64,000 nucleotides of DNA, taken from NCBI RefSeq assembly GCF_007747445.1, contig NZ_CP036425.1, positions 3,084,175 through 3,148,174 of the forward strand, written 5' to 3'. The DNA is from Poriferisphaera corsica. Its GTDB lineage: Bacteria > Planctomycetota > Phycisphaerae > Phycisphaerales > Phycisphaeraceae. Under the pieces are notes generated by a model. The model had not been told where the DNA came from. It searched no databases and saw nothing but the letters and a program-made list of their open reading frames with translations. Shown here piece by piece: positions 1 through 64,000 of this stretch; position 1 is the first letter of the stretch, and each line of letters starts with the position of its first letter. Both the position numbers and the translations under genes were made by a program.

Positions 1-638
1 GCCCGGATGGATCCGGGAAATCTACGCAATTTCGCCGCCTATCCGAATTTGTGCATGACAATGGCATCGAGACTTGCGAAGTCCGTGAGCCTGGCGGGTC
101 ATCCATTGGCGAAAAAATCCGAGAAATCCTGCTCGATCCCGCGAACGATGAAATGGTGCTCCGCTGTGAGATGCTGCTTTATATGGCCTCACGCGCGCAG
201 CTTGCGGAAGAGTGCATCAAGCCTTCAATGATGGACGGGCAACTGATCCTCGTCGACCGATTCATATCCTCCACACTCGCGTACCAAGGTGCTGCGGGCG
301 GCCTTGATCCGTCTGACATTATGGCCGTCGGTGAGTTTGCGCTTCAAGACGTTTGGCCCGACCTAACGGTCATCTTCGATGTCGACGAACTGACCGCACA
401 GCACAGACTCGTCGGCAAATCCAAGCGAAAGAAACATCTCGAAACCACACAAATGTCCCTGTTCTCTGATCGCATGGAGCTTAAGGGTGCAGACTACCAT
501 CGCAATGTACGGCAAGGATTCCTCGACCAAGCCGAAGCTAACCCAGATAAATATCTCGTCATTGATGCAACTAAAAAAGAAGAGGTTGTTTGGAAGAACT
601 TCATCACGCAACTCAAAAAACGTGTTGAGACATGGTGA
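1..638 (+). CDS. tmk: Thymidylate kinase, 5'-truncated by the window edge
   Basis: Phosphorylates dTMP to dTDP with ATP in the cytosol, an essential step of dTTP supply. The reading frame is open from base 3, so the start lies outside the window. The first visible residues are the P-loop (PDGSGKSTQ), which sits close to the N-terminus in this family, so only about 8-10 residues are missing. The VREPGGS substrate motif follows, then DRF-x-x-ST-x-AYQG (near bases 255-295), then a basic LID-like stretch with KRKK. About 211 residues are visible, so the full protein would be near the usual 205-220. The family identification is firm. No downstream partner is coupled to it; the next gene starts 465 bases on. 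Confidence 0.93.
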   Translation, partial: PDGSGKSTQFRRLSEFVHDNGIETCEVREPGGSSIGEKIREILLDPANDEMVLRCEMLLYMASRAQLAEECIKPSMMDGQLILVDRFISSTLAYQGAAGGLDPSDIMAVGEFALQDVWPDLTVIFDVDELTAQHRLVGKSKRKKHLETTQMSLFSDRMELKGADYHRNVRQGFLDQAEANPDKYLVIDATKKEEVVWKNFITQLKKRVETW

Positions 639-1103
639 TCACAACTAATTTATTTAGTAGATATGGCAGATAATTTAGTCCAAACTTTAGCTGTTTTTTT
701 GCGACATAATCGGTTTACATTTCTAAGTATTAACCCATAATTATTAAGCAATATTTTGCGCTCTTTCCGTCAAGCACAATCTCAAAAAAAGAAGACTTGG
801 GTTTACAGACATTATAAGTGGTTTTCATGCTATCTTGCGTGGTATTAATGAGATGCTGTGTTGGTCTCTTGGTATGGACAAAATCCATATTCAACAAACA
901 TGCAAATATGCTTCTTATTACGAGTTAACACGCCGCTTCTATCTTCCCAATCATCTCATACAGTGACACCTTGACGAACTTATACCGCTGAAATATTCTG
1001 CCAAAGGTTGATCTGTAGCCTGTATTCATTTTTTCTGCTCATATTTTTTATTGCTGCAATCACATGTTTGTTCACAGCACTCACACATTGAAAGTAGGGT
1101 CAA
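639..1103. other. AT-rich intergenic region
   Basis: This 465-base gap between tmk and the symporter gene has no supportable reading frame on either strand. It is markedly richer in A and T than its surroundings, as expected of a promoter region for the symporter. No clear terminator hairpin for tmk and no recognisable riboswitch was seen. Confidence 0.5.
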
Positions 1104-2840
1104 ATGCTAACAATTATTTCGTTCATTTTTTTTACAGCTCTCGTAGCAATCATTACGTGGTTCATTACTCATAAAGATGATCACGCTAGTTCAAAAGGCT
1201 ACTTTCTTGGCGGCAGATCATTGACCTTCCCCGTGATTGCAGGTTCATTACTTCTAACCAATCTCTCGACAGAACAGATGGTCGGCCTGAACGGTATTTC
1301 ATTCCGTGATGGCATCTCCGTCATGTCGTGGGAAGTGATTGCCGTAGTCGCACTCGCGCTCATGGCCACCTTCTTCTTACCACGCTTTCTCAAAGCTGGT
1401 ATCACAACTGTGCCTGAATTCCTTGAAAAACGCTACGATCGCGGCGCGCGCACCATAACGAATCTGATCTTCTTAGGTGCATATGCTCTCATCCTCTTGC
1501 CGATCATTCTTTACTCGGGTGCGAAAGGCCTTGTGGGCATGCTCAATATCGCCGAGATCACCGGCATACAAAGTGCTTCCGTAAACCTTTGGCTTCTCAT
1601 CTTCATCATCGGTATCATCGGCTCAATCTATGCGCTCTGGGGCGGCCTTCGTACTGTCGCAGTCTCCGACACCATTAACGGCCTCGGTCTACTGGTCGGC
1701 GGTTTCATGATCGTCATCTTCGGCCTGCAAGCTGTTTCTGACGGCAACATCTTTCAGAATTTCCAAATACTTAAAGAGGCTGCACCACCAAGCACATTCA
1801 ACTCCATTGGTGCGGCAACGCACGATACGCCTTTCGACACACTCTTCACCGGCGTCATCCTCCTCAACCTCTTCTACTGGTGTACCAACCAGCAAATTAT
1901 TCAACGTACACTTGGCGCATCATCATTAAAAGAAGGTCAAAAAGGTGTTCTTCTAACAGGCGGTCTTAAACTGCTCGGCCCGATCTACCTCGTCCTCCCC
2001 GGTATCATCGCGGCCTATCTTTTCGCAGGTCAAGGTATCGCACAAGACGATGCTTATGGCATGCTCGTTCGCAAGGTTCTCCCTGCTCCACTCACAGGCT
2101 TCTTTGCAGCCGTCCTTGTTGGCGCCATCCTCTCATCCTTCAACTCCGCACTCAACGCAACCTGCACCCTCTTCTCACTCGGCCTCTACAAAAATACACT
2201 CCGCCCCAACGCCAACGAAAAGACCGTCGTTAAGTCAGGTAAAGTTTTTGGCTGGATCATCGCGATTGCTGCCATGATCGGCGCCGGCCTCCTGCAAGGC
2301 CAAGACAGCATCTTTGGCTACCTCCAAAAGATGAACGCCATCTACTTCATCCCCATCTTTGCTGTTGTCGTTGTTGGCCTGCTCACCAAGCGCAACCCGC
2401 CAATCGCAGCTAAGGTTGCACTCGTTGTTGGTCTGATCATGTTCTCAATCGGTTACTTCTTCGAGCCAGCCTCAACCTTCCTTCAAACATACCTACACAA
2501 CTTCCACTTCATCGGCCTCGTCTTCGCTATTCTCGTTGTCCTCATGCTCATCATCGGTGCCATCGCACCGCTTAAGACGCCTTGGACATTAGAAGATTCC
2601 GGCGCGGTCGACATGACGCCTTGGCGTTTTGCAAAGCCCGTTGCTGTCTTACTCGTGATCCTCGTCATCAGCATCTATGCTCTCCTAGCCGACTTCTCAA
2701 TCCTGCAAGGAGATGCCACAATTGAAACTGAGATCGTACCTCAGCCAACCTCAGAAGTAATTCAAACACCCACGCATGTCACATCCACAATTGATCACAC
2801 ACCAAATCAAGCCGCTCCTGTCATCGCAATGAGCAAGTAA
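1104..2840 (+). CDS. Sodium:solute symporter, YidK-like
   Basis: A 578-residue inner-membrane protein of the solute:sodium symporter (SSS, SLC5-type) family, expected to couple sodium entry to uptake of a small organic solute, possibly a sugar. The N-terminal helix is followed by a GYFLGGRSL segment, then a LLTNLSTEQMVGL stretch and a VPEFLEKRYD motif; these closely resemble E. coli YidK from memory. Thirteen or more hydrophobic segments fill residues 1 to about 535. A hydrophilic tail rich in Thr, Pro and Val (about residues 535-578) is extra compared with typical members. The substrate cannot be told from sequence. A hairpin with T-run follows 20 bases after the stop, so the gene is probably monocistronic. 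Confidence 0.88.
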   Translation: MLTIISFIFFTALVAIITWFITHKDDHASSKGYFLGGRSLTFPVIAGSLLLTNLSTEQMVGLNGISFRDGISVMSWEVIAVVALALMATFFLPRFLKAGITTVPEFLEKRYDRGARTITNLIFLGAYALILLPIILYSGAKGLVGMLNIAEITGIQSASVNLWLLIFIIGIIGSIYALWGGLRTVAVSDTINGLGLLVGGFMIVIFGLQAVSDGNIFQNFQILKEAAPPSTFNSIGAATHDTPFDTLFTGVILLNLFYWCTNQQIIQRTLGASSLKEGQKGVLLTGGLKLLGPIYLVLPGIIAAYLFAGQGIAQDDAYGMLVRKVLPAPLTGFFAAVLVGAILSSFNSALNATCTLFSLGLYKNTLRPNANEKTVVKSGKVFGWIIAIAAMIGAGLLQGQDSIFGYLQKMNAIYFIPIFAVVVVGLLTKRNPPIAAKVALVVGLIMFSIGYFFEPASTFLQTYLHNFHFIGLVFAILVVLMLIIGAIAPLKTPWTLEDSGAVDMTPWRFAKPVAVLLVILVISIYALLADFSILQGDATIETEIVPQPTSEVIQTPTHVTSTIDHTPNQAAPVIAMSK

Positions 2841-2865
2841 GCCCGGACACACATCAATTGCATAA

Positions 2866-2900
2866 AAAAACTGCGAGCTATAAACGCTCGCAGTTTTTAT
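2866..2900. terminator. Bidirectional intrinsic terminator
   Basis: Perfect stem ACTGCGAGC / GCTCGCAGT around a TATAAAC loop, with an A-run on the left and a T-run on the right. It lies between the convergent symporter and methyltransferase genes and can end transcripts from both sides. Confidence 0.88.
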
Positions 2901-2920
2901 TTTATTCATCTATTTGCTGC

Positions 2921-3544
2921 TTACTTCACAAACAGCATTGAAAGCAAACGCGGCTCTTCATCATCGTCTGCTTTCCAGTCATTCAGTTCGACAAATTCAA
3001 AACCAACGCCTTCAGCAGCCTTAGCAAATTCATCTTCTGTATGCGGATATGTCGGCAACGCAACCTGCTCACCTTCATCGTTCACATAAGTCGCGCCCTT
3101 GCCTTGAGCTTGCTTGTCTGGATGGTACTCAGCGATCAGCATGCCGCCACCATCTTTGAGCGCCCGGTGAGCTTCCTTGAAAACGTGCTTTACGTTCTCA
3201 ATATGCTCGAGTACCAGATTGAAGACGATCACGTCCACAACGCCATCCTCGACCATCCACTCATCATTCAGGTCTTGCTGCAGAAGCACAACGTGCTCGC
3301 CATTGACCTTCTCTTGAGCAATCTCAAGCATCTTCTCAGAGAAGTCCACACCGACAACCTTCAGGCAGCGATCAGCAATCCATTGCGTCTTGTGGCCAGT
3401 GCCACAACCGCATTCCAAAACCACCGCATCCTCGAACAGATCTTCGTATTCTTCTAGAACCTGTTCGCCTAAATCTCGCGTTTTGTTCTCCTGTCCATCA
3501 TACTTGGTGGCCCATTCTTCATAATTCTTCTTGATTTCGTCCAT
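2921..3544 (-). CDS. Class I SAM-dependent methyltransferase
   Basis: A 207-residue cytosolic protein with a Rossmann-type methyltransferase fold. The glycine-rich SAM-binding motif I is LECGCGTG (residues 43-50), followed by an acidic strand end GVDFSEKML (motif II), a QQDLND segment, and a FNLVLEHIEN-like motif IV. It resembles UbiE/BioC-like methyltransferases of the Methyltransf_11/25 families, but the substrate is unknown. An AGAGG ribosome-binding site precedes the ATG. It shares a bidirectional terminator with the symporter gene and has no obvious operon partner. Confidence 0.8.
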   Translation of the reverse strand: MDEIKKNYEEWATKYDGQENKTRDLGEQVLEEYEDLFEDAVVLECGCGTGHKTQWIADRCLKVVGVDFSEKMLEIAQEKVNGEHVVLLQQDLNDEWMVEDGVVDVIVFNLVLEHIENVKHVFKEAHRALKDGGGMLIAEYHPDKQAQGKGATYVNDEGEQVALPTYPHTEDEFAKAAEGVGFEFVELNDWKADDDEEPRLLSMLFVK

Positions 3545-3720
3545 GTGCTCACACCTCTTGCTATACCCTCAGGGATCGACACCATCATAGCGAATTAAAA
3601 ACAGTGGCTGTATTCTCACGGTCTCTAAAACGCAAGATTTTATCATTTTCCACCCTCACAATCCCCCTCAATTAACTCCACAATACCCCCATCCACCCCA
3701 ATAACATCTTATAAACAGTG

Positions 3721-4569
3721 TCATTCACCCGGGATATAACTAATGACACCACTCCACGGACTGCTCGCAGTCGCATAAAGCTTCTTATCAATACGCCCCG
3801 CTAAATATGCATCACGCCCACCTTGCAGCGCCATTTTCATCGCTCGAGCCATCCGTATCGGCTCTTTTGCATGCGCAATACCCGTGTTTAACAAAACACC
3901 ATCCGCTCCCAATTCCATCGCAATCATCACGTCGCTTGCCGTGCCAACACCCGCATCTACGATCACTGGATAATCTTCATCACCTTCTTTAAGCAACTCC
4001 AAAATGATCCGAATATTGTTCTGATTCAGCACGCCCTGCCCTGACCCAATCGGCGAACCGGCCGGCATCACACTCGCAGCACCCGCTTCCTTCAGCTTGC
4101 AAGCCATCACAGGATCGTCACTCGTATAACACAGCACCTTAAACCCGTCAGCCACCAATTCTTTCAACGCTTCAAGCGTCCCAACAGGATCAGGCAGCAA
4201 TGTCTTCTTGTCGTTCAAGACCTCAAGTTTCACCCAGTCCTTACCCGGATTATCAATCTGATCCAAAATCTCGCGGCCCAATCGCGATACACGCACCGCA
4301 TCCTCTGCTGTAAAGCAGCCCGCAGTATTAGGCAAAATCGTGTATTTATCCGTATCAATGAAGTCCAACAGCGAACGCCCCTCCGAATCCAACAACCGCT
4401 CACGCCTCACCGCAACCGTAATCACATCTGCACCAGAAACCTCAAGTGCATCCTGCATCTGTTCATAGTTCGCATACTTCCCCGTCCCCACAACCAGCCG
4501 GGATTTCAACACGCGGCCACCCACCACCAATTCTTTATCTGCAAATACATCGCTTTTTACTTCACTCAT
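3721..4569 (-). CDS. thiG: Thiazole synthase ThiG
   Basis: Forms the thiazole phosphate moiety of thiamine from deoxyxylulose phosphate, dehydroglycine and the sulfur carried by ThiS. The 282-residue protein shows the family motifs: RLVVGTGKY near the N-terminus, [24 protein letters not shown], the VKLEV segment with the Schiff-base lysine, [20 protein letters not shown] and the phosphate-binding [10 protein letters not shown]. The ATG at 4569 is chosen because an AAGGA site lies just upstream and because a longer frame (to 4638) would run into thiS. It is transcribed behind thiS, with 58 bases between the genes. No TPP riboswitch (THI box) could be seen upstream of the pair. Confidence 0.95.
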
Positions 4570-4627
4570 TTTGATATCCTTAATCGTGTTTGATCTCATC
4601 CCACAATCCCCATCCCAACCCGCTGAC

Positions 4628-4825
4628 TTACCCACCACCCACCAATGTCACCAACTCCACCACATCCCCCTCATTCAATTCTTTTGCCTCATGCTCACGA
4701 CGCGGCACAACGACCTTATTCACCTCCACCGCAACCGGCTGCTCACCCAAACCCAACTCAACAACCAGCCCACGAACCGTCGTGACATCCGTTACTTTTT
4801 CTTCACCATTAACAATCAGCTTCAT
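4628..4825 (-). CDS. thiS: Sulfur carrier protein ThiS
   Basis: A 65-residue ubiquitin-like sulfur carrier for thiamine thiazole synthesis. The N-terminus MKLIVNGEE and the C-terminal VTLVGGG are diagnostic: the terminal glycine is adenylated and thiocarboxylated, and the sulfur is then handed to ThiG. It lies directly upstream of thiG on the same strand, an arrangement seen in many bacteria. ThiF, ThiO/ThiH and ThiE are not in the window, so the rest of the pathway must be elsewhere. Confidence 0.92.
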
Positions 4826-5074
4826 ACCAAAATCCTACCCCATTCACCCATCACAGGCGAACACCCACACTTTCCCCAATTTCAATAGCCCCAACCTCCC
4901 CAACGATCCTCTCCATCTCCCTTTGTTGATCTCATTTCCACCTCATCCTTAAACTCACCTGTCATTTCACGGAATAACATCCCCCCAACCGCTGGTTTAT
5001 CAACTAATCACCCCACGCGGCCCGATATCTTTCAGGTCGATATTTTACCCTGCTCTTTCCAAGGAGAGCGAACG

Positions 5075-5692
5075 ATGAAATTTCACAAACGATTTACTAA
5101 TAAATACTTATCACTTTGTGTATTGCTAATATCAACCCTCACACTTACCGCCTGCTCAGGTGAATCCCAACCATCGCAAGCTGATTCTGCCAAAGGCGTT
5201 CCGCCCGAACTGCTTGATCAACCCGCTAAAACTGAAAATCAGCTCCCTGACATCTCCTCTGAAGGCCTGCAAGAGATCATCAAGAATGCCGCCGCCAAGA
5301 ATCAGGTAGTTGTTGTCGATTTTTGGGCCACCTGGTGCGTTCCCTGCATCGAAATGTTCCCCAAAATCCATCAAGGCCTGCAACCCCTCGTCGATCAACA
5401 GAAAGTCCGCCTCATCACCGTCTCATTCGACGCCAATATCGAGCCATACCGCTCGCGAGCCATTGATTTCCTCAACAAAAACCATGCACTTCAAGACGCA
5501 TACATCGCACCCACCTCCGATATCCAGGAATCCATCGTGGATGCCATGGGGGAAAACTGGAACGACCTCGTCGTCCCCGCTATTCTGATCTACGATAAAC
5601 AAGGCAATTTGGCCTCCGAATTCATGCAAGGTGGTGTCGCACCACAGATCATTCAAACCGCGACAGATCTCGCCAATCAACCTGCCTCATGA
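5075..5692 (+). CDS. TlpA/ResA-like thioredoxin lipoprotein
   Basis: A 205-residue envelope protein. The signal sequence ends in a lipobox LTAC (lipidated Cys27), so it is anchored to a membrane on its periplasmic face. A thioredoxin domain follows, with the redox motif W-C-V-P-C (Cys88 and Cys91) in a VVDFWATWC context, and a cis-proline region VVPAIL about 100 residues later. It probably reduces or isomerises disulfides of exported proteins, as in cytochrome c maturation, but no cytochrome genes are adjacent. A strong AAGGAG site lies 8 bases before the ATG. The next gene begins 33 bases downstream and may be cotranscribed. Confidence 0.86.
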   Translation: MKFHKRFTNKYLSLCVLLISTLTLTACSGESQPSQADSAKGVPPELLDQPAKTENQLPDISSEGLQEIIKNAAAKNQVVVVDFWATWCVPCIEMFPKIHQGLQPLVDQQKVRLITVSFDANIEPYRSRAIDFLNKNHALQDAYIAPTSDIQESIVDAMGENWNDLVVPAILIYDKQGNLASEFMQGGVAPQIIQTATDLANQPAS

Positions 5693-5725
5693 TTCGACCC
5701 GACCATCACTACAGAGATTCACCCC

Positions 5726-6442
5726 ATGCCTAAAAAACTCAATATGAAGGAACGCTACTCTGCAAAGCTCTACGACCTCTGGGCTTCCTTCTACGATCAC
5801 ACCTTCGGCCAACTCGTTCACTCACGACAAAAACACGCTGTCAAACAAATCCGACCCAAGCCCGGCGAATTCATCCTCGATATCGGCGTCGGCACCGGCA
5901 TGACGCTCCCCCACTACCCCAAAAACTGTACCGTCGTCGGCATGGATCTCTCCGGCGGCATGCTCGAAAAAGCAGCCGAAAAAATACAAGAAAATAATCT
6001 CACCCACTGCTCACTCGTTCAGGGTGATGCCATGTTCCCCCCCTTCGCCCCGCAATCCTTTGACCACATCATCATCACCCACACCATCTCCGTGGTCTCC
6101 GAACCCGCCAAGCTCCTGCGTTGGGCCGAAACCCTCATCAAACCCACAGGCCGCATCGTCATCCTCAACCACTTCCAATCCGCCAACCCCTTCATTGGAT
6201 GGTGGGAGCACATCCTCAATCCATTCTTCCTCAAAATCGGTTGGCGTTCCGACCTCCCACTCGATGAATGCCTCGAAGACTCCAAACTCCACACCCTCTA
6301 CCATTACAAAATCTCACTCTTTGACTTCTGGCAGATCGTGGTCCTTTCCCCCACCAACCGCCATGACCCCGAAGATGAACACGCCCCGCAATCGCAATCA
6401 TCAGCTTTGTCTGATTCTCAAATCTCACCCTCGATCAACTAA
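5726..6442 (+). CDS. SAM-dependent methyltransferase, UbiE/PmtA-like
   Basis: A 238-residue class I methyltransferase. Motif I is LDIGVGTGMTLP (residues 51-62), then VVGMDLSGGML and QGDAMFPPFAPQSFDHII. The segment after the Rossmann core (ILNHFQSANPFIGWWEHILNP and the basic LKIGWRSDLPL) resembles Rhodobacter-type phosphatidylethanolamine N-methyltransferases, so a phospholipid-methylating role is a reasonable guess. A generic UbiE-like enzyme is the alternative. It follows the thioredoxin lipoprotein by 33 bases. Confidence 0.72.
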   Translation: MPKKLNMKERYSAKLYDLWASFYDHTFGQLVHSRQKHAVKQIRPKPGEFILDIGVGTGMTLPHYPKNCTVVGMDLSGGMLEKAAEKIQENNLTHCSLVQGDAMFPPFAPQSFDHIIITHTISVVSEPAKLLRWAETLIKPTGRIVILNHFQSANPFIGWWEHILNPFFLKIGWRSDLPLDECLEDSKLHTLYHYKISLFDFWQIVVLSPTNRHDPEDEHAPQSQSSALSDSQISPSIN

Positions 6443-6570
6443 CCTCACCTGACATACGCTCATCCACCACCCCGACTCTTTGCATTACCGGACGCCCAAC
6501 GCGCCCCTACCCCATCACAATCCACTCGTTCGATAATCTCTTTAAGTCCACCTACTTAACGAGATTCATT

Positions 6571-7920
6571 ATGCGCACCCAAGCCACGACATCACCCAAG
6601 CTCACTTCATCCTCGCCAGCCCAATCATCACGTTGGCTCACCCTCATCACACTTCTGCTCATCATACTTCTCGCCCTCACCATTCGCATCGCCCTCACCC
6701 ACCAGTTCGTCGGCCTCACCTCCCCGCCTGATGCCGGCGCTCAACCCGATCAACTCGACTATGAACTCTTCGCCCATCGCCTCGCAACCGGCCAAGGCTA
6801 CACACTTCCCAACGACTCACCCACCGCCCGCCGATCGCCCGGCACATCTCTCACCCTCCTCCCCCCATACCTCATCTTTGGCCGCTCATTCGCCGTCGCA
6901 CGCATTTGGCTTTCGCTTCTTTCCTCGCTCACCATCATCCCCATCTACTTCATCTGCCGCTACGCATTCAAACCCAAACTCATCGCATTCATCGCCGCAC
7001 TTGCGCTCGCGCTCTGCCCAGCCCACGCCTATTACCCTCTCCACTTCGTCTCCGAAACGCCCTTCATCTTTTTTTTCGCACTCTCCCTCGCCCTCACTCT
7101 TGCCGCTATTCATAATCAGCAACACAACATCAAACCTACTTTGTCCCTTCATCTCACCGCTGGCCTCTCCGCAGGTCTCGCCATCCTCTCTCGTGGCCAG
7201 CTCATCTTCGCATATCCACTGTTCTCAATCTACATCGTCTACCTCGCCTATCTGTCGCATAGACACGAGCAGTCTCTTGCACCCATCCTCAAACCCGCCG
7301 CCACTCACCTACTCGCCCTCATGCTCATCCTCGCCCCGTGGGTCATCCGTAACACCATCCAACTACACAAACCCGCCCTCGCCACAAACGTTGGCCACAC
7401 GCTCTGGGGCGCCAACAACAAACTCCTGATCAACGATTCCATCCACCAAGGCTCATGGCTCCCCACCTCCCGCCTCTCCGCCGAAGTCTCTCCACTCACC
7501 GGTAACGAAGTACAAACCGATCAACAAGCCCACAACAACGCCCTTACTTTCATCAAAAACAACCCCGCTTTCATCGCAAAGCTCTCAATTAAAAAAATCG
7601 CACACCTCATCATCCCCTTCTACACGTGGCCGATCACCGAAAACAAAACCACCGCCCTCGCCTTTGAATCCACTTGGCTCATCACACTCCTCCTCATCCT
7701 CATCGCCATCCCCGCACTTCTAAAATCCCCTCCCACACCTCTCACCATCATCACCCTGCTGATCCTGCTCTCACTCCTGTTCACCACACTCATCTTTTAC
7801 GGCTCCCCCCGCTTCCGTGACGGCTACCTCCCGCTGACCATCCCCCTCGCGGCTCTTGGCTTCTACAACCTCATCGCTCATTTAATCCCCAAGCGTTTCA
7901 CCTCCCATACGCCCCAATAA
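6571..7920 (+). CDS. Membrane glycosyltransferase, GT39/ArnT-like
   Basis: A 449-residue polytopic membrane protein. After a short Ser/Thr-rich cytoplasmic tail, the first helix (about residues 21-42) leads into a periplasmic loop containing DQLDYELFAHRLATGQGY. This is the acidic signature loop of the PMT/ArnT-type glycosyltransferases that use polyprenyl-phosphate sugars. About ten further helices follow, with a LSRGQLIFAYPLF segment in the middle and a short soluble end. It likely transfers a sugar from a lipid carrier to a surface glycan or protein at the outer face of the inner membrane. The plus strand here is extremely C-rich (see findings). Confidence 0.75.
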   Translation: MRTQATTSPKLTSSSPAQSSRWLTLITLLLIILLALTIRIALTHQFVGLTSPPDAGAQPDQLDYELFAHRLATGQGYTLPNDSPTARRSPGTSLTLLPPYLIFGRSFAVARIWLSLLSSLTIIPIYFICRYAFKPKLIAFIAALALALCPAHAYYPLHFVSETPFIFFFALSLALTLAAIHNQQHNIKPTLSLHLTAGLSAGLAILSRGQLIFAYPLFSIYIVYLAYLSHRHEQSLAPILKPAATHLLALMLILAPWVIRNTIQLHKPALATNVGHTLWGANNKLLINDSIHQGSWLPTSRLSAEVSPLTGNEVQTDQQAHNNALTFIKNNPAFIAKLSIKKIAHLIIPFYTWPITENKTTALAFESTWLITLLLILIAIPALLKSPPTPLTIITLLILLSLLFTTLIFYGSPRFRDGYLPLTIPLAALGFYNLIAHLIPKRFTSHTPQ

Positions 7921-8036
7921 CACCGCTCCTCCCCTCATCCCACCACCCCCAAATCCTCAAGGCGAAATAAAACCATCTCCCCAACAATTAAGCACTGGTC
8001 CAGTCTTACTCTCTCTCCATCCATAGGAGCCACCAG

Positions 8037-9035
8037 ATGCGTTACATACTCCCTCTCCTGCCCGCCGCCTTCCTGATCACCTCTCTCACGCTCCTCATCG
8101 CCTCCCCAAACCTCACCGCAGGAGAATCCACCTCATCCCCAACTTCTTCATCACGCTCCTCTCACAACGCATCCAACAACTACAACTCCCACATCGATCC
8201 CAAATCCTCACCCGGCTCCGATGAACTCCCTAAAAAACAAGAAGAGCGTCCCCCTTCACCAGCCCGGTCCAACGTCTACACCTCCACCACTGAAGGCTCT
8301 CCCGCCCCATTCGCCCTCGTCCAGCTCTTCACCTCAGAAGGCTGCTCCTCATGCCCACCCGCCGACGCGCTTCTTCAGCAACTCGCCGACAACGCCAAGA
8401 AAAAAAATCGCCCCCTCTACCCCCTTTCTTTCCATGTCGATTATTGGGACCACCTCGGCTGGAAAGATCCATTCTCATCGCACAACTTCTCTGAACTCCA
8501 ACGCCAATACGCCCGCGCCTGGAACGCCTCCACCGTCTACACCCCTCAAATGATCGTCAACGGCATGAACGGCTTCGTCGGATCAAACCAACGACTCGCC
8601 AATCGCCAAATCAAAGTCGCTCTTACAACCATGCCTAATTTCCAGATAAGCCTCACCGCGCAAACAAACCCTAAAAATTCTGACAAAACACTCGTCTCAT
8701 TCAAAATCATGCCGCTCCCCAATTACGATCCCGAAAGCTATCGCCTCAACCTCCTCATCGCCTCTGCCGAAGACGCCATCACCACCAAAGTAGAAGCAGG
8801 CGAAAACGCAGGAAAAAGCCTCCCCCATTGCGCTGTTGTCCGAACTTACAACACCATCCCATTCTCCGAGCAGCACCTCGACGGCGAGCTCGTCATCAAT
8901 CTCCCCAATGACGCTAAACCCATCAACACCAACATCGTAGCCTACATCCAAGACCCGCGAACCCTTGGCATCCTCGGCGCATCACACATCCCATTCCCCA
9001 TTGAACAAGATCCCGATCAATCATCAACCGACTAA
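8037..9035 (+). CDS. DUF1223 thioredoxin-like secreted protein
   Basis: A 332-residue exported protein. A signal peptide covers about residues 1-28, and a low-complexity Ser/Pro-rich linker covers about 30-85. The DUF1223 domain follows, opening with LFTSEGCSSCPPAD (Cys103 and Cys106 in a CxxC arrangement) and containing FHVDYWDHLGWKDPF and VYTPQMIVNG. The fold is thioredoxin-like and the function is not established. An AGGAG site lies 8 bases before the ATG. Its last 12 bases overlap tail-to-tail with the opposing symporter gene, so the two messages are partly antisense. Confidence 0.85.
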   Translation: MRYILPLLPAAFLITSLTLLIASPNLTAGESTSSPTSSSRSSHNASNNYNSHIDPKSSPGSDELPKKQEERPPSPARSNVYTSTTEGSPAPFALVQLFTSEGCSSCPPADALLQQLADNAKKKNRPLYPLSFHVDYWDHLGWKDPFSSHNFSELQRQYARAWNASTVYTPQMIVNGMNGFVGSNQRLANRQIKVALTTMPNFQISLTAQTNPKNSDKTLVSFKIMPLPNYDPESYRLNLLIASAEDAITTKVEAGENAGKSLPHCAVVRTYNTIPFSEQHLDGELVINLPNDAKPINTNIVAYIQDPRTLGILGASHIPFPIEQDPDQSSTD

Positions 9036-10550
9036 CCTTCCATTAGACCGATTCAAGATCCAACTCACCCCAACAGCAACACACACATTCATCGCCAACC
9101 CATACAACCCAGCATGTACATCAAACAGCCGCCCATCCTCCAGCATGACCCGCAGCGCCAGCATCACAGCCAACCCCGCGATAAGCCCAGCCAACACCCC
9201 CTCCGAGCGAAGCCCTTTCCAATGCATCCCCAACATGAACGCGGGAGCAAGCTGCGCCAACCCTTCCAATTTCAAATCCAGCAAATCGATCAACGTTAAA
9301 TCTAAATCAGTCGCCTCAAGTAGTAACGCACCCCCCCCAAGCAACACCACCAATACCCATGCTGTCACCTTCCCGATCCTCATCAACGTTGCCTCTTTTA
9401 AGTCATATTTCCCTAGAAAATCCTTCGTAATCATGCTCGACATCGTCAGCAGCGCCGAATCAGCCGTCGACATAATCGCCGCCACGACCGCACCACTCAG
9501 CAAAACCGACAGACAATATCCAACAAACCCGCTGCCCTGTATATCACCCAAGATCACCGCAAAAACTTTGTCCGCGCTCGCCCCGCTCAGGCCTTCATAC
9601 CTATCCGTCGCATAGACCCCAATCACCACCATTACCAGCGTTGTAAACAGCGGCAAAAACACCATCACACACAAACTTTTTTTCAAAACAGCAACCTGCT
9701 TCGCCGCATAAATCCGCTGAATTGCCTGCGGATATAGTGATGCCCCAATCCCCGCCACCAGCACATAACTCATCCACCTCAGATTCCCACTCACCCCCGG
9801 CGGCAGCACCTTCAACTGATCCATCATATCTCCCGACATCATCCGTTCCGTCACAGCGCCCATCCCACCAAACTTCCAAACAATCAACACCATCACACCA
9901 CCAAATCCGCACAGCATCACCAACCCCTGAATCATGTCCGTCCATGCCACCGCACGAAACCCGCCCAGTGTCTCATAGATCAACATCACGAGCGCCAGCC
10001 CCACCACTCCCAACAAAAACGTCCAACCGATCCCCGCATTCGCACCTGTTTCCATCATGCCCCAATCCCCCAACACTCCTTCAAACGCCCTCCCCATCGC
10101 CGTCATCTGCGCCAGCATAAAATTTCCAAGCGCATACAACATCACCACTGACCCCGCCAAACTCATCACGCGACTCTCATACCGCATCTCCAAATAATCA
10201 CTCGGCGTCACAAACCCCTCTCGCCTTGCCAACGGATACAACTTCGGCGCATACAACAAATAAAACACCACCACCATCATCATAATGTAAACAAACTGTA
10301 ACCAAACCCATCCCTCACGATACGCACCCCCAACCAAACCAAACAACGTATTACCGCTGTACTGCGTTGCATACAGCGTAAACAACAACACAAAAAAACC
10401 AACCCCGCGCCCGCCCAGATAGAAATCGCTCAGCGTCTTCTCGCCTCGCTTCAAATACCCCCAATACCCAACCAACAGCAGCGACAGCAGATACGCCACC
10501 ATAAACACAACCCCGCCCACACCATACCCACCTTGATTCACACCTCCCAT
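9024..10550 (-). CDS. Sodium:solute symporter (SSS family)
   Basis: A 508-residue inner-membrane symporter. Family landmarks are the N-terminal FYLGGRGVGFFVLLFTLYATQYSGNT segment, the TPSDYLEMRYESRV motif and a GGFRAVAWTDMIQG motif. About thirteen hydrophobic helices span the protein. It is different from the YidK-like symporter at 1.1 kb and looks closer to the PanF/proline branch. The start codon overlaps the stop of the small membrane protein upstream (TGATG), indicating translational coupling. The substrate is unknown; the linked exported GxGYxYP protein hints at a carbohydrate-related solute. Confidence 0.86.
   Translation of the reverse strand: MGGVNQGGYGVGGVVFMVAYLLSLLLVGYWGYLKRGEKTLSDFYLGGRGVGFFVLLFTLYATQYSGNTLFGLVGGAYREGWVWLQFVYIMMMVVVFYLLYAPKLYPLARREGFVTPSDYLEMRYESRVMSLAGSVVMLYALGNFMLAQMTAMGRAFEGVLGDWGMMETGANAGIGWTFLLGVVGLALVMLIYETLGGFRAVAWTDMIQGLVMLCGFGGVMVLIVWKFGGMGAVTERMMSGDMMDQLKVLPPGVSGNLRWMSYVLVAGIGASLYPQAIQRIYAAKQVAVLKKSLCVMVFLPLFTTLVMVVIGVYATDRYEGLSGASADKVFAVILGDIQGSGFVGYCLSVLLSGAVVAAIMSTADSALLTMSSMITKDFLGKYDLKEATLMRIGKVTAWVLVVLLGGGALLLEATDLDLTLIDLLDLKLEGLAQLAPAFMLGMHWKGLRSEGVLAGLIAGLAVMLALRVMLEDGRLFDVHAGLYGLAMNVCVAVGVSWILNRSNGRLVG
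9032..9046. repeat. CTAA-N7-TTAG dyad
   Basis: CTAACCTTCCATTAG, spanning the DUF1223 gene's stop codon and reaching into the short convergent overlap zone. Confidence 0.5.
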
Positions 10551-10795
10551 CAGCCGCCCCTCCTCAAATCTTCTGACTCGCCCACCTCATCATCTAATGC
10601 CTGATTAGTCCACAGCGTATAGGTAACCCAAACCGTCCACCCCGCCAATCCTGTAGCCGCCAGCACACTCACCAACACCCACATCGGCACCCCAAAAACG
10701 ACATCCATACCACCCCCCACCCACCGCCAATACCACGGCAAGCCGATCCCCAAAAACACCCCATAACCTATCACAGCCCATCGTACATTCATCAC
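10550..10795 (-). CDS. Small membrane protein, DUF3311-like
   Basis: An 81-residue protein with two hydrophobic helices separated by a short loop containing VVFGVPMWVLVS, and an acidic C-terminal tail. Small proteins of this design (DUF3311) are commonly encoded immediately before SSS symporters. Here the stop codon overlaps the symporter start by one base, so it is probably a subunit or assembly partner of that transporter. The DUF assignment is by resemblance only; the gene pairing is seen directly. Confidence 0.68.
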   Translation of the reverse strand: MMNVRWAVIGYGVFLGIGLPWYWRWVGGGMDVVFGVPMWVLVSVLAATGLAGWTVWVTYTLWTNQALDDEVGESEDLRRGG

Positions 10796-10849
10796 TCCTA
10801 CCTTATCGTCCTGCGTCCCCCATTTCCCAAATTATCTCACCCACCCCAT

Positions 10850-12598
10850 TCACCGCGTCTCCCTCTTTTTCGCATCCCGCAACATCTCAACCAAACGCCT
10901 CGGCGACACCACCTCAACATCATCACCCAATAACGCCGCACACCGCACCGCCGCCTCATACCCCGCAACACCACCACCAAAATCACTCCACGCATGCACC
11001 GACACCCAAGTAAACCGTTCCCATCCTCGCTTTTTCTTTTTCGATGCCCACGCCTCAATCGTCTTCGCCACATGCTTCGGCGACCCCTCATACTCATTCT
11101 CCCACGGCAACTTCCATATCGACGTTAGCGACGACAACACCGGCACAATCCCCCTCTCTTTCCCTTCTTTAATACCCCTCTTAACCCCTGCTTCACCTCC
11201 AACAAAAATCACACGACCCTGCCCCGCCGCATACGGCGAATACTGCACCGCAAAAATCCCCTTCAGCCCCGCATTCACCTTCGCATAGATCTCATAACTC
11301 CGCTTCGCCGCCTCGGAATCCCATCTCTGTGAGAACAACCCCACATGCTCAACACCCGTCACTGCCGACGTTTTAGCAAAACGCTTCGCCAATTTCTCTA
11401 CCCCTTTGCGCGGCATACGATCCACATAAAAATAACCGCCCCCATTCTGATCCACCACCGTCTCATTCTCCTTTAATCGCTCAATATTCTGCCGCCATAC
11501 CGCCGGGCTCGCCTCAAGCAAATCGCGGCTACACATCCCCCAACCAAACGGGATCGCTCCCCGGTTCTTCGCGCCATACCATTTCTCATCCGACGTAAAC
11601 CCGCCCATCATCCAACACAAATTATCCCCATCACTCATCATAAATGCCACGTAATGCTTCCCCGCCTCATCCACAACCGCCTCAGCACGCTCAACCTCAT
11701 CAACCCGCAATACATCCTCAATCTTCAATGCCCCCGACGCAAGAATCGGCATATTCAACGAATGATTCGCCGCAGACACACGCATACCAACCTTCGAACA
11801 AGCCTCAACAAAAACACTCTCCTCATTCAATCCCCAACCAAACATCATCCCACCCGATTCCGCTCGCTTCAATGCTTCATGCATTCCTCCCTTATTTGTA
11901 TCAATACCGATCATCGCTCTACTCGTAATTCCCATCGCCCGGCTCGTATGCAGATCCGGCGGCAGCATCATCAAATACTTTCGATCAAACCAATCACCAT
12001 ACCGCTCATACAACCAACCCATATCCTTATCCCGACAATCCACCAGTCGCTGCAAACCCATCGCTTTCACCCGCGATTCATCACCCGCCTCCACCGCAAC
12101 CGCATTCAAAACCCCGCACAACCCCGTCGCAATATTCACCGACAAATCCCCAGCATCTTCTGCCGTCGCTACTGTCTTTGTTTCTGAATACAGCACATAC
12201 CCCTTCACCAAACCCGCTTCGTGATAACGCCGCATCAAATCCCAAACACTTTGCTCGCCTTCCTCAATCGCAGCCCCCGTTCGCTCGGCCCAAATCTGTA
12301 ACCACTCCTCATACACCTCAATCCCAAACTCGATCCATAACCCATCCCACGACGCACCGCGCTCTCGCCCCTGCAAAGCCAACAATCCACTCAATGTTTG
12401 CTGCACAACAATCTCCCCCTGTGTGCTCGGCCGAATCATCCTGATCACCCGCGCTGGCTTGGGAATCGCCAGCCAGTCCAACTTCTCATACACACCAACA
12501 CGATCTTCACCACCCAACCCTTCATCCGCCCAACACACCTCAGAACCAAAACTTAAACCCATCGCAATCAACACAAGCAAACACATCAATCGATTCAT
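10850..12598 (-). CDS. Exported GxGYxYP-family protein
   Basis: A protein of about 582 residues. The ATG at 12598 is chosen because a signal peptide begins there (MNRLMCLLVLIAMGLSFG, cut near CWA-DE) and an AAGG site precedes it; an in-frame extension to 12739 has no such support. The middle holds YVAFMMSDGDNLCWMMGGF and the family-type NGGGYFYVDR motif, a variant of GxGYxYP. This family (PF14323) is a putative glycoside-hydrolase-like group, best known from Bacteroidetes and planctomycetes. The DUF3311-like and symporter genes follow within 54 bases on the same strand, suggesting a degrade-and-import unit. Confidence 0.74.
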   Translation of the reverse strand: MNRLMCLLVLIAMGLSFGSEVCWADEGLGGEDRVGVYEKLDWLAIPKPARVIRMIRPSTQGEIVVQQTLSGLLALQGRERGASWDGLWIEFGIEVYEEWLQIWAERTGAAIEEGEQSVWDLMRRYHEAGLVKGYVLYSETKTVATAEDAGDLSVNIATGLCGVLNAVAVEAGDESRVKAMGLQRLVDCRDKDMGWLYERYGDWFDRKYLMMLPPDLHTSRAMGITSRAMIGIDTNKGGMHEALKRAESGGMMFGWGLNEESVFVEACSKVGMRVSAANHSLNMPILASGALKIEDVLRVDEVERAEAVVDEAGKHYVAFMMSDGDNLCWMMGGFTSDEKWYGAKNRGAIPFGWGMCSRDLLEASPAVWRQNIERLKENETVVDQNGGGYFYVDRMPRKGVEKLAKRFAKTSAVTGVEHVGLFSQRWDSEAAKRSYEIYAKVNAGLKGIFAVQYSPYAAGQGRVIFVGGEAGVKRGIKEGKERGIVPVLSSLTSIWKLPWENEYEGSPKHVAKTIEAWASKKKKRGWERFTWVSVHAWSDFGGGVAGYEAAVRCAALLGDDVEVVSPRRLVEMLRDAKKRETR

Positions 12599-12953
12599 AA
12601 CCCGAACCTTTACACTTTCTTTGTCCAATTTTTGGCACAACATCACACCAACCACAACATAACACGGCCTTGCCAAATCAGCACCCGGCAACCCGTTGGT
12701 GCCAACAGCACGCCACATGCCAAATCTGCCGTTTGTCACAAAAAATCTTCACGCGCGCACAAAAGCGACTTTTCCCGACACAATCCACAGCGTCTTTGTG
12801 TTATAACGCGACACTTCGACTCATTCTCTACCCGCTTCTCACCAAACTTTGGGCAAAACCAACGTATTTTTGATCAGTATAAATCCTAAGTTTTTCCATT
12901 CTGTGCGCGCAGCCAAGCTTGCTTTTCCAAAACCCCACCTATATCCTTCCCGC
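12599..12953. other. Divergent intergenic region
   Basis: This region should hold the promoters of the GxGYxYP operon (minus) and the methyltransferase gene (plus). It contains the 13-mer ACGCGCGCACAAA at 12751-12763, which recurs exactly at 48833-48845, and a related CTGTGCGCGCAG near 12902. No reliable -10/-35 pair and no coding sequence could be defended. Confidence 0.45.
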
Positions 12954-13601
12954 ATGGCTTTTTCCGATCAAATCAAATTCCTTGCCGCGTTCATACGCAA
13001 TCCAAAGCACGTTGGCGCGATCGCTCCAAGCTCACCCGCACTCGCAAAAGCCATGGTTGATGACCTGCAAGTCCCTGATACACATACCATTGCGGAATTC
13101 GGGCCCGGCACAGGCCCATTCACCAACGCACTCAGCGACCGTTTTAAACGCGAAAACCGCCCCGCACACTACCTCGGCATCGAGCGCGATGAGAACTTCA
13201 TCCAAATCCTCCGTAACCGCTTCCCTGACATGAATTTCGTGCACGGCTCCGCGGAACACCTCCCCACATACCATTCCCAATCCAAACTACCACCTATCGG
13301 CGGCATCGTCTGCGGTCTCCCATTTGCCTCACTCCCCATCGTAGTGCAAGACTCTATCACCAGTATGCTCAATGACTTACTGCAACCTGGGACGGTCTTT
13401 CGTACGTTTCAATATGTGCATGCTTACCCACTTCCCACTGCGATTCGATTCCGCAGACGCATGAAAAACATGGGTTTGCAAATGCAAAAACGCAAAGTCA
13501 TCTTCAATAACATCCCCCCTGCCTACGTCCTCACATGGACCCGATCTGGCAAACTTGCACCGATCAACACTGATCCGCAAAGAGAATTAGCAAAAGCCTA
13601 G
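12954..13601 (+). CDS. Methyltransferase, PmtA/KsgA-like
   Basis: A 215-residue class I methyltransferase. The start at 12954 is preferred because the sequence MAFSDQIKFLAAFIRNPKHVGAIAPSSPALAKAM is the typical opening of PmtA-type phospholipid N-methyltransferases; a longer frame to 12849 is possible, and no strong ribosome-binding site decides. Motif I is EFGPGTGPFT (residues 48-57), followed by GIERDENF and a GLPFASLP motif IV. The end (FNNIPPAYVLTWTR) also matches this group. It probably methylates phosphatidylethanolamine, in which case the window holds two candidate lipid methyltransferases. Confidence 0.75.
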   Translation: MAFSDQIKFLAAFIRNPKHVGAIAPSSPALAKAMVDDLQVPDTHTIAEFGPGTGPFTNALSDRFKRENRPAHYLGIERDENFIQILRNRFPDMNFVHGSAEHLPTYHSQSKLPPIGGIVCGLPFASLPIVVQDSITSMLNDLLQPGTVFRTFQYVHAYPLPTAIRFRRRMKNMGLQMQKRKVIFNNIPPAYVLTWTRSGKLAPINTDPQRELAKA

Positions 13602-13630
13602 CTTAAATCACTTATTATCAAGTCATTAAA

Positions 13631-15295
13631 TCAACGCGTTGGCACGGGCAACATACCTCTGCGGCGTGCATCTTCATGAATATCGATGGGCTGATCCTTG
13701 TCAGACGGTTCTGTGACACGCGGTTTTTTCACAGGTTTTTCATCACCCACTCTCTCATCTGACACATCCACCAACTCATACGCTTTGAGATGATCCAAAA
13801 CGATGCGGTTGCCGCGAATGAAAGCCACACGTCTCCCTGTTTGATCGATCGTAACCACTTTTACTTGTTCATCTTGCGAATCTGAAACCCAGATCACTTC
13901 TGGCCGCTTTGAAATGGGTTGTGTATCGATCAGCATAATGAGCTGCTTCTTATTTGCGTGCAGCGGAGTCATGTACTCGATCGTCGCGGCAAGAAATCGG
14001 CCATGAATCGACCTGAGGTCAACGGACTTCACATTGCGCGTTGAAATACGCCGAGTTGTGATCTTCGGATCAATGATCCCGATGCGTTCAAAGGGCGGAG
14101 CAAGGCTTGTGAATCTCATGTAGGTGGTTGATGGGTCATAGCTTACGTGCTGATGACTTTCAGCGACAATCACAGACGCTTCGAGCAAATTAGTCTGACT
14201 CGCCATCGCGATTGAATCGGTGTTCGTGAGTACCGTACGGCTCGGCAATTGCCCGCTGAAGAAACGCGAAAGCACTGAGTCATTAGCAAGGTTGTTTGGA
14301 ACTGATTGATTGACAGAGGATTGCGCGGTTTCTTGGAAAATATCCTCAGCTTTCAGAGGCTGTTTTTCTCTGGATTCCGCTTGATGGAGCAATTCGGGTT
14401 GTGCGTTTTCGAAGGAGACAACCGTCATGGCTGGCTCGGGCCAATCCAGACGTTCAACTTGGTTTTGCCCACGAGAAATTCGATCGTAGCTGACGTTGGT
14501 TTGTTCAATGTGGGGCGCTTGCGGTAACTCGATCATTGCCAGACGTTTGCTGTTTTCAAATGTCAGGATGAATGCACTGTCATTTGAGAATGTAATCTGA
14601 GGATTGGTGAGGGTGGTCTGCAATTCAAAGCGGCTGATCAAAGTGGGTTTGAATAAGTCCTGTGAATCGTAAACACTGAAAATATAGTGTGTTGCGTTCG
14701 GAGGTAAGACAGGATCGTCGATCAATATATCGTTGGTGGTTTGAGCAGCTTCACTCTGAAAGGTGCGTAAGGTTTGAGGTGTATCAACTCGTATGAGTCG
14801 TTGGTGATCGGCACGAAGTTGCCAGGCAAGCGCGTTTTTGACGGCGGAAAGGTAATAATCGGGCAGCGGCATATCAGGAAACAACGACCATAACTTTTTG
14901 TGTCTCAGTTTGTTACCGCGGCGATATCGGCTGACGGATTGAAATTTCTCGGTCTTAAAATCAAAGATTCGGCAGCCAAACTTCTGGTCAGACATTGATT
15001 CGATCAATTGCTGCGTTTGCGTTCTCGTGAGCGTCGGCATGTCTGAAGTAGATAGCTGCTGCTCAGTTAGCGAATCTGACTGCGGCTTCTGAATTATGGG
15101 GGTAAAAACAAGCAGTTGTTCGATGTCGGAGGTTGGGAATTCAAGACGATCGATGCGTTCGAGCCGTTCCTCGGGCATGTGGATGGAAAACTGCTGATTT
15201 GTTTGTAATGTTGCTTGAGGCGCTGCGAGGAGGGGCGCGCACGAAAGCAAAGGAACGACGAAAAGCAATAGTCTGCGAAGAGTTCGTGAACGCAT
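13631..15295 (-). CDS. Exported protein of unknown function
   Basis: A protein of about 555 residues that I do not recognise. Starting at 15295 gives a classic signal peptide (MRSRTLRRLLLFVVPLLSC, cut near LAA-P); an in-frame extension to 15496 adds a non-signal-like stretch. The mature part is hydrophilic and rich in Gln, Ser and Thr, with repeated short beta-strand-like segments (for example ISRFELQTTL, AFILTFENSKRLAMIEL, RRVAFIRGNRIVLDHL) that could form a beta-propeller. The C-terminal 50 residues are charged and probably disordered. It is divergent from lptD, and a shared envelope role is only a guess. Confidence 0.6.
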   Translation of the reverse strand: MRSRTLRRLLLFVVPLLSCAPLLAAPQATLQTNQQFSIHMPEERLERIDRLEFPTSDIEQLLVFTPIIQKPQSDSLTEQQLSTSDMPTLTRTQTQQLIESMSDQKFGCRIFDFKTEKFQSVSRYRRGNKLRHKKLWSLFPDMPLPDYYLSAVKNALAWQLRADHQRLIRVDTPQTLRTFQSEAAQTTNDILIDDPVLPPNATHYIFSVYDSQDLFKPTLISRFELQTTLTNPQITFSNDSAFILTFENSKRLAMIELPQAPHIEQTNVSYDRISRGQNQVERLDWPEPAMTVVSFENAQPELLHQAESREKQPLKAEDIFQETAQSSVNQSVPNNLANDSVLSRFFSGQLPSRTVLTNTDSIAMASQTNLLEASVIVAESHQHVSYDPSTTYMRFTSLAPPFERIGIIDPKITTRRISTRNVKSVDLRSIHGRFLAATIEYMTPLHANKKQLIMLIDTQPISKRPEVIWVSDSQDEQVKVVTIDQTGRRVAFIRGNRIVLDHLKAYELVDVSDERVGDEKPVKKPRVTEPSDKDQPIDIHEDARRRGMLPVPTR

Positions 15296-15767
15296 GTTGT
15301 TTTTCCCGGAAAAACAAGGTGTTTTATAGTTCTTGCGAGGCGGGTATGTGTTTAGGAGGGGCAGTGGTTCAATGAGGGATGAGGGCTTTGGAATGGGTTG
15401 GTTCATGATACGTGGGGATGGGAATTTACGGCAAGAGTTTTTATAGGGTAAGCTGGGATGATCAGAATTCAGCATGCTTCGCGGTTTGATTGCCATGATG
15501 CAAATTGCTGCTGAAGAAATAGATTGTGGGCAATCGGAAAGGATTATCTATTTTGCTTAGGTTTTTTTAAGATAGGTGCCATAAGGATTTCGGAATCACA
15601 TCGTCGCTTGTCTGAGTAGCTATGGATGCGGGTGTTGATGAGGTTTTGATTGGGTTGTTGGCGAAGTGGCGGGCTGGGTATTTGGTTGAGGTGTATTAAA
15701 GAAATGGTGGGGGAAGGGACGTGGACGTTTGGCTCAGGAAATCAGCAGGAAGTGAGACGCAGTCAGG
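15296..15767. other. Divergent intergenic region before lptD
   Basis: This 472-base gap lies between the exported-protein gene (minus) and lptD (plus). Open frames in it are weak and look unlike real proteins. The plus strand changes here from C-leaning to strongly G-rich. No terminator or recognisable regulatory motif was found. Confidence 0.4.
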
Positions 15768-18700
15768 ATGATAAAGCGGCATATAACGGCTTGGATGTGT
15801 TTATGCAGTGCAGGTTTGATGGTCACCGCCCCACAGTTGGCGGAGATCTGCTATGCGCAGCAAGATCCGGGACGATATGAAGGTGTGATTGATGAGGTTG
15901 AGGGGGATCTGAAAAAGAAGCCAAATGAGGAATCGTTCAGCGAGTTGGAAGACTTGGGTGCGCCGACGAATTTGGATGCACGCCAATTTAGTGATTTGGA
16001 AGCACCGTACGTTGATGGGGTAAGGACTAACACACCATTAGGCGAGCCGGTATTGTCGTTGGATGTGAATCTGGCGGCGAAGCGAACGCGGGTCTGGAAT
16101 GAAGGTGGCAATCAGGTTTTGCTGCTGGAGGAGGATGTGAAATTTTGGGTGGGCGCGTATTCGTTTCGGGCGAAGGGTGCAGTCGTGAGGGTGGCAACGG
16201 AAAGCTTGCCGGGGCGTGAGATTAAGCACGTTGCGGTGTATTTAGATCATGCGACGCCGGGGAATGTGCCGGGGAGTTTGGATGGGCCAGTGGTTGCCAG
16301 TGCACGCAAACTGCTGGTGACGGTGAGTTCATATGGGAAGATGAAGCTGCTGACTGATTTGATGCAGGAAGGTGTTGAGAAAAGTGAGTTGGTGGAGAAG
16401 GCGGAGACGCGGTTTGCGCGTTATGACGCGAGCCAAGAACAGGTGTTGGAAAGAACGAAACTTCGGCCGGTGTTCAGCCCTGAGCAGTTTGCGATCAGGA
16501 ATGCGCGGCGCAAAGCATTGGGTGTGGAGATTTCGGAGGCAGACAAAGAGTTCATTCGATTGGCTAATGCACAGTTAGAGCATGAAGTACTCAGCAGACA
16601 AGAGATTGAAAGTGGAGATCGTGAGATCGCGACGATTGCGAAGCCGGAAGTGGCGGCGGCAAGAAGAGAACGGATCAGAGCGTTAGAGGGGGCGTCACCT
16701 GAGCCAGCGATTTTACCGGCGCAGGGATCGCTATCGTACGGGCCGATCAAGATTTTCAGCTCACAACAGATTGGGGAACCGGGCTCGGGACAGAGAGCAT
16801 TAATGTTCTTGGGTGGTGTTGATCTGACGTATGAAGACTATGCGAGAAGCTTGTCGGTTTCATTGCGTGCACAGAAGGCTGTGATCATTATTGATGAGAA
16901 CAAGCTGCGTGGCGGGGATGATGACGAAGTGAATGCGAGCGTAGGCGGGGAGCTTGCGGGCAAGGGGATTTTGGGGATCTATCTTGAGAATAGTGTGCAG
17001 ATAAGTGATGGTGATTATACGATCCGAGCTCCGCGGGTTTATTACGATCTGATGGAGAATAAGGCGTTGGTGCTTGATGCGGTGATGTATACGTATGATG
17101 ATCAGATGAAGTTGCCGTTGTATGTGCGTGCGGAGGCGCTGAGGCAGACTAGTGCGAATAGTTGGAATGCTGAGGAAGCGCGTTTTACAACGAGTGAGTT
17201 TGGGGAACCGCACTTTGCGATTGCGGCGGGAGAGGTGACGATTGACAGGCGTGAAACACCGGGTGGTACAGATCGGTATTTCTTAGCATCGAAACATAAT
17301 CGTGGCGAGGTATTTGGGACGCCATTGGTTTATTTCCCGTACATAGCGGGTGAGTATTATGATGTTCCGTTGCGTGATGTGAGGGGTGGTTTTAACAGTC
17401 GATTTGGTTTATTTTTTGAGACGGGCTGGGACATGTTCTCGCTTTTCGGGAAGGAGAAGCCTGAGAATGTTGATGCGGTGGGTAAGCTTGGGTATTTGGG
17501 TGTACATAATTTGTCGTTGGGATTGGATGCGGATTATGACACGGAGACGATGTACGGTGAATTCAAGAGTTATATGATCCCGATTGATGGTGGTGAGGAT
17601 GTCTTAGGTGAGGGGCGCCGAGATGTGAATCGTAGTGGTGATACGCGTGGGTTTGAGACTTGGAAGCACAGGCAGTATTTGCCGGACAATATTGAGCTGT
17701 CATTGCAGGCGTCATGGGTTTCTGACAATACGTTCTTAGAGGAATTTTTCCCGAGAGAAGCGTATGAAGCGCAGCAGTATCAGGCGAGTGGATATGTAAA
17801 GACGAATGAAGATAATTGGCTGGTGAGTGGTGTTGCGAAGACGAATTTGAATAGTTTTACGCCTCAATTGACGTATTTGCAGGCACCGGGATATGTGGTG
17901 GACAAGTTGCCAGAGATTCAGGCAACGACGGCTCCGTTTACGTTGTTTAATGAGACGGTGAATTGGTATAGCCAATCGAGTTTGAGCCGCATGCGTGTGA
18001 GGGCGGGAACGGATACGCCGGAAAGCCGCGGCTTTGAGCAGGTGCCGAGTGAGGAGATTTTCGGGATACCGCCGAACCAGACGTTTAAGAGTTATATTGA
18101 GGGTTTGGGTGTGCCGACGAACTATGTGCTGCGTGCTGATACGCGGCATGAGTTGAGTATGCCTGTGGAGATAAATGAATGGTTGAACTTTGTGCCTTAT
18201 GTTGTGGGTCGCGTGACGGCGTACGACAGGACGTTTGAAGAGTTTAATGATGGGAATGGTGCGAACGATACGGTGAGGCTGTGGGGGATGGTCGGGGGCC
18301 GCCTTAATACGGAGTTTTCGAAGGTTTGGACAACACGGAGCAATCCGGTGCTGAATACGAATGGTATTCGTCACGTGTTTGAGCCTTATATGAATATTTG
18401 GACAGTGGGAACGACGATTCAGGATCAGGATTTGCCAATCTTTGATTATGACGTTGAACGAATTGACCAAGGTACGGGTGTGGCGGTTGGTGCAAGAAAT
18501 ACGTTGCAGACGAAGCGTGGCGGGCCGGGGCGTTGGCGGGATGTGGATTGGATTATGTGGGATGCTCGGTATGTACAGCGATGGGATGAAGGATTCCCAG
18601 AGTTCAGGATTCCGAGGTACTACAACTATCATCCGGAGTATTCGATTGGTGGGAGTCACTTCTATAGCGAATTGCTATGGATGGTGAGTGATAATGTGGC

Positions 18701-19082
18701 GATGATGGGTGAGCTGACTTGGGGGAATGAGTTTGATGAGGTGGTGCAGTGGCGTGTGAATGGGACGATCAACCATACGCCGCGGTTTGGAACGTTTGTG
18801 AACTACGAAGAGATTCCGGTGTTGAGTAGCCGGCTGCTGACGTATGGTTTTACGTACAGGCTTGCGACGAAATACATGGTGCATTTCTTGCAGCGGTTGG
18901 ACTTGGATAATGATGAATCACGGCGAATTGGTGTTAATTTGGACAGAAAGCTGCCACGCTTTGTGTTCAGGGTGAATGTGATCCTCGACGTTGTGGATAA
19001 CGAGCAGTTGTTCAATGTGCAATTGATTCCGGACGGATTGGGCGGCCAAACGAATTGGGCGGCAACACCGCTGCAATTCTAA
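15768..19082 (+). CDS. lptD: LPS-assembly protein LptD-like outer-membrane protein
   Basis: A 1104-residue protein, larger than the usual 750-900. A signal peptide (about residues 1-30) is followed by an unusual acidic, helical N-terminal region (to about 330). An OstA/LptA-like beta-jellyroll comes next (about 340-500; SVSLRAQKAVIII, GIYLENSVQISDGDYTIRAPRVYYDLMENKALVLDAVMY). The LptD C-terminal barrel follows, opening with PLVYFPYIAGEYYDVPLRD and ending in alternating aromatic strands with a terminal Phe, as outer-membrane barrels do. It would insert lipopolysaccharide into the outer leaflet. LptE is not adjacent. Two CTAA-N7-TTAG dyads lie inside the gene. An intrinsic terminator follows the stop. 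Confidence 0.8.
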   Translation: MIKRHITAWMCLCSAGLMVTAPQLAEICYAQQDPGRYEGVIDEVEGDLKKKPNEESFSELEDLGAPTNLDARQFSDLEAPYVDGVRTNTPLGEPVLSLDVNLAAKRTRVWNEGGNQVLLLEEDVKFWVGAYSFRAKGAVVRVATESLPGREIKHVAVYLDHATPGNVPGSLDGPVVASARKLLVTVSSYGKMKLLTDLMQEGVEKSELVEKAETRFARYDASQEQVLERTKLRPVFSPEQFAIRNARRKALGVEISEADKEFIRLANAQLEHEVLSRQEIESGDREIATIAKPEVAAARRERIRALEGASPEPAILPAQGSLSYGPIKIFSSQQIGEPGSGQRALMFLGGVDLTYEDYARSLSVSLRAQKAVIIIDENKLRGGDDDEVNASVGGELAGKGILGIYLENSVQISDGDYTIRAPRVYYDLMENKALVLDAVMYTYDDQMKLPLYVRAEALRQTSANSWNAEEARFTTSEFGEPHFAIAAGEVTIDRRETPGGTDRYFLASKHNRGEVFGTPLVYFPYIAGEYYDVPLRDVRGGFNSRFGLFFETGWDMFSLFGKEKPENVDAVGKLGYLGVHNLSLGLDADYDTETMYGEFKSYMIPIDGGEDVLGEGRRDVNRSGDTRGFETWKHRQYLPDNIELSLQASWVSDNTFLEEFFPREAYEAQQYQASGYVKTNEDNWLVSGVAKTNLNSFTPQLTYLQAPGYVVDKLPEIQATTAPFTLFNETVNWYSQSSLSRMRVRAGTDTPESRGFEQVPSEEIFGIPPNQTFKSYIEGLGVPTNYVLRADTRHELSMPVEINEWLNFVPYVVGRVTAYDRTFEEFNDGNGANDTVRLWGMVGGRLNTEFSKVWTTRSNPVLNTNGIRHVFEPYMNIWTVGTTIQDQDLPIFDYDVERIDQGTGVAVGARNTLQTKRGGPGRWRDVDWIMWDARYVQRWDEGFPEFRIPRYYNYHPEYSIGGSHFYSELLWMVSDNVAMMGELTWGNEFDEVVQWRVNGTINHTPRFGTFVNYEEIPVLSSRLLTYGFTYRLATKYMVHFLQRLDLDNDESRRIGVNLDRKLPRFVFRVNVILDVVDNEQLFNVQLIPDGLGGQTNWAATPLQF

Positions 19083-19421
19083 GGGAAAATGAGGATGTAA
19101 TAGGGGTGCAAGAGAGTGGGTTGGACGAGAAGAACGTGAGTCAAGCAAGCCTGCGAGTGAATCGTGGGCTTTTTTTATGGTTTAGGGGGGAATGGATGGC
19201 TTAATGGGGTACTGGGCGGTGATATTTTTGGGCAAGTTCGATATACTGAGTGGTCATAATAAAGCGATTTTGGTCGTTGTGAACACGTTGGCCGTAAGGT
19301 CTATGAAGCAAATTCAGGAATTGATTATTTCTGACGATTACAGATTTGCGGCGTAACGAGTGATTCACACGTCGATTGCTGCTCAGGTCACAAGCCACAA
19401 CTGCAACTGGAGATAGCTGTA
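19083..19421. other. Intergenic region between lptD and the PpiD-like gene
   Basis: Apart from the terminator hairpin at 19147-19176, this gap shows no gene. It should contain the promoter for the downstream anchored protein, but no convincing element could be named. Confidence 0.4.
19147..19176 (+). terminator. Intrinsic terminator after lptD
   Basis: Stem AGCCTGCGA / TCGTGGGCT (nine pairs, two of them G-T wobbles) with a GTGAA loop, followed immediately by seven T residues. Confidence 0.72.
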
Positions 19422-21461
19422 GTGTTTAAGTTCTTTAGGATTTACAACAAGTTTATTTTGGCGGTCGGCGGCAGTTTGCTGATGATCGCGTTTTTGGTGG
19501 GTAGCTCACTCCAGTCGTTGGTCGGGCCGAGCATTCCTGTGCAAGGAACGCTGGATGGCGAAGATATCACGGTGATGGATACTCGTCATGCTTCTAATCA
19601 GCTTGAGATTCTGAAGCGTTACGTACCACAGTTGTACATTATGACGCAGACGATGCTGAAGGCTGAGAATGATTATGATCGCAGCTTGCTGTGGTACATG
19701 ATTCAGTACGATGCTGGTCGGCTTGGCATTGGCGCGAGTAATGCTGAAGCGTTTACGGTGTTGAATGTCATCGGCATTGATGAGACAGGCGTGAAGCGGA
19801 TCGCGAATCAGATGAAGCAGCAGGAAGGCGTTGTGCTGGATGCAGTGAAGAGCTGGGTCGTTGCTGAGATGTACTCCGAGCTGGTGCTGGGTAAAGGACA
19901 TGAATCGGTTTACGCACGCTTGCAGAAATTTGTAGGCACAGCGAATGCGTATCAGCAAATGTTTGGGCAGCAAGTTGGGCCACAGTACGTGTATCAGTTG
20001 GCAGCGCTTTCAAGTGAAGATCCGTATCGTGTCAGCAAGCCGTTGATGGAGCATTTTCTGCAAGATCAGAATGCACGCGTTGGTGGCGAAGCGGTTGTGA
20101 TACCGGCTGATCTTTACTTAGAAGATGTGGCTGCACCCAGTGAGACTGATCTGAATACATTGTTTGAAAAGTATAAGAATGATTTGCCGGGCAAGAGCGA
20201 GCCGTTTGGTTTTGGATACAAGATCGCAGATCGTGTGAAGCTTGAGTACATCAGCATTCCGATTGACGAGTGCTTGAAACAAGTGACGGTAGAAGAAGCG
20301 GAAGCGTATGAGTTCTATAAGAAAAACGAAGCGAATTTCGTGGAACGTGATGAGCAAGGGCAGCCTAAAGAAGGCGGCAGCATTCAGCCGTATAGCGCGG
20401 TTCGTGAGCAGCTGATCACCGAGATGAAACGTAACAAAGCTTTTGAGTTGGGCCAAACGATTGCCAAGACGGCGCTTGCTGAATTGCAGAAGCCGCTTGC
20501 GAGCGTGAAGAAGGTGAATGGCTACTACAACTTAGGTGATGATTATCAAGGCGAGCCGATGCGTGTTGTCGCTGATGATATTTTCCGTGAATTCAAGGTT
20601 CGCCCTCAACAATTCAATGCTCAACGAGAGAAATGGATTGAAGTTGATCGCGTACAGGAGTTGCCGGGGATCGGGATGAGCTTCGTGGGTGGTCAACAGA
20701 ATGCTCCGTTTGCAACGTATGTTGCGAGTGCCAAGCAACTCGATCCGAGTGAAACGAATCCTTTGATTGCTTTGTATCTACAGGAGAATGTGCCGAGCGA
20801 TATTATGATCGGGTTTGATGGTTCGATGTTTATCTTCCGTCTGACTGCGGCGGAAGCAGCTCATGCACCGGAGTCGATTGATTTGGTGAAAACCCAAGTT
20901 GAGACTGATGCGAAGTTACAGATGGCGTTTGAGAAGCTTAAAGATGAGCGAGCACAATGGCTTGATCTTGCCAAGCAATCTGGGCTAGAGGCTGTTGCAA
21001 AGCAGGCTAAAGTTGAAGTAAAGAAGACAGGACTCGTACCACGCGTTGAGATGCGTAGTGCTGCGGGTGGAGATCAGACACCTGAGATTGCTGGCATTGG
21101 CAAGAGTCAATTGCTTGTTGATGCAATGTACAAGACGGCTCGTGATACGGGCAAGAATGGTGACTTGAAAGATATTGCAGCAATGGATCGCATGGGCGAA
21201 GCTGATGTCGATTCCAAGTTGGCGCTTGTTGTGTTCCGTGTCGATGATTACAACTTGATGACGGAATCTGAGTATATTCAAAACGCGAGTAAGTTTATCG
21301 AAACTGCAGGGTCGATGAACTACACCTTGTTCTTGAGTGAAGAGCCAAATGTGATCAGTTTTGAGATGCTCTCAGAACGCTTGAAGTGGGTGCCAGAAAG
21401 AAGTGACGAAGAAGACATGGAATCTGCAGATCAAGTATCTGACGAGGCCGAAGCGGCGTAA
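19422..21461 (+). CDS. Membrane-anchored PpiD/SurA-like protein
   Basis: A 679-residue protein starting with GTG; a GGAGA ribosome-binding site lies 8 bases upstream. One N-terminal helix (about residues 10-32) anchors a large periplasmic part. The layout, with a helix followed by a long helical SurA-N-like region and a second region containing VKLEYISIPIDECLKQVTVEEAEAYEFYKKNEANF, matches PpiD-like folding factors. A clear parvulin isomerase signature was not found, so it may be a chaperone without catalysis. Its place behind lptD fits a role in outer-membrane protein biogenesis. The acidic C-terminal tail is probably disordered. Confidence 0.62.
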   Translation: MFKFFRIYNKFILAVGGSLLMIAFLVGSSLQSLVGPSIPVQGTLDGEDITVMDTRHASNQLEILKRYVPQLYIMTQTMLKAENDYDRSLLWYMIQYDAGRLGIGASNAEAFTVLNVIGIDETGVKRIANQMKQQEGVVLDAVKSWVVAEMYSELVLGKGHESVYARLQKFVGTANAYQQMFGQQVGPQYVYQLAALSSEDPYRVSKPLMEHFLQDQNARVGGEAVVIPADLYLEDVAAPSETDLNTLFEKYKNDLPGKSEPFGFGYKIADRVKLEYISIPIDECLKQVTVEEAEAYEFYKKNEANFVERDEQGQPKEGGSIQPYSAVREQLITEMKRNKAFELGQTIAKTALAELQKPLASVKKVNGYYNLGDDYQGEPMRVVADDIFREFKVRPQQFNAQREKWIEVDRVQELPGIGMSFVGGQQNAPFATYVASAKQLDPSETNPLIALYLQENVPSDIMIGFDGSMFIFRLTAAEAAHAPESIDLVKTQVETDAKLQMAFEKLKDERAQWLDLAKQSGLEAVAKQAKVEVKKTGLVPRVEMRSAAGGDQTPEIAGIGKSQLLVDAMYKTARDTGKNGDLKDIAAMDRMGEADVDSKLALVVFRVDDYNLMTESEYIQNASKFIETAGSMNYTLFLSEEPNVISFEMLSERLKWVPERSDEEDMESADQVSDEAEAA

Positions 21462-21490
21462 GTCGTAACTGTATTGAAAGACAAAAAAGA

Positions 21491-21517
21491 AAAACCCGCT
21501 TTATGCGGGTTTTTTTG
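21491..21517. terminator. Bidirectional intrinsic terminator
   Basis: Stem AACCCGC / GCGGGTT with a TTTAT loop, flanked by A-runs on the left and seven T residues on the right. It sits between two convergent genes. Confidence 0.88.
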
Positions 21518-21626
21518 TGTCGTATTAGGGGTTCTACGGTCGTTTATTGTGATACATATGTCATGTTTACGGTTGAAGCGATCTAGTAGGATGCTTGGGC
21601 CGTAGATTAAGTTGAGTAGGTTGCGA

Positions 21627-21974
21627 TTATCCGACGGATGAGCCTGGAGCGATCGGCTTGCCGGGAGTGAGAAGGATAACTGAACGGTCATCATCATCGC
21701 CTGCGGAAGCGGCGAGGAGCATGCCGTTGGATTCTTCACCGCGGATTTTACGTGGTGCGAGATTGGCAACGACGATGATTTGCTTGCCAACAAGTTCTTC
21801 TGGCTCGTAATGGCCTTTAATGCCAGCACAAATCTGGCGTTTTTCTTCACCAAGATCGATCTGAAGCTTGATCAGACGATCAGCATTGGGGTGGAGTTCA
21901 GCTTCAAGAATGGTTGCAACACGGAGGTCAATCTTCATGAAGTCGTCAAAAGTAATTTCTGGCTTGGTTTCCAT
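21627..21974 (-). CDS. Free-standing tRNA-binding domain (MetG C-terminal type)
   Basis: A 115-residue OB-fold protein. Starting at the ATG at 21974 gives [42 protein letters not shown], the signature opening of the tRNA_bind domain found at the C-terminus of many methionyl-tRNA synthetases and in Arc1p/Trbp111. The [43 protein letters not shown] stretch completes it. It probably dimerises and binds tRNA. The MetG encoded at 49.2-50.8 kb ends exactly before this domain, so the two are likely to work together in trans. An upstream in-frame extension to 22127 has no family counterpart. Confidence 0.88.
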
Positions 21975-22277
21975 CGTGTGGTCTCCGAGTCCCCAAAGGT
22001 AAGAACCTGGGGTGTTCAGGATAATAATTGGGTCTTGAGTGTGGATGATATCAAGGTTGGCAATGGATTGCAGCTTGCGGGTGAACTTGAAGAACTGAGG
22101 TGGTGAAAAAGCAGGTAAACCTGTCACGAGAAGGGGTTGTCGCCTAGAATGGCGGGCAACACTGAGACGGCCAGACGCAGGATGTGGTCGATAAATCTGC
22201 GGTAGACAGGGTATTAATTACAGGAAGCGAGATTGAGGGAATCATGGGGATTAATTCGTGATGAATGAGGCATTGGC

Positions 22278-25200
22278 TTGTCAAAACTAAGAAATCTAAA
22301 AGGTAGCTTGAGGCAACGAGGTGGATGGAAGCAGAAATTTCTGTGGGGTGTATTGCTGTGCATGGTGGTCTTGGGTTCCGCACTGTTTTATCTGACACGG
22401 CCAGAACGCTTAGGGCGGATCTGTACATTGTTTTTGGAGCAAGCAACAGGGGCGAGAGCAACGATCCGCGAAGCATCGATTACACAGGATTTGCGAATTG
22501 AATTGTCGGATGTAGATATCCGTGTACCGGGGCGTGAGGATGCGGTTGGTCGCTTGATGTCGGTGGAGGAAGTGGAGATTGACCCGAGTATTTGGTCAAT
22601 TTTGACAGGAAGCTTTCAAGCGGAAGCTGTGCGTCTCGTGCAGCCAACCGTTTACGTTACTGAAGATCTTGATTCGGGATTAATGAATTTTCAGATCCTG
22701 GCTGACAATCAAGACCAAGGTGAGGGTCAACAACGCGAATTGCCAACAAGTATTCCAGTGCTTTCGATCCGAGATGCGAAGGTTGTTCTGGGTGTCTATG
22801 AAGGCGGTGAGTATGTTGTTAATGAAGAGATGGAGATCGAGGGGCGGATCAATCGAAAAAGAGGTTACGAAGATGGGTATTACTTTGTACTAAGAGAGAT
22901 GGCGGGGCCAGAGACAAAAGCACCGAAGTTTGAGGGTGAATTCAATTTAGAGAAACAAACTTTTTTAGTGAATTTGTCGGGGTTTGAGTTCCAACATCGG
23001 CAACTCATGTACCTGCCGATGGATGTTCGAAATTGGTGGGAAAGATTAGGTTTAAGGGGCGATGTGCCGACAATGAAGATCGGATACGAGCCGATCAAGG
23101 GTGTGTTTGCGGATGTCGAGCTTACGGATGGTGAGGTGAAGATCCCGTTTGAAGAATTTCCTGCAAAGCTATCGCAGGTTGATTTGCGTATGCAGATCGA
23201 AAATGACCGCGTTCATATCTCACGGCTGACAGGCGAATTGCAGGCTGGCGAGATGACGCATGTACGCTACAGCATAACGGGGGATATGTATGGATTAGAA
23301 GCATCGGCTCCATTTGAATTGCGGTTGAATACGGACAAATTTGAGGTAGCAGACGACCCAGAATTTATTTTTGGCATGCCGCCTGAAGTGCAGAAGCAGT
23401 ACAGCCTGTTTACCCCGCGTGGTTTGTTTAGAGCGAGTGCGCGAATCAGTAGAAAAGAAGCTGGTGGAGATATTGCTTATCGCGGGACTGTAGATTTGCT
23501 GGATGTAAGAGGTGAGTACAAGAAATTTAAATTCCCACTTGAGAAAGCCAGCGGTGAAGTTCTGTTTGAACGCAACCTTATTACGCTGCAGAACGTGCGA
23601 GGTAAAGGATTGGACGGTGGGGACGTGCTGATTAATGGCACGATCAAGAATCCGGGGCCTGCGGCTGAAAGTCAGATGAAAGTTCATGTTGACCAGATGC
23701 CGATCAACCAACGCATTTTTGATGCAATGAAAGAAAAACATCGAAAAATGGTCGGTCAGTTCGTGTTCATGCCGGCAGCAGATAAACTCGCGAAGGATGG
23801 ACTGATCCGTCTAAGCGCTGATGAGACGGGTGATGCTCCGGTCTTTAAGCCAGGTGGCAAGGTGGATATGGATATTGATATCTATCGGCCGGGTGTGAAG
23901 GGTGCGAAACCGCAGATCAGAACAGATATTGCGATGCGTGGTAGTCGTGTATTGTTTAAACATTGGCCGTACCCCGTGATTGCGTTGGGCGGGCATGTGA
24001 TCGTCGATGATACGGGAACGTTGCTAAAAGATTTGAAGTTCGCAGGGCTATCAGGCGGTGAGATTGAGGTTGATGGACGGATCACGAAAAAGCCTGAAAA
24101 CAAGGCTGATGTTGATGTTCGGATCACCAAGTTCAATGTGCCAAGTGATGCGTATTTAGTCAGTTCAGTACCTGAGTCCAAGAACGAATGGCTCAAACGC
24201 ATGCGTGTGGGCGGTATGCTTCACGGTGAAGGTTTGGTGAAGTTTGAACTGCCAGCAAAGCCTGCGTTCACGTTTAAACTGGGCTTTAAAGGGATGGAAT
24301 TGAACCCGTTAGATAGCGGGTATCTGATTAAAGATATGAGTGGGCAAGCTGATCTGACGCAGCAAGGAATAGTTTTCAGAGATATCAAGGGCACACATGA
24401 GGGCGGCGAAGTTGAAGTCAATGGTGAAGTGGATTGGTCTGAAAAACCTGCAAAAATGGCGTTTGATATTGAAGCTCGAGATCTTGTAATTGAACGTGCA
24501 GTGTTGAGTGTGCTGCCACCTGAAGCAGATGAAGCAAAAGAAGGATTAGGCGAGTTATTTGACACATTCGAGTTCGGGGGGCGGGCAGATTTGAATGTAG
24601 CTGTGAGTAATAAAAATGAACTGAAGAAGTTAGCGGTTGATGTAAGCTTGAAGCCGTATGAGCTTTCATTTGATTACAACAAACATCGGTTTGAACTGAC
24701 TGATATGAGCGGCGTGATTCGAGCAGAAGAAAAACGGGCTATCTTTGATAAGCTTGGTGGTAAGTTTAAAAATGGAGAGTTCGAGGTATCTGGTATTCGT
24801 GAGTATGGGGAATACGAAAACGAAGTTATTGATTTCAAGATTAAGTCTGCTGCGATTGATTTGACCACGAGAGCATTGTTGCCTGAAAACATCGTTGAAA
24901 TGATCGATGATTACTCGATCAATGGCAGCTATGAGGTTGAAGATGGACGGCTGATCGTGCGGGATGAGAACACGGATCGGCCAAAATATGAGATTGAATC
25001 AACCATCAAGATGACGGGGGGGATGGCGAAGCTGGGCATGCCGATTACAGGGTATGAGGGCGATGTCAAAGTGAAAGTGATTGGGTATCGTGGACAAACT
25101 TACCCATGGGTCGACTTGCAACTTGATGCTGAGCGATTCTTCGTGATGGATAGACTGGTTCAACCATTCGAGATGCAAATGACCAGTGGCGAGGCAACCA

Positions 25201-25940
25201 ACCAGTTGATTATGAGGAAATTGCGGGGAGATATTTACGGCGGAACCATTGTTGGCGATGGCGAGATTCTGCTTGGTGATGAAGGAGATTATCGCTTTGA
25301 TGTGAAGGTTCACGATGCGAATGTTGATGCGGTGCTTACTCCTAAAGAATTTAATAGTCAGATTATCGCTCATGATGAAGGCGCAGATAATGGGATTTAT
25401 TTGCCGATGCCTGAGTTCAAAGAAGGAACACTTTCTGCGAGCTTGTTAATCGAACAAAACTTTGGGGATGTATCAAGCCGATGCGGTCGTGGCATGCTGC
25501 AAGTGAGAGATGCTAAGCTTTATAATCAACCGTTAGGGCTAGCGTTATTACAAGCTGCCAGCTTCACGCTGCCAACCGCACAATCATTTGATTCTGCGAA
25601 TGCTAGATATGTTGTTGATGGCGATACGGTATATGTTGATTCGCTGGCAATTACATCTGCAGGATTTGAAATGCGTGGCAGTGGCGAGATTGGCCTGCCT
25701 GAAATGAATCTGGATTTAACGATGTATACAAAGAATCCGAACGCAATTGATATTGGGCCATTGGGCAGCATCATCGATATGGTTAAGAATGAATTCATCG
25801 CGGTGCAGGTTGGAGGAACCATGTCGGATCCACAGGCAATGATTGCACCATTCACAGGCTTCCGGAATTCGTGGAACGAGATCTTTGGCTCGAAGCAGGC
25901 GCGACGCCAATGGGATGATATCGATAAAACTGGACAGTAA
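22278..25940 (+). CDS. AsmA-like giant envelope protein
   Basis: A 1220-residue protein with TTG as the probable start, supported by GAGG seven bases upstream. One N-terminal helix (about residues 20-42) is followed by a very long beta-rich periplasmic part with many repeated short strands. The end (VRDAKLYNQPLGLALLQAASFTLP, then GDTVYVDSLAITSAGFEMRGSGEIGLPEMNLDLTMY) is the AsmA_2/DUF3971 type of C-terminus. AsmA-like proteins are thought to form hydrophobic grooves that carry phospholipids between the membranes, and this size fits a bridge. It stands alone, with a convergent bioD after it. Confidence 0.74.
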   Translation: MSKLRNLKGSLRQRGGWKQKFLWGVLLCMVVLGSALFYLTRPERLGRICTLFLEQATGARATIREASITQDLRIELSDVDIRVPGREDAVGRLMSVEEVEIDPSIWSILTGSFQAEAVRLVQPTVYVTEDLDSGLMNFQILADNQDQGEGQQRELPTSIPVLSIRDAKVVLGVYEGGEYVVNEEMEIEGRINRKRGYEDGYYFVLREMAGPETKAPKFEGEFNLEKQTFLVNLSGFEFQHRQLMYLPMDVRNWWERLGLRGDVPTMKIGYEPIKGVFADVELTDGEVKIPFEEFPAKLSQVDLRMQIENDRVHISRLTGELQAGEMTHVRYSITGDMYGLEASAPFELRLNTDKFEVADDPEFIFGMPPEVQKQYSLFTPRGLFRASARISRKEAGGDIAYRGTVDLLDVRGEYKKFKFPLEKASGEVLFERNLITLQNVRGKGLDGGDVLINGTIKNPGPAAESQMKVHVDQMPINQRIFDAMKEKHRKMVGQFVFMPAADKLAKDGLIRLSADETGDAPVFKPGGKVDMDIDIYRPGVKGAKPQIRTDIAMRGSRVLFKHWPYPVIALGGHVIVDDTGTLLKDLKFAGLSGGEIEVDGRITKKPENKADVDVRITKFNVPSDAYLVSSVPESKNEWLKRMRVGGMLHGEGLVKFELPAKPAFTFKLGFKGMELNPLDSGYLIKDMSGQADLTQQGIVFRDIKGTHEGGEVEVNGEVDWSEKPAKMAFDIEARDLVIERAVLSVLPPEADEAKEGLGELFDTFEFGGRADLNVAVSNKNELKKLAVDVSLKPYELSFDYNKHRFELTDMSGVIRAEEKRAIFDKLGGKFKNGEFEVSGIREYGEYENEVIDFKIKSAAIDLTTRALLPENIVEMIDDYSINGSYEVEDGRLIVRDENTDRPKYEIESTIKMTGGMAKLGMPITGYEGDVKVKVIGYRGQTYPWVDLQLDAERFFVMDRLVQPFEMQMTSGEATNQLIMRKLRGDIYGGTIVGDGEILLGDEGDYRFDVKVHDANVDAVLTPKEFNSQIIAHDEGADNGIYLPMPEFKEGTLSASLLIEQNFGDVSSRCGRGMLQVRDAKLYNQPLGLALLQAASFTLPTAQSFDSANARYVVDGDTVYVDSLAITSAGFEMRGSGEIGLPEMNLDLTMYTKNPNAIDIGPLGSIIDMVKNEFIAVQVGGTMSDPQAMIAPFTGFRNSWNEIFGSKQARRQWDDIDKTGQ

Positions 25941-25994
25941 CACGGATGCTCGTGATCTCTGAAAACGCTGTAAATATTCATGTTTTTGATAGAT

Positions 25995-26777
25995 TTAAAC
26001 CAAAGGCTTAGATGCTGCGAAGTATGTCGACCAGTTAATCGATGCGGCATGATCTAAAATTTTCGAATCGATACGCCCAAGATTTGGTGTTACTAATTCA
26101 GGTGCTGCCGCGGGCATTTCAGTAATGATCGGAATACCATTCATTTTTTCTAGCCACGCACGGTTTAATGCGATAGACGGATCATCTGCGGTAAATCCAC
26201 CTTGGTAGTGGTTCATGACTATACCAGCAACTTTTAAGCCGCGTTCTTGCAGTAAACGTATGGTCATGGACGTATGGTTGAGTGTGCCTAGCGTTGCACG
26301 CGTCACTATCAATACTGGGTAGCCCATTGCCGCGGCAAGATCTAACACCGTGATATGAGGGTTCTCTCCATCTAACGGAACAAGTAACCCCCCTGCCCCC
26401 TCGACAATAATCTTATCTGAATCTTGGTCTATCAACTGGATAGCATCACGCACCGCGTTCCAATTGACCGGTTCATTGGCTTCAGCAGAAGCCACACCGG
26501 GTGCGAGCGGTGGTACGAATCGAACAGGGTTGATTGTTGTCAGTGGATGGCGTTTGTTGGTGAAATGATGCAGAGCCGCTGTATCAGGATTCACATATTC
26601 ACCGTCAATGAGATCACATTCAGAAGCAAGTGGCTTGAATGCTGCGATACGATCTTGAGGGGATTGACTGAGAAGTGCATGGGCAATTGCACAACTCACG
26701 ATGGTTTTACCAACTGCTGTATCCGTTGCAGTCACGAACAAACCGGGTGTTTTTAGATTCAGTTTCAGATCGAGCAT
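25995..26777 (-). CDS. bioD: Dethiobiotin synthetase
   Basis: Closes the ureido ring of dethiobiotin from diaminopelargonate, CO2 and ATP in biotin synthesis. The 260-residue protein has the BioD P-loop FVTATDTAVGKT near residues 14-25, a substrate lysine in FKPLASECD, and the VEGAGGLLVPLDGE motif. Its length is slightly above the usual 225-240. A small gene of unknown function lies 45 bases upstream on the same strand and may be cotranscribed. No other biotin genes (bioA, bioB, bioF) are in the window. Confidence 0.92.
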   Translation of the reverse strand: MLDLKLNLKTPGLFVTATDTAVGKTIVSCAIAHALLSQSPQDRIAAFKPLASECDLIDGEYVNPDTAALHHFTNKRHPLTTINPVRFVPPLAPGVASAEANEPVNWNAVRDAIQLIDQDSDKIIVEGAGGLLVPLDGENPHITVLDLAAAMGYPVLIVTRATLGTLNHTSMTIRLLQERGLKVAGIVMNHYQGGFTADDPSIALNRAWLEKMNGIPIITEMPAAAPELVTPNLGRIDSKILDHAASINWSTYFAASKPLV

Positions 26778-26822
26778 GGGGTAATGATAGCACGATCAGA
26801 GTTGAGATATGAATTTATCACA

Positions 26823-27068
26823 TTAAAGCGCTTGTTTAAGATCAGCGAGCCTCGCTTTATTGCGGGTGTTCGACCAGATCGATGAAAGAAGATGGAAAAT
26901 CACTTCAATACACTCTTGAAGAGGTGATCCTTGCGCCTCGTCCAACAACGTTGAGGCTCGCTGCATAACTGTCCAAACGCGACGTTCAGAAAGTGTGCCC
27001 GCGAGTTGCATGGAACGGAGCTCTTCCAATTGCGTTTGCAGATCCTTGATGTCGTTGTCGTGAACCAT
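26823..27068 (-). CDS. Small helical protein, paralogue of the gene at 27.4 kb
   Basis: An 81-residue protein of unknown function, predicted to be mostly helical. It can be aligned along its length with the other 81-residue protein divergently encoded at 27393-27638, with a single one-residue shift: both open with M-V and share D[IV]..L...LE..R, then a [EQ]RA[SA].L..E..G block and a LL.S[MI] block. They are most simply read as the products of an old duplication. It precedes bioD by 45 bases. Confidence 0.62.
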   Translation of the reverse strand: MVHDNDIKDLQTQLEELRSMQLAGTLSERRVWTVMQRASTLLDEAQGSPLQECIEVIFHLLSSIWSNTRNKARLADLKQAL

Positions 27069-27392
27069 ACATCTCCATTCGTTAATCGATCAGTATGTGT
27101 ATTGAAGCAGAGTGGGGGCGATAATCAAGATGCGATGTGGTGAAATCGCGGTAAATGTGTAACTGGCAGGAATCTAGAAAGGTTTGTAGGGGTTATGAAA
27201 GTTTGCGAATGTAAGGATGGGCAAAATAGAGGATTTCGTGGTATTAGATGTAGATATGGTAAGCAATTATTGGTCTTTGCAAGAAAGTTGGAAGTTGCCC
27301 CTCGATATTGCCGAGAAGTTATTTAGCAGCAACCGATAAGCACGGATTCGGTTGATAAGTACAACTTCAAGCGTGAATACGGAGTATGAATC
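27069..27392. other. Divergent intergenic region between two paralogous small genes
   Basis: This gap must hold both promoters of the divergent 81-residue paralogues. A GGAG ribosome-binding site for the right-hand gene lies near its end. No symmetric operator and no other coding frame was found. Confidence 0.4.
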
Positions 27393-27638
27393 GTGGTAAA
27401 GCAGAAAGATGTTGATGCGTTGTTAGCGGAACTTGAGCATGCACGCCGGGTATTGAAACAAAGCCGTGAAGCTGTTTATCCGCAGATTGATACGCTTGTT
27501 GAACGTGCTGCAGATCTTCATAAAGAATCTATCGGCGGCAAATTCGAACCTGCATTAAGCAGTGTACATTATCTGCTTGATTCGATGCGCCGTGGCATAC
27601 AAGCCAAAGAAGTGCTGAATCAAAGCATGGCTGCATAA
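27393..27638 (+). CDS. Small helical protein, paralogue of the gene at 26.8 kb
   Basis: An 81-residue helical protein of unknown function, starting with GTG and preceded by GGAG at a good distance. It resembles the divergent 26823-27068 product in length and pattern (see that entry). The next gene, a CheB-like methylesterase, starts about 160 bases downstream beyond a terminator, so the two are probably separate units. A helper role in signalling or motility is possible from context but unproven. Confidence 0.62.
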   Translation: MVKQKDVDALLAELEHARRVLKQSREAVYPQIDTLVERAADLHKESIGGKFEPALSSVHYLLDSMRRGIQAKEVLNQSMAA

Positions 27639-27694
27639 TGAGCAATAATCACTGAAAATCAGTGATGCCCAGATATCTCTGAGATTTCTCGGAT

Positions 27695-27720
27695 AAAAGC
27701 CCATACAAGTGGGCTTTTTC
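27695..27720 (+). terminator. Intrinsic terminator
   Basis: Stem AAAGCCCA / TGGGCTTT with a TACAAG loop and a short T-run, about 55 bases after the stop of the small gene. Confidence 0.82.
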
Positions 27721-27799
27721 TTGTATCGCAAGCGGCTGGATTCCTCATCACCACAAACCGATAACATCAGTATCAACTGCCCTTCTGAGGAGTGATTGT

Positions 27800-28441
27800 T
27801 TGTCTGTTTTGCATGACAATCCATGTCTTGATGTCACCAGCATGAAAGCTGTCGCGATTGGTATTAGTACCGGCGGTCCGAAAATACTTCGACAAATCTT
27901 GGTTGGATTGCCTGCGGATCTCTCGGTTCCGATTTTTATTGCTCAGCACATCCCGCCCACATTCAGCAAAACACTTGCAGCGTCACTAGACCTACTTAGC
28001 CCATTAACTGTTGTTGAAGCTGAAGACGGTATGCCTGTGTTCCCAGGCACTGTTTATCTTGGTAAAGGACGTCAGCATCTCCGTGTCCGCAAAGGCTCAC
28101 AGCTCGGCTCTGCTCGCATTGAGGTCAATAAAAAGCCAGATGGGCTGTTCTACTATCCTTCAGCTGACGAGCTGCTTAGGTCCTGCTCGGAGGTCTATCA
28201 TGGCAAGGTTCTTGGCATCGTTATGACAGGTATCGGGAAAGATGGGACCCTTGGTGCTGAAACCATCAAATCGATGGGGGGTCTGATTGCATCTCAGGAT
28301 GAAGCGAGCTGCTCGGTCTATGGCATGCCTCGAAGCGTTGAAGAAAGTGGCCTTTCTGATGCAGTCTTAACACCTGACGAGATGACTCAGCTACTCATGC
28401 AATTCTCTTCCAGCTATCCTCCACCGTGCCTGAAACGATAG
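27800..28441 (+). CDS. Stand-alone CheB-type methylesterase domain
   Basis: A 213-residue protein matching the catalytic domain of CheB, which removes methyl esters from (or deamidates) glutamates of chemoreceptors. The triad is visible: Ser23 in GISTGGP, His50 in IAQHIPPTFS and Asp148 in VMTGIGKDGT. The receiver domain that normally precedes it, and regulates it by phosphorylation, is absent. The TTG start is supported by GAGG nine bases upstream and by the domain boundary. No CheR, CheA or receptor gene is nearby, so its target is unclear. Confidence 0.86.
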   Translation: MSVLHDNPCLDVTSMKAVAIGISTGGPKILRQILVGLPADLSVPIFIAQHIPPTFSKTLAASLDLLSPLTVVEAEDGMPVFPGTVYLGKGRQHLRVRKGSQLGSARIEVNKKPDGLFYYPSADELLRSCSEVYHGKVLGIVMTGIGKDGTLGAETIKSMGGLIASQDEASCSVYGMPRSVEESGLSDAVLTPDEMTQLLMQFSSSYPPPCLKR

Positions 28442-28817
28442 CCATGACAATACATATCAGTCATTAAATAAGCATTTACATCTATCAAAACCATATGTCA
28501 TTTGGGTTCATTTTGATAGTTTATCGCTCATTCTGAGATCAAAATTACGCAAATCTTTTATTTATAGCTATTTGCAGTGTTATACGCAGGGTCGTGAATT
28601 CTGGCATGGAATATGCATATAAAAGGTACTCAACCCACCCCCGGAAGCGCGGCGAGTTTGCATTCTGCAACTCGCCGTGTTTTATTGTATCCACTTCATA
28701 TCACGTCATTTATCACAATAGTCGCAATACTTTTAACTGCTTATTTCATTAAAATTACACTCCTTAAGCGATTGATTGGCCTTGTTTTACAAGCTAAGTT
28801 GAGATACTTTTATATGC
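28442..28817. other. Intergenic region with a hairpin
   Basis: This 376-base AT-rich gap contains a strong hairpin at 28651-28676. One frame (28613-28837) is open for 74 codons but lacks a ribosome-binding site, overlaps the hairpin and does not look like a protein. It could be the end of a small RNA or a leader of the downstream esterase gene. Confidence 0.4.
28651..28686 (+). terminator. Probable intrinsic terminator or RNA hairpin
   Basis: Stem GGCGAGTT / AACTCGCC around a ten-base loop, followed by GTGTTTTATTG. The T-run is interrupted, so it could equally be a structural element of a small RNA. Confidence 0.5.
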
Positions 28818-30095
28818 ATGACCAAAAATCTATTTAACCGTTTTACCATTATTTCCGGGCTCGTCTTAGCTCTATTAATCGGTACCACGAGTTTGAAAGC
28901 AGAAGACGTGAATCTTACTCCTACCAACACGATTCGTTTTGTTGTACGTGTTCCTGAATCTACTCCCAAAGGTGCTGCCATTGATATCTCCGGGAGCCTT
29001 GAGGAACTGGGGATGTGGAATTCCGGCTTAGAACTTCAGCAAGATGTGGACGGCCTATATCGTGGATCCATTACCACTGCGGCTACTGGCAAAATGGAGT
29101 TTAAGGTGAGACGCGGCGGCTGGGCAAACGTGGAAAAAAATAGTAACGGCGAAGAAATCGCCAATCGTTCAGCCATCATTCATGACAATACAACAATCAA
29201 CATCAGTGTAGAGGCATGGGCTGATGAATTCGCACTCGCTCAATCCGACAAACCAAGTACAGTCGTTGGCGAGCTTATCATCCATAAAGATGTTAAATCT
29301 GAATACCTTGAACTATCAAGAACGGTGCGCGTTTACTTACCACCAAATTATGAACAAAATAAGGATGCACATTATCCCGTCTTATATATGCACGATGGGC
29401 AAAACTTATTTGATCAACGCACTAGCGCATTCGGCAACGAATGGGAAGTCGATGAAAATCTGGTCGAATTGGTAAAAGCAAAGAAAATGGAACCAATCAT
29501 TGTGGTAGGGATTGATAACTCAGCGATGAGATCGGATGAATACACGCCAACTTACTGGGAACGCTACGGCGCGGGAGGGAAAGGTGATGCATACGCAAAG
29601 TTCTTAATCACAGAACTGAAACCATTTATTGATAAAACCTACCGCACCAAGCCAGAAGCTCAATATACTGGAACGGCAGGCTCATCACTCGGCGGCCTGA
29701 TCTCACTCTATCTAGGCACTGCATACCCAGATACCTTTACTCGGATCGGCTCGGTCTCGCCCGCACTTGGCTGGGATAATAATCAGATCATCCGGGACTT
29801 TTCGGAGTACAAAAAAACATATCTACCACATTGGCAAAAAATGAGAAATTGGATCGATATGGGCACATTAGAAGGTGATACTGGCGGTGGTGGTGTATGC
29901 ACCGTACCGCTAGCCGAAGAAGTAGCTCAGATTTTTAGAAATAGTAATCTTCGTGAAAACGATCAATTTAAGCTCTTTATCGCAGAAAATGGCCTACACA
30001 ACGAACCTGCATGGGCAAAACGTATCGACAAAATTCTGATGTATCTCTACCCACCTACTACTGCAAATCTGCAATCAGTCGATCAATCGCAATAG
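28818..30095 (+). CDS. Secreted esterase with N-terminal starch-binding-like domain
   Basis: A 425-residue exported protein. The signal peptide spans about residues 1-28. A CBM20/CBM48-like beta-sandwich (about 36-135; VRVPESTPKGAAIDISGSLEELGMWN) comes first, then an alpha/beta-hydrolase of the esterase D/Fes type. Visible hydrolase motifs are LYMHDGQNLFD and the nucleophile elbow GSSLGG with Ser290; the catalytic His is probably in ENGLHNEPAW. It may deacylate a polysaccharide bound by the first domain. The last 38 bases overlap tail-to-tail with the FlgM-like gene. The ribosome-binding site is weak. Confidence 0.82.
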   Translation: MTKNLFNRFTIISGLVLALLIGTTSLKAEDVNLTPTNTIRFVVRVPESTPKGAAIDISGSLEELGMWNSGLELQQDVDGLYRGSITTAATGKMEFKVRRGGWANVEKNSNGEEIANRSAIIHDNTTINISVEAWADEFALAQSDKPSTVVGELIIHKDVKSEYLELSRTVRVYLPPNYEQNKDAHYPVLYMHDGQNLFDQRTSAFGNEWEVDENLVELVKAKKMEPIIVVGIDNSAMRSDEYTPTYWERYGAGGKGDAYAKFLITELKPFIDKTYRTKPEAQYTGTAGSSLGGLISLYLGTAYPDTFTRIGSVSPALGWDNNQIIRDFSEYKKTYLPHWQKMRNWIDMGTLEGDTGGGGVCTVPLAEEVAQIFRNSNLRENDQFKLFIAENGLHNEPAWAKRIDKILMYLYPPTTANLQSVDQSQ

Positions 30096-30306
30096 ACAAC
30101 TTCCGTTCATTTTCATAACACCCCTCGAGAATGTCCTGGCGTATACACTCAATATACGATTGTTTAAAACGCTCTTGCTCTGACTTGGGCGTTTTTTCAT
30201 GCGCTTGCTGAGTTTGGCTAATTTTACAAAGATCCAATCGTGCAAGTTGTTTATGATCTTTAAATGATCTTGGATTACTAGTGCCGATATTGATTTGCTG
30301 ATTCAC
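30058..30306 (-). CDS. FlgM-like small protein (candidate anti-sigma factor)
   Basis: An 82-residue protein with a GTG start and an AGGG site upstream. The N-terminal half is polar and probably disordered. The C-terminal half (QSYIECIRQDILEGCYENERKLSIAIDRLIADL) follows the FlgM pattern of a helix, a short I-x-x-G-x-Y turn, and a second helix that clamps sigma-28. FlgM restrains flagellar late-gene transcription until it is exported. No flagellar genes are in the window, so this remains a candidate based on pattern alone. It overlaps the end of the esterase gene by 38 bases in antisense. Confidence 0.42.
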   Translation of the reverse strand: MNQQINIGTSNPRSFKDHKQLARLDLCKISQTQQAHEKTPKSEQERFKQSYIECIRQDILEGCYENERKLSIAIDRLIADLQ

Positions 30307-30686
30307 CGTCGCACCCTGTTCGTGTCATTTTCTTTATCGCATGATCCAGTGACAGTACAAGAATCGAGTGATAGCAACATCATGACGTGGTCGAGAATTC
30401 ACACGACATAAATAGCTTCACCTTTGCATATTGCAAGGATAGCGCAACACATAATTATTTGATTTATTGGGAACCCCCTCATTGCAGCGACAGGCGATTC
30501 GCATCAACCAAACAGACTCGCAAAGAGGTCCACATGCTTTGTAAACTTCACCAGCAGGCGTGGGTGGATCAATCTACATGGAGGGCGATTCTACTCAGCC
30601 TCCATAAAACAACAACACTGATATACACCTATATACATCAGGTCACACATCAATGAATGCTAATACATCGAACGTAAAGTTTTGAA
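30307..30686. other. Intergenic region without recognised gene
   Basis: A plus-strand frame at 30387-30656 is open for 89 codons but shows no ribosome-binding site, no domain, and a composition unlike neighbouring proteins. It is left out. The gap may hold the FlgM-like gene's promoter. Confidence 0.35.
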
Positions 30687-30935
30687 TTACCAACGTTTGC
30701 GTGGACATGCTTCTTTCAACAACGCCACCTTAGGTTTCAGCCAACATCCACACAACCTGCACTTACACACATTTGTTCCACCACGGCATGGCATAGCATC
30801 TTCACATCGATTACAGATTTCCAACCGCTGCCGCTTCGCACCAATTGAAGCGTGGCCAATGCCCAACGAAGCTTTAGCCAGCCCGACCGCTCCATGCGTT
30901 AGACGCGTTTTTCTACATGATAAACATCGAGTCAT
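30687..30935 (-). CDS. Small cysteine-rich zinc-ribbon-like protein
   Basis: An 82-residue protein. Four cysteine pairs can be seen: CLSC near the N-terminus, then CNRC, CKC.LCGC and a final ACP in the ending LKEACPRKRW. The pattern (basic residues, C-x-x-C, a short loop, C-x-x-C-G-C, then K-V-x-L and C-P-x-x-x-W) recurs in short proteins of phages and many bacteria and is expected to bind one or two zinc ions. Its function is unknown. The opposite strand is also open here, but the cysteine spacing makes the minus frame the credible one. Confidence 0.58.
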   Translation of the reverse strand: MTRCLSCRKTRLTHGAVGLAKASLGIGHASIGAKRQRLEICNRCEDAMPCRGGTNVCKCRLCGCWLKPKVALLKEACPRKRW

Positions 30936-31151
30936 TGAATCACACCCTATCTAGATAGCTAAGATGTTATTCGGACACAATACCATGCAACTTCAGCGAT
31001 TTTCTATTTCTTCAGATAGATTCAACGAGCGATCTGCTTGCCTATCGAGATGCGCCGTATAACTCATGTAAGGTGCGTATTGCATCAAGATCAATCAAAC
31101 CAGAGCCGATGTAAAATTCTGTTATGGGGGTTCTTAATAACAAGGACTTTA

Positions 31152-31697
31152 ATGATGAGTCAGACTGACAAGAAAGTCCCTGAGGTGGGGATGCCGAGTT
31201 TATCGGCATCAGATCTATTCAATGATCTGCAGCACCGCTGTGAGCAGCTTCGTTCATGGCATGCACAAGCCGATGGGCAAATTAAAGAAAAAATGGCTGA
31301 ATTGGGTGAACGTGAAAGTGCGCTTGACGATCGCGATAATCGATTAAAAGAACACAGTGAAGAACTTCGAAAGCATCACAAGAAAGTTCAACATGCACGT
31401 AGCCGGCTCAAAGAAGACATGGACAAAATGCGTGATGATCGTGAAGAACACGAGCATGAAAAACAAATGGTCACGAATAAACGTATGGAGCTTGAGGAAG
31501 ACCGGAAAGAACTACGCCAAATCCGTAAAGAACTAGATAAGGAATGGCAGACACTTAAAATCATGCGTAAAGCTCAAGAAGACATGGCCGCAACGCTCGA
31601 CGCAGATCGTCAACGGATCAGCGAAATGCAGCTGAAACTCGTAAGCCATAAATACGGCGATGACAGTCAGTCTGATTACCGAAAATTAGCGGCATAA
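31152..31697 (+). CDS. Highly charged coiled-coil protein
   Basis: A 181-residue protein of unknown function. The ATG at 31152 is chosen because AAGGA lies just upstream; a longer frame to 31038 has no support. After a short N-terminal part (PEVGMPSLSASDLFNDLQHRC), about residues 35-165 are an almost continuous heptad-like coiled coil very rich in Glu, Lys, Arg and Asp (for example LKEHSEELRKHHKKV and DRKELRQIRKELDKEW). No membrane segment is present. It may be a structural or scaffolding protein in the cytosol. It is followed by a strong terminator. Confidence 0.66.
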   Translation: MMSQTDKKVPEVGMPSLSASDLFNDLQHRCEQLRSWHAQADGQIKEKMAELGERESALDDRDNRLKEHSEELRKHHKKVQHARSRLKEDMDKMRDDREEHEHEKQMVTNKRMELEEDRKELRQIRKELDKEWQTLKIMRKAQEDMAATLDADRQRISEMQLKLVSHKYGDDSQSDYRKLAA

Positions 31698-31712
31698 AGG
31701 ATATATCTACTC

Positions 31713-31745
31713 TAAAAAAAGCCGCAATACATGCGGCTTTTTTTA
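31713..31745. terminator. Bidirectional intrinsic terminator
   Basis: Stem AAAGCCGCA / TGCGGCTTT with a short ATACA-like loop, an A-run on the left and seven T residues on the right. It separates the convergent coiled-coil and lipoprotein genes. Confidence 0.88.
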
Positions 31746-31747
31746 GT

Positions 31748-31987
31748 TCACTCATCATACTGATTAGGCGACGGCATCGTATATTCTAAATTATTATCAC
31801 CAGATTCTTCTTCGTTTAATGTGGGTGTCGTGTCTACATATTGCTCTTCTTCATCCAATTTTTGCGCCTCTTGCGACTCATCCGGGTCGGAATAATATGG
31901 ATCATTACCCGGCACAAGTGACTTATCAGAACAAGATGCAAACACGCCTAAAACAACGATTAATAATGATGCTTTTAAGTACCTCAT
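31748..31987 (-). CDS. Small acidic lipoprotein
   Basis: A protein of about 79 residues. Starting at the ATG at 31987 gives MRYLKASLLIVVLGVFASC, a short signal peptide ending in a lipobox (FASC), so the mature protein is lipid-anchored. The mature part is very acidic (Glu- and Asp-rich, with PYYSDPDESQEAQKLDEEEQ) and probably disordered. An in-frame TTG at 32002 is an alternative start. The function is unknown. Confidence 0.55.
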   Translation of the reverse strand: MRYLKASLLIVVLGVFASCSDKSLVPGNDPYYSDPDESQEAQKLDEEEQYVDTTPTLNEEESGDNNLEYTMPSPNQYDE

Positions 31988-32235
31988 AAATAATAATATC
32001 AAGCAACCGACAAAAGTCGCTCAAGGTATTAACCGTGACATGATGAGCAAGAACATGTAGTTTCAACATGACATTCTCACAAAAACAAGTATTTATACGT
32101 ATATGCTATCGCATATCTAGCCATTGCCGATCAATTCATCAGTGCATTAAATAAGTGTTCAGCATCAGCAATCGTTCTGAATAAAAACAGAGTTTCATTA
32201 TCAGTCAACTTCCATAAGACAGAAGGTCAAGCAAT

Positions 32236-32613
32236 ATGGTTGCAATAAATTGTAACGAATGGAATCGGACGATAGAACGAACCATTAAACAAATACAGCT
32301 ACAAGGGCAACTTCCAATGAGCCCATATGAAGTATGTCCCGAAAAGCATCGCTTAAATCTATGTGCAGGCGCATTGCTATTAAAAGAACACATGAAACAC
32401 CATGCAACGAAGCAGGATTTATATCGATTTATCAATTGCATCATTAAAACGCAAAACAGCGACGTCATTCTCAAAGAAGCTGACCGTCTAGGTCTCCCTG
32501 TCGATAAAATCCATGATGTCATTTCACTCAACAACGGCCTAGCGCCACACATACGTGCTAGCGGCCTTATTGAATATCTCCAAATGCTTGCCGATGACCC
32601 TGATGAAGAATAG
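32236..32613 (+). CDS. Hypothetical protein, 125 residues
   Basis: Not recognised. It has a proper AAGG ribosome-binding site and an ATG start. The sequence is mixed helical with a segment PYEVCPEKHRLNLCAGALLLKEHM in the middle and an acidic end (ADDPDEE). No membrane segment, signal peptide or metal motif is clear. It runs convergent to acnA and ends 54 bases from it. The coding call rests on the ribosome-binding site and a natural-looking composition. Confidence 0.55.
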   Translation: MVAINCNEWNRTIERTIKQIQLQGQLPMSPYEVCPEKHRLNLCAGALLLKEHMKHHATKQDLYRFINCIIKTQNSDVILKEADRLGLPVDKIHDVISLNNGLAPHIRASGLIEYLQMLADDPDEE

Positions 32614-32618
32614 GCATA

Positions 32619-32645
32619 GAAAAAGCCCTGCAAATGCGGGGCTTG
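32619..32645 (-). terminator. Intrinsic terminator for acnA
   Basis: On the minus strand the stem AGCCCCGC / GCAGGGCT around ATTT (one G-T wobble) is followed by a T-run. It lies about 22 bases after the acnA stop. The plus strand lacks a good T-run. Confidence 0.78.
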
Positions 32646-32666
32646 ATAATATTCTCGTTATTTTAC

Positions 32667-35435
32667 TTAGCTCTTTGCCATATTCCGTAAAACGGTGTGC
32701 AAGATGCCGCCATTACGATAATAATCAACCTCAACCGGCGTATCAATACGACAAGTCGTCACAAATTCAATCTTAGAACCATCAGCTTTGCTCGCAATAA
32801 CCTTCACATCTTGGCGAGGTTGCAGACTGTCATCAATCTCGAAATCAAAGCTTTCAGTACCATCAAGTCCGAGTGATTCATGTGATTGCCCATCCTTAAA
32901 ACAGAGCGGCAACACACCCATACCAACGAGATTTGAACGGTGAATACGCTCAAATGACTTGGCAATCACAGCCTTAACGTTGAGAAGGAACGTGCCCTTG
33001 GCTGCCCAATCTCGTGAAGATCCCATCCCATAGTCAACACCAGCTAGCACGACTAATGGCATATTAGATGCTTTGTAGTTCTGAACAGCATCATAAATAA
33101 ATGACGCATCTTCAGGTTTTTCTACAACATTATCATATCGAGTAAAATCGGTTGTATAGCCACCTTCTGTACCCGGAGCAAGCTGATTTTTCACTCGGAT
33201 ATTCGCGAATGTGCCACGTGTCATCACACGGTCATTACCACGACGTGAACCATACGAGTTATACATTGACTTAGGCACACCATTCTCATCAAGATATTGA
33301 GCCGCTGGCGTACCGCTCTTAATCGCACCCGCAGGTGAGATATGGTCAGTGGTCACAGAATCAGCAAGCTTCGCCAAAACACGTGCTCCGCTGATCTTTT
33401 CGATCGGCTTTACATCTGATGTCAATCCGACAAAGAACGGCGGTTCTTGTACATACGTCGATTTCTCATCCCAACCATACAAGTCACCCGTCGTGGATTC
33501 CACCGCTTGCCATTCTTCCGAACCCTTAAACACATCTGCATACTGCGTCTCGAATTGTTCACGAGTTACACTCGACTCAACCAATGCCTGTACTTCAGCA
33601 GTTGATGGCCAAATATCCTTCAAGTACACGTTATTGCCATTATGATCCTGTGTAATCGGCTCATTCTGCAAATCAATATCTACTGTACCTGCGATCGCAT
33701 AAGCTACGACCAATGGTGGTGATGCTAAATAATTTGCTTTAATATCAGGCGAAATCCGTCCTTCAAAGTTACGGTTCCCCGATAACACCGAAGCCACTAC
33801 AAGATCATTTTCGTTGATCGCCTTACTGATAGGTTTAGGCAATGGGCCTGAATTACCAATGCAAGTCGTACAGCCATAGCCTACCGTATGGAAACCTAGT
33901 GCTTCTAAGTCACTCACCAAATTCGCTTGTTTATAATACTCGGTCACAACCTTCGACCCCGGTGCCAACGATGTCTTCACCCATGGCTTCGCTTTGAGAC
34001 CCAACGCGTTTGCTTTACGAGCAACTAAACCTGCCGCCAACATCACTTCAGGATTCGATGTATTCGTACAAGACGTGATGGCTGCGATTGTCACCGCACC
34101 ATGCTTTAGCTTAAACGTCTCATTGTTATATTCGACATCAACGCCAGCACTTCCACCATTCGAATCAGTGGCTAGCGTAACGCCGCCTTCAGCCTCCATC
34201 TCTGATGCTGTCGACTGCTTAGCCGCACTGGGCTTACCGAAAGTTACCGACAGATCTTGCTGCCACTGCGACTGCATGGCTTGCAACTCAATACGATCTT
34301 GCGGACGCTTCGGCCCAGACAGAGCGGGCACCACCCGACTCATATCAAGCTCTAGCACATCCGTATATACAATGTCATGTGACTCATCTCGCCACAATCC
34401 CTGAGCCTTACAGTACTGTTCAACGGTCGTAATCAAATCCTTATCACGCCCTGACAATTCCATATATTTTGTTGTCTGCTCGTCGATTGGGAAGAAGCCC
34501 ATTGTCGCACCGTACTCTGGCGCCATGTTTGCAATCGTCGCGCGATTCGCAAGCGGCATCTCCGCAAGCCCTGGCCCAAAGAACTCAACAAACTTCCCAA
34601 CAACCCCATGCTCTCGCAACATCTCCGTAATACGCAGCACCAAATCGGTCGCCGTTACACCATCCGCCAACTTACCGGTCAATCTAAACCCAACAACCTC
34701 AGGTATAAGCATATAAATCGGCTGGCCAAGCATCACTGCTTCCGCTTCAATACCGCCAACACCCCAGCCAACAACACCAAGGCCGTTAATCATTGTCGTA
34801 TGCGAATCAGTACCCACCAAAGAATCTGGATACAACGTCTGATTAGATTCCCAAACACCTTTTGCCAAATACTCAAGATTCACCTGGTGAATAATCCCCG
34901 TTGCAGGCGGCACAACTCGGAAGTTATCAAATGCCTGCTGCCCCCACTTCAAAAATTGATATCGCTCGTTATTACGTTCAAACTCTTTCTCAGAGTTGAT
35001 CGTCAACGCCACTTCACTCGCAAACGCATCAACCTGCACCGAGTGGTCAATCACCAAATCACATGGCACAAGTGGATTCACCTTCTTTGCGTCACTCTCA
35101 TTACCCGTCATACGGACAATCGCTGCACGCATCGCCGCAAGGTCAACAACCGCCGGCACACCCGTAAAGTCCTGCAGCACAACACGCCCCGGCTTAAACG
35201 GAATCTCTACCTCACCAACATTCTTCGCGTCATAACCCGCCAGTGCCTTCACATGCTCCTCTGTCACAACATAGTTGTCCAGATTTCGCAGACATGCCTC
35301 AAGCAGCACCTTGATCGAATATGGCAACCGATCAATCTCGCCCAAACCACGCAATGCATCCAACTTATACATCGCACGTTCACCAAGCGGCGTATCTATC
35401 GCAGCAGCCGCACCAAACGGGTCTATTTTTGACAT
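32667..35435 (-). CDS. acnA: Aconitate hydratase A
   Basis: Interconverts citrate and isocitrate in the TCA cycle. The 922-residue length is typical of the AcnA/IRP1 branch. The 4Fe-4S ligands are visible in [11 protein letters not shown] and [11 protein letters not shown]. Other landmarks are [19 protein letters not shown]-type text near residue 85, [24 protein letters not shown], and the C-terminal swivel domain with [13 protein letters not shown]. An AAGGA ribosome-binding site precedes the ATG. It is monocistronic, divergent from miaA and closed by an intrinsic terminator. Confidence 0.96.
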
Positions 35436-35780
35436 CGTTCTTAGTCCTTATTCATCGATGATTCTTCGTGTTACAGATCCATCTTCGCACACGCAACAGC
35501 CGCGATCACGGATCCTACACAGGCACTTTATACTCAAGTATGAACAGGCGATCTCACGAAATCACACCACAATTTCGCCTGTCAAAAGTCCAGATTGTCC
35601 TTAAAAAATCGGCTTCTCTGGGAAAATATGGTAGCATCCCCCCTTCAACCTAGCAAAGCCTCACCCCCTCCCATCTCCACCTCAGAACAGCCTCCACAAC
35701 ATCACCACAACGTCCTGACTAATCGCTGATTAGCCTTTCAAAGGTGTAATATTCAACACAAAACCATACAATCTTTTGGA
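35436..35780. other. Divergent acnA-miaA intergenic region
   Basis: This gap holds the promoters of both genes. Its main feature is a perfect dyad CTAATCGCTGATTAG at 35719-35733, about 50 bases before miaA, one of the recurrent CTAA-N7-TTAG sites. No coding frame in it is credible. Confidence 0.5.
35719..35733. repeat. CTAA-N7-TTAG dyad
   Basis: CTAATCGCTGATTAG, a perfect six-base inverted repeat in the acnA-miaA divergent promoter region. Confidence 0.58.
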
Positions 35781-36770
35781 ATGGATCCTTCCTCCGACAA
35801 CCTCCGCCCCATCATTATCCTCGGCCCAACAGCCGGAGGTAAAAGCGAACTCGCCGTTCGTCTCTGTGAATCACTCCCAGAATCTGGCGAAGTCATTTCT
35901 GCTGATTCCATGCAGATCTATCGCTACATGGACGCAGGCACCGCCAAACCCAACCTCGATCAACGCACACGCGCCCCACACCAAATGATCGACGTTGTCG
36001 AACCCACCGATCGATACACCGTCTCCCATTGGCTCACACAGACCGAATCCCACCTCACGCGACTCAAATCCGAAAACAAACGCCCCATCATCGTCGGCGG
36101 CACAAATCTCTACCTCAATGCACTCCTCCAAGGCATGTTCGAAGGGCCCGGCGAAGATCCGGACTTCCGCACCTCACTCAGCGACATCCACGAACACGAC
36201 CTACACACCCGCCTTTCTAAAGTCGATCCTGAAGCTGTTTCACGCATTTTCCCCAACGACCGCAAACGCATCATTCGAGCTCTCGAAGTCCATCACCTCA
36301 CAGGCCGCCCCATCTCTGATTGGCAAAAACAATGGGATGCTGAAAAACTAAAGCCCTACCGGCACAACCCCATCCTCATCGGCCTCGAATGGCCCGTCGA
36401 TCCCATCAATTCACGCATTAATCTCCGCGTTAAAGCTATGTTCTATCCTGAAAAAGTCGATTCAGAACTCGCCCGCGAAGTCTGCCTCAATGGTGAATCC
36501 CTCGTAGACGAAACACGCCGCCTCGAATCAGCCAACCTCCTCGGCAAACAAGCCCGCGAAGCTCTCGGCTACAAGCAAGTCCTCGACTATCTCAACCGCA
36601 ATCTCTCCCTGACAGAATCCTTCGAACGCACCAAAATCCTCACCCGGCGCTTTGCCAAGCAACAACGCACATGGCTCCGCCGTTACCGCAACGTGCACTG
36701 GATCCCCGCACACGATAAATCCGACGATGATCGCCTCTCCGCAACACTCAATATCCTCAAATCCATCTAG
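35781..36770 (+). CDS. miaA: tRNA dimethylallyltransferase
   Basis: Transfers a dimethylallyl group to N6 of A37 in tRNAs that read codons starting with U. The 329-residue protein shows the P-loop LGPTAGGKSELA (about residues 13-24), the substrate motif GEVISADSMQIYRYMDAGTAKP, PHQMIDVVEPTDRYTVSHW, and the VGGTNLYLNALL motif. The C-terminal part (KQQRTWLRRY) is also typical. The gene stands alone with divergent acnA upstream. Confidence 0.95.
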   Translation: MDPSSDNLRPIIILGPTAGGKSELAVRLCESLPESGEVISADSMQIYRYMDAGTAKPNLDQRTRAPHQMIDVVEPTDRYTVSHWLTQTESHLTRLKSENKRPIIVGGTNLYLNALLQGMFEGPGEDPDFRTSLSDIHEHDLHTRLSKVDPEAVSRIFPNDRKRIIRALEVHHLTGRPISDWQKQWDAEKLKPYRHNPILIGLEWPVDPINSRINLRVKAMFYPEKVDSELAREVCLNGESLVDETRRLESANLLGKQAREALGYKQVLDYLNRNLSLTESFERTKILTRRFAKQQRTWLRRYRNVHWIPAHDKSDDDRLSATLNILKSI

Positions 36771-37227
36771 CCCTCGCCGTCACGTTTTACACATTCACCT
36801 CCCCAAAATGCTATCCATCTCCAACACATTCAAAAAAAATTCACCCACTTTTTATGACTATCTATATATACCCCTCCACACGTCCACAAAACCACGCCAA
36901 CCGCCCTACCTCTGCACCACCTAAAACCCTGTCTTTTCTAGCACATGCCAACTTTTTCACCTCACCTTAAGCATATCCGAACAAAAACCAAACCATACCC
37001 CCTTATCAGGGTCAATTCCTACCCTTTTCATAACGCCCCACCGTTTCAGCACTTAGACATGGGACTTGACAACACCCCGCCACCGACCTGAAGATATCGC
37101 CCGATCGAACTGTCATAGGATACGTTCAGCCATCCACACGGCAACGCATCCGCTCACACGGCAGTCATTCAGGTTGGATTATCTATATAAGAGCAACAAC
37201 CGGGCATCGCCCGACATACGGATAGAC
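36771..37227. other. Intergenic region before topA
   Basis: This 457-base gap is strongly C-rich on the plus strand. A TTGACA hexamer lies at 37066-37071, but the matching -10 is poor. An in-frame extension of topA from 37066 was rejected because the family N-terminus starts later. Nothing else was recognised. Confidence 0.4.
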
Positions 37228-39891
37228 ATGGCAAAGAAAAAAGCAACTAAAAAGAAAGCCTCTAAAAAGAAGGCAACTAAGAAGAAGGCTTCAACCGCAA
37301 GACGCTCCCGCTACGCTGTCCCAGATGCCACCGATAAGCAGCTCGTGATCGTCGAATCCCCCACAAAAGCCAAGACCATCAACAAATACCTCGGCCCCGA
37401 CTACGTCGTCATGGCTTCCGTCGGTCACGTCCGTGACCTTCCCATGCGTAACCCCAAGGGCATCAAAAACCCGGTTCCCGGGGTCGACCTCGAAAACAAC
37501 TTCGAACCTTCATACGACATCCTTCCTGACAAAAAGGATACCGTCAAAGGCCTCACCAAAGCCGCCAAGCAAGCACGCGACGTCTGGTTCGCGACCGACC
37601 TCGACCGTGAGGGGGAAGCCATCGCCTGGCACCTCGCTCACGCACTCGACGTCAACCCTAACAACGCAAAACGCGTTGTCTTCAACGCCATCACCAAGTC
37701 TGAAATCGATAACGCATTCGCCCATCCTCGTGCCATCGAGGACGACCGCGTTAACGCACAGCAAGCCCGACGCATCCTTGACCGTATCGTTGGCTACCAA
37801 GTCTCTCCACTGCTTTGGAAAAAGGTCGCAGGCGGCCTCTCCGCAGGACGCGTCCAGTCTGTCGCCACACGTCTCGTCGTCGAACGTGAACGTGAAATCG
37901 ACGCATTCACCCCTGATGAATACTGGAAAATCACTGGCCTCTTCGCCACTGACCCCACCCAAGCCTCACCGCTCGCCAAAGCTTGGCAGGAATTCCTCGA
38001 CACCGCACCCATCAAGCCCAACACCTTCGGCAACAATGTCGGCCAACGCACAATCAAAGAACAAATCGCTTGGCTTTCCGAAAACAAAGCCCTCAAAGCC
38101 GAACTCTTTGAACTCGCCGGAGCCAAATTCCAACCCGACAACCGCACAAATGCTCTCAGCATCGCACAAGCACTCGGCTTCGCACTCGATCAAACCATCG
38201 AAGATCTCGACGAAAAGGCTAAAGGCCCCGCTCAAAACACATGCAAGTATCTCGGCCACGTCGCCGAAGATGCACCTATCTACAAGATAGACTCCATCAC
38301 CACTAAACGCTCAAAGTCGCGCCCCCCTGCCCCATTCATCACCTCAACCATGCAGCAGCAAGCCTCCACACGCATCGGCTTCACACTCAAACGCACCATG
38401 CGTGTCGCGCAGCAACTCTACGAAGGTATCGACCTCAAGGGCGCTCGCGGCCAGACCGGCCTCATCACCTACATGCGTACCGACTCAACCCACATCTCCG
38501 GCCAGGCACTCAACTCCGTCCGCAGTTTCATTGAACAGCAATACGGGCCCGACTATCTCCCAGATAAACCCAACTTCTATGCTTCCTCCAACAAATCCGC
38601 GCAGGAAGCCCACGAAGCCATCCGACCCACCGACCCATCAATCACACCGGAATCCATCCGCTCACGCCTTAGCGACGAGCAATTCAAGCTCTACGACCTC
38701 ATCTGGCGACGCTTTGTAGCCTGCCAGATGGCTCACGCTCAATCCGACTCCACAACCGTCGTCATTGCCGCTGACACATCCGTCGGCAAAGCCAAGTTCA
38801 AAGCCACCGGACGCAACATCGTCTTCGACGGCTTCTACCGCGTCTCAGGCTACTTCGGCGACGACATCATCTTCCCACCACTCACCGAAAATCAGCCCGT
38901 CGGGCCCATGCACCTCAACCCCACACAGCACTTCACCTCACCCCCTCCACGCTACACCGAAGCCTCACTCCAGAAAAAACTCGAAGAAGAAGGCATCGGC
39001 CGCCCCTCAACCTACGCCGCAATCATCGGCACAATTCAGGACCGAAAGTACGTCGAAACACTCACCCCACGCGACAAGCGTCTCATGGCCACCGACCTCG
39101 GCATGGTCGTCACTGACATGCTCGCCGAAGCTTTCCCCGTCATCATGGACGTCCCCTACACACGCCAGATGGAAGCCGAACTCGACAAGATCGAAACCGA
39201 GCATCACGACTGGAAGCAGATGCTCGCCGACTTCTATGGCCCATTCAAAACCAAACTCGAAACCGCACACGAAACCCTCCAACACGCAAAAGCCGTCCAG
39301 GAACCCGCACCATACAAATGCGAAACCTGCGGCGCAGACACCGTCTACCGCTTCGGCAAAAACGGACGCTTCCTCTCATGCTCCCGCTACCCCGACTGCA
39401 AATACGCAGCTCCCGTCGACCGTGAAGGCAAACCACAACAGCCCGAACAGACCGACATCCTCTGCCCCATCGACGACAAGCCCATGATCAAGCGTAAAGG
39501 CCGCTTCGGCCCGTTCCTCGCTTCATCAAACTACCCCGAAGTGAAATTCATCCTCAAGATCGACCCAAAAACTCACGCCGTCGTCCTCCCTAAAACCCCG
39601 CCGATGCTCATCGAAGTTGAATGTCCCAAGTGCGGCGAACAACTCAACGTCCGCGACTCCAAGCGAGGCTTTTGGCTCTCCTGTTCCGCATTCCCCAAAT
39701 GTCGTGGCCGCGGCAAACTCTCAGACCTCACCGAAGACCAAGTCAAAGACATGGAAGAAAAATGGGCCAAGCACGTCGCCGACAACCCACAACCAAACAT
39801 CAAAACAGCCGAGGGCATCACCCTCACTGACGACACCTATGTCCCCCGTGTCATGGGCGAAGACTCCGAGCAACCCGCGGACGTCGCATAA
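37228..39891 (+). CDS. topA: DNA topoisomerase I
   Basis: Relaxes negative supercoils by single-strand passage. The ATG at 37228 gives 887 residues and opens with a Lys/Ala repeat (KKKATKKKAS, repeated), which probably binds DNA non-specifically. The Toprim domain follows (IVESPTKAKTI and WFATDLDREGEAIAWHL), then the catalytic segment TGLITYMRTDST with Tyr415. Near the C-terminus are topoisomerase zinc-finger repeats: one with CETCG and SCSRYPDC, a degenerate one that has lost cysteines (LCPIDDKPM, then ASSNYPEV), and a third with CPKCG and SCSAFPKC. A terminator lies just after the stop. Confidence 0.95.
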   Translation: MAKKKATKKKASKKKATKKKASTARRSRYAVPDATDKQLVIVESPTKAKTINKYLGPDYVVMASVGHVRDLPMRNPKGIKNPVPGVDLENNFEPSYDILPDKKDTVKGLTKAAKQARDVWFATDLDREGEAIAWHLAHALDVNPNNAKRVVFNAITKSEIDNAFAHPRAIEDDRVNAQQARRILDRIVGYQVSPLLWKKVAGGLSAGRVQSVATRLVVEREREIDAFTPDEYWKITGLFATDPTQASPLAKAWQEFLDTAPIKPNTFGNNVGQRTIKEQIAWLSENKALKAELFELAGAKFQPDNRTNALSIAQALGFALDQTIEDLDEKAKGPAQNTCKYLGHVAEDAPIYKIDSITTKRSKSRPPAPFITSTMQQQASTRIGFTLKRTMRVAQQLYEGIDLKGARGQTGLITYMRTDSTHISGQALNSVRSFIEQQYGPDYLPDKPNFYASSNKSAQEAHEAIRPTDPSITPESIRSRLSDEQFKLYDLIWRRFVACQMAHAQSDSTTVVIAADTSVGKAKFKATGRNIVFDGFYRVSGYFGDDIIFPPLTENQPVGPMHLNPTQHFTSPPPRYTEASLQKKLEEEGIGRPSTYAAIIGTIQDRKYVETLTPRDKRLMATDLGMVVTDMLAEAFPVIMDVPYTRQMEAELDKIETEHHDWKQMLADFYGPFKTKLETAHETLQHAKAVQEPAPYKCETCGADTVYRFGKNGRFLSCSRYPDCKYAAPVDREGKPQQPEQTDILCPIDDKPMIKRKGRFGPFLASSNYPEVKFILKIDPKTHAVVLPKTPPMLIEVECPKCGEQLNVRDSKRGFWLSCSAFPKCRGRGKLSDLTEDQVKDMEEKWAKHVADNPQPNIKTAEGITLTDDTYVPRVMGEDSEQPADVA

Positions 39892-39915
39892 ATAAAATCA
39901 ACAATTAAATTTTTC

Positions 39916-39946
39916 AAAGGCAGCTAATTTAGCTGCCTTTTTTATA
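39916..39946 (+). terminator. Intrinsic terminator after topA
   Basis: Perfect ten-base stem AAAGGCAGCT / AGCTGCCTTT with an AATTT loop, followed by a T-run. Confidence 0.88.
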
Positions 39947-40037
39947 TAACATTCCGAACCCTGAATCTCGTTGCAAATCCGCTTCAAAACGTTAATGTAA
40001 ATACTCAAACACTCTCTTAAAATCACGGATACCCAAA

Positions 40038-40901
40038 ATGCAACTTCGCCTGTTCGCAATTTTCAGCACACTGATCTTATTGGTCTCAACTGCCACCGCC
40101 GCCGATCAAACTTGGCAACTCGATTGGTCTGATGAGTTCGATTACCAAGGCCTACCCAACCCCAGAAACTGGAATTATGAAGAAGGCTTCGTCCGAAACC
40201 ACGAGACCCAATACTACACACAAGCACGCAAAAAAAATGCACGCGTCGAAGACGGCAAGCTCATCATCCAAGTACACCAAGAAGAACACAGAAACCCCAA
40301 ATATTCACCCAACGCCAAACCCAGCGATTGGCGACGCTCACGCAAATTAATCACGCACACTTCGGCAAGTCTCACCACGCGTGGCAAACATGAAATTCAC
40401 TACGGACGCATCGAAGTACGCGCCAAACTTCCAACTGGAAATGGAATGTGGCCCGCCATCTGGACTAAAGGCATCTCCCAATACAAAGACAAACAGCCCT
40501 GGCCCAAATGTGGCGAAATCGACATCCTCGAATACGCCGGTAAAGAACCAGGTATCGCCCACACAACCATCCACTACTTCGACAAAAAAAACAAACAACA
40601 CAAATCAGGCCCGAAGTTCTCACTCAATGCCGAAAACCTTGAACACGGTTTTCATACCTACGCACTCGAATGGTCCCCTCAATCCATGCAATTCTTCTTC
40701 GATGGCAAACCCTATCACACCATCAAACTCGATGACATTGAAACAGGCCAAGACAACCCATTCCGCAAGCCGCACTTCTTACTCATCAATCTCGCCATCG
40801 GTGGCAACTGGGGTGGCCCCGTCGACAACAGCAACCTGCCTCAACAATTTATTATCGATTATGTTCGCGTCTATCAACGCAAGCCAAGCCCACTAAAATA
40901 A
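40038..40901 (+). CDS. Secreted GH16 glycoside hydrolase (laminarinase-like)
   Basis: A 287-residue exported enzyme. The signal peptide (about residues 1-22) ends near ATAA. A single GH16 beta-jellyroll follows: the LDWSDEFDYQGLPNPRNWNYEEG opening, the catalytic GEIDILEY motif (nucleophile Glu160, Asp162, acid/base Glu165), and HTYALEWSPQSMQFFFDG. It probably cleaves beta-1,3- or mixed-linkage glucans such as laminarin; the exact substrate cannot be deduced. No carbohydrate-binding module is attached. It sits between topA and glnA without an operon partner. Confidence 0.9.
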   Translation: MQLRLFAIFSTLILLVSTATAADQTWQLDWSDEFDYQGLPNPRNWNYEEGFVRNHETQYYTQARKKNARVEDGKLIIQVHQEEHRNPKYSPNAKPSDWRRSRKLITHTSASLTTRGKHEIHYGRIEVRAKLPTGNGMWPAIWTKGISQYKDKQPWPKCGEIDILEYAGKEPGIAHTTIHYFDKKNKQHKSGPKFSLNAENLEHGFHTYALEWSPQSMQFFFDGKPYHTIKLDDIETGQDNPFRKPHFLLINLAIGGNWGGPVDNSNLPQQFIIDYVRVYQRKPSPLK

Positions 40902-40935
40902 ATCAAAAACAAAATCAACACCATCAGCCAACACG

Positions 40936-42348
40936 TTAGTTATCAAAATACATACAAAATTCATACGGGTGTGGCCGTGTACTTAGCGCACCAATCTCCA
41001 TCTCCCGCTTGTATTTAATCCAATACCGAATCACATCCTCGGTAAACACATTCCCCTGAAGCAAGTACGCATGATCCTCCTCTAATGCGGTCAATGCATC
41101 GGATAGATCTCGCGGCACCTGATCAATCAACATCTGTTCCTCCGGCAACAACGTCTCCATCGGTTTGTCCATCGGCTCACCAGGCTCAATCTGATTCTTA
41201 ATCCCATCAATCATCGCCATTGTTGTCGCTGCAAACGCCAAATACGGATTACATGACGAGTCTGGGCAACGGAACTCTAACCGCTTTCTCAGAGGATCAT
41301 TCGAATACTGTGGGATACGGATCGTAGCCGTTCGGTTACGAGACGAATACGTCACATTCACCGGCGCCTCAAACCCCGGCACCAAACGCTTATACGAATT
41401 CGTTGTCGGATTCGTAAACGCGCACAACGAATTCGTATGTTTTAAAATCCCACCAATCGCCCACACCCCGAGCTTCGATAACCCGCCATAATGATGCCCG
41501 TTCATCAGATTCTCCCCGCCCTTCCATAACGACAAATGTGTGTGCATCCCCGATCCGTTATCACCAAAGAGTGGCTTCGGCATAAACGTTGCCGTCTTTC
41601 CATGCTTTGCCGCTATATTCTTGATGTAATGCTTCGCAAACATGATCGCATCCGCCATGTCCGTCAACCCCATCGCCCCAAGATCAATCTCCGCCTGACC
41701 ACCCGTTGCCACCTCATGATGATGCTCCATCACCTTAATCCCCGCTTCACTCAGCATACTCACCATCTCACACCGCATATCTATCAGCGTATCAATCGGC
41801 GCACACGGGAAATATCCTTCACGCTGTCGCACCTGATACCCCTTATTCCCGTCATCATCTTTCCCCCGATTCCAAATCCCCTCCACACTATCCACCTCAT
41901 AGATCCCATAGTTAATCCCCTGGTCGAACCGCACTCGATCAAATACAAAGAACTCAAGCTCCGGCCCGAACCGCGCTTCATCCGCCACCTCACTATCACG
42001 CAGATACGCCTCCGCCTTCCGCGCAACCGATCGCGGATCCCTCGAAAACCGCTTCTTCGTCACCGGATCTTTTACATCACAGATCATCGCCAGCGTCTTC
42101 GCTTTCATAAACGGATCGATCTGCGCCGTATCACTCACCGGCACGATAATCTTGTCTTCCTCATTAATTGCTTCCCAACCCCGTACCGCCGACCCATCAA
42201 ATCCAAACCCCTCTACAAACGATTCCTGCACCAGATCCTTCGCCGGATACATCACATGCTGCCACAACCCCGGAAAGTCCATAAATCGGCAATCAACATA
42301 CTCAATCTTTTTCGTCTTAATCAGATGCAATACCTGTATCGGCGTCAT
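40936..42348 (-). CDS. glnA: Glutamine synthetase type I, lacking the adenylylation tyrosine
   Basis: Makes glutamine from glutamate and ammonia with ATP. The 470-residue length matches GSI-beta. Visible motifs include VEGFGFDGSAVRGW near residue 45-58, GPELEFFVFD, the NGSGMHTHLS nucleotide loop and RNRTATIRIP. In the GEPMDK-PMETLLPEE segment, Glu398 stands where E. coli GlnA has the adenylylated Tyr397 (in the NLYDLPPEE motif), so control by adenylyltransferase at that residue seems lost. A GAAGGAT ribosome-binding site lies 8 bases before the ATG, and a copy of the 29-base repeat lies 42-70 bases upstream. Confidence 0.95.
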   Translation of the reverse strand: MTPIQVLHLIKTKKIEYVDCRFMDFPGLWQHVMYPAKDLVQESFVEGFGFDGSAVRGWEAINEEDKIIVPVSDTAQIDPFMKAKTLAMICDVKDPVTKKRFSRDPRSVARKAEAYLRDSEVADEARFGPELEFFVFDRVRFDQGINYGIYEVDSVEGIWNRGKDDDGNKGYQVRQREGYFPCAPIDTLIDMRCEMVSMLSEAGIKVMEHHHEVATGGQAEIDLGAMGLTDMADAIMFAKHYIKNIAAKHGKTATFMPKPLFGDNGSGMHTHLSLWKGGENLMNGHHYGGLSKLGVWAIGGILKHTNSLCAFTNPTTNSYKRLVPGFEAPVNVTYSSRNRTATIRIPQYSNDPLRKRLEFRCPDSSCNPYLAFAATTMAMIDGIKNQIEPGEPMDKPMETLLPEEQMLIDQVPRDLSDALTALEEDHAYLLQGNVFTEDVIRYWIKYKREMEIGALSTRPHPYEFCMYFDN

Positions 42349-42389
42349 AGATCTATCCTTCGATTAGATAATACATACTCACGAACACT

Positions 42390-42418
42390 CAAGCCCACGA
42401 CCGCCGGCCATGGGGTGT
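42390..42418 (+). repeat. 29-base structured repeat, copy A
   Basis: CAAGCC, then imperfect stem arms CACGACC / GGCCATG around GCC, then GGTGT. Read on the minus strand the arms pair fully using two G-U wobbles. It lies in the probable leader of glnA, in the same sense as that message. Confidence 0.7.
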
Positions 42419-42581
42419 ATGCAACACACATCCCACACCCCGTAATAACTCACAATCATACCTCAAACCCACACACCTCCCCCACCCCCATTCGACCATT
42501 TTCACTCTGTAATCCAAAATCCACCTACCTCCTGCCTAATCTTTAAGCATTGCCTAATAATCGCGCACTCTAGCCCATAAA

Positions 42582-42613
42582 AAAAGCCGACAATCCAAAG
42601 GTCATCGGCTTCA
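42582..42613 (-). terminator. Intrinsic terminator after the phosphomannomutase gene
   Basis: On the minus strand AAGCCGAT...TCGGCTT forms a six-to-seven base-pair stem with a long loop, followed by six or more T residues, about 65 bases after the stop. Confidence 0.7.
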
Positions 42614-42678
42614 TCTTAATCTTCAATTTTCGCTTGCGGCTTTTCTAGCACTAACATCTAGCACTAGCACTTGACAAA

Positions 42679-44058
42679 TTAATGCCCTTCAGCAGGCGTA
42701 CCCAAATGCGGCTCAAGTTCCTTCAACAACTTGTCCAAAGTCACCTTATCTTTCGCCTCAGCATTCAAACGCAACAGCGGCTCAGTATTCGACGCTCTCA
42801 CATTAAACCACCAACCTTCACCATCAAACGCATCAATCGACACGCCGTCCAGCTCTTCGACTGTCGCCACTGAAGCATACTTATCCTTCAGCAAGTTCAT
42901 CACACCAACTTTATCTTCAACCTCAAAGTTGATCTCACCTGATTGTGGATACTTGCGGTATGGCTCAACCAATTCGCTCAGCTTCTTACCCGTCTGCTCA
43001 AGCACACTCAACACGCATGCAAACGTAATCGCACCCGAGTCTGCATAGTTATTATCACGGAAGTAGAAGTGGCCCGACAGCTCGCCGCCAAACGCGCCTT
43101 CTGTCTCACGCAGCGCCGCCTTCATATTCACATGTCCCACCTTGCTTTTCTTTGCCTTCATTCCAAGACGTGCAATTGTTTCTTCCACAACCTTCGAGCT
43201 TCGCAAGTCATAAACAATCGTCGTCCCCGGATTGTCTTTCGCAAAGTAATACTCAGCCAGCATCGCGGTCATGTGATCGCAACCCACAACCTCACCCGTC
43301 TCATCCACCACCATGCAGCGGTCCGCATCGCCATCGAAGCATGCACCCGCCACAGCACCAATCTTCTTCACACCTTCCTGCGTCGGAATCATGTTCTCCG
43401 CCACAAGCGGGTTCGGCTCATGCACAAAGCCATTGCCCATCTCAAAGTAAACATCGCTGATCTCGAGATTCTCAACATCAAAGAACGCTTCAGGCACCAG
43501 CTTCCCAGCCATACCATTCGACCCGTCCACAAACACCTTCATCGGCTTCGTCAACGGCACCAAGAATTTCTGAATGTGCTTCCGGTACTCCGCCCAAAGA
43601 TCCTTCACTTCAAACGACCCCGTCGGTTCAGGCTTCTCACCTTCAAACGCCTTCGCGATCGCTTCAATTTCCTTCAAACCCGTATCCGCACCCACAGGCC
43701 TCGCCCCGTCCTTCGAGATCTTAAACCCGTTGTAGTTGATCGGATTGTGGCTCGCCGTCGTCTGCACTCCGCCCACCGCCTTCAAGTAAGGCACAGCAAA
43801 ATACATGAACGATGTATCACACATCCCAAGATCCACCACATCCATTCCCGTCGCTCTGATCCCCTCACTCATCGCCTTGCACAGCCCCGGCGAGTGCGGC
43901 CGCATATCACGGCTCACCAACACCAAACCCGTCTCACCACCATTATTCTTCTTCAGGTACTCACCCGTCCCATACCCGACACACCACGCAGCCTCCTCGT
44001 TCAAAGGCTCCGGATACGTCGCTCTCACGTCATACGCCTTGAAAATATTCCCAATCAT
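42679..44058 (-). CDS. Phosphomannomutase/phosphoglucomutase
   Basis: A 459-residue alpha-D-phosphohexomutase of the AlgC/ManB type, interconverting 1- and 6-phosphates of mannose or glucose for sugar-nucleotide synthesis. The phosphoserine loop is QTTASHNP (Ser103), the Mg-binding loop is FDGDADRC (Asp242, Asp244, Asp246), the sugar-binding loop is GELSGHFYF and the C-terminal phosphate-binding loop is RASNTEPLLR. Specificity for mannose versus glucose cannot be settled by eye. A GAGG site lies upstream. It would feed precursors to the lipopolysaccharide and glycan genes in the window. Confidence 0.92.
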   Translation of the reverse strand: MIGNIFKAYDVRATYPEPLNEEAAWCVGYGTGEYLKKNNGGETGLVLVSRDMRPHSPGLCKAMSEGIRATGMDVVDLGMCDTSFMYFAVPYLKAVGGVQTTASHNPINYNGFKISKDGARPVGADTGLKEIEAIAKAFEGEKPEPTGSFEVKDLWAEYRKHIQKFLVPLTKPMKVFVDGSNGMAGKLVPEAFFDVENLEISDVYFEMGNGFVHEPNPLVAENMIPTQEGVKKIGAVAGACFDGDADRCMVVDETGEVVGCDHMTAMLAEYYFAKDNPGTTIVYDLRSSKVVEETIARLGMKAKKSKVGHVNMKAALRETEGAFGGELSGHFYFRDNNYADSGAITFACVLSVLEQTGKKLSELVEPYRKYPQSGEINFEVEDKVGVMNLLKDKYASVATVEELDGVSIDAFDGEGWWFNVRASNTEPLLRLNAEAKDKVTLDKLLKELEPHLGTPAEGH

Positions 44059-44308
44059 CGAAATGACCTCTTCCTCTTTAAAACTGTTCTACGGATACCC
44101 AGCTGACAATCCCCTTCCAACTCAAATAAACCCACCCATAACCCCATTCAACCCGCCTAATCGCGGATTTCTACACTGGATAATACATCACTCGACCAAT
44201 TTCAGCATCTCCACCAACAATTTCCTCACCCAATACCAACTTTCTCCCAAATACGCCCCATAAAAATCCAAACTTGAACTTTCCACCCCCAGACAGAACA
44301 ATAACATC

Positions 44309-47300
44309 ATGTACAAACGCGTTATCTTCGTCGGAGCCGCCCTCCTCATCAGCGGCATCATCCTCGCCATCGCCCTACTTGTCGATGTCACCACATCTCC
44401 GCGCGCCAACACCCCCTCCCCCACCGACAACAATATCCCCATCGAAGACATCCGCATCCCCGAGTTCAACCCCGAAGATGTCGTCGCCAATGTCGACGAG
44501 CTCGGCCAGCAATTCCCCAACCTCTCCAACGTCAAACTCACCATCATTGAGCCTGACCGCATCATTGGCTTCGGCTGGGATCGCGTCAACCCACAAGACG
44601 AAGGTTGGCTCGAACTCATCAAACCCGTCATCCGCATCAATACCAACCCTAACATCGCACCCGCCAACCAGATCGTCGTCGTCACCGCCGACCAAGGCCG
44701 AATCCTCGCACCACAACGCACACAACTCCGCGAAGCCCAACTCCGTGGCAACGTCATCATCACCGTCTACGAAGTCCCCGAAGGCGCCTCCATCGACTTC
44801 AACTCCAATCGTGATGTCCAAATCCGCCTCACACTCGAAAATATCGACTACAACGAGCAACTCCTCGAAGCCACATCCACCCGCGCCATCACCGTCGAAG
44901 GCCCGCAAGTCCTCTTCAAAGGCGAAGGACTCGAAATCCGATTCTCCGACATCAAAAACCGCCTCGAAAAACTCGAAATCTTCAAAGGCAAATCACTCTC
45001 CATCAAACCCGAAGCGCCGCCGAAACCCCAATACACGCTCCAACCCGTCACTCACCTCAACACCACTTTAAACCATCAACAAGATCGCCCCACCAACCCC
45101 GAGCCCACACCGCCAACCCCTTCATCCGCTCGCACTCCCAAAGCACCACAGTTCTACCGCACGCGATTCGAAGACGACATCGCCATCTCCACTGACAACA
45201 CACAAACCCGTATCAATGCAGAAATCCTCGAACTCCTCTTCTCACTCGCCGCTCTCGATAACAAATCTTCCAGTAAAGACGATACCACTCCCTCACAACC
45301 CACCAAATCCACCCCTGCCACTGAACCTGAGACGCCCGCCGCAGACAACACAACCACCCCCACCCCATCACCCGACGCCCCCATCTTCGTCCCCGATCCC
45401 GCCAAAGATATCAACATCTACTGGACCGGTCGCCTTGTCATGGAGCCACAAGTCGTCCCACCAGCCGACCTCGCCGACGACCGCGACGTCCTCATGACCC
45501 TGCGCGGCTCCGGCATCAACCCCGTCAAAATCATCACCGCCAAAGGCGAGTCCGTCACAGCCTCCGACGTCTCTTATCTCCGCTCAACCTCACGCCTCGC
45601 AGCCACAGGCACCACCGCTCACCCACTCACGGTTATCTCCAAAGACGGCAAAATCTCCGCTCAAAAATTCCAGATCGATCAAGCCAAAGCCTCCGGCTTC
45701 ATCACCGGCCCCGGACGCATCGCCGCCGAATCCGAAGATGCCAACATCAACGGCACAACCATCACCTGGCAAGACCGCCTCGACCTCGCCTTCTACCTCA
45801 AAGACAAAGCTCAAGACCGCGACCCCAACAACATCAACCTTGGCGAAATCGATCTCATCGACGCCGTCAAAACCGCAACCTTCCACGGCTCCCCCGTCAT
45901 CACATCTCGTGATCTAGACATCAAAGCTACCGATAATCTCACCATCAAACTCTCACAAAAACAAGGCTCTCGCCAAAACCCGCTCTCCCTCACCGGCAAC
46001 ACTGCCGTCTCACTTTCCGCACGCAACAACAACCAAAACATCAACATCGATGCTGATAAACTCGATATCTCTCTCACACAAAACGCCGAAGGCAATACCG
46101 TCCCCTCACGAATCTTCGCGCAAGACAACGTCAAAACCGACGCACCTCAGCTCACCCTCGAAGCCGGCCTCCTCGACCTCACCCTCAACCCCGACAACCT
46201 CGACGATATTCAACTCACATCTAATACAAAGTTAGACGAAGCCGACACCAACCCTCAACCAGAAACCCAACCCACACCCGAACAACCCCAAGCAGACGAA
46301 CCCCCAATCGTCACCTTCCCCAAATCTCCAGAAGAAATTCTCGAAGAATATAAAACAGCCGAAAAACCTCAAACACCTGAAAAACAAGACGAAACACTCG
46401 ACCTCGCCACACTCAACTTCTCACGTCAATTCCAAGCCGTCCAGAAACTTGTTGCCGAGCACAACGTCAAAGTCCACATCAAAGACCAAGACATGAAAGC
46501 CTTCGGCGAACGCCTCGTCATCACCGGCGAAACTCAAGAACTCATCATCGCCGGCACAACCCAAAACCTCGCCGTCATCAACCACAACGACGCCACCATC
46601 ACCGGCGAAAACCAAATCATTTGGCGAAACCTCACCAACAACGTCTTCATCCCCGGCAAGGGTTCCATGCAACAAACCCAATCCAATCCCGATAAAGACA
46701 CACTCACCTCCATCACATGGAACAAATCCATGACCGCAAACCTTGCCACCGGTCAAGCCGACTTCGACGGCAACGTCCTCCTCATCTCTGACACCAAACA
46801 AGCCTCCCTCACACCCACTAACCCAGCCAACAACCAACGCAAAGAAGATGTCGTCGAACTCAAAACCGACACCCTCAACGTCAAATTCAGCACCAAAAAC
46901 AACACATCTAATACTGTATTAGATCAAGCCAAAGAATCCTCAACCAACACCGACACACCACTCAACAACGTCGTCGGCAACAACAAAATTCAGTTCGCAC
47001 GAGCCACCGGCCCATCCACCAAATTCACCGCCACAACCTTCGGCCTCAACAACGCCAACAAACGAACCACACAATTCCGCTTCACCCTCGCCGGTAACCG
47101 CGATATCTCATTCAACGGCCAAAACGAACGCATCAACATCATCGGCCCCGGCAACATCCTCATCGAAGACTATCAACCCCGCTCGCCCTCATCCCCCCAA
47201 TCCACATCCACAGCAACCAACCCCATCGCGGGCATGCAGGTCACCGGCGAAGGCAAAACCGTCTTCACCTGGCAAAAATCTCTCACACTCGACGCCGCTC

Positions 47301-47707
47301 GCAATGACATGCTCATGGTCGGCTCAGTCTTCATGATCCACGAACCCGCCTCCGGCTCAGACACCGTCCAAATGGACGCAAACCGCCTCTATGCCAAGCT
47401 CAACGACGCAGGTGGACTCGGCTCATGGATGTCCGATGAAGGCTCGCCACAGCCCGACCTCCAACTCATCCGCGCCGACGGCAACGTCAAACTCCAATCC
47501 TCAGGCTACACCATCTACTCAAACGACCTCCAATATACCGGCGCAGATCAACTCATCCTCCTCTCCTCAAACGAAGGCGAAGAAGTCCGCGTCGAAGGTG
47601 GCAAGTATCCCATCCCACCCGCCAAGGAAATGGAATACGACGTCGCCAAAGACCGTTTCACCGCCCGCGACGTCACCGGCGGCTTCGTCCCAATCCCCCA
47701 AAACTAA
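44309..47707 (+). CDS. Giant OstA/LptC-like periplasmic protein
   Basis: An 1132-residue protein with an N-terminal helix (about residues 4-26) and a long beta-rich periplasmic part. Residues about 60-245 resemble an LptC domain (GRILAPQ, LREAQLRGNVIITVYE, ENIDYNEQLLEATSTRAITVEGPQVLFKGEGLEI). A Pro/Thr-rich linker (about 255-350) is followed by several OstA/LptA-like stretches (for example VTASDVSYLRSTSRLAATG; AFGERLVITGETQELIIAG). LptC is normally about 190 residues and LptA about 180, so this could fuse bridge functions in one chain. It would then link inner-membrane lipopolysaccharide extraction to LptD. Two CTAA-N7-TTAG dyads lie inside. Confidence 0.66.
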   Translation: MYKRVIFVGAALLISGIILAIALLVDVTTSPRANTPSPTDNNIPIEDIRIPEFNPEDVVANVDELGQQFPNLSNVKLTIIEPDRIIGFGWDRVNPQDEGWLELIKPVIRINTNPNIAPANQIVVVTADQGRILAPQRTQLREAQLRGNVIITVYEVPEGASIDFNSNRDVQIRLTLENIDYNEQLLEATSTRAITVEGPQVLFKGEGLEIRFSDIKNRLEKLEIFKGKSLSIKPEAPPKPQYTLQPVTHLNTTLNHQQDRPTNPEPTPPTPSSARTPKAPQFYRTRFEDDIAISTDNTQTRINAEILELLFSLAALDNKSSSKDDTTPSQPTKSTPATEPETPAADNTTTPTPSPDAPIFVPDPAKDINIYWTGRLVMEPQVVPPADLADDRDVLMTLRGSGINPVKIITAKGESVTASDVSYLRSTSRLAATGTTAHPLTVISKDGKISAQKFQIDQAKASGFITGPGRIAAESEDANINGTTITWQDRLDLAFYLKDKAQDRDPNNINLGEIDLIDAVKTATFHGSPVITSRDLDIKATDNLTIKLSQKQGSRQNPLSLTGNTAVSLSARNNNQNINIDADKLDISLTQNAEGNTVPSRIFAQDNVKTDAPQLTLEAGLLDLTLNPDNLDDIQLTSNTKLDEADTNPQPETQPTPEQPQADEPPIVTFPKSPEEILEEYKTAEKPQTPEKQDETLDLATLNFSRQFQAVQKLVAEHNVKVHIKDQDMKAFGERLVITGETQELIIAGTTQNLAVINHNDATITGENQIIWRNLTNNVFIPGKGSMQQTQSNPDKDTLTSITWNKSMTANLATGQADFDGNVLLISDTKQASLTPTNPANNQRKEDVVELKTDTLNVKFSTKNNTSNTVLDQAKESSTNTDTPLNNVVGNNKIQFARATGPSTKFTATTFGLNNANKRTTQFRFTLAGNRDISFNGQNERINIIGPGNILIEDYQPRSPSSPQSTSTATNPIAGMQVTGEGKTVFTWQKSLTLDAARNDMLMVGSVFMIHEPASGSDTVQMDANRLYAKLNDAGGLGSWMSDEGSPQPDLQLIRADGNVKLQSSGYTIYSNDLQYTGADQLILLSSNEGEEVRVEGGKYPIPPAKEMEYDVAKDRFTARDVTGGFVPIPQN

Positions 47708-47780
47708 TCATCCCTCCCTCAATCTCACAACCCTCAAACCATACCCGCTTAATGGGTACTTCATCACACCAACTCAAGCT

Positions 47781-47809
47781 CAAGCCCATGACCTCCGGTC
47801 ATGGGGTGT
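47781..47809 (+). repeat. 29-base structured repeat, copy B
   Basis: CAAGCC, perfect stem CATGACC / GGTCATG around TCC, then GGTGT. Lies between the OstA/LptC-like gene and the GNAT gene. Confidence 0.75.
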
Positions 47810-47851
47810 CAACACAACCAACATCCAATCACCTACTCAATCCCACCCAGA

Positions 47852-47870
47852 ATCTAACTTCCAGTTAGAT
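47852..47870. repeat. CTAA-N7-TTAG dyad with extended arms
   Basis: Perfect seven-base arms ATCTAAC / GTTAGAT around TTCCA, about 60-78 bases upstream of the GNAT gene start. Confidence 0.6.
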
Positions 47871-47929
47871 GTAGAATCAATCAGCCGCGACTCTTTAATC
47901 CCCCAAGCAAACACACCGGATTTCCTCTC

Positions 47930-48430
47930 ATGCCCACCATCTACAACGTCCACGACCTGCCCGCACCCTCATCGAACATCACACTCGATGACGCGATCAA
48001 CTACATCCACACCAAATGGGGCGGCGAATCAAACTTCAATTTCTACCAAAACGCCATCCGCCATTCCTCCACCACCGCTCTGCCCCAGTTCTTCATCATG
48101 CTCGACGACGCTCCCCCCTCCAATCAAACCATCATCGGCTGCTCCGCCCTGCTCACCAACGACCTCATCTCACGTCAAGACCTGTACCCCTGGATGGCCT
48201 GCCTTTTCATCGAGGAATCCCACCGCGGCCGCGCCCTTGGCAACCTCCTCTCCGAACGCGCCGTCACCGCCGCCCACGCCGCCGGCTACCCCAACATCTA
48301 CCTCTACACCGATCACGTCGGCCTTTACGAAAAGTACGGCTGGACCCATCACACTGACGCTTACAACCCATTTGAAGCCACCCCCTACCGCGTCTACACA
48401 AAATCCACAGTTCCTCCTTCTACAACCTAA
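47930..48430 (+). CDS. GNAT-family N-acetyltransferase
   Basis: A 166-residue cytosolic enzyme expected to transfer an acetyl group from acetyl-CoA to an amine. The acetyl-CoA binding motif A is visible: LFIEESHRGRALGNLL with the R-x-x-x-G-N/L turn, preceded by the MACLFI strand, and followed by YLYTDHVGLYEKYGW, the typical GNAT motif B. The substrate is unknown. The plus strand is very C-rich here. No strong ribosome-binding site is seen before the ATG. Confidence 0.82.
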   Translation: MPTIYNVHDLPAPSSNITLDDAINYIHTKWGGESNFNFYQNAIRHSSTTALPQFFIMLDDAPPSNQTIIGCSALLTNDLISRQDLYPWMACLFIEESHRGRALGNLLSERAVTAAHAAGYPNIYLYTDHVGLYEKYGWTHHTDAYNPFEATPYRVYTKSTVPPSTT

Positions 48431-48462
48431 CACACATCACGCTTAATCCGATATGATTCTCC

Positions 48463-48491
48463 CAAGCCTGCCACCGCCGGTGGCAGGGTGT
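48463..48491 (+). repeat. 29-base structured repeat, copy C
   Basis: CAAGCC, perfect stem TGCCACC / GGTGGCA around GCC, then GGTGT. The stem sequence differs from copy B at several positions on both arms, yet pairing is kept. Confidence 0.75.
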
Positions 48492-48598
48492 TTGAAACAT
48501 GCACCATCGTTACCTGCACCAACAACAACCCCATCGCCCTCCTATCGCCCCCTCGCAATCGGGTTTTGGAATAAGACGCGACCTCAATAGCGGCCAAC

Positions 48599-48613
48599 CT
48601 AACCAACGATTAG
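48599..48613. repeat. CTAA-N7-TTAG dyad
   Basis: CTAACCAACGATTAG, intergenic. Inner bases do not pair fully; only the CTAA/TTAG ends are conserved. Confidence 0.5.
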
Positions 48614-48791
48614 AAGCACCCACAAAACTACAAAACAAAACGCTACTTTATCAGGGGGCTGATACGGTCGCTTTGCCTTCGCCTCAATCCTGTCGCCGCC
48701 AGTAGCCGGATTATACGAAGCGCACACCATCGCTATCTTCCCCATAGCTCCCGTGTAACCGAGTTTTAAAAGGCGCCCCAATAACGCAAAA

Positions 48792-48806
48792 CTAATCAAT
48801 GATTAG
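48792..48806. repeat. CTAA-N7-TTAG dyad
   Basis: CTAATCAATGATTAG, a perfect six-base inverted repeat with a three-base centre, intergenic. Confidence 0.58.
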
Positions 48807-48828
48807 ACGAAATCGTAAAACAATAATA

Positions 48829-48874
48829 CAAAACGCGCGCACAAATCGACATGTGTTTTTGCGTGCGCGTTTTG
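48829..48874. repeat. Long inverted repeat
   Basis: Arms of 17 bases (CAAAACGCGCGCACAAA and its partner ending GCGCGTTTTG) match at 15 positions around a 12-base centre. The left arm contains ACGCGCGCACAAA, found exactly again at 12751-12763. It may act as a terminator or a protein-binding site. Confidence 0.6.
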
Positions 48875-49000
48875 CAAACTTCCCAAAACTCATCATTTCG
48901 CAACTTTTCTTAGCCAATTCCCATCGTTTCCAATCCCAAACAGCTCAAAACTCATGTTTTTTTATCCACACCCCTTTTCTCCACAACTTCCACACACACA

Positions 49001-49019
49001 ACCTAACCGTAAGTTAGGT
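49001..49019. repeat. CTAA-N7-TTAG dyad with extended arms
   Basis: Perfect arms ACCTAAC / GTTAGGT around CGTAA. Confidence 0.6.
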
Positions 49020-49138
49020 ATGCACTTGCAACAACCGCCGCACATAACACACAACTTTTGTGCGCACATCAATTGTGAACGAAATCTTCATAACTCAATT
49101 TGTGCGCACAACCCCACCATCACCTCAGACCACCATCA

Positions 49139-49168
49139 CAAAAAAACCGCCCCATCAGGAGCGGCTCA
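49139..49168 (-). terminator. Intrinsic terminator for metG
   Basis: On the minus strand the stem AGCCGCTCC / GGGGCGGTT with a TGAT loop is followed by six T residues, about 65 bases after the metG stop. Confidence 0.82.
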
Positions 49169-49235
49169 TCAGCTTTCAATTTCACACCCAACCCCCGCTT
49201 GCGATCTATCCAGAGCTTAGCCCCTAGACCCTGAT

Positions 49236-50831
49236 TTACTTCCGGGGAACCTGATATCGCATGAACAGTGGATCACCCTTCTGGATCTCCGTGCCCGGCT
49301 GCAGGTGACCCCACATCGCCCACTGATCCAACTTGCCTATCCCATTGTCAGCCAAAGCTTTGCCGTAATCCGCAAAACCAATGCGGCCCCAGAACACTTC
49401 AACCTTATTCGGGATCAACGGCCAGAGTAGCACCGATGCGACGCGTAATGCCTCAGTACAGTTGTACAAAATCGTTCCCACTTCAGGCATCTTCTCTGGA
49501 TCCTTCGCCAACTTAAAAGGTGCTGTTCGCTCGATGTAGTTGTCGATCGCCCGCACGATTTCCAGCGCCGCACCCGCCGCCTTCTCGATATGCAAGCTAT
49601 CCATCGCTGCCTTGTATTTACCTAAACATTGTTCAGCAATATCGTTATATTCCTCTGACAACGGTACGTGTGGGCCATGCTCCGGACATTTCCCATCGAA
49701 GTATTTACCGATCATGTTCGAGATACGTGAGCCGCAGTTCCCAAACGTGTTTGCCAAATCGCTGTTATATGCCTCAATAAAGCGTGCTTCAGAGAAGTCG
49801 GAATCGGTCGCCCCAATCGGCCCCTTCGTTGCGAGGAACCAGCGAAGCGCATCCAAGCCAAAGGTATCGACATAGTGATCGATTTTCTTCAGATCGATGA
49901 AGTTACCAAGTGACTTACTCATCTTTTGGCCTTCACTGATGAAGAAGCTGTGAGCGTAAACCACCTTCGGCAAAGGCTTTTCGAGTGCCATCATGAGCGC
50001 CGGCCAAATCGCGGCATGGAACCAAAGGATATCCTTTGCCATGATGTGAACGTCCGCCGGCCAATATTTTGCCCGCTCATCCGTATCCACAGCAGACAAA
50101 TAGTTAAACAGCGCATCGACCCAGACATAGATCGTGTGCTCTTCATCGCCGGGGATTGTGATCCCCCAATCGGTCATGCCGGTACGGGTCATAGGGACGT
50201 CGTGCAGGCCGTCCTTGATGCGAGCGACAATCTCGTTCTTACGCGCTGCCGGCTGCACATCAAATTCATAACCATTGACTACTTCGCCACTTTCAAGAAG
50301 TTTCAGAAGCTCGCCCTGATACTTGCTCAGCTTGAAGAAGTAATTTTCTTCGGTTTTGCGAACCAGCGGTTTGCCATTGACCGGGGATTTGAAGTCGTAT
50401 TCTTTGGCTTTGTTTTCAGGAACATATTCTTCCTGTCCCGCGTCGTACCAGCCTTCGTACTCGCCGAGATAGACATCACCCGAGTCGAGCAGTTGCTTGA
50501 CGTATTTGGTGACTTTGATTTTATGGCGATCTTCGCTGGTGCGAATGAAATCATCGTTGGACATGCCAAGTCGATTAAAGGTTGCCTTGAACGCATCGGC
50601 GTTCTTGTCGGCCCATTGCTGTGTTGTAAATCCTTGCTCTGCAGCAGTATCGACGACTTTGGTTGCGTGTTCGTCGGTGCCGGTGAGGAAGAAGGTATCT
50701 TTCCCGAGTAGGCGGTTGTAACGGGCCATAACGTCGGCAATCAGCGTTGAGTAGACGTGCCCGATATGCGGCTCGCCATTGACGTAGTAGATGGGTGTGG
50801 TGACGTAATAGGTGTTCTTGTCCTGATTCAT
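49236..50831 (-). CDS. metG: Methionyl-tRNA synthetase without C-terminal tRNA-binding domain
   Basis: Charges tRNA-Met with methionine. The 531-residue protein shows the class I signature PHIGHVYS (HIGH-type, near residues 17-24) and KMSKSLGNF (KMSKS). The short connective-peptide region lacks the four-cysteine zinc knuckle, as in the zinc-free bacterial branch. The chain stops just after the LQPGTEIQKGDPLF segment; in longer relatives (about 650 residues) a linker and a tRNA-binding dimerisation domain follow here. Such a domain is encoded separately at 21627-21974. Confidence 0.95.
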   Translation of the reverse strand: MNQDKNTYYVTTPIYYVNGEPHIGHVYSTLIADVMARYNRLLGKDTFFLTGTDEHATKVVDTAAEQGFTTQQWADKNADAFKATFNRLGMSNDDFIRTSEDRHKIKVTKYVKQLLDSGDVYLGEYEGWYDAGQEEYVPENKAKEYDFKSPVNGKPLVRKTEENYFFKLSKYQGELLKLLESGEVVNGYEFDVQPAARKNEIVARIKDGLHDVPMTRTGMTDWGITIPGDEEHTIYVWVDALFNYLSAVDTDERAKYWPADVHIMAKDILWFHAAIWPALMMALEKPLPKVVYAHSFFISEGQKMSKSLGNFIDLKKIDHYVDTFGLDALRWFLATKGPIGATDSDFSEARFIEAYNSDLANTFGNCGSRISNMIGKYFDGKCPEHGPHVPLSEEYNDIAEQCLGKYKAAMDSLHIEKAAGAALEIVRAIDNYIERTAPFKLAKDPEKMPEVGTILYNCTEALRVASVLLWPLIPNKVEVFWGRIGFADYGKALADNGIGKLDQWAMWGHLQPGTEIQKGDPLFMRYQVPRK

Positions 50832-50901
50832 GGCCTAATTGTACGATCCAGCGGGTGAATGGGAAAATTGTTGCATGAGATGTGGTGAGCGTGGTTTGCT
50901 A

Positions 50902-52101
50902 TCAGGAGGCGGCGGACTCGAGGCTAGCTTCTTGCTGCTTCCGGGCGAGTTTGAATTTGCGGCGGGATTGCCGCTTTTTGAGGTAGAGGTAGAGACCTGA
51001 GATGAAGAGGACGCTGGGAACGAAGCCGAGCAGGACGTAGAACGCTTGGGAGAACGGGCCGGCCCATGTGCCGAAGTGGAGCCAGGTTGACCAGTCCATG
51101 AGGACGGAGCCGAGGGGTTGATTGCTGCCGGTTCGGTCGGAGATGCGCATGATGACGCCGCCCTGCCGGGCGAGTGTGATGGTGTATCGGCCGGGGACGG
51201 ATTCATCCGTGGGTCGGCCGACGAAATTGACACGCTGTGGTTTATCGACAGGTGCTTTCAGGAAGAGTGCGCCGTAGATTTCAATGTCATCACGTTGCTG
51301 TTGTGCAGTGGTGAGCATTTGGCCTAACGGTTGGATAGGCGCATTCAGATCGACCTCGGCTGCTACGGTTTGCGGTTGCGGGATGATGGCATCAACGATG
51401 GGTTTAAAGATGATGTATGAGCCTGTGATGGTGGTGACGATGAGGAAGATGAGTGATGTGGCGCCGAGGAGGCCGTGTATGTCCCAGGCTAATCGACGAA
51501 TCGATTGGAGATTGATTTTAAATCGTTGTTTGAAAAGCTTGGGTTTGAGTCCGGGCCACCAAAGCCAGAGGCCTGAGGCGAGTAGGAGGATCGCGAAGAT
51601 GGATGCAAAACCGTTGAAGAACCATCCAGGAATCTTGGCGAGCCAGTGCATGTGTACGGCGTAGATAAAATTGAAAAATGTACCGTAGTAGGGACGGTCA
51701 CCGAGTACTTGGTAGGTGATTGGGTGGACGGCAACTTCACGTATCTGATCACCCCAGCCAAGGTTGTCGGTGTTGTCGGGGCGGTTGATATACATGACGT
51801 AAACATGGGCATCTTTGGAGAGATAGATGCGTGCGATGTCACGGTCGGGGTAGAGATCGGTGCCTATCTGGTGAACGCGTTCGATGCCTTGCGTGTTGTC
51901 GATTTGAGAGAGCTGTTGCGGGGTGAGGTCGAGCTCGTGAAATTGAGGGGTGAGGGTCTCGTTGATTTGCTCGTGGAATACGAGAATGGAGCCGGTGAGT
52001 CCCATGACGAGGAGGTAGAGGCCGACGGAAAGGCCAAGAAGCAGGTGTATGTAGTACACGCTGCTTCTGAGGAATCGTTTGATAGATCTTTTAGGTTTCA
52101 T
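50902..52101 (-). CDS. PepSY-associated transmembrane protein
   Basis: A protein of about 399 residues; the ATG at 52101 is preferred over an in-frame start at 52173, because the family opens with a basic stretch and a helix (RSSVYYIHLLLGLSVGLYLLVMGLTGSILVF). It has four to five membrane helices, the first two enclosing a periplasmic PepSY-type region, and a short cytoplasmic Lys/Arg-rich end. Relatives often sit beside TonB-dependent receptors and are linked to ferric-siderophore reduction. Here the neighbour is a prepilin-like gene. It may be an electron-transfer or metal-uptake protein; the partner is unknown. Confidence 0.8.
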   Translation of the reverse strand: MKPKRSIKRFLRSSVYYIHLLLGLSVGLYLLVMGLTGSILVFHEQINETLTPQFHELDLTPQQLSQIDNTQGIERVHQIGTDLYPDRDIARIYLSKDAHVYVMYINRPDNTDNLGWGDQIREVAVHPITYQVLGDRPYYGTFFNFIYAVHMHWLAKIPGWFFNGFASIFAILLLASGLWLWWPGLKPKLFKQRFKINLQSIRRLAWDIHGLLGATSLIFLIVTTITGSYIIFKPIVDAIIPQPQTVAAEVDLNAPIQPLGQMLTTAQQQRDDIEIYGALFLKAPVDKPQRVNFVGRPTDESVPGRYTITLARQGGVIMRISDRTGSNQPLGSVLMDWSTWLHFGTWAGPFSQAFYVLLGFVPSVLFISGLYLYLKKRQSRRKFKLARKQQEASLESAAS

Positions 52102-52164
52102 GGGGTGATCCGCTCGAAAATACGTGATCTTGGAATGATTTGGTAGCTGGGGATAGGCTGCGAG

Positions 52165-52193
52165 ACACCGCATGGCCGACGGTCGTGGGCTTG
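52165..52193 (-). repeat. 29-base structured repeat, copy D (inverted)
   Basis: Reads on the minus strand as CAAGCC, arms CACGACC / GGCCATG around GTC, then GGTGT-type end (GCGGTGT). It differs from copy A at only two or three positions but lies in opposite orientation. Confidence 0.72.
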
Positions 52194-52218
52194 AAAGAAT
52201 CGGTGAAGCGTCACGAGC

Positions 52219-53055
52219 CTATTCAAGATCAAAGAGGTCGTCAGTGGTTGGATCGTCATCACCATCGATGTCGCCGAGATTCAAATCTTCCAGTTGATCT
52301 GCGGTCACGGAGATGCCGTTGTATGAGTAAGAACTACGTATGATTTTTGGTGTATAGGATTCGACGTGGCCATCAGCCCAACTCGTGTTACCGTTTTTTG
52401 AGTGGCGGCCGTGAAGCGCAGGTGCGCCTGAACCAAGATAGTTGGGAGACTGAAGGAAACCCGCGGTGGCTAATTGAAGATTACCACCCGAAACGTTCGG
52501 CTCTGCGGCATCACCAAAGAGGACGGTTTCTGTCGCATTTTTGATCATTGAAGCTTTAATCAATGGATAAACGATAGGTGGGTCACCTTCGTAGAAAGCT
52601 GCCGTGGGATGAAACGCACCCATGTAGTAGTGGTTGTAGCCGTAACCTGTTTTATTGGAGCCCGCGCGCGTGCCTTGGGTGGGGTCCTCATCGTTCCATG
52701 AAGGACAGGATTGAACGGTGCCATCTTGAAGATAGTCTTTGAAAAAACTGGAATTGGGTTCGGTGTCGTTTGAGCCGGGGATTTGTTCGCCCCACCAGTA
52801 ACGCCAACCGCCGGGCGTGTTGAGATTGACGTAATCATAGCCAGGCATCACCCAGTCGTTATATTCGGCAACATAAACGGCCCATGAGATGCCCATCTGG
52901 CGGAGGTTGGAGCCACATGCGGCGGAGAGTGCGGTTTTTCGGGCAGCACCGAGAGCAGGCAGAAGAATGCCAATAAGCAATGCAATGATTGAAATAACAA
53001 CTAGCAATTCGATTAGCGTGAAAGCATGATTCTTGCGGCACAAGCGATGGATCAT
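52219..53055 (-). CDS. Prepilin-like protein with H-X9-DG motif and dockerin-like end
   Basis: A 278-residue type II/IV pseudopilin-like protein. Starting at 53055, with GGGAG upstream, the leader [11 protein letters not shown] is cut before [29 protein letters not shown], the N-methylated hydrophobic helix with Glu5. The planctomycete H-X9-DG motif is visible ([12 protein letters not shown]). The last 20 residues ([16 protein letters not shown]) look like one EF-hand/dockerin-type calcium loop. Such proteins are very numerous in planctomycetes, and their role is not settled. An in-frame extension to 53187 is not supported. Confidence 0.86.
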
Positions 53056-53412
53056 GACGGATCTCCCATTAGGCGTTTGTGTGTGATGGTCGTTTATGTT
53101 GTGATCGTACGGAAGCCATACGGTTCGAAGGGGACAACACAGGCTGCTGCCACATTCAGAAAGAAGGCTCTGTAGGAATGAACGCACAGCGCCACAAATT
53201 ATTGCACTTGCGATTCATTCTCAATTTAACAAACCTCAACGACAAGTCAATCGTATGACTTGCATACGATTTGACGTGGAAAACCAGAAAATATTGATGA
53301 CTATTGGGGAATTGCGATAGACGCGTAAGAATCCGAATGCGGATTAGCTTGGATTGGGCTTGCAATCGGGGGAAAATTTGGCTGCTGTCTTAGACGGGAT
53401 AAAACACGTAAA

Positions 53413-54705
53413 ATGAGGTTTATGATGATTTTGCGTGACATTGCATATGGGGTTGGAGGGCTGCTGTCGGCTCCGATTTGGGGCACGGCGATGCTGAAGA
53501 CGGGGAAGTGGCGGACGGACTGGGCAGGTAAACTGCTGGGTCGTGTGCCTGAGATGAATACAGAGGACGTGGCGGGGGAGAAGCCCACGGTGCTGATTCA
53601 TGCTGTGTCGGTGGGTGAGGTGATGGCGACGCGAACACTGGTGGATTCCTTGGAGAAGGATGGAGCGCGGGTTGTGTTAGCGACGACGACGAATACGGGG
53701 TTTGAGCGGGCAGTGAAGTTGTTCGGGGAACGGCTGATGGTGGTGCGATACCCTTTGGATTTTTCGTTTGCGGTGAAGCGGTTCTTGGGTGAGGTGAAGC
53801 CCGATGTGGTGGCGCTCATGGAGTTGGAGGTTTGGCCGAATTTTGTGGGGATGTGCGAAAAAATGGGGATTCCGGTAGCGGTCATCAATGGGCGGCTTAC
53901 AGAGCGGTCATACGGGCGGTATTTGAAAGTAAGGGGTTTGATTGCGGGAACGTTTGAGAAGCTCAGTGTGGCGGCGGTGCAGACCGATGCGTATGCGGAG
54001 CGGTTTAAAGGTTTGGGGGCGCGGGATGAGGTGGTCCAGGTATTGGACACGATGAAGTGGGATACGGCGAAGATTGAAGATGAGGTTGAGGGGAGCGAAT
54101 CGCTGGCAGAAGAATTTGGGCTAGACCGTGGGAAGTTAACAGTGGTGGCAGGGTCGACAGGGCCAAGCGAAGAGGCGATGTTGATCGAGGCGGTGAAGGG
54201 ACTTGAGCAAGATGTCAATCTGATTCTGGTGCCTCGTAAACCCGAACGGTTTGATGAAGTTGCGGGGCTAGATGGGGGAATTGTGAGAATGACGCGGATT
54301 CGCAAAGGCGAGAAGCATGCTAATCCATCTATCTACCTATTAGACACGATGGGTGAATTGCGGAAAGCTTATGCTTTGGCGGATGTGGTCGTGGTTGGGA
54401 GGAGTTTTAATGGGTTAGGCGGATCGGATTTGATTGAGCCGATTGCGCTTGGGAAAGCAACGGTGATGGGTGAGAGTTACTATAATTTTGCGGATGCGGT
54501 TGACGCGTTTGTGAATGATGGGGGGATAAAAATAACAGATGAGACGGGGCTAAAGAGTGCATTGACGGAACTGCTTGACGATGAGGGGAAGCGAGAGGCG
54601 ATGCGGGAGGCGGGACGTGGCGTGATACGGCGCCGGATGGGTTCGACGCGGCGACATGTTGATTTACTGCTGGGGCTTGTGCGTGATGAACGTACAGCGA
54701 AGTGA
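53413..54705 (+). CDS. waaA: 3-deoxy-D-manno-octulosonic acid transferase
   Basis: Adds Kdo to lipid A precursor at the cytosolic face of the inner membrane, the first step of the lipopolysaccharide core. The 430-residue GT30 enzyme shows HAVSVGEVMATRTLVDSL, LATTTNTGFERA, DFSFAVKRFLGEVKPDVVALMELEVWPNF, the VINGRLTERSYGRY motif and VVVGRSFNGLGGSDLIEP. A helix sits at the N-terminus. The first ATG is annotated; another ATG four codons later has the better-placed GAGG. proB follows 18 bases downstream, an unusual partner. Confidence 0.93.
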   Translation: MRFMMILRDIAYGVGGLLSAPIWGTAMLKTGKWRTDWAGKLLGRVPEMNTEDVAGEKPTVLIHAVSVGEVMATRTLVDSLEKDGARVVLATTTNTGFERAVKLFGERLMVVRYPLDFSFAVKRFLGEVKPDVVALMELEVWPNFVGMCEKMGIPVAVINGRLTERSYGRYLKVRGLIAGTFEKLSVAAVQTDAYAERFKGLGARDEVVQVLDTMKWDTAKIEDEVEGSESLAEEFGLDRGKLTVVAGSTGPSEEAMLIEAVKGLEQDVNLILVPRKPERFDEVAGLDGGIVRMTRIRKGEKHANPSIYLLDTMGELRKAYALADVVVVGRSFNGLGGSDLIEPIALGKATVMGESYYNFADAVDAFVNDGGIKITDETGLKSALTELLDDEGKREAMREAGRGVIRRRMGSTRRHVDLLLGLVRDERTAK

Positions 54706-54723
54706 TAGACGGAAAGATTTACA

Positions 54724-55863
54724 ATGCCATCGACTGAGTTAAGACAGAGTGTTTTGAGTGGCGCGAAGCGTGTGGTCGTGAAGATCGGTACGCAGTTACT
54801 GACGTTGCCTAAAGCGGAAGGAGGTGGGATTAACAAAGCGTTTATTAATGGGTTGGCCAAGCAGATCGCGGGCCTGAGGGAGAAGGGTGTGGAGGTAACG
54901 CTGGTCTCAAGTGGTGCGGTGGGTGCTGGGTGTGTGGAATTGGAAATGACGGAGCGGCCAAGTGATGTAGCGGGGCTTCAGGCAGCGGCAGCGATCGGAC
55001 AAAGACGGCTAATGGATCTGATGCATAAAGCATTTGAGAAGCATGGCATTTCAGTGGCTCAGATCTTGTTAACGCGGACAGATTTTGATGACCGCACACG
55101 GTACCTGAATATTCGCAACTGCATTCGTAAACTGCATGAGTACGGGACGCTGCCGATCCTGAATGAGAATGATACGGTGTCGGTGGATGAATTGCGGTTT
55201 GGCGATAATGATATGTTGGCGGCGTTAACGTGTAATGCGCTACGGGCGCAGGCGGTGGTGCTGCTAACGTCGGTGGATGGGTTGCTTGACGAACAGATGC
55301 AGGTGATTGATTTGGTAGACGATGTGGACAAGTTCATGAATCTGACGAATGATGATGAAAAGACATCATGGGGCTCAGGCGGGATGGGTTCCAAGCTGGA
55401 AGCAGCGAGGCTGGTGACTGATGCGGGGGATGTGGCGGTAATTGCATCGGGGCGAGAGAAAAGTATTTTATTGCGGCTGATGGATGGTGAAAAATTGGGA
55501 ACGGTACTCTTGCCTGCTAAGCGCAAGTTAGCCTCAAAACAGCGATGGATCGCCTTGACCAAACGGCCTGCGGGGACGCTGGTGGTGGATGAGGGGGCAG
55601 CGAACGCACTGATCGTGCGTAAGAAATCATTGCTGGCATCAGGGATTGTCAAGGTGAGTGGCCGATTTGAGAAGGGTGATATACTTGCGATTAAAACAGA
55701 AGGCGGCGATGAAATCGCACGTGGTCTGACGAACTTTGACCATGAAGATTTGAAGCTCATCGCAGGTAAACGATCGGATCAGTTTGAGAAAATACTGGGT
55801 CGGGTGACATATGCGGAGGTGATCCACCGGGATTATCTGGTGATGCGCAATGGTGCGGGGTGA
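54724..55863 (+). CDS. proB: Glutamate 5-kinase
   Basis: Phosphorylates glutamate, the first step of proline synthesis. The 379-residue protein has the amino-acid kinase domain (VVVKIGTQLLT, LVSSGAVGAG, LLTRTDFDDRTRYLNIRNCI, ILNENDTVSVDELRFGDNDMLAA, GSGGMGSKLEAARL) and a C-terminal PUA domain (about residues 275-379, with GDILAIKTEGGDEIARGLTNFDHEDLKLIAGKRS). It starts 18 bases after waaA and is likely cotranscribed. proA is not next to it. A CTAA-N7-TTAG dyad (55517-55531) lies inside. Confidence 0.94.
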   Translation: MPSTELRQSVLSGAKRVVVKIGTQLLTLPKAEGGGINKAFINGLAKQIAGLREKGVEVTLVSSGAVGAGCVELEMTERPSDVAGLQAAAAIGQRRLMDLMHKAFEKHGISVAQILLTRTDFDDRTRYLNIRNCIRKLHEYGTLPILNENDTVSVDELRFGDNDMLAALTCNALRAQAVVLLTSVDGLLDEQMQVIDLVDDVDKFMNLTNDDEKTSWGSGGMGSKLEAARLVTDAGDVAVIASGREKSILLRLMDGEKLGTVLLPAKRKLASKQRWIALTKRPAGTLVVDEGAANALIVRKKSLLASGIVKVSGRFEKGDILAIKTEGGDEIARGLTNFDHEDLKLIAGKRSDQFEKILGRVTYAEVIHRDYLVMRNGAG

Positions 55864-55977
55864 TTTGATGTTTTTATCAAAAAGTCTGGGGTTTACCTAA
55901 ACCGAATAATCGATACAACCGATTCATTTGACGAGGACGTTCTATTTATTGGACGAGGTGAATGAGAGGTTGCGATT

Positions 55978-56919
55978 TTGAAGGTTCGCAAAAAAACACA
56001 TGAAGAGCGGCTGAGCCGCATTGGCGAGGATTGCCGAAGCGGTGGTGCTGCACGCGCGGAATTGGAGTTATTCAGTTGGCTGCGAGATGTGGATTGCCCG
56101 ATCGAGGCCAGAGTACTTTTGGGAGCGATGTGGGCAAAGCGAGGTGAAATTAAGGCGGCGAGAGGCTTATTCAGGCATGTACATGAGAAAGGTGCCGCCC
56201 AGTGTGATTCAACATCACTACAGTTATTGATTAGTTTGCTGATGTCATGTGATTTGATGGCGGCAGCGAGAAAATTGGGGCAAGCGATATATGACACATG
56301 GGGTGATCGTGCGGAGGTGCTTCAGTGGTTGAAGTTAATGGAAGTGCCGGGCGCTGAAACGTTGGGGATGGTGCATGAGCATGAAGCGGAACAGTTGGCC
56401 AATGAATTACGGGTTCAGTTTGCGAATGATGCGGGAATGGTGTGGAGTCTTGTATATGCGCTCAAGCATGAAATGAAAGTGAAGTCGGCGCTGCTGCTTC
56501 GTAAAGGGTTATTGCGCGTGGTGGATGGGATTGTGAATGATCAAGCGAAAGTAATTGCGTGCTGGTCGCTGGCTGAGCTCGCGATGCTGATGGGGGATCA
56601 TGAGGACGTCAGAAAGTGGGCGGAAGCCGGGCTGTCAATTGATCCGTATCATGCGGCGATGGCGATTCTACTATCGCAAACTGGGGAACCTATTGCGACT
56701 AATATCGCGCGAGAAAAATTGGAAGTGGTAGCCGAGGCGCATCCTGCGTACCCAGATGTACGGTCGGCTCTGATACGAAGGCAGTTTGCAGATGGGTATA
56801 TTCATGATGCTAATCGTGCAATAGATGAATGGCTCAAGAATGATCCGGGCAATCGATTGGCAGAGAAACTGCGTGACAATGCATCGGCGACAGAAACACA
56901 CGAAGGGGTAGCGGCATGA
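55978..56919 (+). CDS. Helical repeat (TPR-like) protein 1
   Basis: A 313-residue cytosolic protein, probably starting with TTG; GAGAGG lies eight bases upstream. It is almost entirely helical, with paired helices such as ARVLLGAMWAKRGEIKAARGLFRHV and VKSALLLRKGLLRVVDGI resembling tetratricopeptide-like repeats. No signal peptide or catalytic motif is seen. Its stop overlaps the start of the next gene (ATGA), which encodes a similar protein, so the two are made together and probably form one complex. The function is unknown. Confidence 0.62.
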   Translation: MKVRKKTHEERLSRIGEDCRSGGAARAELELFSWLRDVDCPIEARVLLGAMWAKRGEIKAARGLFRHVHEKGAAQCDSTSLQLLISLLMSCDLMAAARKLGQAIYDTWGDRAEVLQWLKLMEVPGAETLGMVHEHEAEQLANELRVQFANDAGMVWSLVYALKHEMKVKSALLLRKGLLRVVDGIVNDQAKVIACWSLAELAMLMGDHEDVRKWAEAGLSIDPYHAAMAILLSQTGEPIATNIAREKLEVVAEAHPAYPDVRSALIRRQFADGYIHDANRAIDEWLKNDPGNRLAEKLRDNASATETHEGVAA

Positions 56920-57668
56920 ATGTACATTGGATGAGTTTTGATGTGCGAAAAGAAGACGCAATTGAGGCGGCGAGACTACATGCGAAGCGTGGCGCCCATG
57001 CTGACGCTGAATATATCTATGGGGCGATGTTGCTCTCATGGCAGGATGATGGGGCGATTTGGCTGGAAGCGGGTGAGATTGCGGCAGCTGTGGGTGATTT
57101 GGAATTAGCTTGTGAGCGGTTTCGCCATGCTGTCAATTGCGGGGAAGCTGATATTGCGATGCGTGGATTGAATTTGCTGGGCAAGGCCTTGCTGGAGTCA
57201 GGGCAAATGAAAGAAGCGGCGCAAGCCTGGTTTGAGTTAACGCGATACAATCTCAAATCAAAAGAGGCATGGGCAGGATTGACTGTGTGCGGATTTGTCA
57301 CGGGGCGAAATAGGTTAGCGAAAAAGGCTCAAAAAAGACTCATGAAGTGTGCGAGCCAATCAACACGGCGTAAGCTGTTGGCGGAATTGTGGGCCTATGC
57401 GACGGCTCACCGAGCTAGTCAAATCGGTCAATCAATATCGCATTCAAAATCAATACTTGGCGACTTGGTGGCCGATGCATGTAATACACTTGGACGAGCT
57501 CGGTCAGAGTACCCAATGCGGGCGGATGTGCATTTTCATTACGCCTCAGCTAACCGTTGGTTAGGTGAAAAAGTGAAGGCAATGCGAGCAATTGAGGATG
57601 CAGTGGCAATCAATGAGCGATACAAAGCGTCGCTTGCGTTGAAGGAAGCGTTACAGCTCGCAGCTTAG
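56916..57668 (+). CDS. Helical repeat (TPR-like) protein 2
   Basis: A 250-residue helical protein coupled by an ATGA overlap to the preceding gene, with AAGGGG upstream of its ATG. TPR-like consensus features recur: ARLHAKRGAHADAEYIYGAML, AGEIAAAVGDLELACERFRHAV, LGKALLESGQMKEAAQAWFEL and a final ANRWLGEKVKAMRAIEDAVAIN. It probably binds another protein. A CTAA-N7-TTAG dyad is inside (57550-57564). Confidence 0.62.
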   Translation: MNVHWMSFDVRKEDAIEAARLHAKRGAHADAEYIYGAMLLSWQDDGAIWLEAGEIAAAVGDLELACERFRHAVNCGEADIAMRGLNLLGKALLESGQMKEAAQAWFELTRYNLKSKEAWAGLTVCGFVTGRNRLAKKAQKRLMKCASQSTRRKLLAELWAYATAHRASQIGQSISHSKSILGDLVADACNTLGRARSEYPMRADVHFHYASANRWLGEKVKAMRAIEDAVAINERYKASLALKEALQLAA

Positions 57669-57718
57669 TGCGTCTTCTATCCAGATCCTTTCGTTGCTAT
57701 GCGTAAAATCGAGCTGGT

Positions 57719-58078
57719 TTAGCTCTTTATGGGAGGATATTTGGCGGGGTCCCATTTAAAATCGATGTCTTTGTCTTTGTGGAATGCCTTGGCGGCCTGA
57801 CGAATATCATCCCAACAAATGTGAGCGTTTTCGTTGAGACCTTCTGAAGACGTGGGATTTGAATGTTGCCAATGCTTAGTGCCTACAGGCTTATTTTGCA
57901 AACACATAGCGCAGTCGAATTCTTCTTCGGCTGGTGCTGCGGCATCTAGTGCTGTTTGAAGACAGGACAGACAGATGATTGAGCCGTGGTGGCCTTCGAT
58001 CATGGGAATCACTTCGTCCCAATCCGTGCCGCAGAAATCACAAGAGATGACGATGTAGCCGTTTTCTTCGCGTTGCAT
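57719..58078 (-). CDS. Zinc-finger protein of unknown function
   Basis: A protein of about 119 residues. The start is uncertain, with no clear ribosome-binding site; the ATG at 58078 puts the conserved-looking part at the front. Three cysteine pairs are visible: CDFCGTDWDEVIPMIEGHHGSIICLSC, resembling the ClpX-type or other treble-clef zinc fingers, and a later CAMC near a TKHWQH stretch. The sequence ends with a Trp-containing, charged tail. It may be a regulator or an adaptor. It lies downstream of tonB on the same strand, 141 bases away. Confidence 0.58.
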   Translation of the reverse strand: MQREENGYIVISCDFCGTDWDEVIPMIEGHHGSIICLSCLQTALDAAAPAEEEFDCAMCLQNKPVGTKHWQHSNPTSSEGLNENAHICWDDIRQAAKAFHKDKDIDFKWDPAKYPPIKS

Positions 58079-58219
58079 GGAGGAAGGGTAACAGGGAGAT
58101 CGCTGGTTGTCCATGCGTTGATTAGGCGAGTTAAGAGTCTTTATATACACCGTGTTTATGGGTGAAATGCTGTGAGTTAGACAATGCGATTTAGGTGGGG
58201 AGAAAAGATGGGAAGGAAA

Positions 58220-59164
58220 CTAGCCGCGGAGAAGGATGGTCACTTCCATGACGACGGTGTTGTATTTTTTCAGGCCGGGGCCTGATGCTTTCCATGAGTA
58301 GAGGCTGGAGAGGACGGGGCCGTCAACATTGGCAAAACCAGCTTTGGAGGTGACTTTGACGCGAACGACTTCACCTTTGGGATTGAATTCGATGATTGCC
58401 ACGGGGTTACGTGCCGAGCGGAGTGTGGTGAGGATGGCTGCGACACTGAAACGAGGGAGTTTGGTTATCACCTTGACGTCGCCGTAAGCAAAGACGGCTC
58501 CGGGCTGAATTCTGAGATTTCGAGCGACAAGTGCGGTGGGAGGCGATTCCATCTCACCCTTTGGTGAGCTGGTAGGACGGGCTTTTGAGTTTGGCGCACC
58601 GACTTGCGTTTGGACAGCATTTGTGGTGTCGGGCGAATCTTTCTCGGCATCGCCTTCGGCGGCTTGATCGGATGGTGTGACCATAGCGATCTGCACTTCT
58701 GGTGTATCGCTGATGGGTATGTTGTAGGGCTGCTTGGCTGCGGTTGCCTCTTCCTGATCCTGCTGATCCTGCTCAACCATCTCGATCGGTTGGATCGTCT
58801 CAGATTGGCTATTTGGCGCGGGTTCGGTGGCGTCGATGATCATGGGGGCGCCGGGAACGGGTGTCACCTTGGTTTGGACAGCGGGTTGTTCGGTGATCGT
58901 TTTAGGAGCGATGAGTTCTTTAAAATCTTCGTAGGGGATCCAAGCGACGGAGGTAATGTCCAGACCTTCTTCGCCAACATACACTTCGTTGTCGGGCTTC
59001 TCTTTTTCCTGATCTTCAAGCGGTACGACTTCAGCGAGTTCATCAAGCGGTTTGAGAGATGCAGCACGTAGGCCTTGAATAATCACGGGCCAGAGCAGCG
59101 CATGAATAAGCAGCGCCCAGATGAGGCCTAAAGCGAGGGGAAAATTGGGATCGCGTTCCTGCAT
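58220..59164 (-). CDS. TonB-family energy-transducing protein
   Basis: A 314-residue protein with one N-terminal helix (about residues 9-32), a long Pro/Glu/Thr-rich periplasmic spacer and a C-terminal domain of TonB type (VAAILTTLRSARNPVAIIEFNPKGEVVRVKVTSKAGFANVDGPVLSSLYSWKA). It should carry proton-motive-force energy to outer-membrane receptors or other envelope machinery. exbD lies 18 bases upstream on the same strand. exbB is not in the visible neighbourhood. Confidence 0.8.
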   Translation of the reverse strand: MQERDPNFPLALGLIWALLIHALLWPVIIQGLRAASLKPLDELAEVVPLEDQEKEKPDNEVYVGEEGLDITSVAWIPYEDFKELIAPKTITEQPAVQTKVTPVPGAPMIIDATEPAPNSQSETIQPIEMVEQDQQDQEEATAAKQPYNIPISDTPEVQIAMVTPSDQAAEGDAEKDSPDTTNAVQTQVGAPNSKARPTSSPKGEMESPPTALVARNLRIQPGAVFAYGDVKVITKLPRFSVAAILTTLRSARNPVAIIEFNPKGEVVRVKVTSKAGFANVDGPVLSSLYSWKASGPGLKKYNTVVMEVTILLRG

Positions 59165-59182
59165 GGTGTGGTGATGGTCGGT

Positions 59183-59635
59183 TTATTCGGGCGGGCCAGC
59201 GAAGCGGAAATCTTTGACGCCTGCGTTTTGTAGTTTCTGAACAAGATTAAGAATGAGCGGGCCACGGTCGACTGCGGTGATATTGCTCGCGTCGATCTGA
59301 GTATCACCCTCGACTTCCATTGCGACAACGACAAGGGGTTGTTCCTCGAGTTGGCCGACTTCGCTGAGTTTTAATTTGAATAGCTCGTTGGTGATTGGTT
59401 GCTGGTTGATGTAGTACTGCCCTGCCCTGTCGATCGTAATGGCGACAACCTTTACATCGTTGAGTTTCTGTCCGGTATTGACGCCGGCCAGCTTAACAGG
59501 GAGGAACTCAACACGAACAACGAGTGTGTAGATGAAGAACGTAAGCAATAGAAAAATCACATCGATCATGGGGGTCATTTCGATGCGTGTCGAGAGGTCA
59601 GTTCTTCGAATTTGCCTGATTCGCATGTGACTCAT
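59183..59635 (-). CDS. Biopolymer transport protein ExbD/TolR family
   Basis: A 150-residue protein with a single N-terminal membrane helix (MTPMIDVIFLLLTFFIYTLVV; the Asp is the proton-relay residue at the start of the helix) and a periplasmic domain. It forms the ion-driven motor with ExbB and TonB. It is directly followed by the tonB-like gene. The missing exbB is discussed under findings. Confidence 0.9.
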   Translation of the reverse strand: MSHMRIRQIRRTDLSTRIEMTPMIDVIFLLLTFFIYTLVVRVEFLPVKLAGVNTGQKLNDVKVVAITIDRAGQYYINQQPITNELFKLKLSEVGQLEEQPLVVVAMEVEGDTQIDASNITAVDRGPLILNLVQKLQNAGVKDFRFAGPPE

Positions 59636-59897
59636 CGTAACGTATTATCCCTATAGTTGCATGGTTAAATTGGAGGCCAAATAACCAAACCAGCCATGCG
59701 GATTGCTGAACCGCCATCATCGGGTTTTAGACAGGCTGACAGTAGTATTGAACTCGACAGATCAGTAGACAGACATAAATAATTCACATTTTCAACACAC
59801 AGAGCTACAATCTGTGATGGGTGTATGCACGTTTATTTTAGACGTCGACCGAGTTGAAACGATATTTCAAACCGGGAGCACGAAGGGATACTTAAGA

Positions 59898-60299
59898 ATG
59901 ACTGAAGAAAATCAATCAAATGAGCCTCAAGAAGAAAACTCACCAGCAGGGTCTGAAGAGAACAAATCTGAGCTGACCGCTGATGAAAAAACCATGGGTA
60001 TGCTTTGCCACCTACTCGGTGTTTTTACGTGGTTCTTAGGGCCACTGATCATCTGGCTGATCAAGAAAGACGAATCGGCGTATATCAACGATCAAGGCAA
60101 AGAAGCTTTGAACTTTGGGATTACGATGATGATTGGGTGGGTCGTGAGCGTGATTGCCGCCATTGTTAGTTTTGGCATTCTCTTTTTCTTGCCGCCAATT
60201 GTGGCAATCGGAGGCTTGGTGTTCTTTATCATCGGCACCGTGAAAGCTAACGATGGGATCAAATACCGATACCCGATCTGCATTCGCCTGGTTCACTGA
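59898..60299 (+). CDS. DUF4870 membrane protein
   Basis: A protein of 133 residues, taking the ATG at 59898 (after an AGGG-type site); an in-frame ATG at 59814 is possible but poorer. A polar, acidic N-terminus (EENQSNEPQEENSP) is followed by the DUF4870 pattern: MGMLCHLLGVFTWFLGPLIIWLIKKDES and the GKEALNFGIT motif, then two more helices. DUF4870 proteins are small Tic20-like membrane proteins of unknown function. It ends convergent to a GNAT gene across a terminator. Confidence 0.82.
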   Translation: MTEENQSNEPQEENSPAGSEENKSELTADEKTMGMLCHLLGVFTWFLGPLIIWLIKKDESAYINDQGKEALNFGITMMIGWVVSVIAAIVSFGILFFLPPIVAIGGLVFFIIGTVKANDGIKYRYPICIRLVH

Positions 60300-60326
60300 T
60301 ATACATCAGAACTGAATAAAGAAAAA

Positions 60327-60353
60327 AGCGCACGTTAAACGTGTGTTTTTTTA
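60327..60353. terminator. Bidirectional intrinsic terminator
   Basis: Stem GCGCACGT / ACGTGTGT (with wobbles) around TAA, flanked by an A-run and a seven-T run, between convergent genes. Confidence 0.75.
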
Positions 60354-60372
60354 TATATTGCATCAAACTCAT

Positions 60373-60879
60373 TTACAGGTCATCGAATTCGGACACGTAG
60401 TGAACCGTACCGCCCAGATCGGGAAGTGTCGCGGGATCTAATGTCAGGATTTGAAAAGCATCACCGCCACCGAAGGTGTCGGACAAACGATACTTGGAAG
60501 CAGGCATGAAGCCGAACCGATTGTAGTAATTGGGATCACCGAGCACGACGATGAAGCCCGCTTTTTTTTCTGTACAAATACGAATGCCTTCATAGATCAG
60601 AGCGCTGCCAATACCTTGCTTTTGCAGATCAGGCAGGACAGCGACAGGTGCGAGACCGATGCCGTGTGCGAGTGTTTGCTTGCCGCGGATAATGGTGACG
60701 GGCGAGAAAGCGATGTGGCCAACAACACGTCCGCCAACTTCAACAACCAGTGAAATACTCAGCTTATGCTTCTGACGCAAGCGGTTGATCAACAGTGACT
60801 CGGAAGTACTACTAAAAGCAGCCTGATTGAGCATAAAGATTTCAGCTTCATCTTTGGTTGTCTCAAGCCGGATCTGCAT
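60373..60879 (-). CDS. GNAT-family N-acetyltransferase, YhbS-like
   Basis: A 168-residue acetyltransferase. Motif A is LAPVAVLPDLQKQGIGSALIYEGI (Q-x-x-G-I-G CoA loop), and the later GDPNYYNRFGFMPAS is the characteristic YhbS-like segment. The substrate is unknown. A GGAG site precedes the ATG. aroB lies 33 bases upstream on the same strand, and a CTAA-N7-TTAG dyad sits across the aroB stop, just upstream of this start. Confidence 0.86.
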   Translation of the reverse strand: MQIRLETTKDEAEIFMLNQAAFSSTSESLLINRLRQKHKLSISLVVEVGGRVVGHIAFSPVTIIRGKQTLAHGIGLAPVAVLPDLQKQGIGSALIYEGIRICTEKKAGFIVVLGDPNYYNRFGFMPASKYRLSDTFGGGDAFQILTLDPATLPDLGGTVHYVSEFDDL

Positions 60880-60901
60880 TTCTCACTCCGTATTCAGCAG
60901 G

Positions 60902-60916
60902 CTAATGATTGATTAG
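60902..60916. repeat. CTAA-N7-TTAG dyad
   Basis: CTAATGATTGATTAG at the aroB 3' end, 23-37 bases upstream of the GNAT start, where it could affect expression. Confidence 0.55.
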
Positions 60917-62010
60917 TCGTTCACAGTAATCGCGTTCCATGCAGCAACAATCGCTACGTCTGGCGTATCATCAACAATCGACACCGCCCCAATTCTGTCA
61001 GGCAAAACAAGCCGGATCTTGCCATCAGCCACTTTTTTGTCGTGCCGCATGACTTCGATCAGTTTTTCAGCATCAGGCAGCTTTGCTTCGCATGGCAAAC
61101 CAAGGGCCTTTTGCAATTCGATCAAGCGAGAAAGAACGTCTCCATCGCAACGCCCTGCATCCACCGCAAGCTGAGTCGCAGCAACCATACCAAGTGCGAC
61201 CGCTTCACCATGCTTGAAGGTGTTGTAGCCGGTTGACGCTTCAATCGCATGAGCAAAGGTGTGCCCAAAATTGAGGTGAGCACGCTCACCAGCTTCTTTT
61301 TCATCGTTCATCACAACAGTCGCTTTGATCTGCACATTCCATCGAACAAGTTCGACCATCGTGTTTTTATCTAGCGATTTAATTTTGTCTGCATTGTCGT
61401 GAAGCCATTGGAACAGTTCGGGATCACGAATCACCCCGTGCTTAACACACTCTGCCAGACCGCAAAGCAACTCACGCTCTGGAAGTGTGCTGAGCGTTTC
61501 AGTATCGATCAGAACAAGGTGCGGCTGATGGAAAGCGCCAACAAGATTTTTGCCCTGCGGCATGTTCACGCCTGTCTTACCGCCCACCGATGCATCAACC
61601 ATCGCAAGCAACGTCGTCGGACATTGCACGAATGGAACACCGCGCAGATACGAACTCGCCACAAATCCCGTCACATCACCGGTGATACCACCACCGACCG
61701 CGACAACCGGGCTTTTGCGTTCGAGCTTTGCATCAAGCAATGCCGAGTGCAGCTTGCTAAATGTTTCTAAATTCTTGTATTCCTCACCCACCAACATCAC
61801 TGGCGAGGTCATCTCATAGCCAGCCCCAGCCATGGACTCGACCGCCTTCTTGCCCCACGTCTCTTGAACATTTTCGTCAATGATGCAGGCCGCAAGATCG
61901 TGCTTGGCCAATTGCATCACGCGCTCCCCCAGCTCACTCAACAAGCCTGGCGCGATGACGATCTGATATCGGGTATGGGGAAGAACAAGGTCAACGATGG
62001 CAGGTTGCAT
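60913..62010 (-). CDS. aroB: 3-dehydroquinate synthase
   Basis: Second step of the shikimate pathway, converting DAHP to 3-dehydroquinate with NAD and a divalent metal. The 365-residue length is typical. The NAD-binding [14 protein letters not shown] motif, [23 protein letters not shown], the metal-binding HGEAVALGM and [13 protein letters not shown] motifs are all visible. AGGAAGG lies 9 bases before the ATG. It may be cotranscribed with the downstream GNAT gene. Confidence 0.95.
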
Positions 62011-62243
62011 GGGATGAGCCTTCCTGTGTCACATTACTGCCGTCAGGCAGGGATTCTCAGCGTTTGACACATGATAACGGGGGCAGATGGAAATGCCGAA
62101 TATCCTCCTGTGCGGCTATGAATCGAGTCTTTAAAGCCGCCAAGATGCCTGAGGCTGCTATTTCTGCTACAATTTTCCTTTTCCAATCCAGGCTACATGC
62201 CCAATGCCCTACCGGGCCTGTCATTGAAAAACGGGTTGTCAAA

Positions 62244-63842
<1,599 letters not shown>

Positions 63843-63871
63843 CACCCCTGCTTCACCATCCAGACAAACCC

Positions 63872-63902
63872 CAAAGCCCGAATCGACGTCGGGCTTTTTT
63901 TA
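63872..63902 (+). terminator. Intrinsic terminator after guaA
   Basis: Stem AAAGCCCGA / TCGGGCTTT with an ATCGACG loop, followed by seven T residues. Confidence 0.9.
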
Positions 63903-64000
63903 TTGCCTATTACGACACTATCACACAATATCCGTACACCAATTCATACCCGTTTCAGAACTAACCCAAATCAAACTAGCCCATCATTGCATCCCACGTT

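What the first reader, a model, noticed from the sequence alone, without database searches (positions are those of the whole stretch)
42390..52193. Four-copy 29-base structured repeat with compensatory stem changes
Copies at 42390, 47781, 48463 and (inverted) 52165 share CAAGCC at one end and GGTGT at the other, exactly 29 bases long. The seven-base arms differ between copies (CATGACC/GGTCATG versus TGCCACC/GGTGGCA), yet pairing is maintained. Copies A and D pair through G-U wobbles only when read on one strand, so that strand is probably the functional RNA or single-strand form. Similar text (an ATC and a following ACC) continues about 25 bases past GGTGT. This resembles REP-type palindromes or a structured leader. 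Copy A lies in the likely leader of glnA.
Basis: partly seen in the sequence, partly recalled or inferred. Interest (0 to 1): 0.55.

Follow-up and report, generated by a model that had tools for sequence, protein, structure and literature searches.

The report
Strand-locked REP hairpins marking skew domains
The four hairpin repeats belong to a family of about 150 small mobile-type DNA hairpins in a marine planctomycete, probably spread by one transposase-like protein, and their direction follows a strange zigzag in the base composition of the two DNA strands that looks as if copying of the chromosome started at many places.

Summary
The four copies belong to a family of about 150 in this 4,291,168-bp genome (Poriferisphaera corsica KS4, identified by exact length). 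On 109 aligned copies 98.1% of pair cells hold a standard pair and 163 cells show two-sided changes. It behaves as a DNA element, not a leader: 103 of 112 copies lie outside called ORFs, gene orientation is random, and wobble rescue is equal on both strands (11 v 11). A 180-aa HUH/Y1 protein (TnpA_REP/RAYT-like), 181 kb beyond the window, has copies at its flanks; many planctomycete homologues have their own flanking hairpins, often with an AAGCCC foot. So: a REP-like family with its RAYT, without the GTAG tag and rarely paired.

Orientation gave something unexpected. Both Poriferisphaera chromosomes show a sawtooth GC skew (up to about +-0.6): sharp rises 17-51 kb apart, gradual falls, independent of gene strand, and not seen as a regular pattern in samples of 23 other genomes. 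All 112 copies examined are oriented by it (CAAGCC strand C-rich); nearly all near mapped jumps point toward them. IS200/IS605 elements record fork direction elsewhere, so initiation at many sites is possible but unproven.

The parts
42390..42418 (+). Copy A, hairpin CACGACC/GGCCATG, between two minus-strand ORFs (glnA-like and phosphoglucomutase-like, named by recall from their translations)
42419..42452 (+). Copy A, degenerate 3' tail as aligned
47781..47809 (+). Copy B, hairpin CATGACC/GGTCATG
47810..47843 (+). Copy B, degenerate 3' tail (TCCAATCACCTAC)
48463..48491 (+). Copy C, hairpin TGCCACC/GGTGGCA (second subfamily)
48492..48525 (+). Copy C, tail of the TGCCACC subfamily (TTTGAAACATG...)
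52165..52193 (-). Copy D, hairpin CACGACC/GGCCATG; overlaps the first ATG of ORF 50902-52173, so a later start of that ORF is likely (inference)
52131..52164 (-). Copy D, degenerate 3' tail
48980..51980 (.). Upward GC-skew jump (cumulative minimum about 50480; 1500 bases drawn on each side); copies A, B, C lie left of it on +, copy D right of it on -, so all point toward it

Best explanation
The repeats are REP-like elements: a 29-base DNA hairpin (9-bp stem, 3-base loop) with a 3' tail, spread through this genome by a chromosomal HUH/Y1 tyrosine protein of the TnpA_REP (RAYT) kind, encoded once at genome position 3329508-3330047. The protein presumably binds the hairpin in single-stranded DNA, cuts and rejoins beside it, and so inserts copies only on the strand that is exposed during DNA synthesis. 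That fixes the orientation of each copy relative to the local strand asymmetry. Shown: family, covariation, extragenic position, RAYT-like gene with copies at it, similar architecture at many homologues, orientation lock. Inferred: that this protein moves them, by single-strand chemistry, and that the lock arises at insertion.
For: About 150 copies and strong compensatory change. Copies avoid genes: 9 of 112 inside called ORFs at a coding fraction of 0.74. Only two Y1_Tnp matches in the genome: one is an 85-aa fragment, the other a 180-aa ORF with an inverted pair of copies just downstream and a degenerate 29-mer with both ends just upstream; chance of two model hits within 200 bp of it is 5e-4. 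HxH and Tyr are invariant in 12 and in 21 aligned homologues. The model of homologue L244 (mean pLDDT 86.1, its N-terminal third mostly low) has as its first 30 Foldseek ranks only chains that I take for IS200/IS605-type transposases (ISDra2, IS608 and others), the REP-bound RAYT 4er8 at rank 24; the best E is 0.004. Homologues carry hairpins on both flanks at 30 of 89 loci, one flank at 18, none at 41; 1.29 per kb against 0.14 in control DNA, where 1 of 204 windows had both; 67 of 102 hairpins contain AAGCCC/GGGCTT. The congener with 2 model hits has no RAYT match. Orientation lock 112 of 112 fits the review PMC5371812 (passages): orientation of IS200/IS605 elements recapitulates replication direction.
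Against: No GT[AG]G or CnGA foot. Only one inverted pair within 400 bp among 150 hits, so the REPIN unit held to be mobile elsewhere is nearly absent; close pairs of any kind are 4 against 2.1 expected. 41 of 89 homologue loci have no such hairpin, among them L244, whose protein was modelled. Own protein barely passes Pfam (23.1 v 23 bits), scores 17.5 v 80 bits for NCBIfam's RAYT, and sits on a long branch without a supported clade. By sequence the family's profile finds Y1 transposases in the PDB only at E 0.08 and above. One genome (G012) has AAGCCCACG hairpins (8 forward and 8 reverse matches, perhaps the same 8 sites) and no RAYT match. One copy, half of the pair at the RAYT gene, points away from the nearest jump. 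No movement has been observed.
Confidence: 0.8

Rival explanations
1. RNA elements: terminators, leaders or mRNA-stabilising hairpins selected at transcript ends.
For: Convergent gaps hold 31 copies, divergent gaps 13, at similar available length (23.2 and 24.1 kb). Stems are kept by compensatory change.
Against: A T-rich stretch after the stem is rare: 11 of 109 copies on the CAAGCC strand, 10 of 109 on the other. Orientation to genes is random (25 v 32); wobble rescue equal on both strands (11 v 11); no Rfam match in the window at gathering scores; orientation follows GC skew, which does not follow gene strand.
Confidence: 0.08
2. Host-maintained polar DNA sites, as KOPS or replication-arrest sites are, read by a chromosome protein and pointing toward the skew jumps.
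For: 112 of 112 oriented by skew; 22 of 23 model hits in two contiguous stretches point to the nearest jump and lie nearer than chance (median 3.9 v 9.2 kb, p 5e-4).
Against: 5 of 16 jumps have no copy nearest to them; the congener has the sawtooth with only 2 model hits; stem variety and RAYT flanks fit a mobile element better. Both could be true if the host adopted the repeats.
Confidence: 0.1
3. The orientation lock is secondary: copies inserted both ways and those in one orientation were lost or mutated beyond recognition.
For: The tail is C-rich and G-poor on the CAAGCC strand, as are its surroundings.
Against: The hairpin pattern used for finding copies favours neither G nor C strongly and still gives 112 of 112; half-decayed copies in the wrong orientation should remain. 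The one exception in the contiguous stretches is half of the inverted pair at the RAYT gene.
Confidence: 0.1

Closest known systems
REP/RAYT (TnpA_REP) systems, e.g. E. coli and Stenotrophomonas maltophilia REPtrons (PMC8266576, passages)
   Same: High-copy extragenic hairpins; one HUH/Y1 gene flanked by copies; the 8-bp stem with 3-base loop in S. maltophilia is close to the 9-bp stem and 3-base loop here; stem subfamilies.
   Different: Foot CAAGCC / GGGTGT instead of GTAG; a 3' tail; almost no inverted pairs; orientation locked to local skew.
TnpA_Y1 class 3 (Quentin et al. 2018, PMC6006769; sections 13, 27 and passages)
   Same: Mainly Planctomycetes, Acidobacteria, Proteobacteria; long conserved N-terminal part; atypical flanking hairpins, many copies in a genome.
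   Different: Foot given as CnGA, here mostly (C/G/A)AAG; Y----Q not kept in the own protein (Y----V). Their profile was not available, so membership is open.
TIRYTs (PMC3733652, section 16 and passages)
   Same: Tyrosine transposases flanked by non-GTAG repeats, some in repeat families.
   Different: Described as long terminal repeats, some with motif GGGGWSAS, some self-complementary; figures were not seen, so overlap with the present hairpins cannot be judged.
N-shaped replication skew domains of mammalian genomes (recalled, no call)
   Same: Sharp upward jumps, gradual decline.
   Different: Here in a bacterium, amplitude up to about 0.6, tens of kb, no replication data.

Membership tests
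REP elements (broad sense) | Short hairpin in high copy number, mostly between genes | tested here: met
REP elements (broad sense) | Pairing kept by compensatory change | tested here: met
   (four of five measures above all shuffles)
REP/RAYT (REPtron) | A single Y1 gene with copies at its flanks | tested here: met
   the upstream copy is degenerate
REP/RAYT (REPtron) | HUH and Tyr residues | tested here: met
   HAH and YIKRH in own protein; invariant H99, H101, Y165 in A2
REP/RAYT, GTAG superfamily | Unpaired GT[AG]G at the hairpin foot | tested here: not met
   CAAGCC on one strand, ACACC on the other (both ends were part of the search pattern)
REPIN/BIME | Copies mostly in close inverted pairs | tested here: not met
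   1 inverted pair within 400 bp among 150 hits
REP/RAYT (REPtron) | Protein cleaves and joins its REP in single-stranded form | not testable with these tools
   needs purified protein
TnpA_Y1 class 3 | Foot CnGA | tested here: not met
   own foot CAAG; most homologue hairpins GAAG, AAAG or CAAG
TnpA_Y1 class 3 | Y----Q signature and class profile | tested here: inconclusive
   Q in some homologues only; profile not held
Intrinsic terminator | T run after the stem | tested here: not met
   11 of 109 and 10 of 109 copies, by strand

The most novel reading that the evidence does not exclude
Poriferisphaera chromosomes start DNA synthesis not only at oriC but at on the order of a hundred fixed sites, tens of kb apart. 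The sawtooth skew is the mutational trace, and the REP copies, inserted into the exposed strand of passing forks, are weather vanes that record local fork direction independently.
Probability: 0.2. Interest if true: 0.96.

Novelty: new variant of a known kind. Interest (0 to 1): 0.76.

Why it matters
The repeat family suggests that a planctomycete RAYT lineage has its own REP architecture, often with an AAGCCC foot. More important, its orientation lock exposes a chromosome whose strand asymmetry flips every few tens of kilobases. If the cause is replication, a bacterium uses many initiation sites; if not, an unknown strong strand-biased process radiates from fixed sites. Either way it is testable with one sequencing experiment on a cultured strain.

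Tried and rejected
A codon-usage ORF caller was biased by the skew and picked ORFs on the G-rich strand; its context counts were discarded and replaced by an amino-acid-composition caller. A motif at the jumps: no k-mer of 7 to 10 bases stands out after the number of tests (16 jumps). DnaA boxes within 1.5 kb of 16 jumps: TTWTNCACA 9 against 4.0 expected, TTNTNCACA 11 v 6.5, TTATCCACA 2 v 0.7, no clusters; a weak excess at best. Inversions as cause of the sawtooth: rejected, because they would give sharp falls as often as sharp rises (2-kb steps above +0.3: 11 and 7 in two stretches; below -0.3: 1 and 1). Transcription direction as cause: rejected, genes on the G-rich strand 75 of 152, 30 genes in flat zones not counted. 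Second Y1 match at 580601: a fragment with no copy seen beside it. Class 3 membership through Solibacter usitatus could not be tested: it is not among the 80 loci kept of 209. Searching papers for the repeat's letters: of 254 papers that hold at least one of the short words, the 20 listed look like chance matches by title; the other 234 were not seen, and none of the 20 holds the two long words.
Full report
Observation. The genome holds 141 matches to the outer pattern against 12 for the reversed pattern, and a covariance model of 67 positions, built from 109 copies, lists 150 places (that is also the number scored, so a floor). In 552,890 bp fetched mostly around copies, 119 places match CAAGCC-N16..19-GGTGT; 109 of them are 29 bases long with at least 5 of 7 arm pairs, and 84 of these have all 7. 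Ten rows were dropped for the alignment. On the 109 aligned copies, all different as 67-mers, 98.1% of 981 pair cells are standard pairs and 163 cells differ on both sides from the commonest pair (shuffled mean 48.6). Four of five measures exceed all 500 shuffles; the number of pairs with a two-sided change (4 of 9) does not. Sliding the partner by 1 to 3 columns leaves 26 to 55% paired. The shuffles do not correct for relatedness, but up to five pair types at one position leave little doubt.

Anatomy. CAAGCC and GGTGT are invariant by the way copies were found; the inner ACC/GGT is nearly invariant, the four middle pairs of the stem vary. A tail follows, and a second subfamily (TGCCACC stems) has a different tail.

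Context. With an ORF caller based on amino-acid composition (coding fraction 0.74; the published coding density is 84.2%, PMC7783415, passages), 9 of 112 copies are inside called ORFs, 57 in tandem gaps (25 same strand, 32 opposite), 31 convergent, 13 divergent, 2 at edges. A T-rich stretch follows the stem in 11 of 109 copies on one strand and 10 on the other. This is typical of REPs and not of a leader or terminator.

The transposase. Pfam Y1_Tnp matches twice in the genome. One match is a fragment. The other is a 180-aa ORF at 3329508-3330047. Downstream lie two copies in inverted orientation; upstream lies a 29-mer with both ends intact and a decayed stem. The protein has HAH and YIKRH in the HUH and Tyr positions. 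It is a weak Pfam match (23.1 v 23 bits) and far below NCBIfam's RAYT cut-off (17.5 v 80). Homologues occur in 59 of 151 genomes of the order, the own one included; 209 relatives were found in the genome collection, and of the best 80, which alone are listed, 76 have planctomycete titles. A model of homologue L244 (44% identical to the own protein) has mean pLDDT 86.1, residues 11-50 low. The first 30 Foldseek ranks are chains that I take for IS200/IS605-type transposases, 4er8 (RAYT with a REP hairpin) at rank 24; best E 0.004, TM 0.37 to 0.61. The sequence profile reaches PDB transposases only at E 0.08 and above.

Homologues have their own repeats. At 89 non-redundant homologue loci (of 109), perfect hairpins of 8 or more pairs lie within 450 bp on both flanks at 30, one flank at 18, none at 41; density 1.29 per kb against 0.14 per kb in 17 control stretches of 20 kb, where 1 of 204 mock windows had both flanks. 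67 of 102 hairpins carry AAGCCC or GGGCTT. On a tree of 83 homologues (of 90; 7 lacked the motif used to place them) the hairpin label needs 13 changes against 27.7 for shuffled labels (0 of 500 as low); proteins with the HxEGD motif, as the own one has, show hairpins in 27 of 31, HxSGD-type proteins in 9 of 38, the rest in 7 of 14. The own protein is on a long branch without a supported clade. AAGCCCACG-N9-CGTGGG occurs in 37 of 151 genomes (reversed control: 2 matches in all). Counted by hand, these are 29 of 59 genomes with and 8 of 92 without a RAYT match (Fisher 4e-8, not corrected for kinship). Two-footed hairpins match on both strands, so match numbers overstate sites. A strict form of the own pattern occurs in none of 40 relatives, and at E <= 0.001 with stricter filters the model finds 2 copies in the congener, none in 39 others.

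The orientation lock. Flanks of copies are C-rich on the CAAGCC strand. With 1-kb flanks, element excluded, 112 of 112 copies (28 or 29 bases, at least 4 of 7 pairs; 7 of the 119 matches dropped) have negative GC skew on that strand, mean -0.37; with 300-bp flanks 109 of 112. 61 copies are on plus and 51 on minus, and the sign of local skew changes 37 times along the genome from copy to copy. The two copies in the congener obey the rule as well. Orientation of the model hits outside the fetched DNA was not tested.

The sawtooth. 1-kb windows are bimodal. In 264 contiguous kb that include the window there are 9 upward jumps of at least 0.45 and one downward, mean spacing 27.2 kb. In 320 kb around dnaA there are 6 more above the threshold, one visible below it at about 145 kb, and no downward one; spacings there are 34 to 51 kb. 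One lies 7.9 kb from the contig start, where dnaA is. Third codon positions carry it whichever strand a gene is on (plus-strand skew -0.69 and -0.60 in negative, +0.50 and +0.57 in positive domains); gaps between genes too (-0.43, +0.25). Genes on the G-rich strand: 75 of 152. The congener shows it in two sampled regions, 180 kb with 5 upward jumps and 1 downward, and large swings around two rRNA genes, but not in 60 kb at 1.0 Mb. Of 23 other genomes of the order (6 with 80-100 kb, 17 with 20 kb) none shows the regular pattern; mean absolute 2-kb skew is 0.03-0.21, against 0.27 here; G023 has one strong local change (to -0.47), and G105 a constant bias. Twenty kb is short, so a weaker or partial form could be missed. 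The jump beside dnaA falls between the same two orthologous neighbours in both species.

Relation of copies to jumps. In the two contiguous stretches 22 of 23 model hits point toward the nearest jump; the exception is one half of the inverted pair at the RAYT gene. Copies lie closer to jumps than uniform positions do (median 3.9 v 9.2 kb; p 5e-4). 5 of 16 jumps have no copy nearest to them, the one beside dnaA among them.

What could make it. A review (PMC5371812, passages) states that IS200/IS605 elements use the lagging-strand template and that their orientation recapitulates replication direction. Read so, skew and copies both say that local fork direction flips at the jumps, as in a chromosome with many start sites; 16 jumps in 584 kb would mean roughly 120 in the genome if even (extrapolation). 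For it: sharp rises with gradual falls; an ordinary oriC polarity on top (windows in 0-2.1 Mb: mean +0.07, 57.5% of 240 positive; beyond 2.2 Mb: -0.13, 28.9% of 180; stretches placed by me at round positions, one at 2.1 Mb not counted). Against it: no shared motif and at best a weak DnaA-box excess; no gene co-orientation; the single 16S gene found is on plus in a negative domain, which would be head-on; part of the congener lacks the pattern; no bacterium is known to me to do this. A strand-biased process radiating from fixed sites for another reason, such as break repair, is not excluded.

Print record. Neither species paper mentions GC skew in its main text (PMC7783415, PMC10945688; passages); the listing counts one 'GC skew' in PMC10945688, outside the main text I could search, perhaps a map legend. 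PMC12288469 names skew only in the legend of another species' genome map (passage). Searches for alternating or sawtooth skew, skew with Phycisphaerae or P. corsica, and multiple bacterial origins listed no paper that, by title or start of abstract, reports it, 15 of 33 papers were listed. The library holds open-licence papers only. SkewDB (PMC8941118, passages) mentions anomalous chromosomes and holds no word beginning with planctomyc.

Verdict. REP-like family with its RAYT: a new variant of a known kind, confidence 0.8. The orientation lock and the sawtooth are firm as observations; their cause is open and is where the interest lies.

Noticed in passing
own genome, sampled stretches; in the window jumps near 13900 and 50480: Sawtooth GC skew, up to about +-0.6, sharp up and gradual down, in both Poriferisphaera species.
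   Followed up: partly
G000:C1:230415-231842 and G001, G047, G052, G074: A second DnaA-like match covering most of the TIGR00362 model in all five genomes searched (in G074 in pieces), above its cut-off only in the two Poriferisphaera.
   Followed up: no
G000:C1:2842364-2843872: The only 16S rRNA gene found is on plus in a negative-skew domain, head-on if skew shows fork direction.
   Followed up: partly
G000:C1:573039-576780: A 1246-aa ORF contains two repeat copies (573749, 574655).
   Followed up: no
G000:C1:3534104-3534388: Three copies in tandem at a 128-base period.
   Followed up: no
L088, L094, L100, L101, L105: Hairpins of the same type within the homologous transposase genes, some near the stretch between HUH and Tyr motifs, as described for subclass 2.4 in PMC6006769.
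   Followed up: partly
L032:1924-2169: A small HTH protein gene lies next to the repeats downstream of the RAYT gene.
   Followed up: no
G012: AAGCCCACG hairpins (8 forward, 8 reverse matches) without a RAYT match: orphan repeats or a gap in the assembly.
   Followed up: no
window 52171-52173: The first ATG of ORF 50902-52173 lies inside copy D; the real start is probably later (inference).
   Followed up: no
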